Shown: piece after piece, positions 1-41,689 of the stretch
Layout: every line of letters begins with the position of its first letter
Position numbering within the stretch: position 1 is the first letter of the stretch
Assembly (NCBI GenBank): GCA_020630295.1
Contig: JAHDBR010000018.1
Span: 1-41,689 of the forward strand
From: Sphingomonadaceae bacterium
GTDB taxonomy: Bacteria > Pseudomonadota > Alphaproteobacteria > Sphingomonadales > Sphingomonadaceae
Length of the DNA stretch: 41,689 nt
Direction of reading: 5' to 3'
Notes under the pieces: generated by a model
Seen by the model: only the letters and a program-made list of their open reading frames with translations
Told to the model about the DNA's origin: nothing
The model's database searches: none
Made by a program: the position numbers and the translations under genes

Positions 1-2
1 GA

Positions 3-83
3 AACGCCGCGCTCGCCATGGCACTGTCCGCGGGTCTTGTCGGACTGTCATGGATGGAAGCAAAACGTGTAAAAGACTTATGA
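3..83 (+). CDS. C-terminal end of an unidentified protein (partial)
   Basis: Reading frame 3 from the left edge runs open to a TGA at 81-83 and gives a hydrophobic then basic tail (...ALAMALSAGLVGLSWMEAKR...). This resembles the last helix of a membrane protein more than random sequence, and the stop falls just before the tRNA-Arg gene on the other strand. The other two forward frames give less protein-like sequence. Only 26 residues are visible, so no family can be named and even its coding status is uncertain. Confidence 0.4.
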   Translation, partial: NAALAMALSAGLVGLSWMEAKRVKDL

Positions 84-86
84 AGA

Positions 87-163
87 TGGTGCGCCCGACA
101 GGATTCGAACCTGTGGCCCCCAGATTAGGAATCTGATGCTCTATCCGACTGAGCTACGGGCGC
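87..163 (-). tRNA. tRNA-Arg, anticodon CCU, CCA encoded
   Basis: Read on the minus strand, the 7-base acceptor GCGCCCG (157-163) pairs perfectly with CGGGCGC (91-97). The discriminator is A (90) and the CCA end is encoded (87-89). The anticodon stem TCAGA/TCTGG encloses the 7-base loop TTCCTAA, so the anticodon is CCU, which reads the arginine codon AGG. The T arm carries the standard GGTTCGAATCC. The D arm and 77-base length are normal. No canonical promoter was assigned; the gene lies just downstream of the DUF1178 gene on the same strand. Confidence 0.97.
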
Positions 164-202
164 GCCGAAAATGCATCTACTCAGACCGGCGCAAGGTTGC
201 AA

Positions 203-712
203 TCAGTTCAGATCATCCGGTTTTGCGACCGGAAACGGAAGCGGGGCGACAGAAATCCCTTCGTCGAGCAACTCTTTCGCTTCCTCCAGCGTAGCTTCTC
301 CGTGGATGCTTTCGCTGTCTTCTTCACCGTAGTGCATCGCGCGGGATTTTTCTGCAAAGTCACCGCCGACCCACTTGCTCTCTTTCAGAGCCTTGGCTTG
401 CGCTTGGGCGAGCTTCTTCATTGCGGTGGCAACTTCTGGCGGCAGGGTTCCGCTGGCCACGGGCGATTTGTCAGTGGAAGACCGGGTGACTGATTTAACT
501 GGGCCTGTGGATTCCTGAGTTGGAGATGATACTGAACGCGCGTTGGACTTCGCCGCTACATTGGGAGCCATCGGGGCCTTGCTAACCTGATCCGATCCGC
601 AATGCGGGCAGGACACCAGCCCTCGATCAAACTGGTCTGCGAAATCAGTTGAAGAGCCAAACCACCCCTCAAAGCGGTGGCCGTCCGCACAATGCAGGTC
701 AAACACAATCAT
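203..712 (-). CDS. DUF1178 family protein with small zinc-ribbon-like N terminus
   Basis: The 169-residue product starts MIVFDLHCADGHRFEGWF and has a second pair, CPHCGS, near residue 36. Together these form the paired metal-binding knuckles typical of DUF1178. A low-complexity Ser/Thr/Pro stretch (about 50-90) links this head to a helical, acidic C terminus with the GGDFAEKSRAMHYGE segment conserved in the family. The function is unknown. The ATG overlaps the stop of the upstream nitrilase gene by four bases (709-712), so the two are very likely translated together with grxC from one leftward transcript. The family assignment is by recognition of the N-terminal pattern. Confidence 0.88.
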   Translation of the reverse strand: MIVFDLHCADGHRFEGWFGSSTDFADQFDRGLVSCPHCGSDQVSKAPMAPNVAAKSNARSVSSPTQESTGPVKSVTRSSTDKSPVASGTLPPEVATAMKKLAQAQAKALKESKWVGGDFAEKSRAMHYGEEDSESIHGEATLEEAKELLDEGISVAPLPFPVAKPDDLN

Positions 713-1533
713 GGCACGCAGCCCTTGGGCATTTTGCGCCGATTAGCAAGGCTAGGCAATTGCTTGCGCACCTCAGCGATACGGTTGAGGTCAACATCCG
801 CAAATTGCAGGCCGGGTTCCTCGCCCATATCCAGCAGGACGGTTCCCCAAGGATCTACGACAAGGCTATGCCCGTAGGTTAAGCGCCCATCTTCATGGAT
901 ACCCGTTTGCGCCGCAGCGACCACAAATGCGCTCGCCTCAATGGCTCTCGCGCGCTGCAGGACGTGCCAATGGTCGCGGCCGGTCGGCACCGTGAAAGCT
1001 GCAGGGATCGCGATCATATCACAGGCTAGTTGTCCCAATTCCTCGAACAAGGCCGGAAACCGTAAGTCATAGCAAATTGTCAGGCCTAAGCGGCCAACCG
1101 GCGTATCGACGGCGACGACCGCATCACCCGCACGATAGGCATTTGATTCCCGCCAGCTTTCACCGCTATCCAAATCAACATCAAACATATGTATCTTGTC
1201 ATAACGTGCAGCGATCGCGCCTTCGTGATCGATAATTATGGTCCTGTTGGCATATCTGCCGTCCTCAGCGAGTACAGGAACAGAACCCAAGGCAACCCAA
1301 ATTCCACGCTGCCGTGCAGCAGCGCACGCTGCCAGAATTACGGAATTTCTACTTTCCGGAACAATATGAGCCGATGCCCGCTTGCGGTCACGATCGATCA
1401 GCGCGCACATCTCTGGCGTAAACAGCATTGCTGAGCCGGCATCCGACGCGCGCCGAATATACTCGGTAATTTCAGAAGCGTTGGCATCCGGATCAATACC
1501 GGATGTCATTTGTGCAACTGCGATCCGCGGCAT
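709..1533 (-). CDS. Carbon-nitrogen hydrolase (Nit1/Nit2-like amidase)
   Basis: This 274-residue cytoplasmic enzyme belongs to the nitrilase superfamily. The Glu-Lys-Cys triad is visible: Glu41 in FTPEM, Lys113 in YDKIHMFD and Cys154 in TICYDLRFP. The KIHMFD and CYDLRFP signatures match the Nit branch, whose characterised members hydrolyse deaminated glutathione or omega-amides of 2-oxo acids. The exact substrate cannot be read from sequence. Its position 6 bases after grxC, a glutathione-dependent protein gene, fits a link to glutathione, but that is inference. Length is normal for the family. The gene overlaps the downstream DUF1178 gene by four bases. Confidence 0.9.
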   Translation of the reverse strand: MPRIAVAQMTSGIDPDANASEITEYIRRASDAGSAMLFTPEMCALIDRDRKRASAHIVPESRNSVILAACAAARQRGIWVALGSVPVLAEDGRYANRTIIIDHEGAIAARYDKIHMFDVDLDSGESWRESNAYRAGDAVVAVDTPVGRLGLTICYDLRFPALFEELGQLACDMIAIPAAFTVPTGRDHWHVLQRARAIEASAFVVAAAQTGIHEDGRLTYGHSLVVDPWGTVLLDMGEEPGLQFADVDLNRIAEVRKQLPSLANRRKMPKGCVP

Positions 1534-1539
1534 TCCCGA

Positions 1540-1803
1540 TTATCCGGCGAGCATCGCGTCTAGCTTGCCATCGCGATCAAGCGCAGCCAAGTCGTCAGAA
1601 CCGCCGACATGCGTATCCCCGATGAAGATTTGCGGGACAGTTCGCGCTGATGGTGCGCGCTGCAGCATTTCTTCCTTTTTTGGCCCGCCCATGCTGATGT
1701 CGAATTCGTTGAACTCGACACCCTTGCGTTCAAGCAATGCCTTGGCACGGTGGCAAAAACCGCAGGTGAATTTCGTATATATATCAACGGTTGGTTTACT
1801 CAT
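1540..1803 (-). CDS. grxC: Glutaredoxin 3
   Basis: This 87-residue dithiol glutaredoxin reduces disulfides and glutathione-mixed disulfides in the cytoplasm. The active site CGFC (Cys14, Cys17) follows the first beta strand (VDIYTKFT). The cis-proline loop RTVPQIFIG and the glutathione-contacting HVGGSDD follow in the usual order. An in-frame ATG exists at 1836, but the start at 1803 gives the normal family N terminus MSKPTVDIY and has AAAGGA about 7 bases upstream, so I chose it. It is the first gene of the leftward grxC-nitrilase-DUF1178 set and is divergent from the Hsp20 gene. Confidence 0.93.
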   Translation of the reverse strand: MSKPTVDIYTKFTCGFCHRAKALLERKGVEFNEFDISMGGPKKEEMLQRAPSARTVPQIFIGDTHVGGSDDLAALDRDGKLDAMLAG

Positions 1804-1846
1804 TATCAATCCTTTTCGAGCGCGTACTGCGCGCATTTAACGGGTC

Positions 1847-1876
1847 TTGAAAGACCGCCTCTAAGTACTAGATAAT
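1847..1876 (+). promoter_or_regulatory. Candidate promoter of the Hsp20 gene (RpoH- or RpoD-like)
   Basis: TTGAAA (1847-1852, preceded by C, giving the CTTGAAA typical of RpoH -35 boxes) is followed after 18 bases by GATAAT (1871-1876). The -35 fits heat-shock sigma, while the -10 resembles the housekeeping type more than CCCCAT. Transcription from here would start near 1883 and include the whole ROSE element. This rests on motif matching only. Confidence 0.4.
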
Positions 1877-1883
1877 GTCTGTT

Positions 1884-1974
1884 CTTGGCGCCGCAATGGG
1901 CCAGAGCACCTTAACCGGAACGCTGCATGCTGCAGGTTCCGGACTGTCAAATTGCTCAAAGAGGATTTGTTTGA
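1884..1974 (+). promoter_or_regulatory. ROSE-type RNA thermometer in the Hsp20 5' UTR
   Basis: The last hairpin (1948-1969) pairs CAAAUUGCU with AGGAUUUG around the loop CAAAG. The G of the UUGCU strand is bulged opposite the Shine-Dalgarno AGGA (1962-1965), which is the hallmark of ROSE elements. The SD lies 9 bases before the ATG at 1975. Upstream, 1915-1942 folds into a near-perfect 12-bp stem (CCGGAAC/GTTCCGG plus CUGCA/UGCAG) with one bulged G and a 3-base loop. A first, weaker stem around UGGC/GCCA is possible near 1887-1908. ROSE elements are known to mask the SD of small heat-shock genes in alphaproteobacteria and to melt on heating. Confidence 0.85.
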
Positions 1975-2451
1975 ATGTCACGTTTTGATTTTACACCCTA
2001 TCGCCGCAGCACTGTTGGATTTGATCGCTTGTTCGATCTACTCGAGAACCAGGCACGCACTAATGCTGGCGACAATTACCCCCCCTTTAACATCCAGCGC
2101 CGTGATGAAGACCAGTATCGCATCACGCTAGCGGTTGCCGGATTCAAGCCTGCGGATATTGACATTACCGCGCAGCAAAACTTGCTAACGATTCAAGGCA
2201 AGAAGCGCGATGAAGACGGTACCGAAGGCGACATGCTGCACATCGGTATTGCCAATCGCGGCTTTGAGCGCCGGTTCGAACTGGCGGACTACGTCCGCGT
2301 AGCGAAAGCCGATCTGGAAGACGGGCTGCTCGTGATTGACCTGATCCGCGAAGTGCCCGAAGCGATGAAGCCGAAAAAGATCGCTGTGAACGGTCAGGCC
2401 TCATTGGAAGTTGTGAAAGACAGCGGCTCTGAAGACGCGGACGCGGCTTAA
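1975..2451 (+). CDS. ibpA: Hsp20/IbpA-type small heat-shock protein
   Basis: This 158-residue ATP-independent holdase binds unfolding proteins in the cytoplasm and hands them to DnaK/ClpB. The N terminus (SRFDFTPYRRSTVGFDRLF) is typical of alphaproteobacterial class A members. The alpha-crystallin domain spans about residues 35-130, including LAVAGFKPADIDI, LTIQGKK and the GFERRFEL...VKADLEDGLLVIDL end strand. The usual C-terminal I-x-I-like anchor appears only as KKIAVNG. Expression should be heat-induced at transcription (candidate promoter 1847-1876) and translation (ROSE, 1884-1974). It is a single-gene unit ended by the terminator at 2480-2512. Confidence 0.93.
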   Translation: MSRFDFTPYRRSTVGFDRLFDLLENQARTNAGDNYPPFNIQRRDEDQYRITLAVAGFKPADIDITAQQNLLTIQGKKRDEDGTEGDMLHIGIANRGFERRFELADYVRVAKADLEDGLLVIDLIREVPEAMKPKKIAVNGQASLEVVKDSGSEDADAA

Positions 2452-2479
2452 GCCTTAGCATTTAAACACAGATAAGTGA

Positions 2480-2512
2480 GCCCGTACCGCCGGTTTGGTG
2501 GTGCGGGCTTTT
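2480..2512 (+). terminator. Rho-independent terminator of the Hsp20 gene
   Basis: GCCCGTACC (2480-2488) pairs over 9 bp, with one G-U pair, with GGTGCGGGC (2500-2508). A TTTT tract follows directly at 2509-2512. It lies 28 bases after the Hsp20 stop codon. Confidence 0.78.
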
Positions 2513-2986
2513 CTGTGCGTTGCTTCCGCATGGGTGTAAGGGGCAGATCCGAAGATCTGCCCCGCGACGCAAAAGCGCCGCCTGTCCAATAATGGCCGTC
2601 CGGGTCGCAGAAGACGGTCAATACCGGAACAAGCTGAATGAAAATTGTGTCCCATCAAACGGCGCGACTTTCTGAAGCCCCCGCCGTTGGCCGGTCTATT
2701 GGGGGATTTTGAAGAAAAGATAAACCCCGGTGACGGCCACAAATCGGTAAGTGTTACATTTTTGGATAGGCCGGACATTCCTAAGATTACGACACGGCCC
2801 ATCCGGTTAAAACATTAGAACCATAAGCCTTTGAAAATTGCGAATTTAGTATCCATCGTAACGACTTTGCCTGACCGACAGTTGCGAACGAGGCCCAAAT
2901 AGGGGCAGTCAAACTTTTTTAAAAAACTTGGGGTAACGCGCGCGCAATGTGCGTGCATCGACGCAACACGGCAGTTTTCTAGGGCT
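2513..2986. other. 474-base intergenic gap, no convincing gene
   Basis: No reading frame here looks like a protein; those that are open overlap the Hsp20 terminator or the pyrG end. The gap holds the perfect hairpin at 2540-2563 and a T6A6 tract at 2915-2926. The remainder (for example 2681-2720, rich in CCCC/GGGG) shows short inverted repeats without a U-tract. The base composition is more AT-rich towards pyrG. A small RNA or degraded sequence is possible; nothing more can be supported. Confidence 0.6.
2540..2563 (-). repeat. Perfect 10-bp inverted repeat with C(UUCG)G tetraloop on the minus strand
   Basis: The two arms GGGGCAGATC and GATCTGCCCC are perfectly complementary, separated by CGAA. 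Read on the minus strand the loop is UUCG closed by a C-G pair, the extra-stable tetraloop frequently found in structured RNAs and terminators. No clear U-tract follows on either strand, so a terminator role is unproven. It could end a minus-strand small RNA or be a member of a dispersed intergenic repeat family. Confidence 0.7.
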
Positions 2987-4621
2987 TCAAACCAGTCTTG
3001 ACTGCCGCAATGCGGCTGAAATAAATCCGTCAAATAGCGGGTGCGGGTCAAATGGACGGGATTTCAATTCCGGGTGGAATTGGACACCGACGAACCAGGG
3101 GTGGTCAGGACGTTCCACAATCTCGGGCAGCAGCCCGTCAGGGGACATTCCCGAGAATACCAGCCCTTCACTTTCCAGCGCATCGCGATAGGCAGCGTTA
3201 ACTTCGTATCGATGCCTGTGACGTTCTGAAATCTCGGTTGCTCCGCCATATACCGCACTGACATGGCTGTTACCTTGCAGCTTGGCATCATATGCACCCA
3301 AGCGCATAGTACCGCCAAGGTCACCATCCGCAGCCCGCTTTTCCAAACCTTCGGCGCCCATCCATTCCGTGATGATACCAACAACTGGCTCGTCAGTCGG
3401 ACCAAATTCGGTAGATGAGGCCTTTTCGATACCCGCTAACCTTGCGCCTTCGACACAGGCCATTTGCATTCCTAGGCAAATCCCGAAGAATGGCACACCG
3501 CGTTCTCGTGCGAATCGTACGCTGGCAATTTTGCCCTCGGAACCCCGTTCACCAAATCCGCCCGGCACCAGGATACCGTGAAGCGGTTCCAGCTTGGCCG
3601 CGATATCAGTATCGTTCTCTTCAAATATCTCGGCGTCAATCCAACGGATATTCACTTTGACGCGGTTGGCCATGCCGCCATGCACCAGCGCCTCGTTAAG
3701 CGATTTATACGCGTCCTGAAGCCCGACATACTTGCCCACGACACCAATCGTCACTTCGCCTTCGGGGTTGAAATAACGATCCGTTACGTCATCCCATTTT
3801 GACAGATCCGGCTCGGGCGCGTCGCTGATGCCGAAGCCGCGAAGAACTTCGCTGTCGAGGCCTTCCCGGTGATACTGCAACGGCACCGAATATATAGAAG
3901 GCGCGTCAAGCGCAGGTATCACTGATTCCGCGCGAACATTACAAAATTGAGCGATCTTGCGCCGCTCACCGTCAGGAATCTCATGCTCGCTGCGGCACAG
4001 CAGAATATCAGGCTTGATACCAAGTGCGGCCAATTCCCGGACGGAGTGCTGTGTCGGTTTGGTTTTCAGCTCACCCGCGGCGGCGATGTAAGGCACCAAA
4101 GTTACATGAACGCTGAGTGTTTCAAACGGCTCCAGCTCGTTACGCAATTGCCGGATTGCCTCCATAAACGGGAGCGATTCAATATCGCCGACTGTCCCGC
4201 CGATCTCGCATAGCACGAAATCCAGATCATCGGTGTCCGCAAGCGCGAATGCCTTGATTTCATCAGTGACATGCGGGATCACCTGCACCGTCGCGCCCAG
4301 ATAGTCACCGCGCCGTTCGCGCGCGATAATGTCCTGATACACACGGCCGCTGGTTACATTGTCGCTTTGACGGGCGGAGACACCGGTGAACCGCTCATAA
4401 TGGCCAAGATCGAGATCGGTTTCTGCGCCGTCATCCGTCACATAAACTTCGCCATGCTGATAAGGGCTCATCGTGCCCGGATCGACGTTTAGATACGGAT
4501 CGAATTTGCGAATCCGAACTTTGTAGCCACGCGCCTGCAGCAATGCTGCCAGACTAGCTGCCATGAGACCTTTGCCGAGCGAGGAGACCACGCCGCCGGT
4601 GATAAATATGTACCGCGCCAT
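2987..4621 (-). CDS. pyrG: CTP synthase
   Basis: This 544-residue cytoplasmic enzyme makes CTP from UTP, ATP and glutamine. The N-terminal synthase domain (1-about 268) opens with [13 protein letters not shown], the nucleotide-binding P-loop, and contains [14 protein letters not shown] and [12 protein letters not shown]. The C-terminal class I glutamine amidotransferase domain has the nucleophile loop GICLGMQ and the HPE pair (VQFHPEL). Length and motifs are complete. It follows tpiA and secG on the same strand, 124 bases after secG, with a weak hairpin between, so it may be read both from the upstream promoter and from its own. Confidence 0.98.
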
Positions 4622-4708
4622 GGGAGCCGAGCCTTAAGGGCGTGAACGGAGTCGGCGCAAGCACAATGCTCGTACCAAATGCACCAATCCACAATTGTTA
4701 TGATAAAG

Positions 4709-4726
4709 TGCGGAAAAATATCCGCA
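4709..4726 (-). terminator. Weak hairpin between secG and pyrG
   Basis: On the minus strand TGCGGA-TATTTT-TCCGCA forms a 6-bp stem starting 20 bases after the secG stop, followed by CTTTATC. The stem is short and the T-tract interrupted, so it may act as a partial terminator or have no role. Confidence 0.3.
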
Positions 4727-4745
4727 GGCGGGTACCTGTCTCTGT

Positions 4746-5138
4746 TTAGCCTGCCACGTCGGCGAGCGGATCTTCTTCCGCAGCGTCAGCCGGGGCTACT
4801 GGTGCTTCCGCACCTTCGCCAACTGCACCTGCCTCACCCGCGGTGCCCGCAAGCGGGTCCGGCGAGCCGGTACCGCGTTCGATGGTGGAGGTAATTTCCT
4901 GTGTGCCAGTTGTTTCCACCGCCACGGCGGCCAGCACAATCGACAAAACTACGAAAGTGATTGCCAGCCATTTTGTCGAACGGGTCAGCAAATCCGCAGC
5001 ACCGCGTGCGCTCATCATTCCGTTCGGACTACCGCCGATACCAAGGCCGCCGCCTTCCGAGCGTTGCATAAGAATAACCACGACCAACGCGGCGGCAACG
5101 ATTGCCTGAAGGACAGTTAGGAACAAAAACAACGACAT
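4746..5138 (-). CDS. secG: Preprotein translocase subunit SecG
   Basis: This is the small accessory subunit of the inner-membrane SecYEG channel. Two membrane helices are visible (about residues 4-24 and 57-77). They are joined by the family loop with MQRSEGGGLGIGG...GMMSARGAADLLTR, the classic SecG signature. The tail after residue 80 is low-complexity Ala/Glu/Pro, as is usual in alphaproteobacterial SecG. At 130 residues the length is normal for the group. It lies 74 bases after tpiA on the same strand. Confidence 0.95.
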   Translation of the reverse strand: MSLFLFLTVLQAIVAAALVVVILMQRSEGGGLGIGGSPNGMMSARGAADLLTRSTKWLAITFVVLSIVLAAVAVETTGTQEITSTIERGTGSPDPLAGTAGEAGAVGEGAEAPVAPADAAEEDPLADVAG

Positions 5139-5212
5139 AAAATATTCTCTATAAATGAACTGCTGCGCATCTAAGCTGTGTCTGGCCCAAGGGCAAGGTC
5201 AGAGGCTCAGTG

Positions 5213-5977
5213 CTATTGATCCTGAACTTCTGCGGCAGCCAGCACGATACCCAGAAAACTTTCTGCGGTCAGGCTTGCCCCGCCCACCAAAGCACCGCCC
5301 ACTTCGTCAGCCGACAGCAATTCTTTTGCGTTTTCCGGCTTCACTGAACCGCCGTAAAGGATGCGAACTTCGTCAGCCTGTTCCTCGCCATACAAATCCA
5401 CCAACAATGCACGGATAGCTTTGTGCATGGATGCGACATCATCCACGGTCGGTGTACGGCCCGTTCCAATGGCCCAGATAGGCTCGTAAGCAACGGTCAG
5501 AACATCTGCAGGATTTTCCAGGTTCTCTGGCAACGACGCTTTCAATTGCCGGGTCACGAACGATTCGGCTTTGCCTTCGTCGCGAGTTTCTTCGGTTTCG
5601 CCGCAGCACATGATGACGCGCATGCCGGCCTCAAGAGCAGCGGCCGACTTTTCACGAAGAAGTGCATTCGTCTCGCCGTGATTCTCCCGCCGCTCGCTAT
5701 GCCCGAGAATGACGAATTTAGCGCCTGCATCAGCGACCATTGCGGCAGAAATATCGCCTGTATATGCACCTTCCTCTGCAGCGTGGCAGTCCTGCGCACC
5801 GACGCCAATTTGTTCAACTTCGCGATGAACTGCGTGGATAAGAGTGAAAGGCGGCGCCAAAGCGACCTCCACCTTCATTAATCTTTGGGAGGAACGGTCA
5901 ATTGCACGTGCTTCGGAAAGCATTGCGCGCGTACCGTTCATTTTCCAATTGCCTACGATGTAGGGCCGATCGGCCAT
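5213..5977 (-). CDS. tpiA: Triosephosphate isomerase
   Basis: This 254-residue TIM barrel interconverts dihydroxyacetone phosphate and glyceraldehyde 3-phosphate. Catalytic residues are in place: Asn10 and Lys12 in GNWKMNG, His93 in ILGHSERR, and Glu165 in AYEPIWAIGTG. The phosphate-binding ILYGGSVKPEN loop follows near the C terminus. It is the first gene of the leftward tpiA-secG-pyrG set and is divergent from the ppiD-like gene across a 211-base region that must hold both promoters. That region contains GCCCC-TATAT-GGGGC (6027-6041) and GGCAA/TTGCC (6090-6103), but I could not assign promoters with confidence. Confidence 0.98.
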   Translation of the reverse strand: MADRPYIVGNWKMNGTRAMLSEARAIDRSSQRLMKVEVALAPPFTLIHAVHREVEQIGVGAQDCHAAEEGAYTGDISAAMVADAGAKFVILGHSERRENHGETNALLREKSAAALEAGMRVIMCCGETEETRDEGKAESFVTRQLKASLPENLENPADVLTVAYEPIWAIGTGRTPTVDDVASMHKAIRALLVDLYGEEQADEVRILYGGSVKPENAKELLSADEVGGALVGGASLTAESFLGIVLAAAEVQDQ

Positions 5978-6188
5978 GCTATGTTCCTGAAATCATTAAA
6001 TACAGATCAGTTTGTAAAAACTGTGAGCCCCTATATGGGGCGTGGGGCCTCGTGCGCTAGACGCAGTTTACGATTAGGTCAAAAGACTTGGCAACCTGTT
6101 GCCGCGAGGACGCAGGCCCGATAAAGGCTTCGTAATTTCAATCTTCTGCCATGCACCGCATCGCAGCCAATCGGATTAGACCTTCACT

Positions 6189-8123
6189 ATGATCACGTTT
6201 TTCCGCAGCTTTTTTCAGTCCAAGATCGGTATCGCCGTAACTTTGGCATTTCTGGCACTTATCGCATTTGCCTTTGCGAGTAGTGATGTTGCCAACACTG
6301 GAACATTCGGCGGAGTTTCCGGCGGGGACCGGGTCGCTGTTGTTGGTGATGAAAAGATCAGCACATCTGATTTGAGCCGCGCGGCCACTACGGCTGTTGA
6401 TCGCGTCCGCCAGCAAAACCCGACAATTTCCATGCCAGCGTTTCTGGAGCAAGGCGGACTAGAGCAAGTCCTGACCCAGCTGACAGAGCGTTTTGCTATT
6501 TCCGGCTTTGCCAATAAATACGGACTTCGCGCCGGAATGAACCTCGTGAATAGCGAGATTTTAGCAATTCCTGCTTTCAGGGGGGCTGACGGCAATTTCG
6601 ATGATGCCACTTATCGTCAGGCTATCAGCGCGCAGGGTTTGTCCGACGCGATGGTGCGTGAAGATTTGGGCGCTGGATTGTTGGCGCAGCAGGTACTTGT
6701 CCCGGCTTCGTTCGGTGCCGTAGCGCCAGATAAATTTGCCTCACGGTATGCGTCATTGCTGAAAGAACGTCGCAAAGGCGCGATTGGCATCTTGCCTGCA
6801 TTCGCTTTTGCTCCGTCTGATGATCCAACGGATAAACAGCTTCAGGCTTTTTACGAAGAAACCCGCGGTGACTATATTAGGCCCGAGCGCCGTATCATCC
6901 GTTATGCGACCTTCGGAGATGAGGCTCTTGACGCGAAACTCGCGCCTACCGAGCAGGAGATTGCAGCGCGGTATGAAGAAAACCGCGAAGTTTACGCGCC
7001 GAGCGAGAAACGCAATATCACACAGCTGATCGTGCCGACCCAGCAAGCCGCAGCAGCAATTGCAACCAAGGTCGCTGCAGGCGGTTCGCTTGAGGCCGCT
7101 GCCAGTGAAGCCGGTTTGCAAACGGCGAAGGTCGGCCCGCTCGGAAAAAGCGAACTTGCGTCACAGACATCGCAAGCAGTTGCCAATGCGGTTTTTGCGG
7201 CGGATCGCGGCGCAATTGCGGCACCCGCCCGTAGCGGTCTGGGCTTTCATGTGGCACGTGTCGATACGGTTCAGCGCCAGCCAGGGCGCAATCTTGAACA
7301 AGCACGCGGCGAGATTACCGAGGAGCTTCGTGTGGAGAAGCGAAGGACGGCTCTGTCCGACCTCGCGGCGAGCGTCGAAGACCGGATTGATGGCGGATCG
7401 CTTACCGATCTGGCCAAGGAAATGGATTTGGAAGTCAAGACTACCGAGCCCATTACCGGGGCCGGAGCCATTTACGGAACGCAGGAACGCGCGCCTGAGG
7501 TTCTCGGCCCTGCCCTGCAAACCGCGTTCCAGATGGAAGAGAGCGAACCACAGCTGGCGGAGGTCGTCCCGGGCGAAACCTTCCTGGTCTTTGAAGTCAC
7601 ACAGATCACCGAATCCGCTGCAGCGCCACTAGCTGATATCAAGGATGGTGTCGTAAGTGCGTGGAAACTGGCCGAAGGGTCAAAAGCCGCGAAGGAGGCC
7701 GTTGACCGGATTCTAAAGCGTATCTCCGATGACGATATGACTTTGGCGGCCGCGATGCGGGCAGAGGAGAAAGACTTGCCACCGGCTGACGCAATCAACC
7801 TGACCCGCGAGCAATTGGCAGCAAACCAGCAACAACAGGTTCCGCCACCGCTGGCGCTGCTATTCAGCATGGCTGAAGGTACGTCAAAGCGGCTTGAGGC
7901 ACCTCAAAATGCCGGATGGTTTGTTGTCAGTCTAACGGACATTGAAGCGGGTACTATTTCCAATGACGATCCGATTTTTGCGCAAACCAAGCGCGAACTC
8001 AGCCAGTCGATTTCGCGTGAATATAGCGATCAGCTGCGCACCGGCATTCGTCAGGAGGTCGGCGTAGAACGCAATGAAGACGCTATCGAGGCAGTGCGCA
8101 AACTGCTTCTTGGCGAAAACTAG
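6189..8123 (+). CDS. ppiD: PpiD-like membrane-anchored periplasmic peptidyl-prolyl isomerase/chaperone
   Basis: The 644-residue protein has one N-terminal membrane anchor (about 12-31, IGIAVTLAFLALIAFAFA) after the positive MITFFRSFFQSK. A SurA_N-like chaperone region follows (RVAVVGDEKISTSDLSRA...LTQLTERFAI). A parvulin-type segment at about residues 270-360 includes GPLGKSELASQ, AVFAADRGAIAAPARSGLGFHVARV. PpiD-type proteins sit near the Sec translocon and help outer-membrane protein folding. Overall length and layout match the family, though the parvulin core is loosely conserved and the isomerase activity may be weak. trpE starts 17 bases downstream with no terminator, so it heads the trp transcript here. 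Confidence 0.88.
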   Translation: MITFFRSFFQSKIGIAVTLAFLALIAFAFASSDVANTGTFGGVSGGDRVAVVGDEKISTSDLSRAATTAVDRVRQQNPTISMPAFLEQGGLEQVLTQLTERFAISGFANKYGLRAGMNLVNSEILAIPAFRGADGNFDDATYRQAISAQGLSDAMVREDLGAGLLAQQVLVPASFGAVAPDKFASRYASLLKERRKGAIGILPAFAFAPSDDPTDKQLQAFYEETRGDYIRPERRIIRYATFGDEALDAKLAPTEQEIAARYEENREVYAPSEKRNITQLIVPTQQAAAAIATKVAAGGSLEAAASEAGLQTAKVGPLGKSELASQTSQAVANAVFAADRGAIAAPARSGLGFHVARVDTVQRQPGRNLEQARGEITEELRVEKRRTALSDLAASVEDRIDGGSLTDLAKEMDLEVKTTEPITGAGAIYGTQERAPEVLGPALQTAFQMEESEPQLAEVVPGETFLVFEVTQITESAAAPLADIKDGVVSAWKLAEGSKAAKEAVDRILKRISDDDMTLAAAMRAEEKDLPPADAINLTREQLAANQQQQVPPPLALLFSMAEGTSKRLEAPQNAGWFVVSLTDIEAGTISNDDPIFAQTKRELSQSISREYSDQLRTGIRQEVGVERNEDAIEAVRKLLLGEN

Positions 8124-8140
8124 GCGCTGCGTAATCCTTC

Positions 8141-9664
8141 ATGTCCTGCCCGTCCGGTCATCAGCTAGAGAATGAAACCAATGCCTATGCCCAATTACAG
8201 GGTGGCAGCCCTGCGCTTGTCTGGCGCAAGGTCATTGCGGATACGGAAACGCCAGTTGGGGCAGCGACCAAACTGATTGAACCGGGTCGCGGCGACTTCC
8301 TGCTTGAATCGGTCGAAGGCGGTGAAGTTCGCGGGCGGTATAGCTTGCTTGGGTTGGACCCCGATCTGATTTTTAGAGCCTCCGGCAACAGAGCGGAAAT
8401 CAATCCGCAATGGAAAACAGATCGCGGTGCATTCGGTGCTTGCGACCGCGATAGCATGGCGGCTTTGCGTGATCTGGTTGATGCGTGCCGGATCGATGTT
8501 CCCGAAGGGCTTCCGCCGGCACTCGCCTGTCTTGTCGGCTATTTCGGCTATGAAACAATCGGATTGGTAGAAAAGCTGCCGCGTGCACCGGAAAGCGCGC
8601 TTGAACTTCCTGATATGTTGTTCGTCCGGCCGACTATCATTCTTGTTTTTGACGGGCTGACCGAAGAGCTGTTTGCGGTCGCCCCGCTATGGGCAAATGG
8701 CAGCGAGCCGGCTTCCGAGCTTGAGCGTGCATCTGATCGGATCGACGAAGCGTTGCGCGCCTTGAATACAGCTGCACCCGTTGCAGAACCGGTTCAGAAT
8801 TTGCCCGAAATGGCGCTGACCCCGTCGGTTGAAGCGAGCGACTACACCGCCATGGTGAAGCGCGCCAAAGGCTATATCGAAGCGGGTGATATCTTTCAGG
8901 TCGTTTTGGCCCAGCGTTTTACCTGCCCTTTCCCGCTTCCACCCTTATCCCTTTATCGCGCCTTACGGCGGGTCAATCCATCCCCGTTTCTGTATTTCCT
9001 CGACCTGCCCGGTTTCGCAGTTGTCGGCTCCAGCCCTGAAATACTTGTCCGCGTTCGCGATGGAGAGGTGACCATACGGCCCATCGCAGGCACTCGTCCC
9101 CGAGGCACCACTCCGGAGCTTGATGATGCGGCGCAGGAAAGTTTGCTGGCTGATGCCAAAGAACGCGCGGAGCATCTGATGCTTCTCGACCTTGGCCGCA
9201 ACGATGTTGGCAGGGTCGCCAAAAAAGGGACGGTCGAAGTGACGGATAGCTTCACGGTAGAGCGGTATAGTCACGTTATGCACATCGTAAGCAATGTAGT
9301 CGGACAGCTTGGTGACAGCTTTGATGCGGTTGACGCAATGTTCGCCGGCTTCCCAGCGGGAACGGTTAGCGGCGCGCCAAAAATTCGCGCTTGCGAAATA
9401 ATTGCGGAGCTTGAGCCTGAAACGCGCGGTGCTTACGCCGGAGGTGTCGGCTATTTCGCGCCTGACGGGTCGGTAGATAGCTGCATTGTCTTGCGAACGG
9501 CTGTGGTGAAGGATGGGATTATGAATGTGCAAGCTGGCGCAGGCATCGTTGCCGATAGTGATCCAGCGTATGAGCAACGCGAATGCGAAGCCAAGGCCGG
9601 GGCGCTGATCGCCGCCGCACGCGAGGCTGCCACAATCGCCTCTGAACCGGGATTTGGCCAATGA
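8141..9664 (+). CDS. trpE: Anthranilate synthase component I
   Basis: This 507-residue subunit converts chorismate plus ammonia to anthranilate, the first step of tryptophan synthesis, with TrpG supplying ammonia. The feedback-site motif LLES is at 54-57. The chorismate-binding core shows GSSPEILVRV, RPIAGTRPRG, AEHLMLLDLGRNDVG, FPAGTVSGAPKIRA and QAGAGIVADSDP in order. The set is complete, so the protein should be active and tryptophan-inhibited. No strong SD precedes the ATG at 8141, and there is no leader-peptide or attenuator signature in the 17-base gap after the ppiD-like gene. The stop overlaps the next ATG by four bases. Confidence 0.98.
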   Translation: MSCPSGHQLENETNAYAQLQGGSPALVWRKVIADTETPVGAATKLIEPGRGDFLLESVEGGEVRGRYSLLGLDPDLIFRASGNRAEINPQWKTDRGAFGACDRDSMAALRDLVDACRIDVPEGLPPALACLVGYFGYETIGLVEKLPRAPESALELPDMLFVRPTIILVFDGLTEELFAVAPLWANGSEPASELERASDRIDEALRALNTAAPVAEPVQNLPEMALTPSVEASDYTAMVKRAKGYIEAGDIFQVVLAQRFTCPFPLPPLSLYRALRRVNPSPFLYFLDLPGFAVVGSSPEILVRVRDGEVTIRPIAGTRPRGTTPELDDAAQESLLADAKERAEHLMLLDLGRNDVGRVAKKGTVEVTDSFTVERYSHVMHIVSNVVGQLGDSFDAVDAMFAGFPAGTVSGAPKIRACEIIAELEPETRGAYAGGVGYFAPDGSVDSCIVLRTAVVKDGIMNVQAGAGIVADSDPAYEQRECEAKAGALIAAAREAATIASEPGFGQ

Positions 9665-10476
9665 AGCGCGCGATTATCCTAGCGTTACCGATTATCCTCG
9701 CCGCCTGCGGTCAGGAACCGGAGGGTGAGCCTGTATTGCGCACCGAGATCGGCAGCGGCGTGGCTGAAGAAACCGCTGCGGCGGCGCCTGAGCGCGCAGG
9801 CGCGTGCAAAGATGTGACATTCGAGAATGTCAGCCTGACGCATTGTGTAGCCGACCCGAAAACACATCGGATCACCACCGATTTGGGACCGGATGACGGC
9901 GCGCCATATCGCAGTCTTGCCAATCTGGCCGCTGGCCGTTCGGCAAATGCACCGCTCGTCGTGTTTGCCATGAACGGCGGAATGTACGACGATGATGGAA
10001 AGCCGATTGGCTATTATGTTGAAAACGGCAAACGCACCAAAGAACTTAACCGCGCGGACGGCCCCGGCAATTTTCATCTGAAACCCAATGGCGTTTTCTA
10101 TGGCACCGGAGGCAAATGGAATATCCGAACCTCCAGCGACTTTTACTCCAATGTCGGAGACCGTCCGCAATTCGGGACACAATCCGGTCCCATGCTGGTC
10201 ATTGACGGAAAGCTACATCCCGAAATTGCCGAAGACGGCCCGTCAAAGGCGCGCCGCAACGGTGTAGGGATCGACAAGGATGGCCGTGCCCATTTTGTCA
10301 TTTCAAACGCCCCCCTATCCTTCGGTGTACTGGCTCGGTTTTTCCGGGATGAACTCAAGACCCCCGACGCGCTGTTTCTGGATGGAAACGTATCGGCCTT
10401 GTGGGACCCCGCGAGCGAACGGCTGGATAACGGCCCCGCAATCGGACCGCTTCTTGTAGTGGAGGAGCGCGAGTAG
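9661..10476 (+). CDS. Lipoprotein with phosphodiester glycosidase-like (DUF2233/NAGPA) domain
   Basis: The 271-residue product begins with a lipoprotein signal peptide: a basic start, a hydrophobic core, then LAAC with the lipidated Cys at 16. Mature protein from about 75 on matches the DUF2233/phosphodiester glycosidase fold: VFAMNGGMYDDDGKPIGYYVENG, HLKPNGVFY, QSGPMLVIDGK, RNGVGIDKDGR and DALFLDGNVSALW. Eukaryotic relatives uncover GlcNAc from mannose-6-phosphate diesters; the bacterial substrate is unknown and presumably periplasmic. It overlaps trpE by four bases and ends 12 bases before trpG, so an envelope lipoprotein separates two subunits of one enzyme complex. The domain call is by motif recognition. 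Confidence 0.87.
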   Translation: MKRAIILALPIILAACGQEPEGEPVLRTEIGSGVAEETAAAAPERAGACKDVTFENVSLTHCVADPKTHRITTDLGPDDGAPYRSLANLAAGRSANAPLVVFAMNGGMYDDDGKPIGYYVENGKRTKELNRADGPGNFHLKPNGVFYGTGGKWNIRTSSDFYSNVGDRPQFGTQSGPMLVIDGKLHPEIAEDGPSKARRNGVGIDKDGRAHFVISNAPLSFGVLARFFRDELKTPDALFLDGNVSALWDPASERLDNGPAIGPLLVVEERE

Positions 10477-10488
10477 CGCGGTGAACCC

Positions 10489-11103
10489 ATGACGCAGAAT
10501 TCAACGATCTTCGTGGTCGACAATTACGACAGCTTCACCTTCAATCTGGTGCATTACCTGATGGAGCTTGGCGCGGATGTGCGGGTAGAACGCAACGACG
10601 CTCTCACCGCTGCCCAGATTTTGGCAACAGGCGCTGCCGGCTACTTGATTTCGCCCGGCCCGCGCACTCCTGATGATGCCGGCGTTAGCCTTGACCTGGT
10701 TGCAGCGTGCGCAGATGCCGGAGCTCCTCTGCTTGGCGTATGTTTGGGCCATCAATCTATTGGCCAGCATTTTGGCGGCAAAGTCGTGCGCGGCGGGCTG
10801 ATGCACGGAAAGACATCGGCCATGCAGCATGACAGTAGCGGCGTGTTTGCGGGCCTGCCCTCACCCTACACCGCGACGCGCTATCACTCGTTGGTAGTCG
10901 AAGACATTCCCGGTGTGCTGCACGTTAATGCTACAAGCGCAACGCCGGGGCTGGACGGGGATAGCGTCATGGGTTTCCGGCACAAGGAATTGCCAATTCA
11001 CGGCGTCCAGTTCCATCCGGAAAGCATCGCCACGGAAAACGGGCACGCCCTGCTCGCTAATTTTCTCCGTATTTGCGGCATAGAACCGAAAGATTTGCCA
11101 TGA
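10489..11103 (+). CDS. trpG: Anthranilate synthase component II (glutamine amidotransferase)
   Basis: This 204-residue class I amidotransferase releases ammonia from glutamine for TrpE. It opens with VVDNYDSFTFNLVHYL, typical of TrpG/PabA. The triad is Cys85 in GVCLGHQS with His176 and Glu178 in VQFHPES. Like other TrpG/PabA proteins it may also serve aminodeoxychorismate synthase. It follows the lipoprotein gene by 12 bases, and its stop overlaps the trpD ATG by four bases. Confidence 0.97.
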   Translation: MTQNSTIFVVDNYDSFTFNLVHYLMELGADVRVERNDALTAAQILATGAAGYLISPGPRTPDDAGVSLDLVAACADAGAPLLGVCLGHQSIGQHFGGKVVRGGLMHGKTSAMQHDSSGVFAGLPSPYTATRYHSLVVEDIPGVLHVNATSATPGLDGDSVMGFRHKELPIHGVQFHPESIATENGHALLANFLRICGIEPKDLP

Positions 11104-12092
11104 AGAGCCTGCCCGCTGCAGATGCCCATCTGACCGAAGAAGAAGCAGAGAAAGTCTTCGGGATTCTTCTCGATGGCGAAACCAGTGAAGACGAGATCGC
11201 GCGATTCCTGGTCGATCTGTCTGATCGCGGCGAAACAGGTGCAGAGATTGCGGGTGCCGCTCGCGCTCTACGTTCACGCCTGATCCCAATCGATGCCCCC
11301 GACAATGCGATCGACGTATGCGGAACCGGAGGTGACGGTCACCATACGCTCAATGTCTCAACCGCAGTTTCTCTGGTTGTCGCCGCAACCGGCGTTCCGG
11401 TTGCAAAGCACGGAAACAGGGCGGCATCATCAAAGTCAGGCGCAGCCGATACGCTGGAAGCGCTAGGCCTTGATATGGAAGTCGCCGGAAAAACGGCCGA
11501 GAAAACTCTGGCCGAACTGGGAATTTGCTTCCTGTTTGCGAAGAACCACCACCCCGCGATGGGCCGCATCCAGCCAATCCGGCAGCGCCTAGGACGGCGC
11601 ACGATTTTCAATCTCATGGGTCCACTATCAAACCCGGCTGGAGTGAAAAGTCAGCTTATCGGCATTGCGCGACCCGCTTACGTACCGATTTACGCCGCAG
11701 CGAAGGCCGCGCTCGGGACAGACCGAACCATGATTGTATCCGGTGATGAAGGACTGGACGAACTCAGCCTTGCCGGCGGTAACGAAGTCGCTGACGTGCG
11801 CGGCAACAGCTTTGAGATGCAGCGCGTGGACGCCAGCGTTATTGGCGTGCCTCATGCACCTGTTGAGGCAATCCGCGGAGACGATGCGGCGCATAATGCG
11901 GCGGCATTGAAGGCCTTGCTAGACGGGGCTCCAGGGCCGTACCGCGATGCAGTCATTTTCAACGCTGCTGCGTCTCTGCTGGTAGCAGGAACAGCAGAGA
12001 ACTGGATGGACGGAGCAGAACAGTCTGCTGCATCGCTGGATTCGGGAAAAGCGAAGCAACTCCTTGCTGACTGGATCGCGCAAACACGATGA
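11100..12092 (+). CDS. trpD: Anthranilate phosphoribosyltransferase
   Basis: This 330-residue enzyme transfers phosphoribose from PRPP to anthranilate. The PRPP and anthranilate motifs are present: [44 protein letters not shown] and MGPLSNPAG. An ATG upstream in frame at 11073 would extend into trpG. I chose 11100 because it gives the ATGA overlap with trpG and the usual family N terminus. The 3' end overlaps trpC by four bases. Confidence 0.97.
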
Positions 12093-12874
12093 ACAAACTT
12101 CAGGAAATATGCGCCAATAAAGCCCGCGAAGTTGCCGAACGGAAAACCCGGGCAACTTTGGCCGACCTGTCAGCGCGGGCCGCCGAGCAAGATGCACCGC
12201 GCGGTTTTAGAACTGCGCTGGAAACAAAGTCACAAACCGGCTTTGCGCTGATTGCAGAGATCAAGAAAGCATCGCCGTCAAAGGGATTAATCCGGAATGA
12301 CTTTCGCCCCGCAGAACACGCAGTCGCCTATGAGCGCGGCGGCGCGGCCTGCCTCTCGGTTCTCACAGATGCTCCCTATTTTCAGGGCCATGAAGATTAC
12401 ATGGTGGCAGCCCGCGCCGCATGCGATCTGCCTGTCCTGCGCAAAGATTTTATGGTCGATCCGTGGCAAATCGCAGAATCGCGCGCCATCGGTGCTGACG
12501 CTATCCTGATTATCGTGGCCGCATTGAGCGACAGCCAGATGCAGGAAATCGAACACGCAGCGATTGAGCACAAGATGGATGTGCTGATCGAAGTGCATGA
12601 CGAGGCGGAAATGGAGCGGGCGTCTAAGCTAAAGTCCCGACTTATTGGCGTGAATAATCGCGATTTGAAACGATTTGTGACCGACCTCGCCGTGACTGAA
12701 CGACTGGCACCGCTTGCGCCCGCAGGCTCTTTGCTGGTTGGAGAAAGCGGCATCTCGGATCACGAGGATTGCCAGAGGCTATCCAAATCCGGCGTTCGGA
12801 CATTCCTTGTGGGCGAAAGCCTGATGCGCCATGACGATGTGGAAGCCGCAACGAAGGCATTGATCAAACCTTGA
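12089..12874 (+). CDS. trpC: Indole-3-glycerol phosphate synthase
   Basis: This 261-residue TIM barrel closes the indole ring in tryptophan synthesis. Characteristic segments are [61 protein letters not shown] and LVGESGI. It is a monofunctional TrpC: no TrpF domain is fused. It is sandwiched between trpD (4-base overlap) and moaC (overlap TTGA), showing tight coupling with genes outside tryptophan synthesis. trpF, trpB and trpA are not in this window. Confidence 0.97.
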
Positions 12875-13341
12875 GTAAACTCACCCATCTTGATTCGACC
12901 GGCACAGCGTCAATGGTCGATGTGGGGGACAAGGCGGAAACCCGGCGGGAAGCCACCGCCACCGGAATGATTGCGATGTCAGCAGACGCGTTGACGGCCA
13001 TCAAGCGGGGTGATGCCCCGAAGGGCGATGTGCTCGGCACAGCGCGGATTGCGGGCATAATGGCCGGTAAGAAGACCAGCGATTTGATCCCGCTATGTCA
13101 TCCACTGGCAATCACCAAAATCACGGTCGAATTCACATTTGAGCAAGCCGGGATCCGCGCCACTGCCAGTGCCAGACTAACCGGCAAAACAGGGGTTGAA
13201 ATGGAGGCGCTAACAGCCGTCTCAATCGCTCTTCTCACAGTTTACGACATGGCCAAAGCGCTGGACAAAGGCATGGTGATCAAAGATGTCCGCCTGCTTT
13301 CCAAAACTGGCGGAAAATCCGGCGACTGGATTGCCGACTAA
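12871..13341 (+). CDS. moaC: Cyclic pyranopterin monophosphate synthase
   Basis: This 156-residue enzyme, with MoaA, makes cyclic pyranopterin monophosphate, the first molybdenum-cofactor intermediate. Hallmarks are [37 protein letters not shown] and the active-site stretch [24 protein letters not shown], with KTGGKSG at the end. The start is TTG at 12871, overlapping the trpC stop as TTGA. No ATG fits, since the family N terminus begins immediately ([10 protein letters not shown]). It shares one base with moeA (TAATG at 13339-13343). Neither moaA nor a molybdoenzyme is visible here. Confidence 0.96.
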
Positions 13342-14528
13342 TGGCGCCGCTTGTTCCGCTTGAAGAAGCACAGGCAAGGCTTCTTCAACTGGCGCATAGA
13401 TGCAGTTCGCACGTGATCGAGACCCAGAAAGCCAGCGGGCATTATCTAGCCGGTCCGCTATCGGCCCGCAGAACGCAGCCCTCGGCGGATCTGTCCGCGA
13501 TGGACGGGTTTGCCGTGAGCGGTTCAGGCCCGTGGCAAGTCCTGGGCGAAAGCCGTGCAGGCTCGCCGTTTGAAGGCAATCTACCTCCTGGCCATGCGGT
13601 GCATATTTCAACCGGTGCGATAGTGCCTGCGGGCGCAGATCGAATACTCATTCAGGAAAATGCGGCGCTTACCGGCTCTGCACTCACCGCGACCGAAACA
13701 CCACCATCCGGCGCGCATATCAGACCTTGCGGCTTCGACTTTTCAGCCGGTGACGAACTGCTCCGAAGCGGGCAATTAATCGGGCCAGCGCAGATTGCCT
13801 TGGCCTTAAGCGCTGGGCACGGTGAATTGCGGGTCCAAAGAAAACCAGTGGTCCATTTAATCGAAGGCGGAGACGAGCTTGTGGCAGACCCCTCTGCCTG
13901 TACTGGCAACCAAACCCCCGCCGTGAACAATGCGATGATAGCTGCCATGATTGGCGCTGCGGCTGGCAGTGTCACTGCGCATGGACCTGTGGCGGACGAT
14001 CCTGACCAATTGATCCAAGCGTTTGAGCAAGCAAGCAGTGCAGATGTCATCATCACTAGCGGCGGCGCTTCGGTGGGCGCGCATGACCATATCATGCCAG
14101 CGCTGGAGCGATGGGGCGCAGAAATCGATTTCTGGCGCGTGGCAATCCGGCCGGGCAAGCCGCTTCTGGTAGCACGCAAAGACCGCACGATAATCCTTGG
14201 GCTGCCTGGCAATCCGGTTTCCAGCTTCGTAACGGGCTTTCTGTTCGCGCTTCCGCTGGTTCGCCATATGGCTGGAGCGGCGCACACCTTGCCTTCCGCG
14301 ATGGCTGCAAATTTGACCGAGCCTCTCCCCGCAAATGGCCCGCGCCGCCAATTCCTCCGCGCGATTTGGGACGGAGCATCAGTTCGTCCGCTCTCAACGC
14401 AGGATAGCAGCGCCCTCCGCTCGTTGAGCGCCGCCAATGCTTTGATTGAACGCAAAGAACATTGCGGTGAGACGAAAGCGGGAACAGATGTTCCGGTCTA
14501 TCTGCTCCAAAATGGCGGAATTGCTTGA
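13341..14528 (+). CDS. moeA: Molybdopterin molybdenumtransferase
   Basis: This 395-residue protein inserts molybdate into adenylylated molybdopterin. Domain order is normal: SADLSAMDGFAV, STGAIVPAGADRILIQENA, then the central MoCF-like domain with ITSGGASVGAHDHI (usually GGVSVGDYD) and LGLPGNPVSSFVTG, then the C-terminal barrel. The GGASVGAHD variation leaves the glycine-rich loop intact. It is the last gene of the rightward run from the ppiD-like gene. The lexA operator-promoter follows 25 bases after its stop, with no obvious terminator. Confidence 0.95.
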   Translation: MAPLVPLEEAQARLLQLAHRCSSHVIETQKASGHYLAGPLSARRTQPSADLSAMDGFAVSGSGPWQVLGESRAGSPFEGNLPPGHAVHISTGAIVPAGADRILIQENAALTGSALTATETPPSGAHIRPCGFDFSAGDELLRSGQLIGPAQIALALSAGHGELRVQRKPVVHLIEGGDELVADPSACTGNQTPAVNNAMIAAMIGAAAGSVTAHGPVADDPDQLIQAFEQASSADVIITSGGASVGAHDHIMPALERWGAEIDFWRVAIRPGKPLLVARKDRTIILGLPGNPVSSFVTGFLFALPLVRHMAGAAHTLPSAMAANLTEPLPANGPRRQFLRAIWDGASVRPLSTQDSSALRSLSAANALIERKEHCGETKAGTDVPVYLLQNGGIA

Positions 14529-14567
14529 CCCTCCGATAAAAGTTGCCTACTTGTTCTACATTCGTTC
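14525..14567 (+). promoter_or_regulatory. lexA promoter with alphaproteobacterial LexA box (GTTC-N7-GTTC)
   Basis: GTTC (14553-14556) and GTTC (14564-14567) are spaced by exactly 7 bases, the direct-repeat LexA operator of alphaproteobacteria. It overlaps the expected -10 region of a promoter whose -35 could be TTGACC (14525-14530; a 17-base spacer leads to TACTTG at 14548). LexA binding here would block RNA polymerase, giving autorepression relieved in the SOS response. The box lies 48 bases before the lexA ATG. Confidence 0.87.
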
Positions 14568-14614
14568 GCAAGAAGCGGGCGTTGGAACATTAGGTAGCCA
14601 AGGAGCTATGCGTC

Positions 14615-15313
14615 ATGCTGACTGCTAAGCAGCACGAACTGATACGTTTCATTCAGAAGCGTCTGGAAGAAACCGGGATTTCGCCCTCTTTTGAAGAGAT
14701 GAAAGAGGCGCTTGATTTGAAGAGCAAGTCGGGCGTTCACCGGCTGATTTCGGCATTGGAAGAGCGCGGCTTTATTCGCCGCCTACCAAACCGGGCCCGC
14801 GCGCTTGAGATTTTGAAAAACCCTGAAGACGTTCTGGCCAGCAGCAATCCTCCCCCGGCAAATGACCGCTCCAATCCGGTTGTCGACCGTACCACTTCTG
14901 CGCCAGCAGCGCAGCCTGCCCCTGCCAATGATGTCATCGAAATACCGTTGCATGGCCGTATTGCTGCGGGTGCACCGATTGAGGCTCTGGAGGGGCAAAG
15001 CAGCCTTCCTGTTCCCGCCGCTCTACTCGGCCCGGGTGATCACTATGCGCTGGAAGTGTCCGGCGATTCGATGATCGAGGCAGGAATTTTCGATGGCGAT
15101 TTCGCTCTGGTGAAACGCACTGAAACCGCCCGCGATGGAGAGATCGTTGTGGCTCTGGTGGATAATGAGGAAGCGACGCTGAAATATTTGCACCGTGACG
15201 GGCAGATGGTCCGGCTCGATCCTGCGAACCCGACACATTCCCCGCAAGTTTATCAACCCGGACAGGTTCAAGTTCAGGGTAAACTCGCCGGATTGCTGCG
15301 GCGTTATCACTGA
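14615..15313 (+). CDS. lexA: LexA repressor
   Basis: This 232-residue SOS repressor has an N-terminal winged helix (1-65, including [22 protein letters not shown]), then a long Pro/Ala/Ser-rich linker (about 75-105), then the S24 autopeptidase domain. The RecA-triggered cleavage bond is Ala118-Gly119 in RIAAGAP. Ser152 (GDSM) and Lys190 (TLKYL) form the catalytic dyad. The ATG at 14615 is preceded by AAGGAG (14600-14605); the earlier ATG at 14608 is out of frame. The 30-residue linker is longer than in E. coli, as is common in this group. It autoregulates through 14553-14567. Confidence 0.97.
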
Positions 15314-15322
15314 TTTGGCTAC

Positions 15323-15364
15323 GGCGGCCTGAAAGCCGGTTCTGTTAGAACTCCTTGGGCCGCC
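15323..15364. terminator. Nested inverted repeats between lexA and comEC ends
   Basis: GGCGGCC (15323-15329) pairs with GGCCGCC (15358-15364), and inside it GTTCT-GTT-AGAAC (15339-15351) forms a 5-bp stem. The outer arm reaches into the comEC 3' end. There is no T-tract on either strand, so a bidirectional terminator is plausible by position but weakly supported. Confidence 0.25.
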
Positions 15365-17534
15365 ACCAACCATGATTGCCTTGCGTGTCGGCAACCCTGT
15401 CGATCCGCTCATTACCAAGGTTAATCGCCAGACCACCCGATTGGTCGAGCATCCTCCTATCTGCTTTGAGCCACTTTGGCTGGCACGAGCGCGGCAGATA
15501 GCGGTCTGCGATGACAATATCCGATCTATCACAGGCGGCAGCCAGCGCGCGTGCTTCGACTCGGTCGCTGCTGCGCGCCATAAGCAGCCGCCAGGGTTTA
15601 CCCTCACGGGTCAGCGTTATGACGCAGAAATCCCGGCTACATTGCGCATCCGGCCAGTCTTTCAGCGCAACAGGTGTTCCGTCCATCCCCGCCAGCTCTA
15701 ACAGATTGTCCCGCGCATAAGTGCTTCTGCTTTCGCGCAGGACCAGCAATTGATCGCCCTCACCCGCGATTCCAACGTGTCGCCCATCGCTTGAGATTAG
15801 AATGTCAGGTGCCGGTTTAATGAGGAACAGGCCGGTCGCAATTACGACAGGGACAAATCCCGCCAAACGGACATTTCCGCGCCACAATGCCAGCCACATG
15901 CCGCCTGCGACAAACAGGGCGAAAATCGCTCCGCCCATTTCAGGCATCAACTTGACCGCGCCGGGCTGATCCGCAGTGAAATGGGCAATCCCGATCAGCA
16001 AGTCGAGCGATTTGCCTGCGGCCCACCATGCCGGTGCGCCGAGACCGAAGATATCCATCACCAAAGCCAGCGCAATCAACGGCATGCAGAAGAATGTTGT
16101 CAGCGGAATGCCGATCACATTCGCAAATGCTCCATACACACCTGCGCGATGAAAATGGAACAGGACGATCGGCATGAGCGCGATCTCGATCACTAGTCCG
16201 GTCACAAGCAACATGATTGCCCTGCGGCCTGTTCGTGCAAATGCGCTTTCTTCGCGCGGTGCCAGAAACGCACGCACAGGTGCTGAGTTATGCAACGCCA
16301 CGATTGCCAGCACCGCAGCGAAACTCATCTGGAAACTTGGCCCGACAAGAGATTCCGGCCAGACGAACAACACAAACAAAGCGGCTATCGCGACCATGCG
16401 CAGCGATAATGGTTCACGCCCCAAACTCAGCGCGATTAGAACCAGAAGCGCGCCCACACAGCTGCGAACGGTCGGCACCTCCGCTCCTGTGAGTAACGTG
16501 TATGCGACACCGGCCAAGGCAGCCAGGCAGGCGGCCACAAGCGGCAAACGCACGCGCAGCGTTAACCAGGGCCACAGCGCCAGTAATTTAATCGCAACCA
16601 GATATGCGGCCGCGATAAGTGCGCTCACATGAAGGCCGCTAATAGACAACAGGTGGGTCAATCCGGCATCGCGCATTGCCTCTTCATCTGCATCGCTGAT
16701 TGCGCCGCGGTCGCCGCTTGCCAAAGCCGCCGCAATCGCGCCGGCCGAACCACCCAATTGACTGCGCACATGACCGGCAAGAGTGCGCTGCGTTTCCGCG
16801 AGCGGATCGTTCTCGGCCGCAGGCTCCAGCACTTCTATATCGCCAAGTGCCGACCCGGTCCCCGCCAGGCCCTGAAACCAGGCAGCGCGCGAGAAGTTAT
16901 ACGCGCCGGGCAACATTGGCGGCGCCGGCGGCATCAAGCGTGCACGCAGCCGGATCAGAGCCCCTTCGGTAAGTTGCGGGCTGTCTTTAGCGAGAGGCAC
17001 ATTCACGCGGACCTTCTGCGCTTCTCCTGTGCTGACGTTACGCATGGCAAGAACCAACCGCGTCCGTTCGCGCGCGGGTTGTTCATCCCGCTCTAGTATA
17101 CGCGCCTCGATCATAGAAACTTGCGGACGCTCGATTGCATCTGCCCCGGCGATCTCGGACCTCGTCCATATTGTCGCGACGCCCAGCGCGAGCATTATTG
17201 CCAATGCGGCTACCGCTGACTGAACCTCACTACGCTCCGGCCTTCCACGCCAGACAGAGAGCGCCGCTATCGCAGCCAATGCACTGATGGTAATAAGGGC
17301 GATCCATTGCCACTGCTCAGCCAATGCGAACCATCCCGCAATACCGGCAGCAAACGCGACCACCAGCCATGGACCTTTATCGAAACCGGCGTCTGCCAAA
17401 AACTGCTCCGCGCGGTCGACCATACTGGACAAGCGCAGGCGGCTGCGCCATTGGCGCTGCACTGCAGCATGATAATCACCGGCAGCGGTCTCTGGCCCGT
17501 CAGATAGGGGCACGTGCGCTTCGGTGATCGCCAT
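15345..17534 (-). CDS. comEC: ComEC/Rec2-type DNA uptake membrane protein lacking the metallo-hydrolase site
   Basis: The 729-residue inner-membrane protein has a DUF4131-like N-terminal part (about residues 40-300, membrane helices plus a soluble OB-like region). The Competence domain follows with GDRGAISDADEEAMRDAGLTHLLSISGLHVSALIA and about eight helices. The C-terminal domain (about 560-729) has the position of the beta-lactamase-like nuclease found in many ComEC proteins but no HxHxDH, so it is presumably non-catalytic. The open frame extends to 17708 inside gltX; I chose the ATG at 17534 because it leaves gltX intact (28 bases between starts). The role is import of single-stranded DNA during transformation, by family. 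No other competence genes are in view. Confidence 0.9.
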   Translation of the reverse strand: MAITEAHVPLSDGPETAAGDYHAAVQRQWRSRLRLSSMVDRAEQFLADAGFDKGPWLVVAFAAGIAGWFALAEQWQWIALITISALAAIAALSVWRGRPERSEVQSAVAALAIMLALGVATIWTRSEIAGADAIERPQVSMIEARILERDEQPARERTRLVLAMRNVSTGEAQKVRVNVPLAKDSPQLTEGALIRLRARLMPPAPPMLPGAYNFSRAAWFQGLAGTGSALGDIEVLEPAAENDPLAETQRTLAGHVRSQLGGSAGAIAAALASGDRGAISDADEEAMRDAGLTHLLSISGLHVSALIAAAYLVAIKLLALWPWLTLRVRLPLVAACLAALAGVAYTLLTGAEVPTVRSCVGALLVLIALSLGREPLSLRMVAIAALFVLFVWPESLVGPSFQMSFAAVLAIVALHNSAPVRAFLAPREESAFARTGRRAIMLLVTGLVIEIALMPIVLFHFHRAGVYGAFANVIGIPLTTFFCMPLIALALVMDIFGLGAPAWWAAGKSLDLLIGIAHFTADQPGAVKLMPEMGGAIFALFVAGGMWLALWRGNVRLAGFVPVVIATGLFLIKPAPDILISSDGRHVGIAGEGDQLLVLRESRSTYARDNLLELAGMDGTPVALKDWPDAQCSRDFCVITLTREGKPWRLLMARSSDRVEARALAAACDRSDIVIADRYLPRSCQPKWLKADRRMLDQSGGLAINLGNERIDRVADTQGNHGWWRPKEF

Positions 17535-17562
17535 GCCACTACTGGAAAGGAAACAAGCGGTT

Positions 17563-18978
17563 ATGGCAAGCAATAGCGGAAAAGTGGTTACACGTTTCGC
17601 ACCCTCGCCAACGGGCTTTTTGCACATTGGCGGCGCCCGTACGGCGCTGTTTAACTGGCTGTTTGCGCGGCACCATGGCGGCAAGGCTCTGCTTCGGATT
17701 GAAGACACAGATCATAAAAGATCTACGCAGGAAGCCATCGATGCCATTCTCGACGGCCTTGGCTGGCTTGGTTTGGAATATGACGAAGAGCCCACTTTCC
17801 AATCGCGTCAGGCAGACCGTCATGCAGAGGTCGCCAATGTTCTACTTGAACATGGCCATGCGTACCGCTGCTACGCCACTGCCGAAGAACTGGAAGAAAT
17901 GCGCGCCGCGCAACGCGCCGCGAAGCAGCCTTTGCGGTATGATGGAAGATGGCGCGACCGTGACGCGTCAGACGCTCCCGCTGATGCGCCATTCACCGTC
18001 AGGCTCAAAACCCCTACGCAGGGCGAAACCGTGATTACGGATCTGGTCCAGGGCGATGTGCGGGTGCGCAACGAGGAAATCGACGATTACATCATCCTGC
18101 GCGCTGACGGTACGCCGACCTATATGCTTGCCGCAGTTGTTGATGACCACGATATGGGCTGCACCCATATCATTCGCGGTGACGATCATCTGAACAATGC
18201 GTTTCGCCAATTGCCAATCTACCGCGCAATGGATGCCATTGAAGGCGGTTGGTCCGATCCGACCTATGCGCATATTCCGCTAATCCACGGTAATGACGGC
18301 GCAAAGCTGTCCAAACGGCATGGCGCGCTGGGCGTTGATGCCTATCGCGACGAGATGGGCATCTTGCCGGAAGCGCTGAACAATTACCTTCTCAGGCTTG
18401 GCTGGGCGCATGGCGACCGCGAAGAGTTTTCAATGGAAGAAGCGATCGATCTGTTCACTTTAGATGGCGTAGGCAAGAGCCCTTCCCGCTTTGACATCAA
18501 GAAGCTGGAGAATTTGAACGGCCACTATATCCGCGAAGCTGACGATGCACGCCTCGCGGCGCTTGCGGCTGCAAATATGGGCGGAGACGTCGATGAAGCT
18601 CTGCTTGAAAAAGCAATGCCGGTGCTCAAGACACGCGCCAAGAAAATCGATGATCTGGTCGAAGGAGCATCATTCCTATTTGCGAGCGTCCCGCTTGAAA
18701 TGACGGAAAAGGCCGCAAAATTGCTGACTGATGACGGAAAAGTAATTTTGGCAAAGGTTTCAGAGCGTTTTAAGTCTGAAAAGAACTGGACATTTGAGGC
18801 ACTCGAAGCCACTACGAAAGCACTTGCAGAGGAGCTCGAACTGGGCTTCGGCAAATTGGCGCAGCCCATGCGTGCGGCGCTAACCGGAACGACAACATCG
18901 CCCGGGATTTTCGATGTCTTGGTCCTATTGGGACGCGAGGAATCGCTAGCGCGAATTGACGCGCAAGCAATTGCTTAG
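17563..18978 (+). CDS. gltX: Glutamate-tRNA ligase
   Basis: This 471-residue class I synthetase charges tRNA-Glu. The HIGH-type motif is [20 protein letters not shown] and the KMSKS-type loop is [25 protein letters not shown] and RLGWAHGD are also diagnostic. The frame opens at 17524, but ATG 17563 matches the family N terminus ([18 protein letters not shown]) and has AAAGGA upstream. Many alphaproteobacteria carry two gltX copies, one misacylating tRNA-Gln; sequence alone does not tell which this is. gltA follows after 32 bases. Confidence 0.97.
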
Positions 18979-19010
18979 AGGCATGCGTAAACGGGTTAAG
19001 GAGAATTACT

Positions 19011-20297
19011 TTGGCTGATAAACAGGCAAAACTGGAACTTGGTGGCCAGACGCACGATTTCCCCGTGCTTTCCGGCAGTGTCGGCCCCGACGTGGTCGAT
19101 ATTCGCAAGCTGTATGGCCAAACTGGCGCGTTCACGTTTGACCCGGGCTATAAATCAACGGCCAGCTGCGAAAGCGCGCTGACATATATTGACGGCAATG
19201 AAGGCGTGTTGCTGCATCGGGGCTATCCGATCGGCCAGCTTGCCGAAAATTCCAGTTTCATGGAAGTGGCATACCTGTTGCTCAACGGCGAATTGCCAAA
19301 GCAAGACGAGCTGGATGATTTCGATAACACGATCACACGGCACACTATGCTGCACGATCAGCTGCGCCAGTTCTATCAGGGTTTCCGCCGCGACGCGCAC
19401 CCTATGGCGATTATGTGCGGCGTCGTGGGCGCATTGTCTGCATTTTATCATGACAGCACGGACATTTCTGATCCCGAGCACCGCAAAATCAGTAGTCACC
19501 GCCTGATTGCGAAAATGCCGACCATTGCGGCGTGGGCGTATAAATACGCTATCGGACAGCCTTTCCTGCAGCCAGATAACTCGCTCAGCTACACAGGTAA
19601 CTTCCTGCGTATGACTTTCGGCGTTCCCGCAGAAGAATATGAAGTCATTCCTGCGGTCGAAAAGGCGATGGACCGTATCTTCATCCTGCACGCCGATCAC
19701 GAGCAGAATGCTTCGACTTCTACCGTTCGTCTGGCCGGCTCGTCGGGTGCTAATCCGTTTGCATGTACTGCCGCCGGCATTGCCTGCCTGTGGGGTCCTG
19801 CTCACGGCGGGGCAAACGAAGCTGCGCTGAATATGCTGCGCGAAATCGGCACTCCAGACCGTATCCCGCACTATATCGAGCGCGCCAAGGACAAGAACGA
19901 TCCGTTCCGCCTGATGGGCTTTGGCCACCGCGTGTATAAAAACTATGACCCGCGGGCGACTGTCATGCAGAAAACCGTGCGCGAAGTGTTTGACGCACTG
20001 AAAGTGAACGATCCTGTATTCGAAACAGCCTTGCAGCTTGAAGAAATGGCATTGAATGATGACTATTTCCGCGAGAAGAAGCTGTTCCCGAATGTCGATT
20101 TCTATTCCGGCGTGATCCTGTCAGCAATCGGCTTCCCCACAACGATGTTCACTGCATTGTTCGCTCTTGCCCGTACCGTAGGTTGGGTCGCGCAATGGAA
20201 TGAAATGATTTCCGATCCAGCGCAGGTCATCGGCCGCCCTCGCCAGCTATATACTGGCCCGACAGAGCGCGATTATATTCCGGTCGACAAACGCTAA
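19011..20297 (+). CDS. gltA: Citrate synthase (type I)
   Basis: This 428-residue enzyme condenses acetyl-CoA and oxaloacetate at entry to the TCA cycle. Catalytic landmarks are [30 protein letters not shown] and the Asp of NVDFYSGVI. The N-terminal [14 protein letters not shown]...[11 protein letters not shown] is that of the hexameric, NADH-sensitive Gram-negative type. The start is TTG at 19011, with AAGGAG (18998-19003) 7 bases upstream; no ATG is suitably placed. It is converging with the histidine-kinase-like gene, leaving only 11 bases between stops. Confidence 0.97.
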
Positions 20298-20308
20298 ACG
20301 ATAATTCG

Positions 20309-21691
20309 TCAGCTTTTTGCTGGCGGCACATCAAGTATGAAGCGCGCCCCTTTACCGGGCGCGCTTTCTACTGTCAGGTCCCCGCCCATTGCACGCGCAA
20401 TGCGCCGCGAAATATACAGGCCAAGGCCCGAACCACCGTCGCCAGAGCGGCCAAGGCGTTCGAATTTCTTGAAGATCACTTCCTGTTGTTCAGCCGACAA
20501 TCCCGGTCCCTGATCGGACACGATTGCGCGCGCGCCAGACGCGGTTTCTGCCAACGAAATAGTTACCTTGGAACCTTCTGGCGAATAGCGGATGGCATTG
20601 CCGACCAAATTCAACAGGATCTGCAGAACGCGGCGGAATTCGGCAGTCGCATTGGCCACCTCGCTTTCCGGCGGCGCCACAAGCTCGATTGATTTTTCAG
20701 CAGCCCTCACGCCCAGAATGCCGGTTGTCCGGCGTGCTACATCGCCCAGATCAATCTGGTCGGGCGCCGTGGTGAAATGGTCTGATTCCACGACTTCCAG
20801 ATCAGCCAGATCTTCAATCAAGCCCATCAGATGCTGACCAGCTGAGGCGATATCAGCGGCATATCCGCTATACTCTTCAGATAATGGACCTGCCATTTTT
20901 GCGCGGATTGTTTCCGCATTGGCAATTATCCGAGCAATTGGCTGGCGTAATACAGGCGACAGGTCACGGCCAATCGAATGCATTGTTTCCGGCTGCGGTT
21001 CGACCGGCGCTGCATTTTTCCTGCGGTCGATGAGCGGCCGGTCCGCAATTAGAAACAAGTCAAAGCCCGCGCTGCCCGGTTCCGGTTGACCGAGCGGCAT
21101 CAGGCGCGCCTTCCACCGCCGGTCCGAACCTTCGACGGTGCAATCTGCACCATCGAGAAGCCGCCAGTGAAGCGGCTGTTCATGAGCATTACCCGGGAAG
21201 GTGACAAAGTCCGTCCACGGTGTTCCGCGCGCATGACGCATACGGGCGGTCAAATCTGCCAAGTCTCTCGAATCGCTCTCGACCGACAGGATGTTCTGTT
21301 TACTGTCTAAACGAGCATTCAGCTCTGATACTGCGCTATCGATTTCGGCCTTGCGCGCTGCTGCCGCGGATTCGCTTTCCGGCGGCAATGGGGTCGTTTG
21401 CCAATTGGCAATCCCGATATAGCAACCGCCCTCGGCTCGTTTCGCCGGCGAAACCTCTACCCATGCGGCGACAATGTTTTCGCCATCGAAAGCGGTTATA
21501 GTCTGGGCCAGCTTAAGCTGCGACTCCATCACTTTCGTAGTCAGTTCACGCAGTTCCGGGATCGCCAATACGCCAGGGATGCTTCCGCCACATTGCTGCT
21601 GCAACGAAGCCAGCGGCTCTTGCGCTTCCAGCAGCTCATTAGCACCGTCCGTGCGCCCTCTGGCGATAAAAGATCCGCTTAGTGCGTTCAT
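20309..21691 (-). CDS. Histidine-kinase-like protein with H-box His replaced by Pro
   Basis: The 460-residue soluble protein has a PAS-like N-terminal half (about 45-220, no membrane helix). A DHp-like region follows (about 237-300), then a HATPase_c domain. The ATP site is intact: N-box NLVGNAIRYS (361-370), G1 DQGPG (393-397), F-box FKKF (407-410) and G2 GSGLGL (420-425). The H-box reads SPVLRQPIARII where active kinases have SHELRTPL, so the acceptor His is Pro246 (codon CCT, complement of 20954-20956). It cannot autophosphorylate at the normal site. The frame opens at 21763, but ATG 21691 avoids overlap with the upstream gene. It is the last of four leftward genes. The family is clear; the role is unknown. 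Confidence 0.85.
   Translation of the reverse strand: MNALSGSFIARGRTDGANELLEAQEPLASLQQQCGGSIPGVLAIPELRELTTKVMESQLKLAQTITAFDGENIVAAWVEVSPAKRAEGGCYIGIANWQTTPLPPESESAAAARKAEIDSAVSELNARLDSKQNILSVESDSRDLADLTARMRHARGTPWTDFVTFPGNAHEQPLHWRLLDGADCTVEGSDRRWKARLMPLGQPEPGSAGFDLFLIADRPLIDRRKNAAPVEPQPETMHSIGRDLSPVLRQPIARIIANAETIRAKMAGPLSEEYSGYAADIASAGQHLMGLIEDLADLEVVESDHFTTAPDQIDLGDVARRTTGILGVRAAEKSIELVAPPESEVANATAEFRRVLQILLNLVGNAIRYSPEGSKVTISLAETASGARAIVSDQGPGLSAEQQEVIFKKFERLGRSGDGGSGLGLYISRRIARAMGGDLTVESAPGKGARFILDVPPAKS
20341..20369 (+). terminator. Candidate gltA terminator inside the 3' end of the kinase-like gene
   Basis: AGCGCGCCC (20341-20349) pairs perfectly with GGGCGCGCT (20357-20365) around CTTTACC, followed by TTCT. 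It lies 43 bases after the gltA stop but within the last codons of the convergent kinase-like gene (encoding the APGKGARF region). The strong GC stem argues for termination of gltA; the T-tract is short. Confidence 0.42.
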
Positions 21692-21695
21692 CAGC

Positions 21696-22658
21696 CTATC
21701 CAGCGGCCCCGGTTGCCGAAGTGGCAAGCAACGATGCGGCTGTGTCGGAACGCAGCATTTCAAATCCTTCAGGCAAAGCGATTTCCGGATGGATTAGCAA
21801 GAATTGCTCCTCAATCTCGGAAGGCTTCAGCCCGCCAACGCGCAGACCGAGAGCGAGACGGCCAACTTGCCCCTCGGTGGTTGAGAAGGCTGCAAAATTT
21901 CGGCTTTGGCCGCTGGCAACGGACAGCGCAGTCAAAAAAATTGCCGAGCCAGCATGATGTACAGACAAGGCCGCACGCACACCGCTGCCCATTCCGGTGA
22001 CCAAACGCGTCAACAATCCATGCCTGCTGGACGCTTCATCATATGAGCTCCGCAGTTCGCCTTCTGCCCTTTCGCAAATGGCGTCTCCACTATTTGGCAC
22101 CTGAGCCCGCCAAATCATGATTGCTGTGTGATACAGGTCTCCAGGCAACTCGTTAAGCGGCATATCCATCCGCCGTTGTTGCTGCATAAACCGGGCCTGC
22201 GCCGCCAGAGCAGCCATCGCCGTGCTGGCTGTTTGGTCGTTATCCGAAGCGATGAGCGCTTGAAGTAGAGGGGATAGGACCAAGTCGATGGCATTGCGTG
22301 CCTCTAACCGCTCGGCAAACTGGCGCTCGATCGTTAGTGCGTGGAAATGGGTCAAGAAATCTTCATTGCGCAATATATCAGCAGACAGAGCGTCTGACCT
22401 GGCTACGATAAAGCTCTCGACATCGCCCGCTTGTGCAGCGTTGGCTTCAGCGCGTAGCAACTGACTGGAAACGCTATCTGCCATTCCGCGAACCTGAGCG
22501 ATAATTTCGTCACTGAACAGGGAATTGGCTGGACTGCTCACCAAATGGCCCAAAATCGGGGCCAGCGTGCTAATCACGGTATCGCCATGCGACAGCTCCT
22601 CTCGAAGCACATCTTCGACCTGAATCTCAGGCGGCTGAGGTGTGGTGGTATTGTCCAT
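21696..22658 (-). CDS. Unknown 320-residue soluble protein of the pseudo-phosphorelay operon
   Basis: I do not recognise a family. The protein is predicted mostly helical, with no signal peptide or clear membrane span. An acidic N terminus (PPEIQVEDVLREELSHGD) is followed by a helical region rich in Ala/Leu/Gln (about 60-180). A more conserved-looking C-terminal part includes LLTRLVTGMGSGVRAAL, SGQSRNFAAFSTTEGQVGRLALGL and LLIHPEIALPEGFEMLR. AAGGGG precedes the ATG. It lies 4 bases upstream of the kinase-like gene and 23 bases downstream of the membrane protein gene, so it belongs to the same unit. A cytoplasmic partner of the kinase-like protein is inference. Confidence 0.82.
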   Translation of the reverse strand: MDNTTTPQPPEIQVEDVLREELSHGDTVISTLAPILGHLVSSPANSLFSDEIIAQVRGMADSVSSQLLRAEANAAQAGDVESFIVARSDALSADILRNEDFLTHFHALTIERQFAERLEARNAIDLVLSPLLQALIASDNDQTASTAMAALAAQARFMQQQRRMDMPLNELPGDLYHTAIMIWRAQVPNSGDAICERAEGELRSSYDEASSRHGLLTRLVTGMGSGVRAALSVHHAGSAIFLTALSVASGQSRNFAAFSTTEGQVGRLALGLRVGGLKPSEIEEQFLLIHPEIALPEGFEMLRSDTAASLLATSATGAAG

Positions 22659-22681
22659 TCAACCCCTTTAGCGCGACATGG

Positions 22682-23884
22682 TTAAACCACCGTTAGCCGA
22701 GAGCGATAAGATTGCACGACTAAAAACACGGACAGGGTCACTACAAGTATCTGAATAACATATAGTAATTCCCCGAGCATCGCGCCAGCAATCAGAACGA
22801 TTATCAAAATTCCACGATCACTCAGAAAATCGCGCATTGCTTCTGCGGCAAAATGGTTCTTCGGAGCGGCAGCGATCCAAATGAGCAAAAGCATGACTAT
22901 TGCTGCAAAACCGACGTGAGGTCTCACGAATTTCTCACCGGCCCATACCGAAAGGGCCACGATCAACAGATCAATCGTCAGTGCGAGTATCAGCGGCCAA
23001 ACCCTATCAAAACGCGAGGCAGTTTTCCCGTGCCTGAGCACGCGCATTAGTGTTGTCCCAATCCGAGCCGCGACGAAGGCTGCTAGCAATATACCCATAC
23101 CAACGAGCGGATAGGCCATAAACCCCGAGATTGCCGCCCCCGCCATGAGTGCGGATGCTACTGCTGCCAAAGCGAACGCGGCACGGCCTGGCTCTGAATG
23201 GCTTTGCACGAGACCTAATGCGGCACGATCGGCAAAATGACCCACAGGCGCCCATAGGGAAGTCGGGCTGACCGCTTGTTCAAGCCATTTGGCCTCGACA
23301 CTTTGCGCAATTTGCTCCGATCGGACCAGGCGCCACTCCTGATGTTCTATTTTCGCATCAGTTGTTCGCGTGCCTGCCTGCATGGCTAGCCTCAGCAGGC
23401 TGGATTGCACATCCACATCAGGCGGCAAATCGGTCATCTGTTCGACCAATCCGCCACTTACCAGCATTATTCCCGCCCAGGCCCTGTCTCTATCCAAACG
23501 CTCAAATCCGGCTTCCACCCGCCCTTGCGCAGGTAAGGTCAGCACAGTCTTGCGCGATCCGATCTCTGCGGCAGCTTTTGCGGCATCAAATGCTAGACCG
23601 TCTGTAATCACCAATAGCTCGTCGGCTGAGCGCACCAGACCAGATAAAGGCCGGATATCGCGGATAATCTGGAACCGGGCACCGGTATCCTCGACAAAAT
23701 GCTGGATTTCGAGCAATTCCGGATGAAGCGCCGAGGCGAGAAACACGATATGTTCGCAACCTAGCTCAAGCGCGAATTCAACGTGCTGGCGTGCAATTGT
23801 ATGCCCGCCGATCCGTGTCAGCCCTCGCAAGGACTGGTCGGAACCATCCAGATGTTCGGTTGTCGATAACAGCGCAATACGCAC
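22682..23884 (-). CDS. Membrane protein with degenerate nucleotidyltransferase-like N-terminal domain
   Basis: The 400-residue protein has a soluble N-terminal half resembling a GT-A nucleotidyltransferase (IPCT-like). It opens with RIALLSTTEH, then LTRIGGHTIARQHVEFALELGCEHIVFLA, and LLVITDGLAFD stands where the metal-binding Asp strand would be. The glycine-rich NTP loop and lysine (GxGxRxxP...KP) are not evident, so catalysis is doubtful. The C-terminal half has about five or six membrane helices (238-280, 297-316, 325-340, 358-392). In IPCT/DIPPS fusions a CDP-alcohol phosphatidyltransferase sits there, but its DGxxAR...G...D...D motif is absent. I chose GTG 23884 because AGGAG lies 6 bases upstream; a TTG at 23899 is the alternative. 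Confidence 0.8.
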   Translation of the reverse strand: MRIALLSTTEHLDGSDQSLRGLTRIGGHTIARQHVEFALELGCEHIVFLASALHPELLEIQHFVEDTGARFQIIRDIRPLSGLVRSADELLVITDGLAFDAAKAAAEIGSRKTVLTLPAQGRVEAGFERLDRDRAWAGIMLVSGGLVEQMTDLPPDVDVQSSLLRLAMQAGTRTTDAKIEHQEWRLVRSEQIAQSVEAKWLEQAVSPTSLWAPVGHFADRAALGLVQSHSEPGRAAFALAAVASALMAGAAISGFMAYPLVGMGILLAAFVAARIGTTLMRVLRHGKTASRFDRVWPLILALTIDLLIVALSVWAGEKFVRPHVGFAAIVMLLLIWIAAAPKNHFAAEAMRDFLSDRGILIIVLIAGAMLGELLYVIQILVVTLSVFLVVQSYRSRLTVV

Positions 23885-23952
23885 CAGACGCTCCTGCAAT
23901 TGGAGTTAACGCCTAATCTGTTCACGCCAGTCTGCCAAGCAGAGAGCGTTCG

Positions 23953-24261
23953 TTACGCTTTTGTGCTGGTAAAATCGTCGTAATATTCAGCTATTTTCCG
24001 AATAACCGTAGGCTCGCCAGGAGCGGACTCGGCAGCCAAATCAGCCAATGCCATCAGCGGCTCTGCGTGAAAACTGGCAGCAACACCCTTAAGGCGCAGC
24101 GCAGCCATGTTCCAGTTCGCATCGCAGCGGGACCGTTTAAGCAGGTCAAGTTGCCGCTGCACACTCTCAGCAAACGCTGCGCGCAGCTCGTTCATCAGCG
24201 CAGGATCATCACCTGCTGCCGCTGCAAAAGTCGCGTCGAGACTGCCGTTTTCATACAACAT
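23953..24261 (-). CDS. Hpt-like phosphotransfer domain protein with acceptor His replaced by Leu
   Basis: This 102-residue all-helical protein matches a stand-alone Hpt domain: PALMNELRAAFAESVQRQLDLL, then AALRLKGVAASFHAEPLMALADLAAESA. Hpt domains carry H-x-L-K-G; here the motif is L55-R-L-K-G, so the phosphate-accepting His is a Leu (codon CTG, complement of 24097-24099). Lys58 and Gly59, which shape the site, are kept. It is the first gene of the leftward unit leading to the kinase-like protein and is divergent from the TipN-like gene over 71 bases. No strong SD precedes the ATG. The Hpt resemblance is by motif and length and needs a profile check. Confidence 0.75.
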   Translation of the reverse strand: MLYENGSLDATFAAAAGDDPALMNELRAAFAESVQRQLDLLKRSRCDANWNMAALRLKGVAASFHAEPLMALADLAAESAPGEPTVIRKIAEYYDDFTSTKA

Positions 24262-24332
24262 AGAACGCGCATTTAGGTTGATCAGAGTTAATAAAGGGTT
24301 TCCCGCGCGCCGGAACGTGATAGATTCCCACT

Positions 24333-26963
24333 ATGACTGGCGGATCAAACATACGGGCAATTGGCTCAGAAGACGCGCAGGATGCGCTGGAAACTCCTTC
24401 ATCGGGTGACGAAGTCACCGAGGTCATGGCCGAGGAAGAATACGCAGAAGAGTATTCGGATGAATGGGTAGAGCGTTCAGTAAGCCCCTCAAAAACAAGA
24501 TGGATTTTGCCTTCTTTCGCGGTGGTTGCGATCGCCTGCTGGACTGGCTTTTATGGGTGGGCACACCAATCAGAGCTTTTGGCTGGCGGCAGCCCGCAAC
24601 AATGGACCGCATGGGTAACCGCGTGGTCTGTACCGACATTGCTCGTTGTCGCACTTTGGATACTCGCATCACGCAATAGCCGCCGTGAAGCGATCAGATT
24701 TGGGGAAGTTGCCTCCAGCCTTTCGCACGAATCCGCCAATCTTGAGGATCGCCTAAAAACGGTGAATGGCGAATTGAGCGTGGCGCGCGACTTCATCCGG
24801 GCGCAATCGCAAGATCTTGAATCCCTTGGCCGCGTCGCTTCACAGCAAATTTCGGAACACGCGGACCGCTTGGAAGCGCTTATCCTTGAAAATGATGCGC
24901 AGCTTAAGTCCATCGCATCCGTCAGCGGTACCGCATTGGAAAACATGACGCGCCTGCGCGATGATCTGCCGGTCATTGCGAATTCCGCACGCGATACGTC
25001 CAACCAGATTGGAACTGCCGGAGAAACCGCCCACGCTCAGATTGCCGAACTGGTCAGCGGCTTCGAGCGACTCAACACATTTGGCCAGGCGAGCGAGAGC
25101 CAAGTCGATTCCATCCAGACGAAAGTAACGAGCGCCCTCGCCACCTTTGAAGCGCAAATCGACGAAATGGAGCGTCTGACCGAAACCCGTTTTGAAGCAT
25201 TGCGTGACCAGAGCGAGACGTTCCGGACCGAGCTTGATGGCCGCGAAGTCGAAGCCCTCGCCGCAATGCGCCGCCGCGCTGACGAGTTGTCGGAGCAATT
25301 TGCAACTTCGCGTGATGCGCTGGAGCAAGACGAGGAAGAAGCGCTCAAATCGATGCGATCGCGCTTTGCATCGGTCAAAGACGAAGCGGCAATCGTCAGC
25401 CAGTCCGTCCAGGATAGTGAAGAAAAATCGCTGACCATCTGGCAGGAAAGAATTGCTTCCCTGAAGCAAGAATTGGTGGCTGCAATAGGCGAGGTCGAAC
25501 GGATTGACGCCCAAGCCATGGCTTCTGCCAATAAGAAGCTAGAGGCTCTGCGGAAAGAAGCGGAGGCAGTGGACGCGAATATCGTCAATCGGGACACTGC
25601 CATTTTTGAACAGATTGATATCCGCCGGAAGAAAATTGAAGAAAACGAAGCGCGTGCGCTGGCCAACCTGACAATCAGCCTGAATTCGCTGGATAAGGAA
25701 ATAGCGTCCCGCCGCGATGCGCAACTGTCCGCTGCGGAAGACCTGACGTCACATAGCGAAACAATCGCTGCGCGCATCGAGTCCCTGCGGGATGTTATGC
25801 GTGAAGTCGCCGAATTCAGCGATACAACGCAGTCGGCGATGGCTGAGAACGCCAATTCCATTGCGGATAATCTCGCCCGCAGCCGAGAAGACATCGCTGG
25901 AACTGACGCCGCCATAGCCGAACTCACCGAAGCGAGCGTACGCTTGCTGGAGCTCATTCAAGCCAGCTCCCAGCACAGTAAAGAAGACCTGCCGGAAGCA
26001 ATCGGCGTGGCAGAGGAACGTCTGGCGGGCGCGAAGGAAAGCGCATTCGAATTGGGCACGATCATCAGCGAGGCGGACGAGAAGAGTCAGGAACTGTCAA
26101 ATTACGTCATCGCTGCGCAGCAGACTAGCAAAGACAGCATCGGGGAAATCGATAGCTTCCGCACCAGAATGGAAGAAGCTGACACAGCGACCGAGCAATC
26201 TCTGGGAACCATCCGAAGCGAGTTGGCAGCCATATCCGGGGAAAGCGAACTGTTGACGGAGAAAGCGCAAAATCAGTTGCGCGATTCCATTCGGTCACTC
26301 GAAGAGGCAGCCCGTGCGGCGCCTGACGTTCTGGAAGAGAGCATGACCAAGCGGGTATCTTCCCTCGCGCAGGCCATTGCAGACCAAACGGGCAGCATGC
26401 TGGATGCCACTCTGCGAGACACTGCAGCCGCTTCCATTGCGCAGCTGGAAGAAGCTTCCGAGAAATCGCGCAAGGCGGCACATGAAACCACTGTACAATT
26501 GCGCAACCAGCTCACCAAAGTGAACGAGCTGGCTGGAAATCTGGAAAGCCGCGTGGCGCACGCCCGCGAGAAAGCGGAAGAGCAAGTCGGCAATGATTTT
26601 GCGCGGCGAATGGCGCTAATCACGGAAAGCCTCAATTCTAATGCAATTGATATTTCCAAGGCCATGTCGAACGATGTTACAGACACGGCCTGGGCTTCAT
26701 ATTTGCGCGGAGACCGCGGCATATTCACGCGCCGTGCGGTGCAACTCCTAGACAGTACCGAAGCCCGTGACATTGCCGAAATTTATGACGAAGAACCTGA
26801 CTTCCGCGAGAATGTCAGCCGCTATATCCATGACTTCGAAGCGATGTTGCGTTCCGTATTATCGACCCGCGATGGCAATGCTTTGGGCGTTACCCTTCTG
26901 AGTTCCGATATGGGTAAATTGTATGTCGCCCTCGCCCAATCGATTGAGCGTATCCGTAACTGA
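24333..26963 (+). CDS. Two-pass membrane coiled-coil protein, TipN-like polarity factor candidate
   Basis: The 876-residue protein has an acidic cytoplasmic head (1-52, rich in Glu/Asp) and two membrane helices (about 57-76 and 97-113). An almost unbroken coiled coil of about 650 residues follows (118-775). A compact C-terminal domain (779-876) contains AWASYLRGDRGIFTRRAVQLL, RYIHDFEAMLRSVL and TLLSSDMGKLYVALAQSIERI. Length and topology match Caulobacter TipN, which marks the new cell pole and organises division and flagellar placement. The identification rests on architecture and remembered C-terminal sequence, so I give no symbol. It is monocistronic, divergent from the Hpt-like operon, and ends in the hairpin at 26960-26982. 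Confidence 0.85.
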   Translation: MTGGSNIRAIGSEDAQDALETPSSGDEVTEVMAEEEYAEEYSDEWVERSVSPSKTRWILPSFAVVAIACWTGFYGWAHQSELLAGGSPQQWTAWVTAWSVPTLLVVALWILASRNSRREAIRFGEVASSLSHESANLEDRLKTVNGELSVARDFIRAQSQDLESLGRVASQQISEHADRLEALILENDAQLKSIASVSGTALENMTRLRDDLPVIANSARDTSNQIGTAGETAHAQIAELVSGFERLNTFGQASESQVDSIQTKVTSALATFEAQIDEMERLTETRFEALRDQSETFRTELDGREVEALAAMRRRADELSEQFATSRDALEQDEEEALKSMRSRFASVKDEAAIVSQSVQDSEEKSLTIWQERIASLKQELVAAIGEVERIDAQAMASANKKLEALRKEAEAVDANIVNRDTAIFEQIDIRRKKIEENEARALANLTISLNSLDKEIASRRDAQLSAAEDLTSHSETIAARIESLRDVMREVAEFSDTTQSAMAENANSIADNLARSREDIAGTDAAIAELTEASVRLLELIQASSQHSKEDLPEAIGVAEERLAGAKESAFELGTIISEADEKSQELSNYVIAAQQTSKDSIGEIDSFRTRMEEADTATEQSLGTIRSELAAISGESELLTEKAQNQLRDSIRSLEEAARAAPDVLEESMTKRVSSLAQAIADQTGSMLDATLRDTAAASIAQLEEASEKSRKAAHETTVQLRNQLTKVNELAGNLESRVAHAREKAEEQVGNDFARRMALITESLNSNAIDISKAMSNDVTDTAWASYLRGDRGIFTRRAVQLLDSTEARDIAEIYDEEPDFRENVSRYIHDFEAMLRSVLSTRDGNALGVTLLSSDMGKLYVALAQSIERIRN

Positions 26964-26982
26964 TCAGAAAACTTTTGATCAG
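26960..26982. terminator. Bidirectional terminator-like palindrome containing both stop codons
   Basis: CTGATCA (26960-26966) pairs perfectly with TGATCAG (26976-26982), extended inside by G-T and two A-T pairs to a 10-bp stem with loop AAC. Both convergent genes end within it: TGA 26961-26963 for the TipN-like gene and TGA (26979-26981, minus) for DUF1467. A/T-rich inner arms place T-tracts inside the stem rather than after it, so the terminator role is likely by position but not classical. Confidence 0.5.
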
Positions 26983-27260
26983 GACGGTTCGCTGAGCAGC
27001 CGCTCGGTCAGATCCAGAAACTCGGTTCCGACCCATCCATAGATGTAGTTGAGCACATAGATCGTGGTCAGCACCGCAGAAATAGCGGTGGCGATCATCA
27101 CGTGGCGACCGGGCCGAAAATTGGCTGGTGCGCTATCGGCTTGGCCCGGCACTTTGGGGATACCGGCTTCGTCATGCGTTTTCACACCGAAAGGCAGCAT
27201 GACAAACGCCGTCATGACCCAGAACAGCGCGTAAATCGCGACGATAGAAGTAATCTGCAT
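26979..27260 (-). CDS. DUF1467 family small membrane protein
   Basis: This 93-residue protein has two membrane helices (about 4-22 and 54-75). The inter-helix segment LPFGVKTHDEAGIPKVPGQADSAPANF is the signature of DUF1467, a family common downstream of rnj and nuo genes in alphaproteobacteria. The function is unknown. It is 3 bases after rnj and is the last gene of the long leftward cluster. Confidence 0.92.
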   Translation of the reverse strand: MQITSIVAIYALFWVMTAFVMLPFGVKTHDEAGIPKVPGQADSAPANFRPGRHVMIATAISAVLTTIYVLNYIYGWVGTEFLDLTERLLSEPS

Positions 27261-27263
27261 TCT

Positions 27264-28910
27264 TTAGCTCTCTGTCATTATGACCCGGACTTGCGGCTTT
27301 TTCCCGGTCCATCGCTGCACGGCACGGCGGGTTGCCAACCTTGCAGCCTCGGATACTTCGCGGCGGTCCTGCTTCGCTTTGCCCTTTAACCGGCGCAGCG
27401 CATTGGAGATGTCAGCTTTGGCCTCACTGACGAAATCATCGTAATCTTCGTCAAGCGGCAGGCCGAGGCTTTCGATAGTGATCTGCCCTTTATTGCCAAT
27501 GGCAACCACGACTGCACCATTATAGGCGATCCGCCGCCGCATTACGATCGAGTCACCGTCGGCGGGGACGATGATATCTCCATCCAGAACCAGACGGCCC
27601 GAGCGTACTTCCGTCAATTTGCTCGGCTTACCTGGTGCAAGGCGGATAATGTCTCCATTTTTCTGAAAGACATTTTCTGGAATTCCGGCTTCCTGACCGA
27701 CACGAATCTGTTCGCGCATGTGGCGAATCTCGCCGTGGACCGGGACCAGTATTTCAGGCCGTATCCATTCATACATAGCCTCGAGCTCAGGCCTTCCGGG
27801 GTGGCCGGATACGTGGATTTCACTCTGGCGGTCTGTGACCATCACGATACCGCGATCAGCGAGTTTATTCTGAATATTCCCGATGGATATCTCGTTGCCC
27901 GGAATTTGCCGGCTGGAGAACAGGACAACATCACCGCGCACCAGCTCTAGCCGGTGGTTGGATTCCGCAATTCTGGACAAAGCCGCACGGGGCTCTCCCT
28001 GGCCGCCAGTGGCGATAATCATCACCTCGCCGCGCGGTAGTCCCATCGCCTGATCAAAATCAACGGGATCGGGAAAGTCGAGAAGATAGCCATTGCTCTG
28101 TGACACATCCAGAATTCGGTCCAGCGAACGTCCGGCCACACAGACCTGACGGCCATGCGCCTTCGCCACTTCACCAAGCGTTTGCAGGCGCGCGACATTG
28201 GATGCGAAAGTGGTCACCAGAATGCGCTTTCCAGTGTGCTTGCCTACCTCCTCCATCAGCCCCTTAAAGACTGCGCCCTCTGACCCGCTGGAATTGGGAT
28301 TAAACACATTGGTGGAATCGCAGACCATTGCGAGCACACCTTCATCTCCGATTTCGATCAGATCCTCTTCGGATGTCGGCTCGCCAATGATGGGCTCTTC
28401 ATCAAGCTTCCAATCGCCTGTGTGAAAGATGCGGCCATATGGCGTATCAATAAGCAGGCCGTTACCTTCGGCAATGGAGTGTGCCAGCGGGATATAGCTG
28501 ATGTCGAACGGGCCAATGCCGAAACTGTCAGCGCCTTCAATGATGTTGAGCTCGACCTCGCCTAGCAAGCCTGCCTCTTCCAGCTTGCGGCGCACAAGTT
28601 CCGCCGTGAACGGCGTGGCATAGAGCGGAACGCCCAAATCAGCAGCGAAATACGGAACCGCGCCAATATGATCTTCATGCGCGTGGGTCAGTACAATACC
28701 AAGCAGATCCTCCGAGCGCTCCTCGATAAATTCCAGATCCGCGAAAACCAGATCGACGCCGGGATACTCGTTTCCGGAGAAAGTCATCCCCAGATCGACC
28801 ATCAACCATTTGCCGTTACACCCGTATAGATTGACATTCATGCCAATCTCGCCCGACCCGCCTAAGGCGAGGAACAACAGTTCATCTTCGGGCTTAAAGT
28901 TCTTTTTCAT
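27264..28910 (-). CDS. rnj: Ribonuclease J
   Basis: The 548-residue beta-CASP metallo-beta-lactamase ribonuclease acts as a 5'-to-3' exonuclease and endonuclease in RNA maturation and decay. The zinc motif HAHEDH is at 76-81. [23 protein letters not shown], the beta-[19 protein letters not shown] and [10 protein letters not shown] follow in order, then the C-terminal domain. Length is normal. It overlaps coaX by four bases. Alphaproteobacteria often have RNase J besides RNase E. Confidence 0.96.
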
Positions 28911-29695
28911 GCAGATGCCTTTTCAGCCGCCCTTTGGGCGAGAATGGAGAGTCCCCGGATCGTCAAATCATTATCAACCACATCGAATATTTTCGTGTGA
29001 TCATCGAACAGAATGGCCAGACCGCCTGTGGCAATTACGCGCGCCGGACGGCCAATCTCTGACCGCATTTTGCCGATCAGTCCTTCCATCATCGCCACGT
29101 AGCCCCAGAATACGCCGATCAGCATCTGGTCCTCTGTATTACGCCCGATCACGCTCTTGGTTTCCGGCGCCTTGATCGCAATGCGCGGTAGCTTGGCAGT
29201 TTTACCGACCAGCGCATCCAGAGACAGGTTGATGCCCGGCGCAATAATGCCGCCCTTATATGTTCCGTTGAAATCCAATGCTTCGAACTTGGTCGCGGTG
29301 CCGAAGTCCACTACGATCAGATCGCCTTCATATTTTTCATGCGCCGAGACACAGTTAAGCGCTCTGTCGGCGCCGAGCGAATTGGGATTGTCGACATCGA
29401 TCTCGAAGCCCCATTCAGCATCGCCTTTGCCCGCGATCAAAGGCGTAATGCCGAAATATTTCTGCGCCAGCACCGTCAGATTATGGTCAGCCCGCGGGAC
29501 TACCGACGCGAAGATAATCTGCGTGATATCCTCTCGCTTAAACCCTTCCACCTGCATCAATTGCAGCAGCCATACGGCATATTCATCGCCCGTCCGGCGC
29601 GGATCGGTTGCAATCCGCCAGCGCGTTTTAATCTCGCCTCCATCAAACAGGGCGAATACAACATTGGTGTTACCGACATCGGCGGCGAGCAGCAT
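28907..29695 (-). CDS. coaX: Type III pantothenate kinase
   Basis: This 262-residue kinase phosphorylates pantothenate in the first step of coenzyme A synthesis. ASKHA-fold motifs are [19 protein letters not shown] (phosphate 1), [36 protein letters not shown] and [20 protein letters not shown]. The frame can start at a TTG (29710), but ATG 29695 has AAGGAA 6 bases upstream and gives the usual N terminus. It sits between birA and rnj, linking it by position, not by pathway, to complex I. Confidence 0.96.
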
Positions 29696-29706
29696 TTGGG
29701 CTTCCT

Positions 29707-30417
29707 TCAATCGAGTATAATGTCGCCCGCATGGATGGCACGTGTGCTGCCATCCGCCAAGCGTAGTATCAGCGAACCATCATCTGCCAGACCAGCAAAT
29801 GCGCCGGTCACACGGGCCGAATTGCCATCATGCACGGACATTTGCGTACCGGCAGGATGTCCAGCCTTGAGCCACCGGGCAATTAACGGGCCGATCCCGT
29901 ATGTACGCCAGCGATCCAATTCGGTTCTAAAAATTTCGGCCAGTCGAGCGGCAAACTCGTCCCTGTCCGGCTTTGGCCCGAAATCGCCCAACGCAGTCGT
30001 CTCTCTATCTGGCAGATCGGGCGCCAAGGCCAGGTTTACACCAATCCCGACGATAACCGAGCTCCCCTGCCCCTCCAGCAATATGCCGGCAAGTTTTGCG
30101 CGGCCGAGCAGTACATCATTCGGCCATTTGAGCGACAGTCGCGCCGGATCAGGTGCAAATCCGGCGATAGCTTCGTGTAGCGCTATCCCTGCCAACAGAG
30201 CGAGAGACGGCGCCGCCGGATCAGATTCATTCCGGTGGACCACTGTAGATCCCATGAAATTGCCGTATCCGTCCGACCAAGCACGCCCCTGCCGGCCTTT
30301 ACCGGCGGTTTGGCGATCCGCAATCAGCCAATACCCTTCTGCAATGCGTTCTCCCTCGCGGAGACGCTGCAAAAGATCAGCATTGGTTGATCCGGTTTCT
30401 GAAACAGCGTCGATCAA
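29707..30417 (-). CDS. birA: Biotin-[acetyl-CoA carboxylase] ligase
   Basis: This 236-residue enzyme attaches biotin to the carrier domain of acetyl-CoA carboxylase. It contains [11 protein letters not shown], the biotinyl-AMP loop GKGRQGRAW (usually GRGRxGR) and [19 protein letters not shown]. There is no N-terminal helix-turn-helix, so unlike E. coli BirA it is not a repressor. Translation starts at TTG (30415-30417), overlapping the nuoN stop as TTGA. Confidence 0.95.
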
Positions 30418-31877
30418 ACGACGAAGAACAGCGCCGATGCCGCTCGTGCCGCAACGTCGCCCAGCAAAGGTGTCAGCAAATAGCCCAGCGGCGAGACGAT
30501 CAGTGTCGTAATTGCCAGAACGATCCAGCGTGACGTGTCACTGCGGCCCTCAACAACCCCAGCAGGGTCATCAAAATACATCACCTTGACGATCTTCAGA
30601 TAATAGAATGCACCAATGACGCTGGCTGCAATACCAAGCGCTGCGAAAAGCAACATATCTGCCTGCACTGCCGCTTGGAACACGACAAACTTGCCCCAGA
30701 AACCAAACAGAGGCGGAATGCCTGCAAGGCTCAACATCATGATCGCAAGACACAGTGCCAGCATCGGATTGGAACTTGAGAGCCCCGCCATATCGGCAAT
30801 GTTTTCTACCTGTCTGCCGTTCTTGTCCTGCATCATCAGGACAGCGACAAAGCTGCCTAGCGACATCGCGACATAGATTGCCAGATATACCAGCATCGCT
30901 GCCGCACCTGTTTCCGTGGCAGCTGCCAAGCCGACCAGAATGAAACCGACATTGTTGATCGAACTGTAAGCAAGCAAACGCTTCACATTGTCTTGCCCGA
31001 TCGCGCCCAGCGCACCGACGATAATCGATGCCAGCGCGGCGAAGATGACGACTTGCTGCCAGACATCGGAAACGCCGCCAAACGGATCAAGCGCCATACG
31101 CATCAGCACTGCCAGTGCAGCCACCTTTGGCGCTGTTGCAAAGAAGGTTGTGACCGGTGTCGGTGCGCCTTCGTAAACGTCGGGAGTCCACATATGGAAC
31201 GGTACCGCCGCCACCTTGAACGCAAGGCCTGCCAATACGAATACGATACCGAATACGGCACCTGTGCTCATGCCGCCATCCAGCGCCGCGCGAATGCCCA
31301 GATAGCTGGTTGACCCGGTAAAGCCGTATACAAGGCTCATACCGTAAAGAAGGATGCCCGATGCCAGTGCGCCAAGTACAAAGTACTTCAGACCCGCCTC
31401 TGCCGAACGTTCATCACTGCGCGCAAAACTGGCGAGCACATATGAGGCAAGGCTCATCAGCTCCAGTCCCATATACAGCGTAATCAGATCAACCGCCGAT
31501 ACCATGATGCCCATGCCGACAGCGCCGAAGATCATAAGCACCGGATATTCCGGGCGGTATTCGTTCGTTGCATCGAAAAACTTCGGCGTAACAATCAAAC
31601 ACCCGATTGTGGCCAGATAGATCAGTATCTTGGAGAAGCTGCCAAATGCGTCCATCCGGTACAGACCAGACCAGATATCACCGCCCAGCGCGAATGACGG
31701 ATTGGTGAACAGATCCAGCGTGAATATGGCCGCGCCGAATAATGCTGCGACCGCCGCGATGGTAACACCGCGCGAAGTTTTCACACCGCCAAACGCAGTG
31801 ACCAGCAGCAGGATCAACCCGGTAACAACCAGCCCGATCTCAGGCGCGGACAAATAGAGGGAATTGAGGATCGACAT
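30414..31877 (-). CDS. nuoN: NADH-quinone oxidoreductase subunit N
   Basis: This 487-residue, about 14-helix subunit is one of three antiporter-like proton channels of complex I. Typical segments are YMGLELMSLASYVLASFAR, FKVAAVPFHMWTPDVYEGAPTPVT with the conserved lysine in the broken helix, and AYSSINNVGFILVGLA. The ATG shares one base with the nuoM stop (TGATG at 31875-31879). Confidence 0.97.
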   Translation of the reverse strand: MSILNSLYLSAPEIGLVVTGLILLLVTAFGGVKTSRGVTIAAVAALFGAAIFTLDLFTNPSFALGGDIWSGLYRMDAFGSFSKILIYLATIGCLIVTPKFFDATNEYRPEYPVLMIFGAVGMGIMVSAVDLITLYMGLELMSLASYVLASFARSDERSAEAGLKYFVLGALASGILLYGMSLVYGFTGSTSYLGIRAALDGGMSTGAVFGIVFVLAGLAFKVAAVPFHMWTPDVYEGAPTPVTTFFATAPKVAALAVLMRMALDPFGGVSDVWQQVVIFAALASIIVGALGAIGQDNVKRLLAYSSINNVGFILVGLAAATETGAAAMLVYLAIYVAMSLGSFVAVLMMQDKNGRQVENIADMAGLSSSNPMLALCLAIMMLSLAGIPPLFGFWGKFVVFQAAVQADMLLFAALGIAASVIGAFYYLKIVKVMYFDDPAGVVEGRSDTSRWIVLAITTLIVSPLGYLLTPLLGDVAARAASALFFVV

Positions 31878-33454
31878 CAGTGCGCTCCCTCCGCGCCATG
31901 GGTTTCAGACACGTGATCTCCTGGCATTGCGTTTGCAGCTTCTTGTAAAGGCTCACCGGCCGATATCTTTGCATCACCTTCCGGCGCGGCACGGGCAATC
32001 CGCGCATCCAGTGCTGCAATATCTGCGCGCATCGGAGCAAGGAAGCTTTCGGGATAGACACCCATCCACAGCACCGCCGCGGCAATCGGGCCAAGCATCA
32101 GCCATTCGCGAACCGACAAGTCTTTCATCGCCGCAGCATCGGCGTTTTTCTGTTCGCCAAATGCAACTCTGCGATAGAGATACAGCATATACGCCGCGCC
32201 CAAAATGATGCCGGTGGTCAACACGAATGTCGCAAAGCTCGAAACTTTATAGACGCCTGCAAGGCTGAGGAATTCGGCCACAAAACCGCTGGTGCCGGGC
32301 AGACCAATACTGGCCATGGTGAACAACAGGAAGAACAGCGCGTATTTTGGCATATTGATGGAAAGCCCGCCGTAACGGTCAATTTCCCGCGTGTGCAATT
32401 GATCGTAGATAATGCCAACACACAGGAACAAGGCGCCGGATACCAGACCGTGGCTCAGCATCATAATCATCGCGCCTTCCAGGCCCTGAACGTTGAATGC
32501 GAACAGACCCGCCGTCACAATCGCCATGTGCGCGACAGAGGAATAGGCAATCAGCTTCTTCATATCATGCTGAACCAGCGCAATCAGGCTGGTCACCACA
32601 ACTGCGACCATCGACAGACCAAGGATCAGCCATACAAACTGCGCGGAAGCCTCCGGGAACATCGGCAGGCTGAAACGGATAAATCCGTAACCGCCCAATT
32701 TTAGCAATACGCCCGCCAGAATGACCGACCCGGCGGTGGGTGCCTGAACGTGCGCATCGGGCAGCCAGGTGTGGAACGGCCACATCGGCATCTTGACGGC
32801 AAAACTGGCGAAGAATGCCAGCCACAGCCATGTCTGTGCCTCCGGCGCGAAGTCGTATTGCATCAGCGTTGGGATGTATGTGGTGCCCGCTTCGTTCACC
32901 ATCCACAGCATCGCGATCAGCATCAAAACAGAGCCAAGCAATGTGTAGAGGAAGAACTTATAGCTGGCATAGATGCGGTTATCGCCGCCCCAAATACCGA
33001 TGATCAGATACATCGGGATCAGACCTGCTTCGAAAAAGATGTAGAACAGGAACATATCCTGAGCGGCGAAAACGCCGATCATCAACACTTCCATAAACAG
33101 GAAGGCCGCCATGTATTCGCCGACGCGCTTCTGGATGGATTCCCAGCTCGCCAAAATACAAATTGGCATCAGGAATACTGACAGCACGATCAGCATCAGC
33201 GCAATGCCGTCAATGCCCAGCGCATAGCTGAATCCGGCGAAAACTTCAGCCCGCTCTGTGAACTGCCACTGCGCGCCGCCAATGTCATAACCTGCCCACA
33301 GCACAATGCCGAGCGCGAGGTTTACCAGCGTGGCGCCCAGCGCAATGGTGCGCGCCATTTTCGCTTCGACAAATAGACAGGCAAGCGCCGCAAACAGCGG
33401 AACCGCCAGCATCGCGGAAAGGATCGGGAAACCGCCCATTACATCAAAATCCAT
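31877..33454 (-). CDS. nuoM: NADH-quinone oxidoreductase subunit M
   Basis: This 525-residue antiporter-like membrane subunit has [21 protein letters not shown], with the conserved proton-path Glu, then [34 protein letters not shown] and [18 protein letters not shown]. The C-terminal tail (about 470-525) is soluble and rich in Ala/Glu. The start overlaps the end of nuoL by 16 bases. Confidence 0.97.
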
Positions 33455-35430
33455 GTGATCGCTGCGACAAGCCCGAGGAGCATGACCAAAGCGTAACTGT
33501 TAAGATAGCCGGATTGCAGCTTTTTGGCTGCCACGGTGCCTTTGGACACGACCCATGCCGCGCCATTGGGACCAAAGCGGTCAATCATCCCCTGATCGCC
33601 GATAATCCAGAACTTGCGGCCAAGCCAGAATGCGGGCCGGATGAAGATGAAATGGTAGAGCTCGTCAAAGTACCATTTGTTCGACACGAACTGATGCACA
33701 TACCGGAATTGCTCGACAAACTTACCGGGGATCGACGTGTCTTTGATATAAGCAAGCCACGCGCCGAACAGGCCGAGCAGCATCACAACGAACGCCGAAT
33801 ATTTCACCCATAGCGGCACAGCGTGCATCGCGTGGATCAGGTTCTCATTGTAGAAAATTGACTCGCCCCAGAACGCGGCATCATCGAGGAAGCTTGGCGC
33901 AAACGCCTGACCCGCGCCAATCGCACCGATCGACAAGATGCCGAGCGGTATCAGCATGGTCAGCGGGCTTTCATGCGGCTTGTAACCGCCAGTCGTGTCT
34001 TCGCCGGCTTCTTCAGGGGTTTTGTGGACACTGTGCTGGATATGCTCACTCTCGATCCAGCGCGGCTTGCCCCAGAATGTCAGGAACATAAGACGCCAGC
34101 TATAGAAGCTGGTCAGCAAGGCCGCGAATACGCCCATCCAGAATGCGAAGGTGGCCATATCGGTGCCGCGCGCAAAGGCGACCTCGAGGATCGCATCCTT
34201 GGACCAGAATCCGGCAAAACCTGTTTTCAAGTGATAAACACCCACGCCGGTAATAGCGAGCGTGCCCGCCATCATGGCCCAGAAGGTCAGCGGGATTTTC
34301 TTACGCAGCCCGCCATAATACCGCATATCCTGTTCGTGATGCATCGCATGGATGACGCTGCCCGCGCCAAGGAACAACAACGCTTTGAAAAACGCGTGTG
34401 TAAACAGGTGGAACATGGCCACGCCATAAGCGCCCACGCCGGCAGCAAAGAACATATAGCCAAGCTGCGAACAGGTGGAATAAGCGATAACCCGCTTGAT
34501 ATCCCACTGTGTAGTCCCGATCGTCGCCGCGAAAATACAAGTCGCCGCGCCGATAAAGGTCACGATCATCAAGGCGGTTGGCGCAGTTTCGAACATAGGT
34601 GACAGACGGCACACCATAAATACGCCTGCCGTGACCATCGTCGCAGCGTGGATCAGGGCGGACACAGGTGTCGGCCCTTCCATCGCATCTGGCAACCACG
34701 TGTGCAGGCCAAGCTGCGCAGACTTACCCATCGCGCCGATAAACAGCAGGATGCACAGAATATCCATCGTGTGCAGGCGGTAGCCGAGGAAGCCGATGGT
34801 CGACCCGCTCATCGAAGGTGCAGCGGCCAGAATTTCGGGAATTGAAGTCGTACCGAAGACGATGAAAGTACCAAAGATACCCAGCATAAAGCCCAGATCG
34901 CCCACGCGGTTGACCACGAATGCCTTGATTGCTGCGGCGTTTGCGCTTGGCTTCTTGAACCAGAAACCGATCAGCAAATAGGATGCCAAGCCCACGCCTT
35001 CCCAACCGAAGAACATCTGGACCAGATTATCTGCGGTGACCAGCATCAGCATCGCGAAGGTGAACAGGCTGAGATAGGCGAAGAAGCGCGGCTGATCCGG
35101 ATCCTCATCCATATAGCCCCAGCTATACAGGTGGACGAGCGCCGATACGCTGGTGATCACCACCAGCATAACCGCCGTCAATGTATCAACGCGCAGCGCC
35201 CAGTCGAAGCTGAGATTGCCCGATTGTACCCATTGCAGAACCGGAACAACTTCAGCCGTCAGACTGCCATTGAGGAACCCGATAAATATCGGCCAGCTGA
35301 GCAGGCAGGACACAAATAGCGCGCCAGTAGTGATCGATTTGACCACTGTATTGCCGAGCATCCGGTTGCCTAGCCCGCCGACAATAGCCGCGAGCAATGG
35401 CAGGAAAACGATAAGCAGGATTGTTTGCAC
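33439..35430 (-). CDS. nuoL: NADH-quinone oxidoreductase subunit L
   Basis: This 663-residue distal antiporter-like subunit has [50 protein letters not shown] and [16 protein letters not shown]. The C terminus carries the long lateral helix and final anchor that braces the membrane arm. Length is normal. It starts 6 bases after nuoK. Confidence 0.98.
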
Positions 35431-35436
35431 CGGTGC

Positions 35437-35757
35437 TTATCCCTTCATCCGGTTCACGTCATCGACGGCGATTGTGCCGCGACCACGGAAGTAAATAACC
35501 AAAATCGCGAGACCGATGGCCGCTTCACCAGCGGCAACTGTCAGCACGAACATTGCAAATATCTGTCCGGTCAAATCACCCAAAAACGCGCTGAATGCGA
35601 CCAGATTGATGTTCACCGACAGCAAGATCAATTCAATCGCCATCAGGATCACAATCACGTTCTTGCGATTGAGGAAAATGCCGAGCACGCCGAGCACAAA
35701 CAAAATCGCGCTTACAACGATAAAATGCTCGATGCCGATGCCGCCAATATTGGTCAT
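35437..35757 (-). CDS. nuoK: NADH-quinone oxidoreductase subunit K
   Basis: This 106-residue, three-helix subunit carries the two buried proton-path glutamates: one in [18 protein letters not shown] and one in [14 protein letters not shown]. The length fits. It overlaps nuoJ by four bases. Confidence 0.97.
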
Positions 35758-36377
35758 AGCTCGACCCCCTTGCCGATAGACGGTGTTTTCAGTTCCGTAG
35801 CGTCTTCAGGACGGCGGCGGTTCTGCTTGTCGATGTTCTGATGACCGCGCGCGCCCTCTGGCCGTTCGCGGTGGGTCAGCACAATCGCGCCAATCATCGC
35901 CACCAGCAGAATGATGCCCGCAGTTTCGAACAGGAACACATATTTGCTGTAGAGCAACGCGCCGATATTGGTGATGTTGCTTTCACCAACAATCGGGGCA
36001 GCGGCACCATCGGGCACGCCCAGTTCCAGCGCACCGGCGCGATAGGCACCAATGCCAAGCACCAGCTCTGCCAGCAGGACCAGCGCGATCAGAATGCCAA
36101 TCGGAAAGTTCTTGATAAAGCCCGCACGCATTTCAGCGAAATCAATGTCCAGCATCATCACGACGAAGAGGAACAGCACCGCAACCGCGCCGACATATAC
36201 AATGACCAGCAGCATGGCGATAAACTCTGCCCCCACCAGCACCATCAGCCCCGCAGCATTGAAGAATGCGAGAATAAGCCACAGCACGGAGTGCACAGGA
36301 TTGCGCGCGGTAATGGTCAGCGTGCCGCTGGCCACTACAAGCACCGCAAATAGGTAAAAGGCGAAAGTCTGGATCAT
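35754..36377 (-). CDS. nuoJ: NADH-quinone oxidoreductase subunit J
   Basis: This 207-residue membrane subunit has five helices. [19 protein letters not shown] and [21 protein letters not shown], the latter including the conserved pi-bulge helix, identify NuoJ. The C-terminal tail after about 170 is hydrophilic and basic, longer than in E. coli. It lies 42 bases after nuoI. Confidence 0.96.
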
Positions 36378-36419
36378 ATTCTATATGTCTCTTGGCCCTG
36401 CTTCGTTCTGCCGAGGCGA

Positions 36420-36908
36420 CTAGCGATACGGCGCATCGGCTTCAAGGTTTGCGGCAATCGCCCGCTCCCACTTGTCCCCGTTGGCCAGCAATTTCGCCTT
36501 GTCGTACAGCAATTCCTCGCGTGTTTCGGTTGCGTATTCAAAGTTCGGACCCTCGACAATCGCATCCACCGGGCACGCTTCCTGACAGAAGCCGCAATAG
36601 ATGCATTTGGTCATGTCGATGTCATACCGCGTGGTCCGGCGGCTGCCGTCATCGCGCGGTTCGGATTCAATCGTAATCGCCTGCGCCGGGCAAACAGCCT
36701 CGCACAGCTTGCACGCGATGCAGCGTTCTTCCCCGTTGGGATAGCGGCGCAAGGCGTGCTCCCCGCGAAAACGCGGACTCAGCGGGTTCTTCTCGAACGG
36801 ATAGTTGATCGTCACCTTGGGTTTGAAGAAATACTTCAAGGTCAGCATATGGGCCTTGACGATTTCCCACAGGGTGAAAGATTTAATCAGGTGTGTGAGG
36901 GTGCTCAT
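36420..36908 (-). CDS. nuoI: NADH-quinone oxidoreductase subunit I
   Basis: This 162-residue peripheral subunit holds two [4Fe-4S] clusters (N6a/N6b) bound by [12 protein letters not shown] and [29 protein letters not shown] precedes the first. It passes electrons towards quinone. It overlaps nuoH by four bases. Confidence 0.98.
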
Positions 36909-37954
36909 AGCGGGGCGTACCTCGTCAGCATAAGGTATCCTGAAACAAGGAATACAAACAGCAGGCTCAGCGGCAGGAATACTTTCCAGCCAAGCCGCAT
37001 CAATTGGTCATAGCGGTACCGCGGCACGGTTGCCCAGGTCCAGCTGAATACGAGGAAGAACATAAACGTCTTTCCAAGGAACCAGATCCAGCCCGGAATC
37101 CAGTAAAGCGGCTCCCATTCGAACGGAGGCAGCCATCCGCCCCAGAACAGGATCGCACACAGTGCACACATCAGCAGGATGTTCGCATATTCACCGAGCC
37201 AGAACAGCGCGAAGGACATCGAGCTATATTCGGTCTGATACCCGGCAACGAGTTCGGATTCTGCCTCAGTCAGATCGAACGGCGCGCGCGCTGTTTCTGC
37301 CATCGCCGAAATCAGGAACATCACGAATAGCGGGAATAATAGCGGATTGAATGCAAAGGCATTGATGAAGCCAAACCCGTGTCCGCGCTGCGCCTCGATA
37401 ATGTCGTTCATATTGAACGAATTGGCCCACAGCACCACGCACACCAGAATAAACCCGATGGATACTTCGTAAGAAATCATCTGCGCAGCGGCGCGCATCG
37501 CGGAGAAAAACGGATATTTGGAGTTGGACGCCCAGCCCGCAATCACCACGCCGTAGACGCCCAGCGAACTCACAGCGAGCACGTATAGCAAGCCCACATT
37601 GATATCAGCCAGCACCGCGCCGGAGTTGAACGGAATCACCGCCCACGCTGCCAGCGCCACCGTAAAGGTGATGATCGGAGCAAGCAGGAACAGCACTTTG
37701 TTCGATGCGGAAGGAATGATCGTTTCCTGCAGGAACACTTTCAAACCATCGGCAAAACTTTGCAGTAGGCCGAACGGGCCAACCACGTTAGGCCCGCGCC
37801 GGAGCATAACCGCGCCCAAAACCTTGCGGTCGACATAGATGACCATGGCCACCGCCAGCATAAGCGGTAGCGCGATCAGCAAAATACCCGCAATCGTCGC
37901 AGTGAACCACGCGAACTCATAATTCATGCCGAGAGAGAGGAAGAAATCAGTCAT
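36905..37954 (-). CDS. nuoH: NADH-quinone oxidoreductase subunit H
   Basis: This 349-residue eight-helix subunit forms the quinone chamber floor. Diagnostic stretches are [44 protein letters not shown] and [27 protein letters not shown]. It overlaps nuoG and nuoI by four bases each. Confidence 0.98.
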
Positions 37955-39960
37955 TCCGCAGCCTCCAGCATGGCATCACCATGGAGCAGTTCAGCAGAAC
38001 ATTGCTGCATCACTGCGCTGGCGCGGGCAATCGGGTTGGTCAGGTAGAAATCCTTGATCGGATAGGCTGCAATCGAACCTTCTGCCTTGGCCTTGCTGTC
38101 CGCTTTGGGAAGCGCGCCGTAATCAGCCAGCCCTTCCTCGCCCAGAGCAGGCACAGCCTTGATCATCGCGCTTTGCAATTCAGCAAAGCTGTCAAAACCG
38201 ACATCCACACCCAGCGCATCGGCAAGCGCGCGCAAAATGGTCCAGTCCTCACGCGCATCGCCCGGCGCAAAGACCGATTTTTCCGCGAATTGCACCCGGC
38301 CTTCGGTGTTGACGTAAGTTCCGTCTTTCTCGGCGAAGGACGCGGCGGGCAGGATGATATCCGCCGCGTGCGCGCCCTTGTCACCGTGGTGACCGATATA
38401 GACCTTCAGGCTGTCTGCGTAGGGTTCGAAATCCATTTCGTCAGCGCCCAGTGACAGCACCACTTTCGGTTTCGCCTTCGCAATGTCCGCCATGCCGTTC
38501 TTTTGCGCATAACCAAGCATCAGGCCGCCCATACGCGCCGCAGAGAAGTGCAAGACGTTAAAGCCGTTCCAGCCATCTTTGACGAGCTTGAACTTGTCCA
38601 CCAGCTTCAGCGCCGGAGCCAATGCACCGTTCGCCAACGCCGCGCCGCCTAGGATGACCGCTGGACGTTCCGCCCCCTTCATCGCATCGCCAAGCGCCTT
38701 GGGAATACGGTTCAGCACGGACAAATCTTCGCCCAGGAATTCAGCCGGGAACGTGGTGTCCCACTCAGGCCCGATGATAAATACTTTCGCGCCGTTCTTT
38801 ACAGCCTTGCGCAGGCGGACATTGACCAGCGGAGCTTCCCAGCGGACCTGACTGCCCACAATCAAGATCGTGTCTGCGGTTTCAATCCCGGCCAGCGTGG
38901 TGTTGAAATTGACCGCGGCCAAATTCGACACATCGTAATTCATACCGGTCTGGCGGCCTTCGAGCAATTTACTGCCCATCGCGCCGAGCAGCGCCTTGGC
39001 CGCGAACATTGTTTCGCAATCAACCATATCACCGGCGATGGCTGCAATAGACTTGCCCGGTTTCGCCTTGGCAATCGCTTTGAATGCCTCGTCCCAACCG
39101 GCTTCGGTCAGCTTTCCGCGCTTCCTCATGAACACTTTGTCGAGACGGCGCTTGGTCAGGCCATCGACCATATATCGGCCCTTATCGCTCAACCATTCTT
39201 CGTTCACATCGTCATTGATGCGCGGCAGCGCGCGCATAACTTCGCGGCCACGGCTGTCGAGCCGAATATTCGCGCCAACCGCATCGGAAACATCAATGCT
39301 GAGCGTTTTCTTCAATTCCCACGGGCGCGCTTCAAACGCGTAGGGGCGCGATGTCAGCGCACCGACCGGGCACAGATCGATCACATTGGCGGACATTTCA
39401 TGCCCTGCCGCCTGTTCCAGATATGTGGTGATCTGCATATCCTCGCCGCGATAGATCGCGCCGATTTCGTCCACGCCGGCGATCTCTTCAGAGAAACGCA
39501 CGCAGCGGGTGCAATGGATGCAGCGGGTCATCACCGTTTTAATAAGCGGACCCATATATTTTTCGGTCACGGCGCGCTTATTCGCAGTATAGCGCGAACC
39601 GCCGCGGCCATAGGCAACCGACTGGTCTTGCAGATCACATTCGCCGCCCTGATCGCAAATCGGGCAATCGAGCGGGTGATTGATCAGCAGAAATTCCATC
39701 ACGCCTTCGCGCGCGGTTTTCACCATTTCGCTGTCAGTGCGAATTTCCTGACCTTCGGCGGCCGGAAGTGCACAGGAGGCTTGCGGCTTGGGCGGTCCAG
39801 GTTTCACCTCGACCAGACACATGCGGCAATTGCCCGCAATGCTCAGGCGTTCGTGATAACAGAAACGCGGGATCTCTTTGCCGGCAAGCTCGCAAGCCTG
39901 CAGCACAGTCGCGCCATCCGGAACGTCCAGTTCCTGTCCATCTACAGTTACCTTAGGCAT
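37951..39960 (-). CDS. nuoG: NADH-quinone oxidoreductase subunit G
   Basis: This 669-residue peripheral subunit has an N-terminal [2Fe-2S] site (CYHERLSIAGNCRMCLVEV...SCALP), a His/Cys N5 site (HPLDCPICDQGGECDLQD) and a further cluster at CIHCTRCVRFSEEIAG. A molybdopterin-oxidoreductase-like domain without cofactor follows. The start lies 8 bases inside the end of the upstream exported protein gene (39953-39960), an unusual neighbour. Confidence 0.97.
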   Translation of the reverse strand: MPKVTVDGQELDVPDGATVLQACELAGKEIPRFCYHERLSIAGNCRMCLVEVKPGPPKPQASCALPAAEGQEIRTDSEMVKTAREGVMEFLLINHPLDCPICDQGGECDLQDQSVAYGRGGSRYTANKRAVTEKYMGPLIKTVMTRCIHCTRCVRFSEEIAGVDEIGAIYRGEDMQITTYLEQAAGHEMSANVIDLCPVGALTSRPYAFEARPWELKKTLSIDVSDAVGANIRLDSRGREVMRALPRINDDVNEEWLSDKGRYMVDGLTKRRLDKVFMRKRGKLTEAGWDEAFKAIAKAKPGKSIAAIAGDMVDCETMFAAKALLGAMGSKLLEGRQTGMNYDVSNLAAVNFNTTLAGIETADTILIVGSQVRWEAPLVNVRLRKAVKNGAKVFIIGPEWDTTFPAEFLGEDLSVLNRIPKALGDAMKGAERPAVILGGAALANGALAPALKLVDKFKLVKDGWNGFNVLHFSAARMGGLMLGYAQKNGMADIAKAKPKVVLSLGADEMDFEPYADSLKVYIGHHGDKGAHAADIILPAASFAEKDGTYVNTEGRVQFAEKSVFAPGDAREDWTILRALADALGVDVGFDSFAELQSAMIKAVPALGEEGLADYGALPKADSKAKAEGSIAAYPIKDFYLTNPIARASAVMQQCSAELLHGDAMLEAAE

Positions 39961-40612
39961 TCGGTTCGCTCTCTAAACTCATAGCTTTGTTCGTTTCTGC
40001 TGCAGCCAGAACCCGGTATGACGCTGTCGCCAACATCGAGCGCATGGCCAGCGCCGATGCCTCAATTTTCGCACCAGATGCCGTACAGTAATCGGTAACG
40101 GGCTTCAGCGCAGACAAAGCGGCTGTTTCGGCTTCGGTTTCAGCTTGGGTGCCAAACAGCTGGGCAACCAGATGGGGCGCGCCCTTCACCGTACAAACCG
40201 CAGCCTTGTCGGTGTAAGAGAATGTCTGCACGTCAGGGGTCAACGCCGCTTTTGACAACCGCATCAACAGGCTCTCATCGCCTTCAGCGATAATCTGTTC
40301 AGCGAGCGCACCTGCGAACGGCAATCCGCCCAAACGCATTTTCCGATACCTGCGCGGGATGGACTCAAAGCAGGTTTCACTCACACGCGTGCGGGCCAGT
40401 TTGGAAAGCTCTGACTTATAGTCATCCTCGCGGTAATCGACGAGCAGGACCGCGCGCACGCGATCTTCCTGCTCAGCCGCCAGACACCGCGTCCAGTGGT
40501 CCAGTGCAGCCCGCTGTTTGACCGCATCACGCTCATATTGCGGGCCCGGCTGCGCATATCCAGCAGATGCCCCCATCAACATGATCGCAAAAGAAGCAAT
40601 CAGGCGTTTCAT
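39953..40612 (-). CDS. Exported unknown protein A, four-cysteine paralogue in the nuo operon
   Basis: The 219-residue product has a signal peptide ([14 protein letters not shown], cleavage likely after GYA at 20). The mature part has four Cys: 43, 81, 140, 176. They form two units with spacings 38 and 36. Each unit reads like C...D-x-V-R-x-x-L/LVAQLF...C, followed by a helix with LRGxLAE- or LAMRSMLA-like sequence, suggesting an internal duplication. It matches the neighbour at 40609-41382 in signal peptide, Cys layout and several motifs. No known family is recognised. A periplasmic location follows from the signal peptide. It overlaps nuoG by 8 bases and its partner by 4. Confidence 0.88.
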   Translation of the reverse strand: MKRLIASFAIMLMGASAGYAQPGPQYERDAVKQRAALDHWTRCLAAEQEDRVRAVLLVDYREDDYKSELSKLARTRVSETCFESIPRRYRKMRLGGLPFAGALAEQIIAEGDESLLMRLSKAALTPDVQTFSYTDKAAVCTVKGAPHLVAQLFGTQAETEAETAALSALKPVTDYCTASGAKIEASALAMRSMLATASYRVLAAAETNKAMSLESEPNA

Positions 40613-41382
40613 AGTGAAGCCTCCGAAGCATCATCCGCTACAGGCGCCGCAGACCAGGCATCAAAGTGACTGCGTGCCCACATGCCATCCGCCACCATTT
40701 GCCGGATCATCGAAATGCTCAGTTCTGGCGGATTCTCTGTCTCAAGACAGGTCAGCAAAGTGGGCCACAATTTCTCAATAGCATCTAGCTCGGGACTTGT
40801 TCCGGGCTTCGCACTAAGAAATTCATGCGCGACAGCACCGTTGCGATAGCTGATGCAGTCTGAAACTTCGGCAAGTACTTCTGCCCGCGGACTGCTTCGT
40901 CCAAAAGTGACGCGGCCCGGAACCTTCGTCGGAGCACCTTCCTCAAGAACGGGAGCATCAGCATTGTCTTTGACGTAGACCTCTTCAGCCAACAAATTCC
41001 GCAAAGTCGAATATTGCATCGACACACGCAGCTTAAAACTGGATGCGGTGGTCGCGCTACTTATGCACTTGGCAAAGTCAATCTCGTCATAAAAGTTCCG
41101 CTCGTCAAACGGCAGCGCATCAAAGTTAATCCGGTCAAAATCGCTATTGGCGAGCAGTTTTCGAACATGGTCCTTGTTGCGGAAAAAGATACAGCGGGCC
41201 AAGCGCTTCTGCATCTTGCGAGCATCCGATTCCCCGGCGGTTTCTGCTTCGCGCATAAACCTGGTCCCTACTTGAAGCTCGGGATCAAGAAAGCGGTCAA
41301 ACTTTCCGTCGTCGTCATCCTGCGCAGATAAAGGCCCGGCGAGCAGGATGGCTGAGACAAAAAAGGCGATTAAGCGTTTCAC
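40609..41382 (-). CDS. Exported unknown protein B, four-cysteine paralogue in the nuo operon
   Basis: The 257-residue product starts at GTG 41382, overlapping the nuoF stop as GTGA. The longer open frame (to 41472) would run inside nuoF and spoil the signal peptide. The signal peptide is [20 protein letters not shown] (cleavage near 20). Mature Cys are 64, 106, 176 and 212, spacings 42 and 36, as in protein A. Shared phrases are [38 protein letters not shown] with [12 protein letters not shown], and [11 protein letters not shown]. An acidic DDDDG follows cleavage. Function is unknown; two intramolecular disulfides are inferred. Confidence 0.88.
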
Positions 41383-41689
41383 TCGGCCGCCTCCGCGAAT
41401 TGCGCATTGTGCTCTTCGATGCGCCGTTCCAGCTCCGGACGGAAGTGTTTGATGAGGCCTTGGATCGGCCAAGCCGCTGCATCGCCTAGCGCGCAGATAG
41501 TGTGACCTTCGACCTGCTTCGTCACCTGTTGCAGCATATCGATTTCTTCAATCGCTGCATCGCCCGTGCGCAGGCGTTCCATCATGCGCCACATCCAGCC
41601 TGTGCCTTCGCGGCACGGCGTACACTGGCCGCAACTTTCATGCTTGTAGAAATAGCTGATCCGGCTGATCGCGCGGACGATGTCGGTGG
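41379..41689 (-). CDS. nuoF: NADH-quinone oxidoreductase subunit F (C-terminal part, cut by the window edge)
   Basis: The last 103 or so codons of NuoF are present. They include the N3 [4Fe-4S] ligands [14 protein letters not shown], then [16 protein letters not shown] and the fourth-ligand region [21 protein letters not shown]. NuoF holds FMN and oxidises NADH. The 5' part lies beyond 41689. Confidence 0.96.

Follow-up and report, generated by a model that had tools for sequence, protein, structure and literature searches.

Can the parts of a phosphorelay stay in use once the residues that carry the phosphate are gone? This question is raised by a locus within 41,689 nucleotides of Sphingomonadaceae DNA (contig JAHDBR010000018.1, positions 1 to 41,689; hereafter, the window), where a kinase-like and an Hpt-like protein, both without phospho-histidine, had been predicted to share an operon. 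The leftward four-gene unit of that prediction was borne out. Its genes, all on the minus strand and separated by 53, 23 and 4 bases, run from an Hpt-like gene (23953..24261) through genes for a 405-aa membrane protein (22682..23899) and a 320-aa helical protein (21696..22658) to a kinase-like gene (20309..21691), with the order maintained over many genera. Eleven bases separate the stop codon of the kinase-like gene from that of its convergent neighbor gltA (citrate synthase; 19011..20297, plus strand), which served as a synteny anchor and is not thought to be a module member. At the other end, a divergent gene in conserved synteny (24333..26963, plus strand) encodes an 876-aa coiled-coil protein with an N-terminal hydrophobic segment. 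Scanning the module for promoters and terminators gave nothing exceeding shuffles.

The 460-aa kinase-like protein consists of two PAS-like regions, a DHp domain and a CA domain. Numbered from the ATG at 21691, its H-box reads S245-P246-V247-L248-R249-Q250-P251; sequence and a 128-row alignment place Pro246 (codon CCT, 20956-20954, minus strand) at the position of the phosphoacceptor His. Pfam HATPase_c matched with 92.9 bits (cut-off 26.4) and HisKA with 27.5 bits (cut-off 26.9), while NCBIfam naming of the kinases was not specific and a DHp-only phmmer search returned weak matches (best E 0.039). In the structural model (pLDDT 91.8), the DHp helices (aa 240-263 and 272-302) occupy aa 240-302 (20786..20974, minus strand), followed by the CA (ATP-binding) domain at aa 311-457 (20321..20761, minus strand), as delimited by Pfam and alignment. 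The N-terminal region (aa 9-217; 21041..21667, minus strand) forms two alpha/beta folds that we call PAS-like from the succession of strands and helices in the model; a Pfam search with the whole protein gave no PAS match. Structural comparison ranked DivL (4q20, 221 residues) first, tied with HK853 at Z about 22. Residues N361, N365, D393, G395, G420, G422 and G424 of the N, G1 and G2 boxes were identical in all 95 rows of a thinned alignment (A6), and the Glu at H+1, Val247 in the window, was gone from 94 of these rows and kept in one. The protein has the ATP-site boxes and DHp–CA fold of a functional HisKA kinase and lacks the H-box His with its Glu/Asp, in agreement with the original prediction of Pro246 beside an intact ATP-binding domain.

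The second predicted replacement, Leu55 for His (codon CTG, 24099-24097, minus strand) in the 102-aa Hpt-like protein, occupies the phospho-His position in alignments with canonical Hpt rows. Taken alone, the window protein falls under the Pfam Hpt cut-off (13.6 versus 24.6 bits, E 0.082). Its Hpt identity follows from four observations together: Pfam Hpt was matched by 10 of 22 family members at E<=1, with a best value of 7.7e-4; the family profile retrieved Hpt proteins of other Alphaproteobacteria with His in the Leu55 column; the model (pLDDT 91.6) had Hpt proteins in rows 1-17 of its structural comparison; and the Pfam cut-off was exceeded by four Hpt genes in the corresponding position of more distant genomes. 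The best structural match was 7c1i (rmsd 2.4 over 99 residues), with a Z of 12.2 that by itself lies inside the range for which the tool warns on helical bundles; Foldseek E-values were weak (best 0.44). A coincidental helical bundle was rejected since His-bearing relatives share the gene context. Canonical Hpt proteins (PF01627) of other Alphaproteobacteria align over the core of the window protein and share its divergent coiled-coil neighbor but, unlike it, carry the phospho-His in the Leu55 column. The protein accordingly combines a four-helix fold, the absence of which had been named beforehand as counting against the prediction, and homology to His-bearing Hpt proteins with the lack of a phospho-accepting His.

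Both losses extend well beyond the window. Regions came from 60 of 157 genomes (46 from the window's family, 14 from other families), and the named loci are the best 80 of at least 293 confirmed, ranked by likeness to the window's Hpt-like protein and found by peptide patterns outside residue 55. From kinase matches in 137 loci, four were removed by length (L058, L114, L163, L165) and six as identical copies; from Hpt-like matches in 117 loci, two were removed by length (L127, L165) and six as copies. The 128 kinase and 110 Hpt rows include the window's own, and setting aside L059-L061 gives 125 distinct kinase orthologues. The H-box His was absent from 123 of these and present in two, with His found in L055, for example; twelve different residues occupied the position, Pro in 97 of 125. 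Uncounted kinases had Pro (L165, dropped by length), Gln (L335) and Thr (L338). The Hpt His was absent from 109 of 110 rows and present in one, and the L036 protein carries His at this position. Among 100 loci with both genes, none had the kinase His and one had the Hpt His. Because ‘not His’ is fixed across the family while the ATP-site residues are invariant, Pro246 and Leu55 are not chance. Between L034 and L035, protein-changing and silent differences per site were 0.047 versus 0.70 for the kinase (dN/dS 0.024) and 0.035 versus 0.71 for the Hpt-like gene (dN/dS 0.016), ratios that are rough with silent sites near saturation; window rows of the DUF2336-like gene, being out of frame, were left out of this comparison. 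Recent decay in one strain was rejected, as the loss is family-wide and protein-changing differences are far below silent ones. The description of the genes as undamaged applies to the window and to most of its relatives but not to L163, where only a kinase remnant is left, or to L165 and L127 with short Hpt-like frames.

Where, then, are the histidines retained? His-bearing orthologues were found in other families and in a small number of divergent genomes within the window's family, a distribution that indicates ancient conversion rather than recent decay. In other Sphingomonadales families, the HELRTP box is intact in a kinase encoded beside a DUF2336 gene; such a gene adjoined all 19 canonical kinases tested (L058-L061, L270-L281, L284, L286 and L287; L030 was outside the test). 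These kinases resemble the window kinase in their DUF2336 neighbor and are nearest to it in the tree but differ in their intact SHELRTP box and in lacking a gltA neighbor (14 of 14 other-family loci read). In the 74-row kinase tree, the 43 family rows, like A6 a chosen subset, lay on one side of a branch (94/94), adjacent to canonical SHELRTPLNAIIGFAEAM kinases fetched from other genomes, with a join of only 83/83. The His-bearing L057 diverged first (100/93 for the rest), and gltA, DUF2336 and membrane genes already stand beside its kinase. The counterpart of the Hpt-like gene in other Sphingomonadales families bears the His and diverges from this coiled-coil gene; a receiver gene and another Hpt gene usually come next. 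Among 23 loci examined in more distant genomes, His was present in 13 of 13 Hpt rows beside the coiled-coil gene or receiver. Apart from L302-L304, selected since both matches were already known, 2 of 17 loci (L320, L321) had an Hpt gene directly beside the coiled-coil gene or one gene away. In 19 of 22 loci, the receiver of other families itself carries Asn in place of the phospho-Asp. A receiver at E<=1e-20 was detected in 20 of 24 genomes from outside the window's family versus 1 of 36 inside. Orthologues with His, proposed beforehand as a sign of recent decay, do exist, but that conclusion did not hold given how many orthologues lack it. That both phosphoacceptors were lost in parallel while the folds and the ATP site were retained is supported, and this loss is old.

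The other two operon members had been described as unknown; they do complete the operon but can be named. Position and intermediates identify the 320-aa protein as a diverged DUF2336 (PF10098) member: no match over the Pfam cut-off was obtained for the window protein or listed for 20 near relatives, and PF10098 was matched at the same place in L056, L057, L049, L055, L053 and L050. The 405-aa protein has six hydrophobic segments (aa 240-395, by hydropathy) and, judged by sequence, derives from an NTP-transferase plus CDP-alcohol phosphatidyltransferase whose catalytic motif was lost. Its L056 orthologue matched PF01066 (E 3.1e-10) and its L168 orthologue PF12804 (E 4e-4, under that model's cut-off), and the DG..DG..AR motif was present in 1 of 137 orthologues (L056 only) and not in the window protein. 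Beyond the operon, the coiled-coil protein is presumably TipN-like, to go by its length, N-terminal hydrophobic segment and coiled coil; its C-terminal region was present in 106 of 289 alphaproteobacterial genomes.

The window's family thus has Hpt-like, degenerate membrane enzyme, diverged DUF2336 and kinase-like genes in one operon, with the receiver nearly always missing. We read this module, with a probability of about 0.6, as a former phosphorelay turned into a non-phosphorylating docking module, and its gene set probably signals by shape and docking. A dimer of the kinase-like protein would bind ATP and, via its PAS-like regions, a signal, and change shape; the Hpt-like protein could serve as a four-helix piece to which the kinase-like protein or a receiver domain docks, with no phosphate passed on; and the membrane and coiled-coil proteins would put the assembly at the membrane, perhaps at the pole. 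The nearest working model would be DivL, reading the state of DivK through docking. That the kinase-like and Hpt-like proteins touch is our guess from operon structure. ATP use by the kinase-like protein, as well as the partners and function of the module, are what we infer: conservation of an ATP site does not by itself imply that ATP is used, because DivL is reported to bind ATP weakly (PMC4211667). As for the course of events, we lean slightly towards a stepwise loss of phosphorelay chemistry, with the receiver Asp changed to Asn first, then loss of the receiver, the Hpt His and the kinase His, with folds, ATP site and operon retained, leaving a dedicated ATP-gated docking module, widespread in a large bacterial family, that combines a pseudo-Hpt and a pseudokinase and is tied to a polar-scaffold-like coiled-coil gene.

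DivL was also the precedent offered in the original prediction, and the comparison stands as a good analogy between different proteins. As reported in PMC4211667, DivL is a HisKA-type pseudokinase with N-terminal PAS domains and Tyr550 in place of the phosphoacceptor, acting by binding DivK~P. Like DivL of Caulobacter crescentus, the kinase-like protein is HisKA-type with the phosphoacceptor replaced and the fold kept; unlike DivL, it belongs to a separate lineage with its own neighbors, and where DivL has Tyr its family carries Pro, or else R, E, G, K, N and others. The window genome encodes a separate, Tyr-type DivL (SYEFRTP; best PDB match 4q20), a DivK (best PDB match DivK 1m5t, E 6e-36) and a kinase that we take to be CckA (L212). 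With these components at hand, the kinase-like protein might be a second DivL that binds DivK or another receiver phosphorylation-dependently and tunes CckA–ChpT–CtrA, the Hpt-like protein being unrelated. The first rank of 4q20 in the structural list, tied with HK853, would fit, as would ancestor-like kinases scoring with DivJ and PdhS models, among many others, and the report that DivJ–PleC–DivK is lost or degenerate in Sphingomonadales (PMC2877005). We nevertheless consider it unlikely: the protein neither groups with DivL nor has Tyr at the His position, and in the tree 4q20 and the DivL-like L210, both on long branches, stand apart from its family.

Phosphorylation by the CA domain of another residue or protein, such as another DHp His or, within a mixed dimer, a canonical kinase, is less likely still. 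The invariant ATP site would suit it, and a nearly invariant H287 in the DHp domain and a common H65 in the Hpt-like protein offer candidate acceptors. Both are disfavored: canonical relatives likewise have His in the H287 column (GRHLM in L057, GRHLL in L344), which makes H287 an old residue, while H65 varies to Q, G, S, N and M. The near-complete loss of Glu at H+1 likewise speaks against continued phosphotransfer.

A docking module of this kind was not found described in the literature searched, with subscription journals mostly outside scope. Searches found no literature for DUF2336, none for TipN with Sphingomonadales, nothing relevant for TipN with Novosphingobium, no paper on degenerate histidine kinases combining the searched features and, by title and abstract, nothing on point for Erythrobacter, DivK and the cell cycle. 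Among the matches listed, pseudo-HPt papers concerned plants, plus one general motif search. The plant pseudo-HPt AHP6 is an Hpt protein without His that inhibits signaling; it differs from the window protein in being eukaryotic and in having no operon with a pseudokinase. DivL is a single changed component of a functioning phosphorelay, whereas the module studied here has lost the phosphoacceptors of several members. Living relatives preserve stages before and after the change, and the role of a two-component fold without phosphotransfer is therefore testable by comparing orthologues. The module also bears on how Sphingomonadales, with DivJ–PleC–DivK reported degenerate or lost (PMC2877005), run their cell cycle.

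The module is not universal in the window's family. Next to gltA, 34 of 46 loci contained the kinase, and 16 of 46 stretches of roughly 8 kb contained the Hpt-like gene. Four of the 12 genomes without a kinase by gltA (G108, G133, G136, G138) have the Hpt-like gene elsewhere, accompanied by a clear kinase in G136 and G138 (L335, L338) and by no more than weak kinase matches in G108 and G133; L335 is probably the same genome region as L135. Remnants of a receiver-less phosphorelay drifting into decay could explain such missing or broken members (L163, L165, L127, and L167 and L168, which retain the membrane gene without the kinase), the near family-wide lack of a receiver, the twelve residues at the kinase position and the fast-evolving membrane gene, but this is very improbable against the low protein-changing differences in kinase and Hpt-like genes, the lack of internal stops among the kinase matches listed, the maintained gene order and the prevalence of Pro. 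Conversion to a docking module remains our preferred reading, although this uneven distribution speaks against it, as does the occurrence of members apart: in G018, the kinase and DUF2336 genes (L050) are on a different contig from the membrane, Hpt-like and coiled-coil genes (L339). In L053, L055, L056 and L057, the kinase has no Hpt-like gene with it (genome-wide for G019 and G024) and can therefore act alone.

The region at 20309–24261 holds four minus-strand genes in series, separated by intervals of 53, 23 and 4 bases, as expected for the leftward four-gene unit of the original prediction. They encode, in order, an Hpt-like protein of 102 aa, a membrane protein of 405 aa (22682–23899), a helical protein of 320 aa and a kinase-like protein of 460 aa. 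A coiled-coil gene (876 aa) starts 71 bases away on the opposite strand, and gltA is the convergent neighbor below the unit. The coiled-coil protein, which we take to be TipN-like in size and layout, has its C-terminal part present in 106 of 289 alphaproteobacterial genomes. The kinase-like protein passed the Pfam cut-off for HATPase_c and, narrowly, that for HisKA. Its H-box reads SPVLRQP, with Pro246 at the His position, and the Hpt-like protein carries AALRLKG, with Leu55 at the phospho-His position, versus the AHxLKG of an Hpt; both residues had been called correctly.

Orthologues were drawn from 60 relatives (31 regions read), 80 named records (the best of 293 confirmed loci) and gltA-adjacent regions of 60 genomes of the order. 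Of the 125 distinct kinase orthologues, 97 have Pro at the His position, eight Arg, four Glu and three Gly; Lys, Gln, Asp, Ser and His occur there twice each and Asn, Ala and Thr once each. At residue 55 of the Hpt-like protein, Met accounts for 57 of the 110 rows and Leu for 29, with Gln in 12, Trp in six, Ala in two and His, Glu, Thr and Gly in one each. At the 100 loci with both genes, none had the kinase His and one (L036) the Hpt His. In a thinned, author-chosen alignment of 95 kinase orthologues, the ATP-site residues N361, N365, D393, G395, G420, G422 and G424 were invariant (95/95), while the Glu following the H-box His was kept in just one row. The proposed parallel loss of both phosphoacceptors thus holds across the family. 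Orthologues with His, which had been named as a sign of recent decay, do exist in L057 and genome G082, but the losses are widespread. In the congener L036 (6000–6299), Hpt-like residue 55 is His (AAHRLKG), yet the kinase has Pro. The kinase-like gene L055:2398–3813 has His in place within a ruined H-box (IDHSFKPS) and is nested among His-less relatives, so this His was probably regained or accidental.

Between congeners L034 and L035, the Hpt-like gene had the lowest dN/dS of the unit (0.016), followed by the kinase gene (0.024), the DUF2336-like gene (0.038) and the membrane gene (0.127); the neighboring coiled-coil gene and gltA gave 0.030 and 0.010. These ratios are rough because silent changes are near saturation (dS 0.9–2.3). 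Constraint stands despite saturation: in the Hpt-like, kinase and DUF2336-like genes, protein-changing differences (0.035–0.056 per site) lie far below silent ones (0.65–0.71).

AlphaFold2 models built from 95 and 96 aligned family members were of high confidence (pLDDT 91.8 for the kinase-like and 91.6 for the Hpt-like protein). The DHp-CA part of the kinase model (dimerization/phosphoacceptor helices plus ATP-binding domain) matched DivL (4q20) and HK853 with Z about 22. For the Hpt model, rows 1–17 of the structural list were all Hpt proteins, in agreement with the fold assumed originally, and plain Foldseek gave weak E-values (best, 0.44). The best match was 7c1i (Z 12.2, rmsd 2.4, 99 residues); because unrelated helical bundles can reach such a Z, the Hpt identity is not rested on this value.

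Ancestor-like relatives exist for the kinase. A DHp-CA tree of 74 rows set the 43 family rows apart by a branch with support 94/94. Their neighbors in the tree are canonical SHELRTPLNAIIGFAEAM kinases, taken one per genome from 20 other genomes; this join had just 83/83. The first to split off was L057, which has an intact H-box (MSHELRTP) and already lies between gltA and the membrane and DUF2336 genes; L056, with Asp at the His position and a long branch, was second. A DUF2336 gene adjoins 19 of 19 canonical kinases tested (L058–L061, L270–L281, L284, L286 and L287), and none was found in the 3-kb stretches of five other kinases fetched (L282, L283, L285, L288 and L289). Within the window's family, the divergent genome G082 encodes an intact kinase of this kind after DUF2336 (L360) plus an Hpt with His. 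By tree position, DUF2336 neighbors and the intact boxes of L057 and G082, the ancestor of the window's kinase-like protein was therefore a histidine kinase linked to DUF2336.

The Hpt-like family profile also reaches Hpt proteins of other Alphaproteobacteria, and these have His in the column of Leu55. At 5 of 20 loci read around the coiled-coil gene in other alphaproteobacterial families, that gene diverges from one for a His-bearing Hpt, adjacent or one gene away; three of the 20 loci were chosen for a known Hpt, and the other 17 gave two. Within the order, a first Hpt was recognizable at 13 of 23 loci and had His in all 13, a second had His at all 22 loci where found, and four of the Hpt proteins passed the Pfam cut-off. 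The receiver, whose phospho-Asp column was confirmed with DivK plus two further receivers, was examined at L340–L342, L344 and L371–L388: Asn replaces Asp at 19 of 22 loci (SNWxMxPVDG), and three (L384, L386 and L387) have Asp. Given these 19 loci, part of the phosphorelay appears to have changed already by the time the window's family emerged. A search at E ≤ 1e-20 found the receiver in 20 of 24 genomes outside this family and 1 of 36 inside (G014); in G082, it also adjoins the Hpt. The receiver change from Asp to Asn may have come first; in the window's family the receiver would then have disappeared, Hpt and kinase would have lost their His and the genes would have come together as a single operon, an order that fits the observations.

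The two proteins originally left as unknown can be named, as a diverged DUF2336 protein and a former NTP-transferase/CDP-alcohol phosphatidyltransferase. The 320-aa protein of the window, too diverged, has no Pfam DUF2336 match, and its counterparts at the same place in L056 (E 4e-63), L057, L049, L055, L053 and L050 passed. DUF2336 matches number five to six each in G041, G045, G057 and G014, with none in the window's genome at E 0.001; G014 and G045 have another DUF2336 gene near the coiled-coil gene. For the membrane protein, L168 matches PF12804 (E 4e-4, below cut-off) in the NTP-transferase-like part and L056 matches PF01066 (E 3e-10) in the CDP-alcohol phosphatidyltransferase-like part, the two parts from which the protein derives. 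Because its catalytic motif persists in 1 of 137 orthologues (L056) and is gone in 136, a third former enzyme of the unit is likewise without its motif.

The window's genome encodes DivK (L254, G000 C19), a DivL with Tyr (L210, G000 C68) and a kinase, L212, that we take to be CckA; no SHELRTPLNAIIGF-type kinase was seen among its 19 HATPase matches. The kinase-like protein would be a pseudokinase that dimerizes, binds ATP and senses through PAS-like regions, the Hpt-like protein would serve as a pseudo-Hpt docking piece and the membrane protein as anchor of the assembly, with the module working through shape and docking. The loss and its spread, the constraint and the existence of ancestor-like relatives are observed, whereas ATP use, partners and polarity are what we infer. 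Our working model is DivL, described in PMC4211667 as lacking kinase and phosphatase activity, binding ATP weakly and docking specifically on DivK~P. According to a 2010 comparison (PMC2877005), Sphingomonadales kept CckA–ChpT–CtrA, with DivJ–PleC–DivK degenerate or lost; the clear DivK and Tyr-type DivL here contrast with the absent or anomalous DivK reported there.

Beside gltA (within about 8 kb), loci of the window's family retain the kinase in 34 of 46 cases and the Hpt-like gene in 16. Among the 12 without kinase, four genomes (G108, G133, G136 and G138) have the Hpt-like gene elsewhere, and a clear His-less kinase adjoins the Hpt-like gene in two of these cases (L335 and L338). The description of the genes as undamaged applies to the window's unit but not to all relatives: at L163:7604–7729 the kinase gene is reduced to its end, the Hpt-like frame is cut short at L165:4706–4885, where the kinase is whole with Pro, and the L127 Hpt-like frame is short. 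Given the 12 loci and these broken genes, unit members can be lost. L163 and L165 come from two genomes of one genus.
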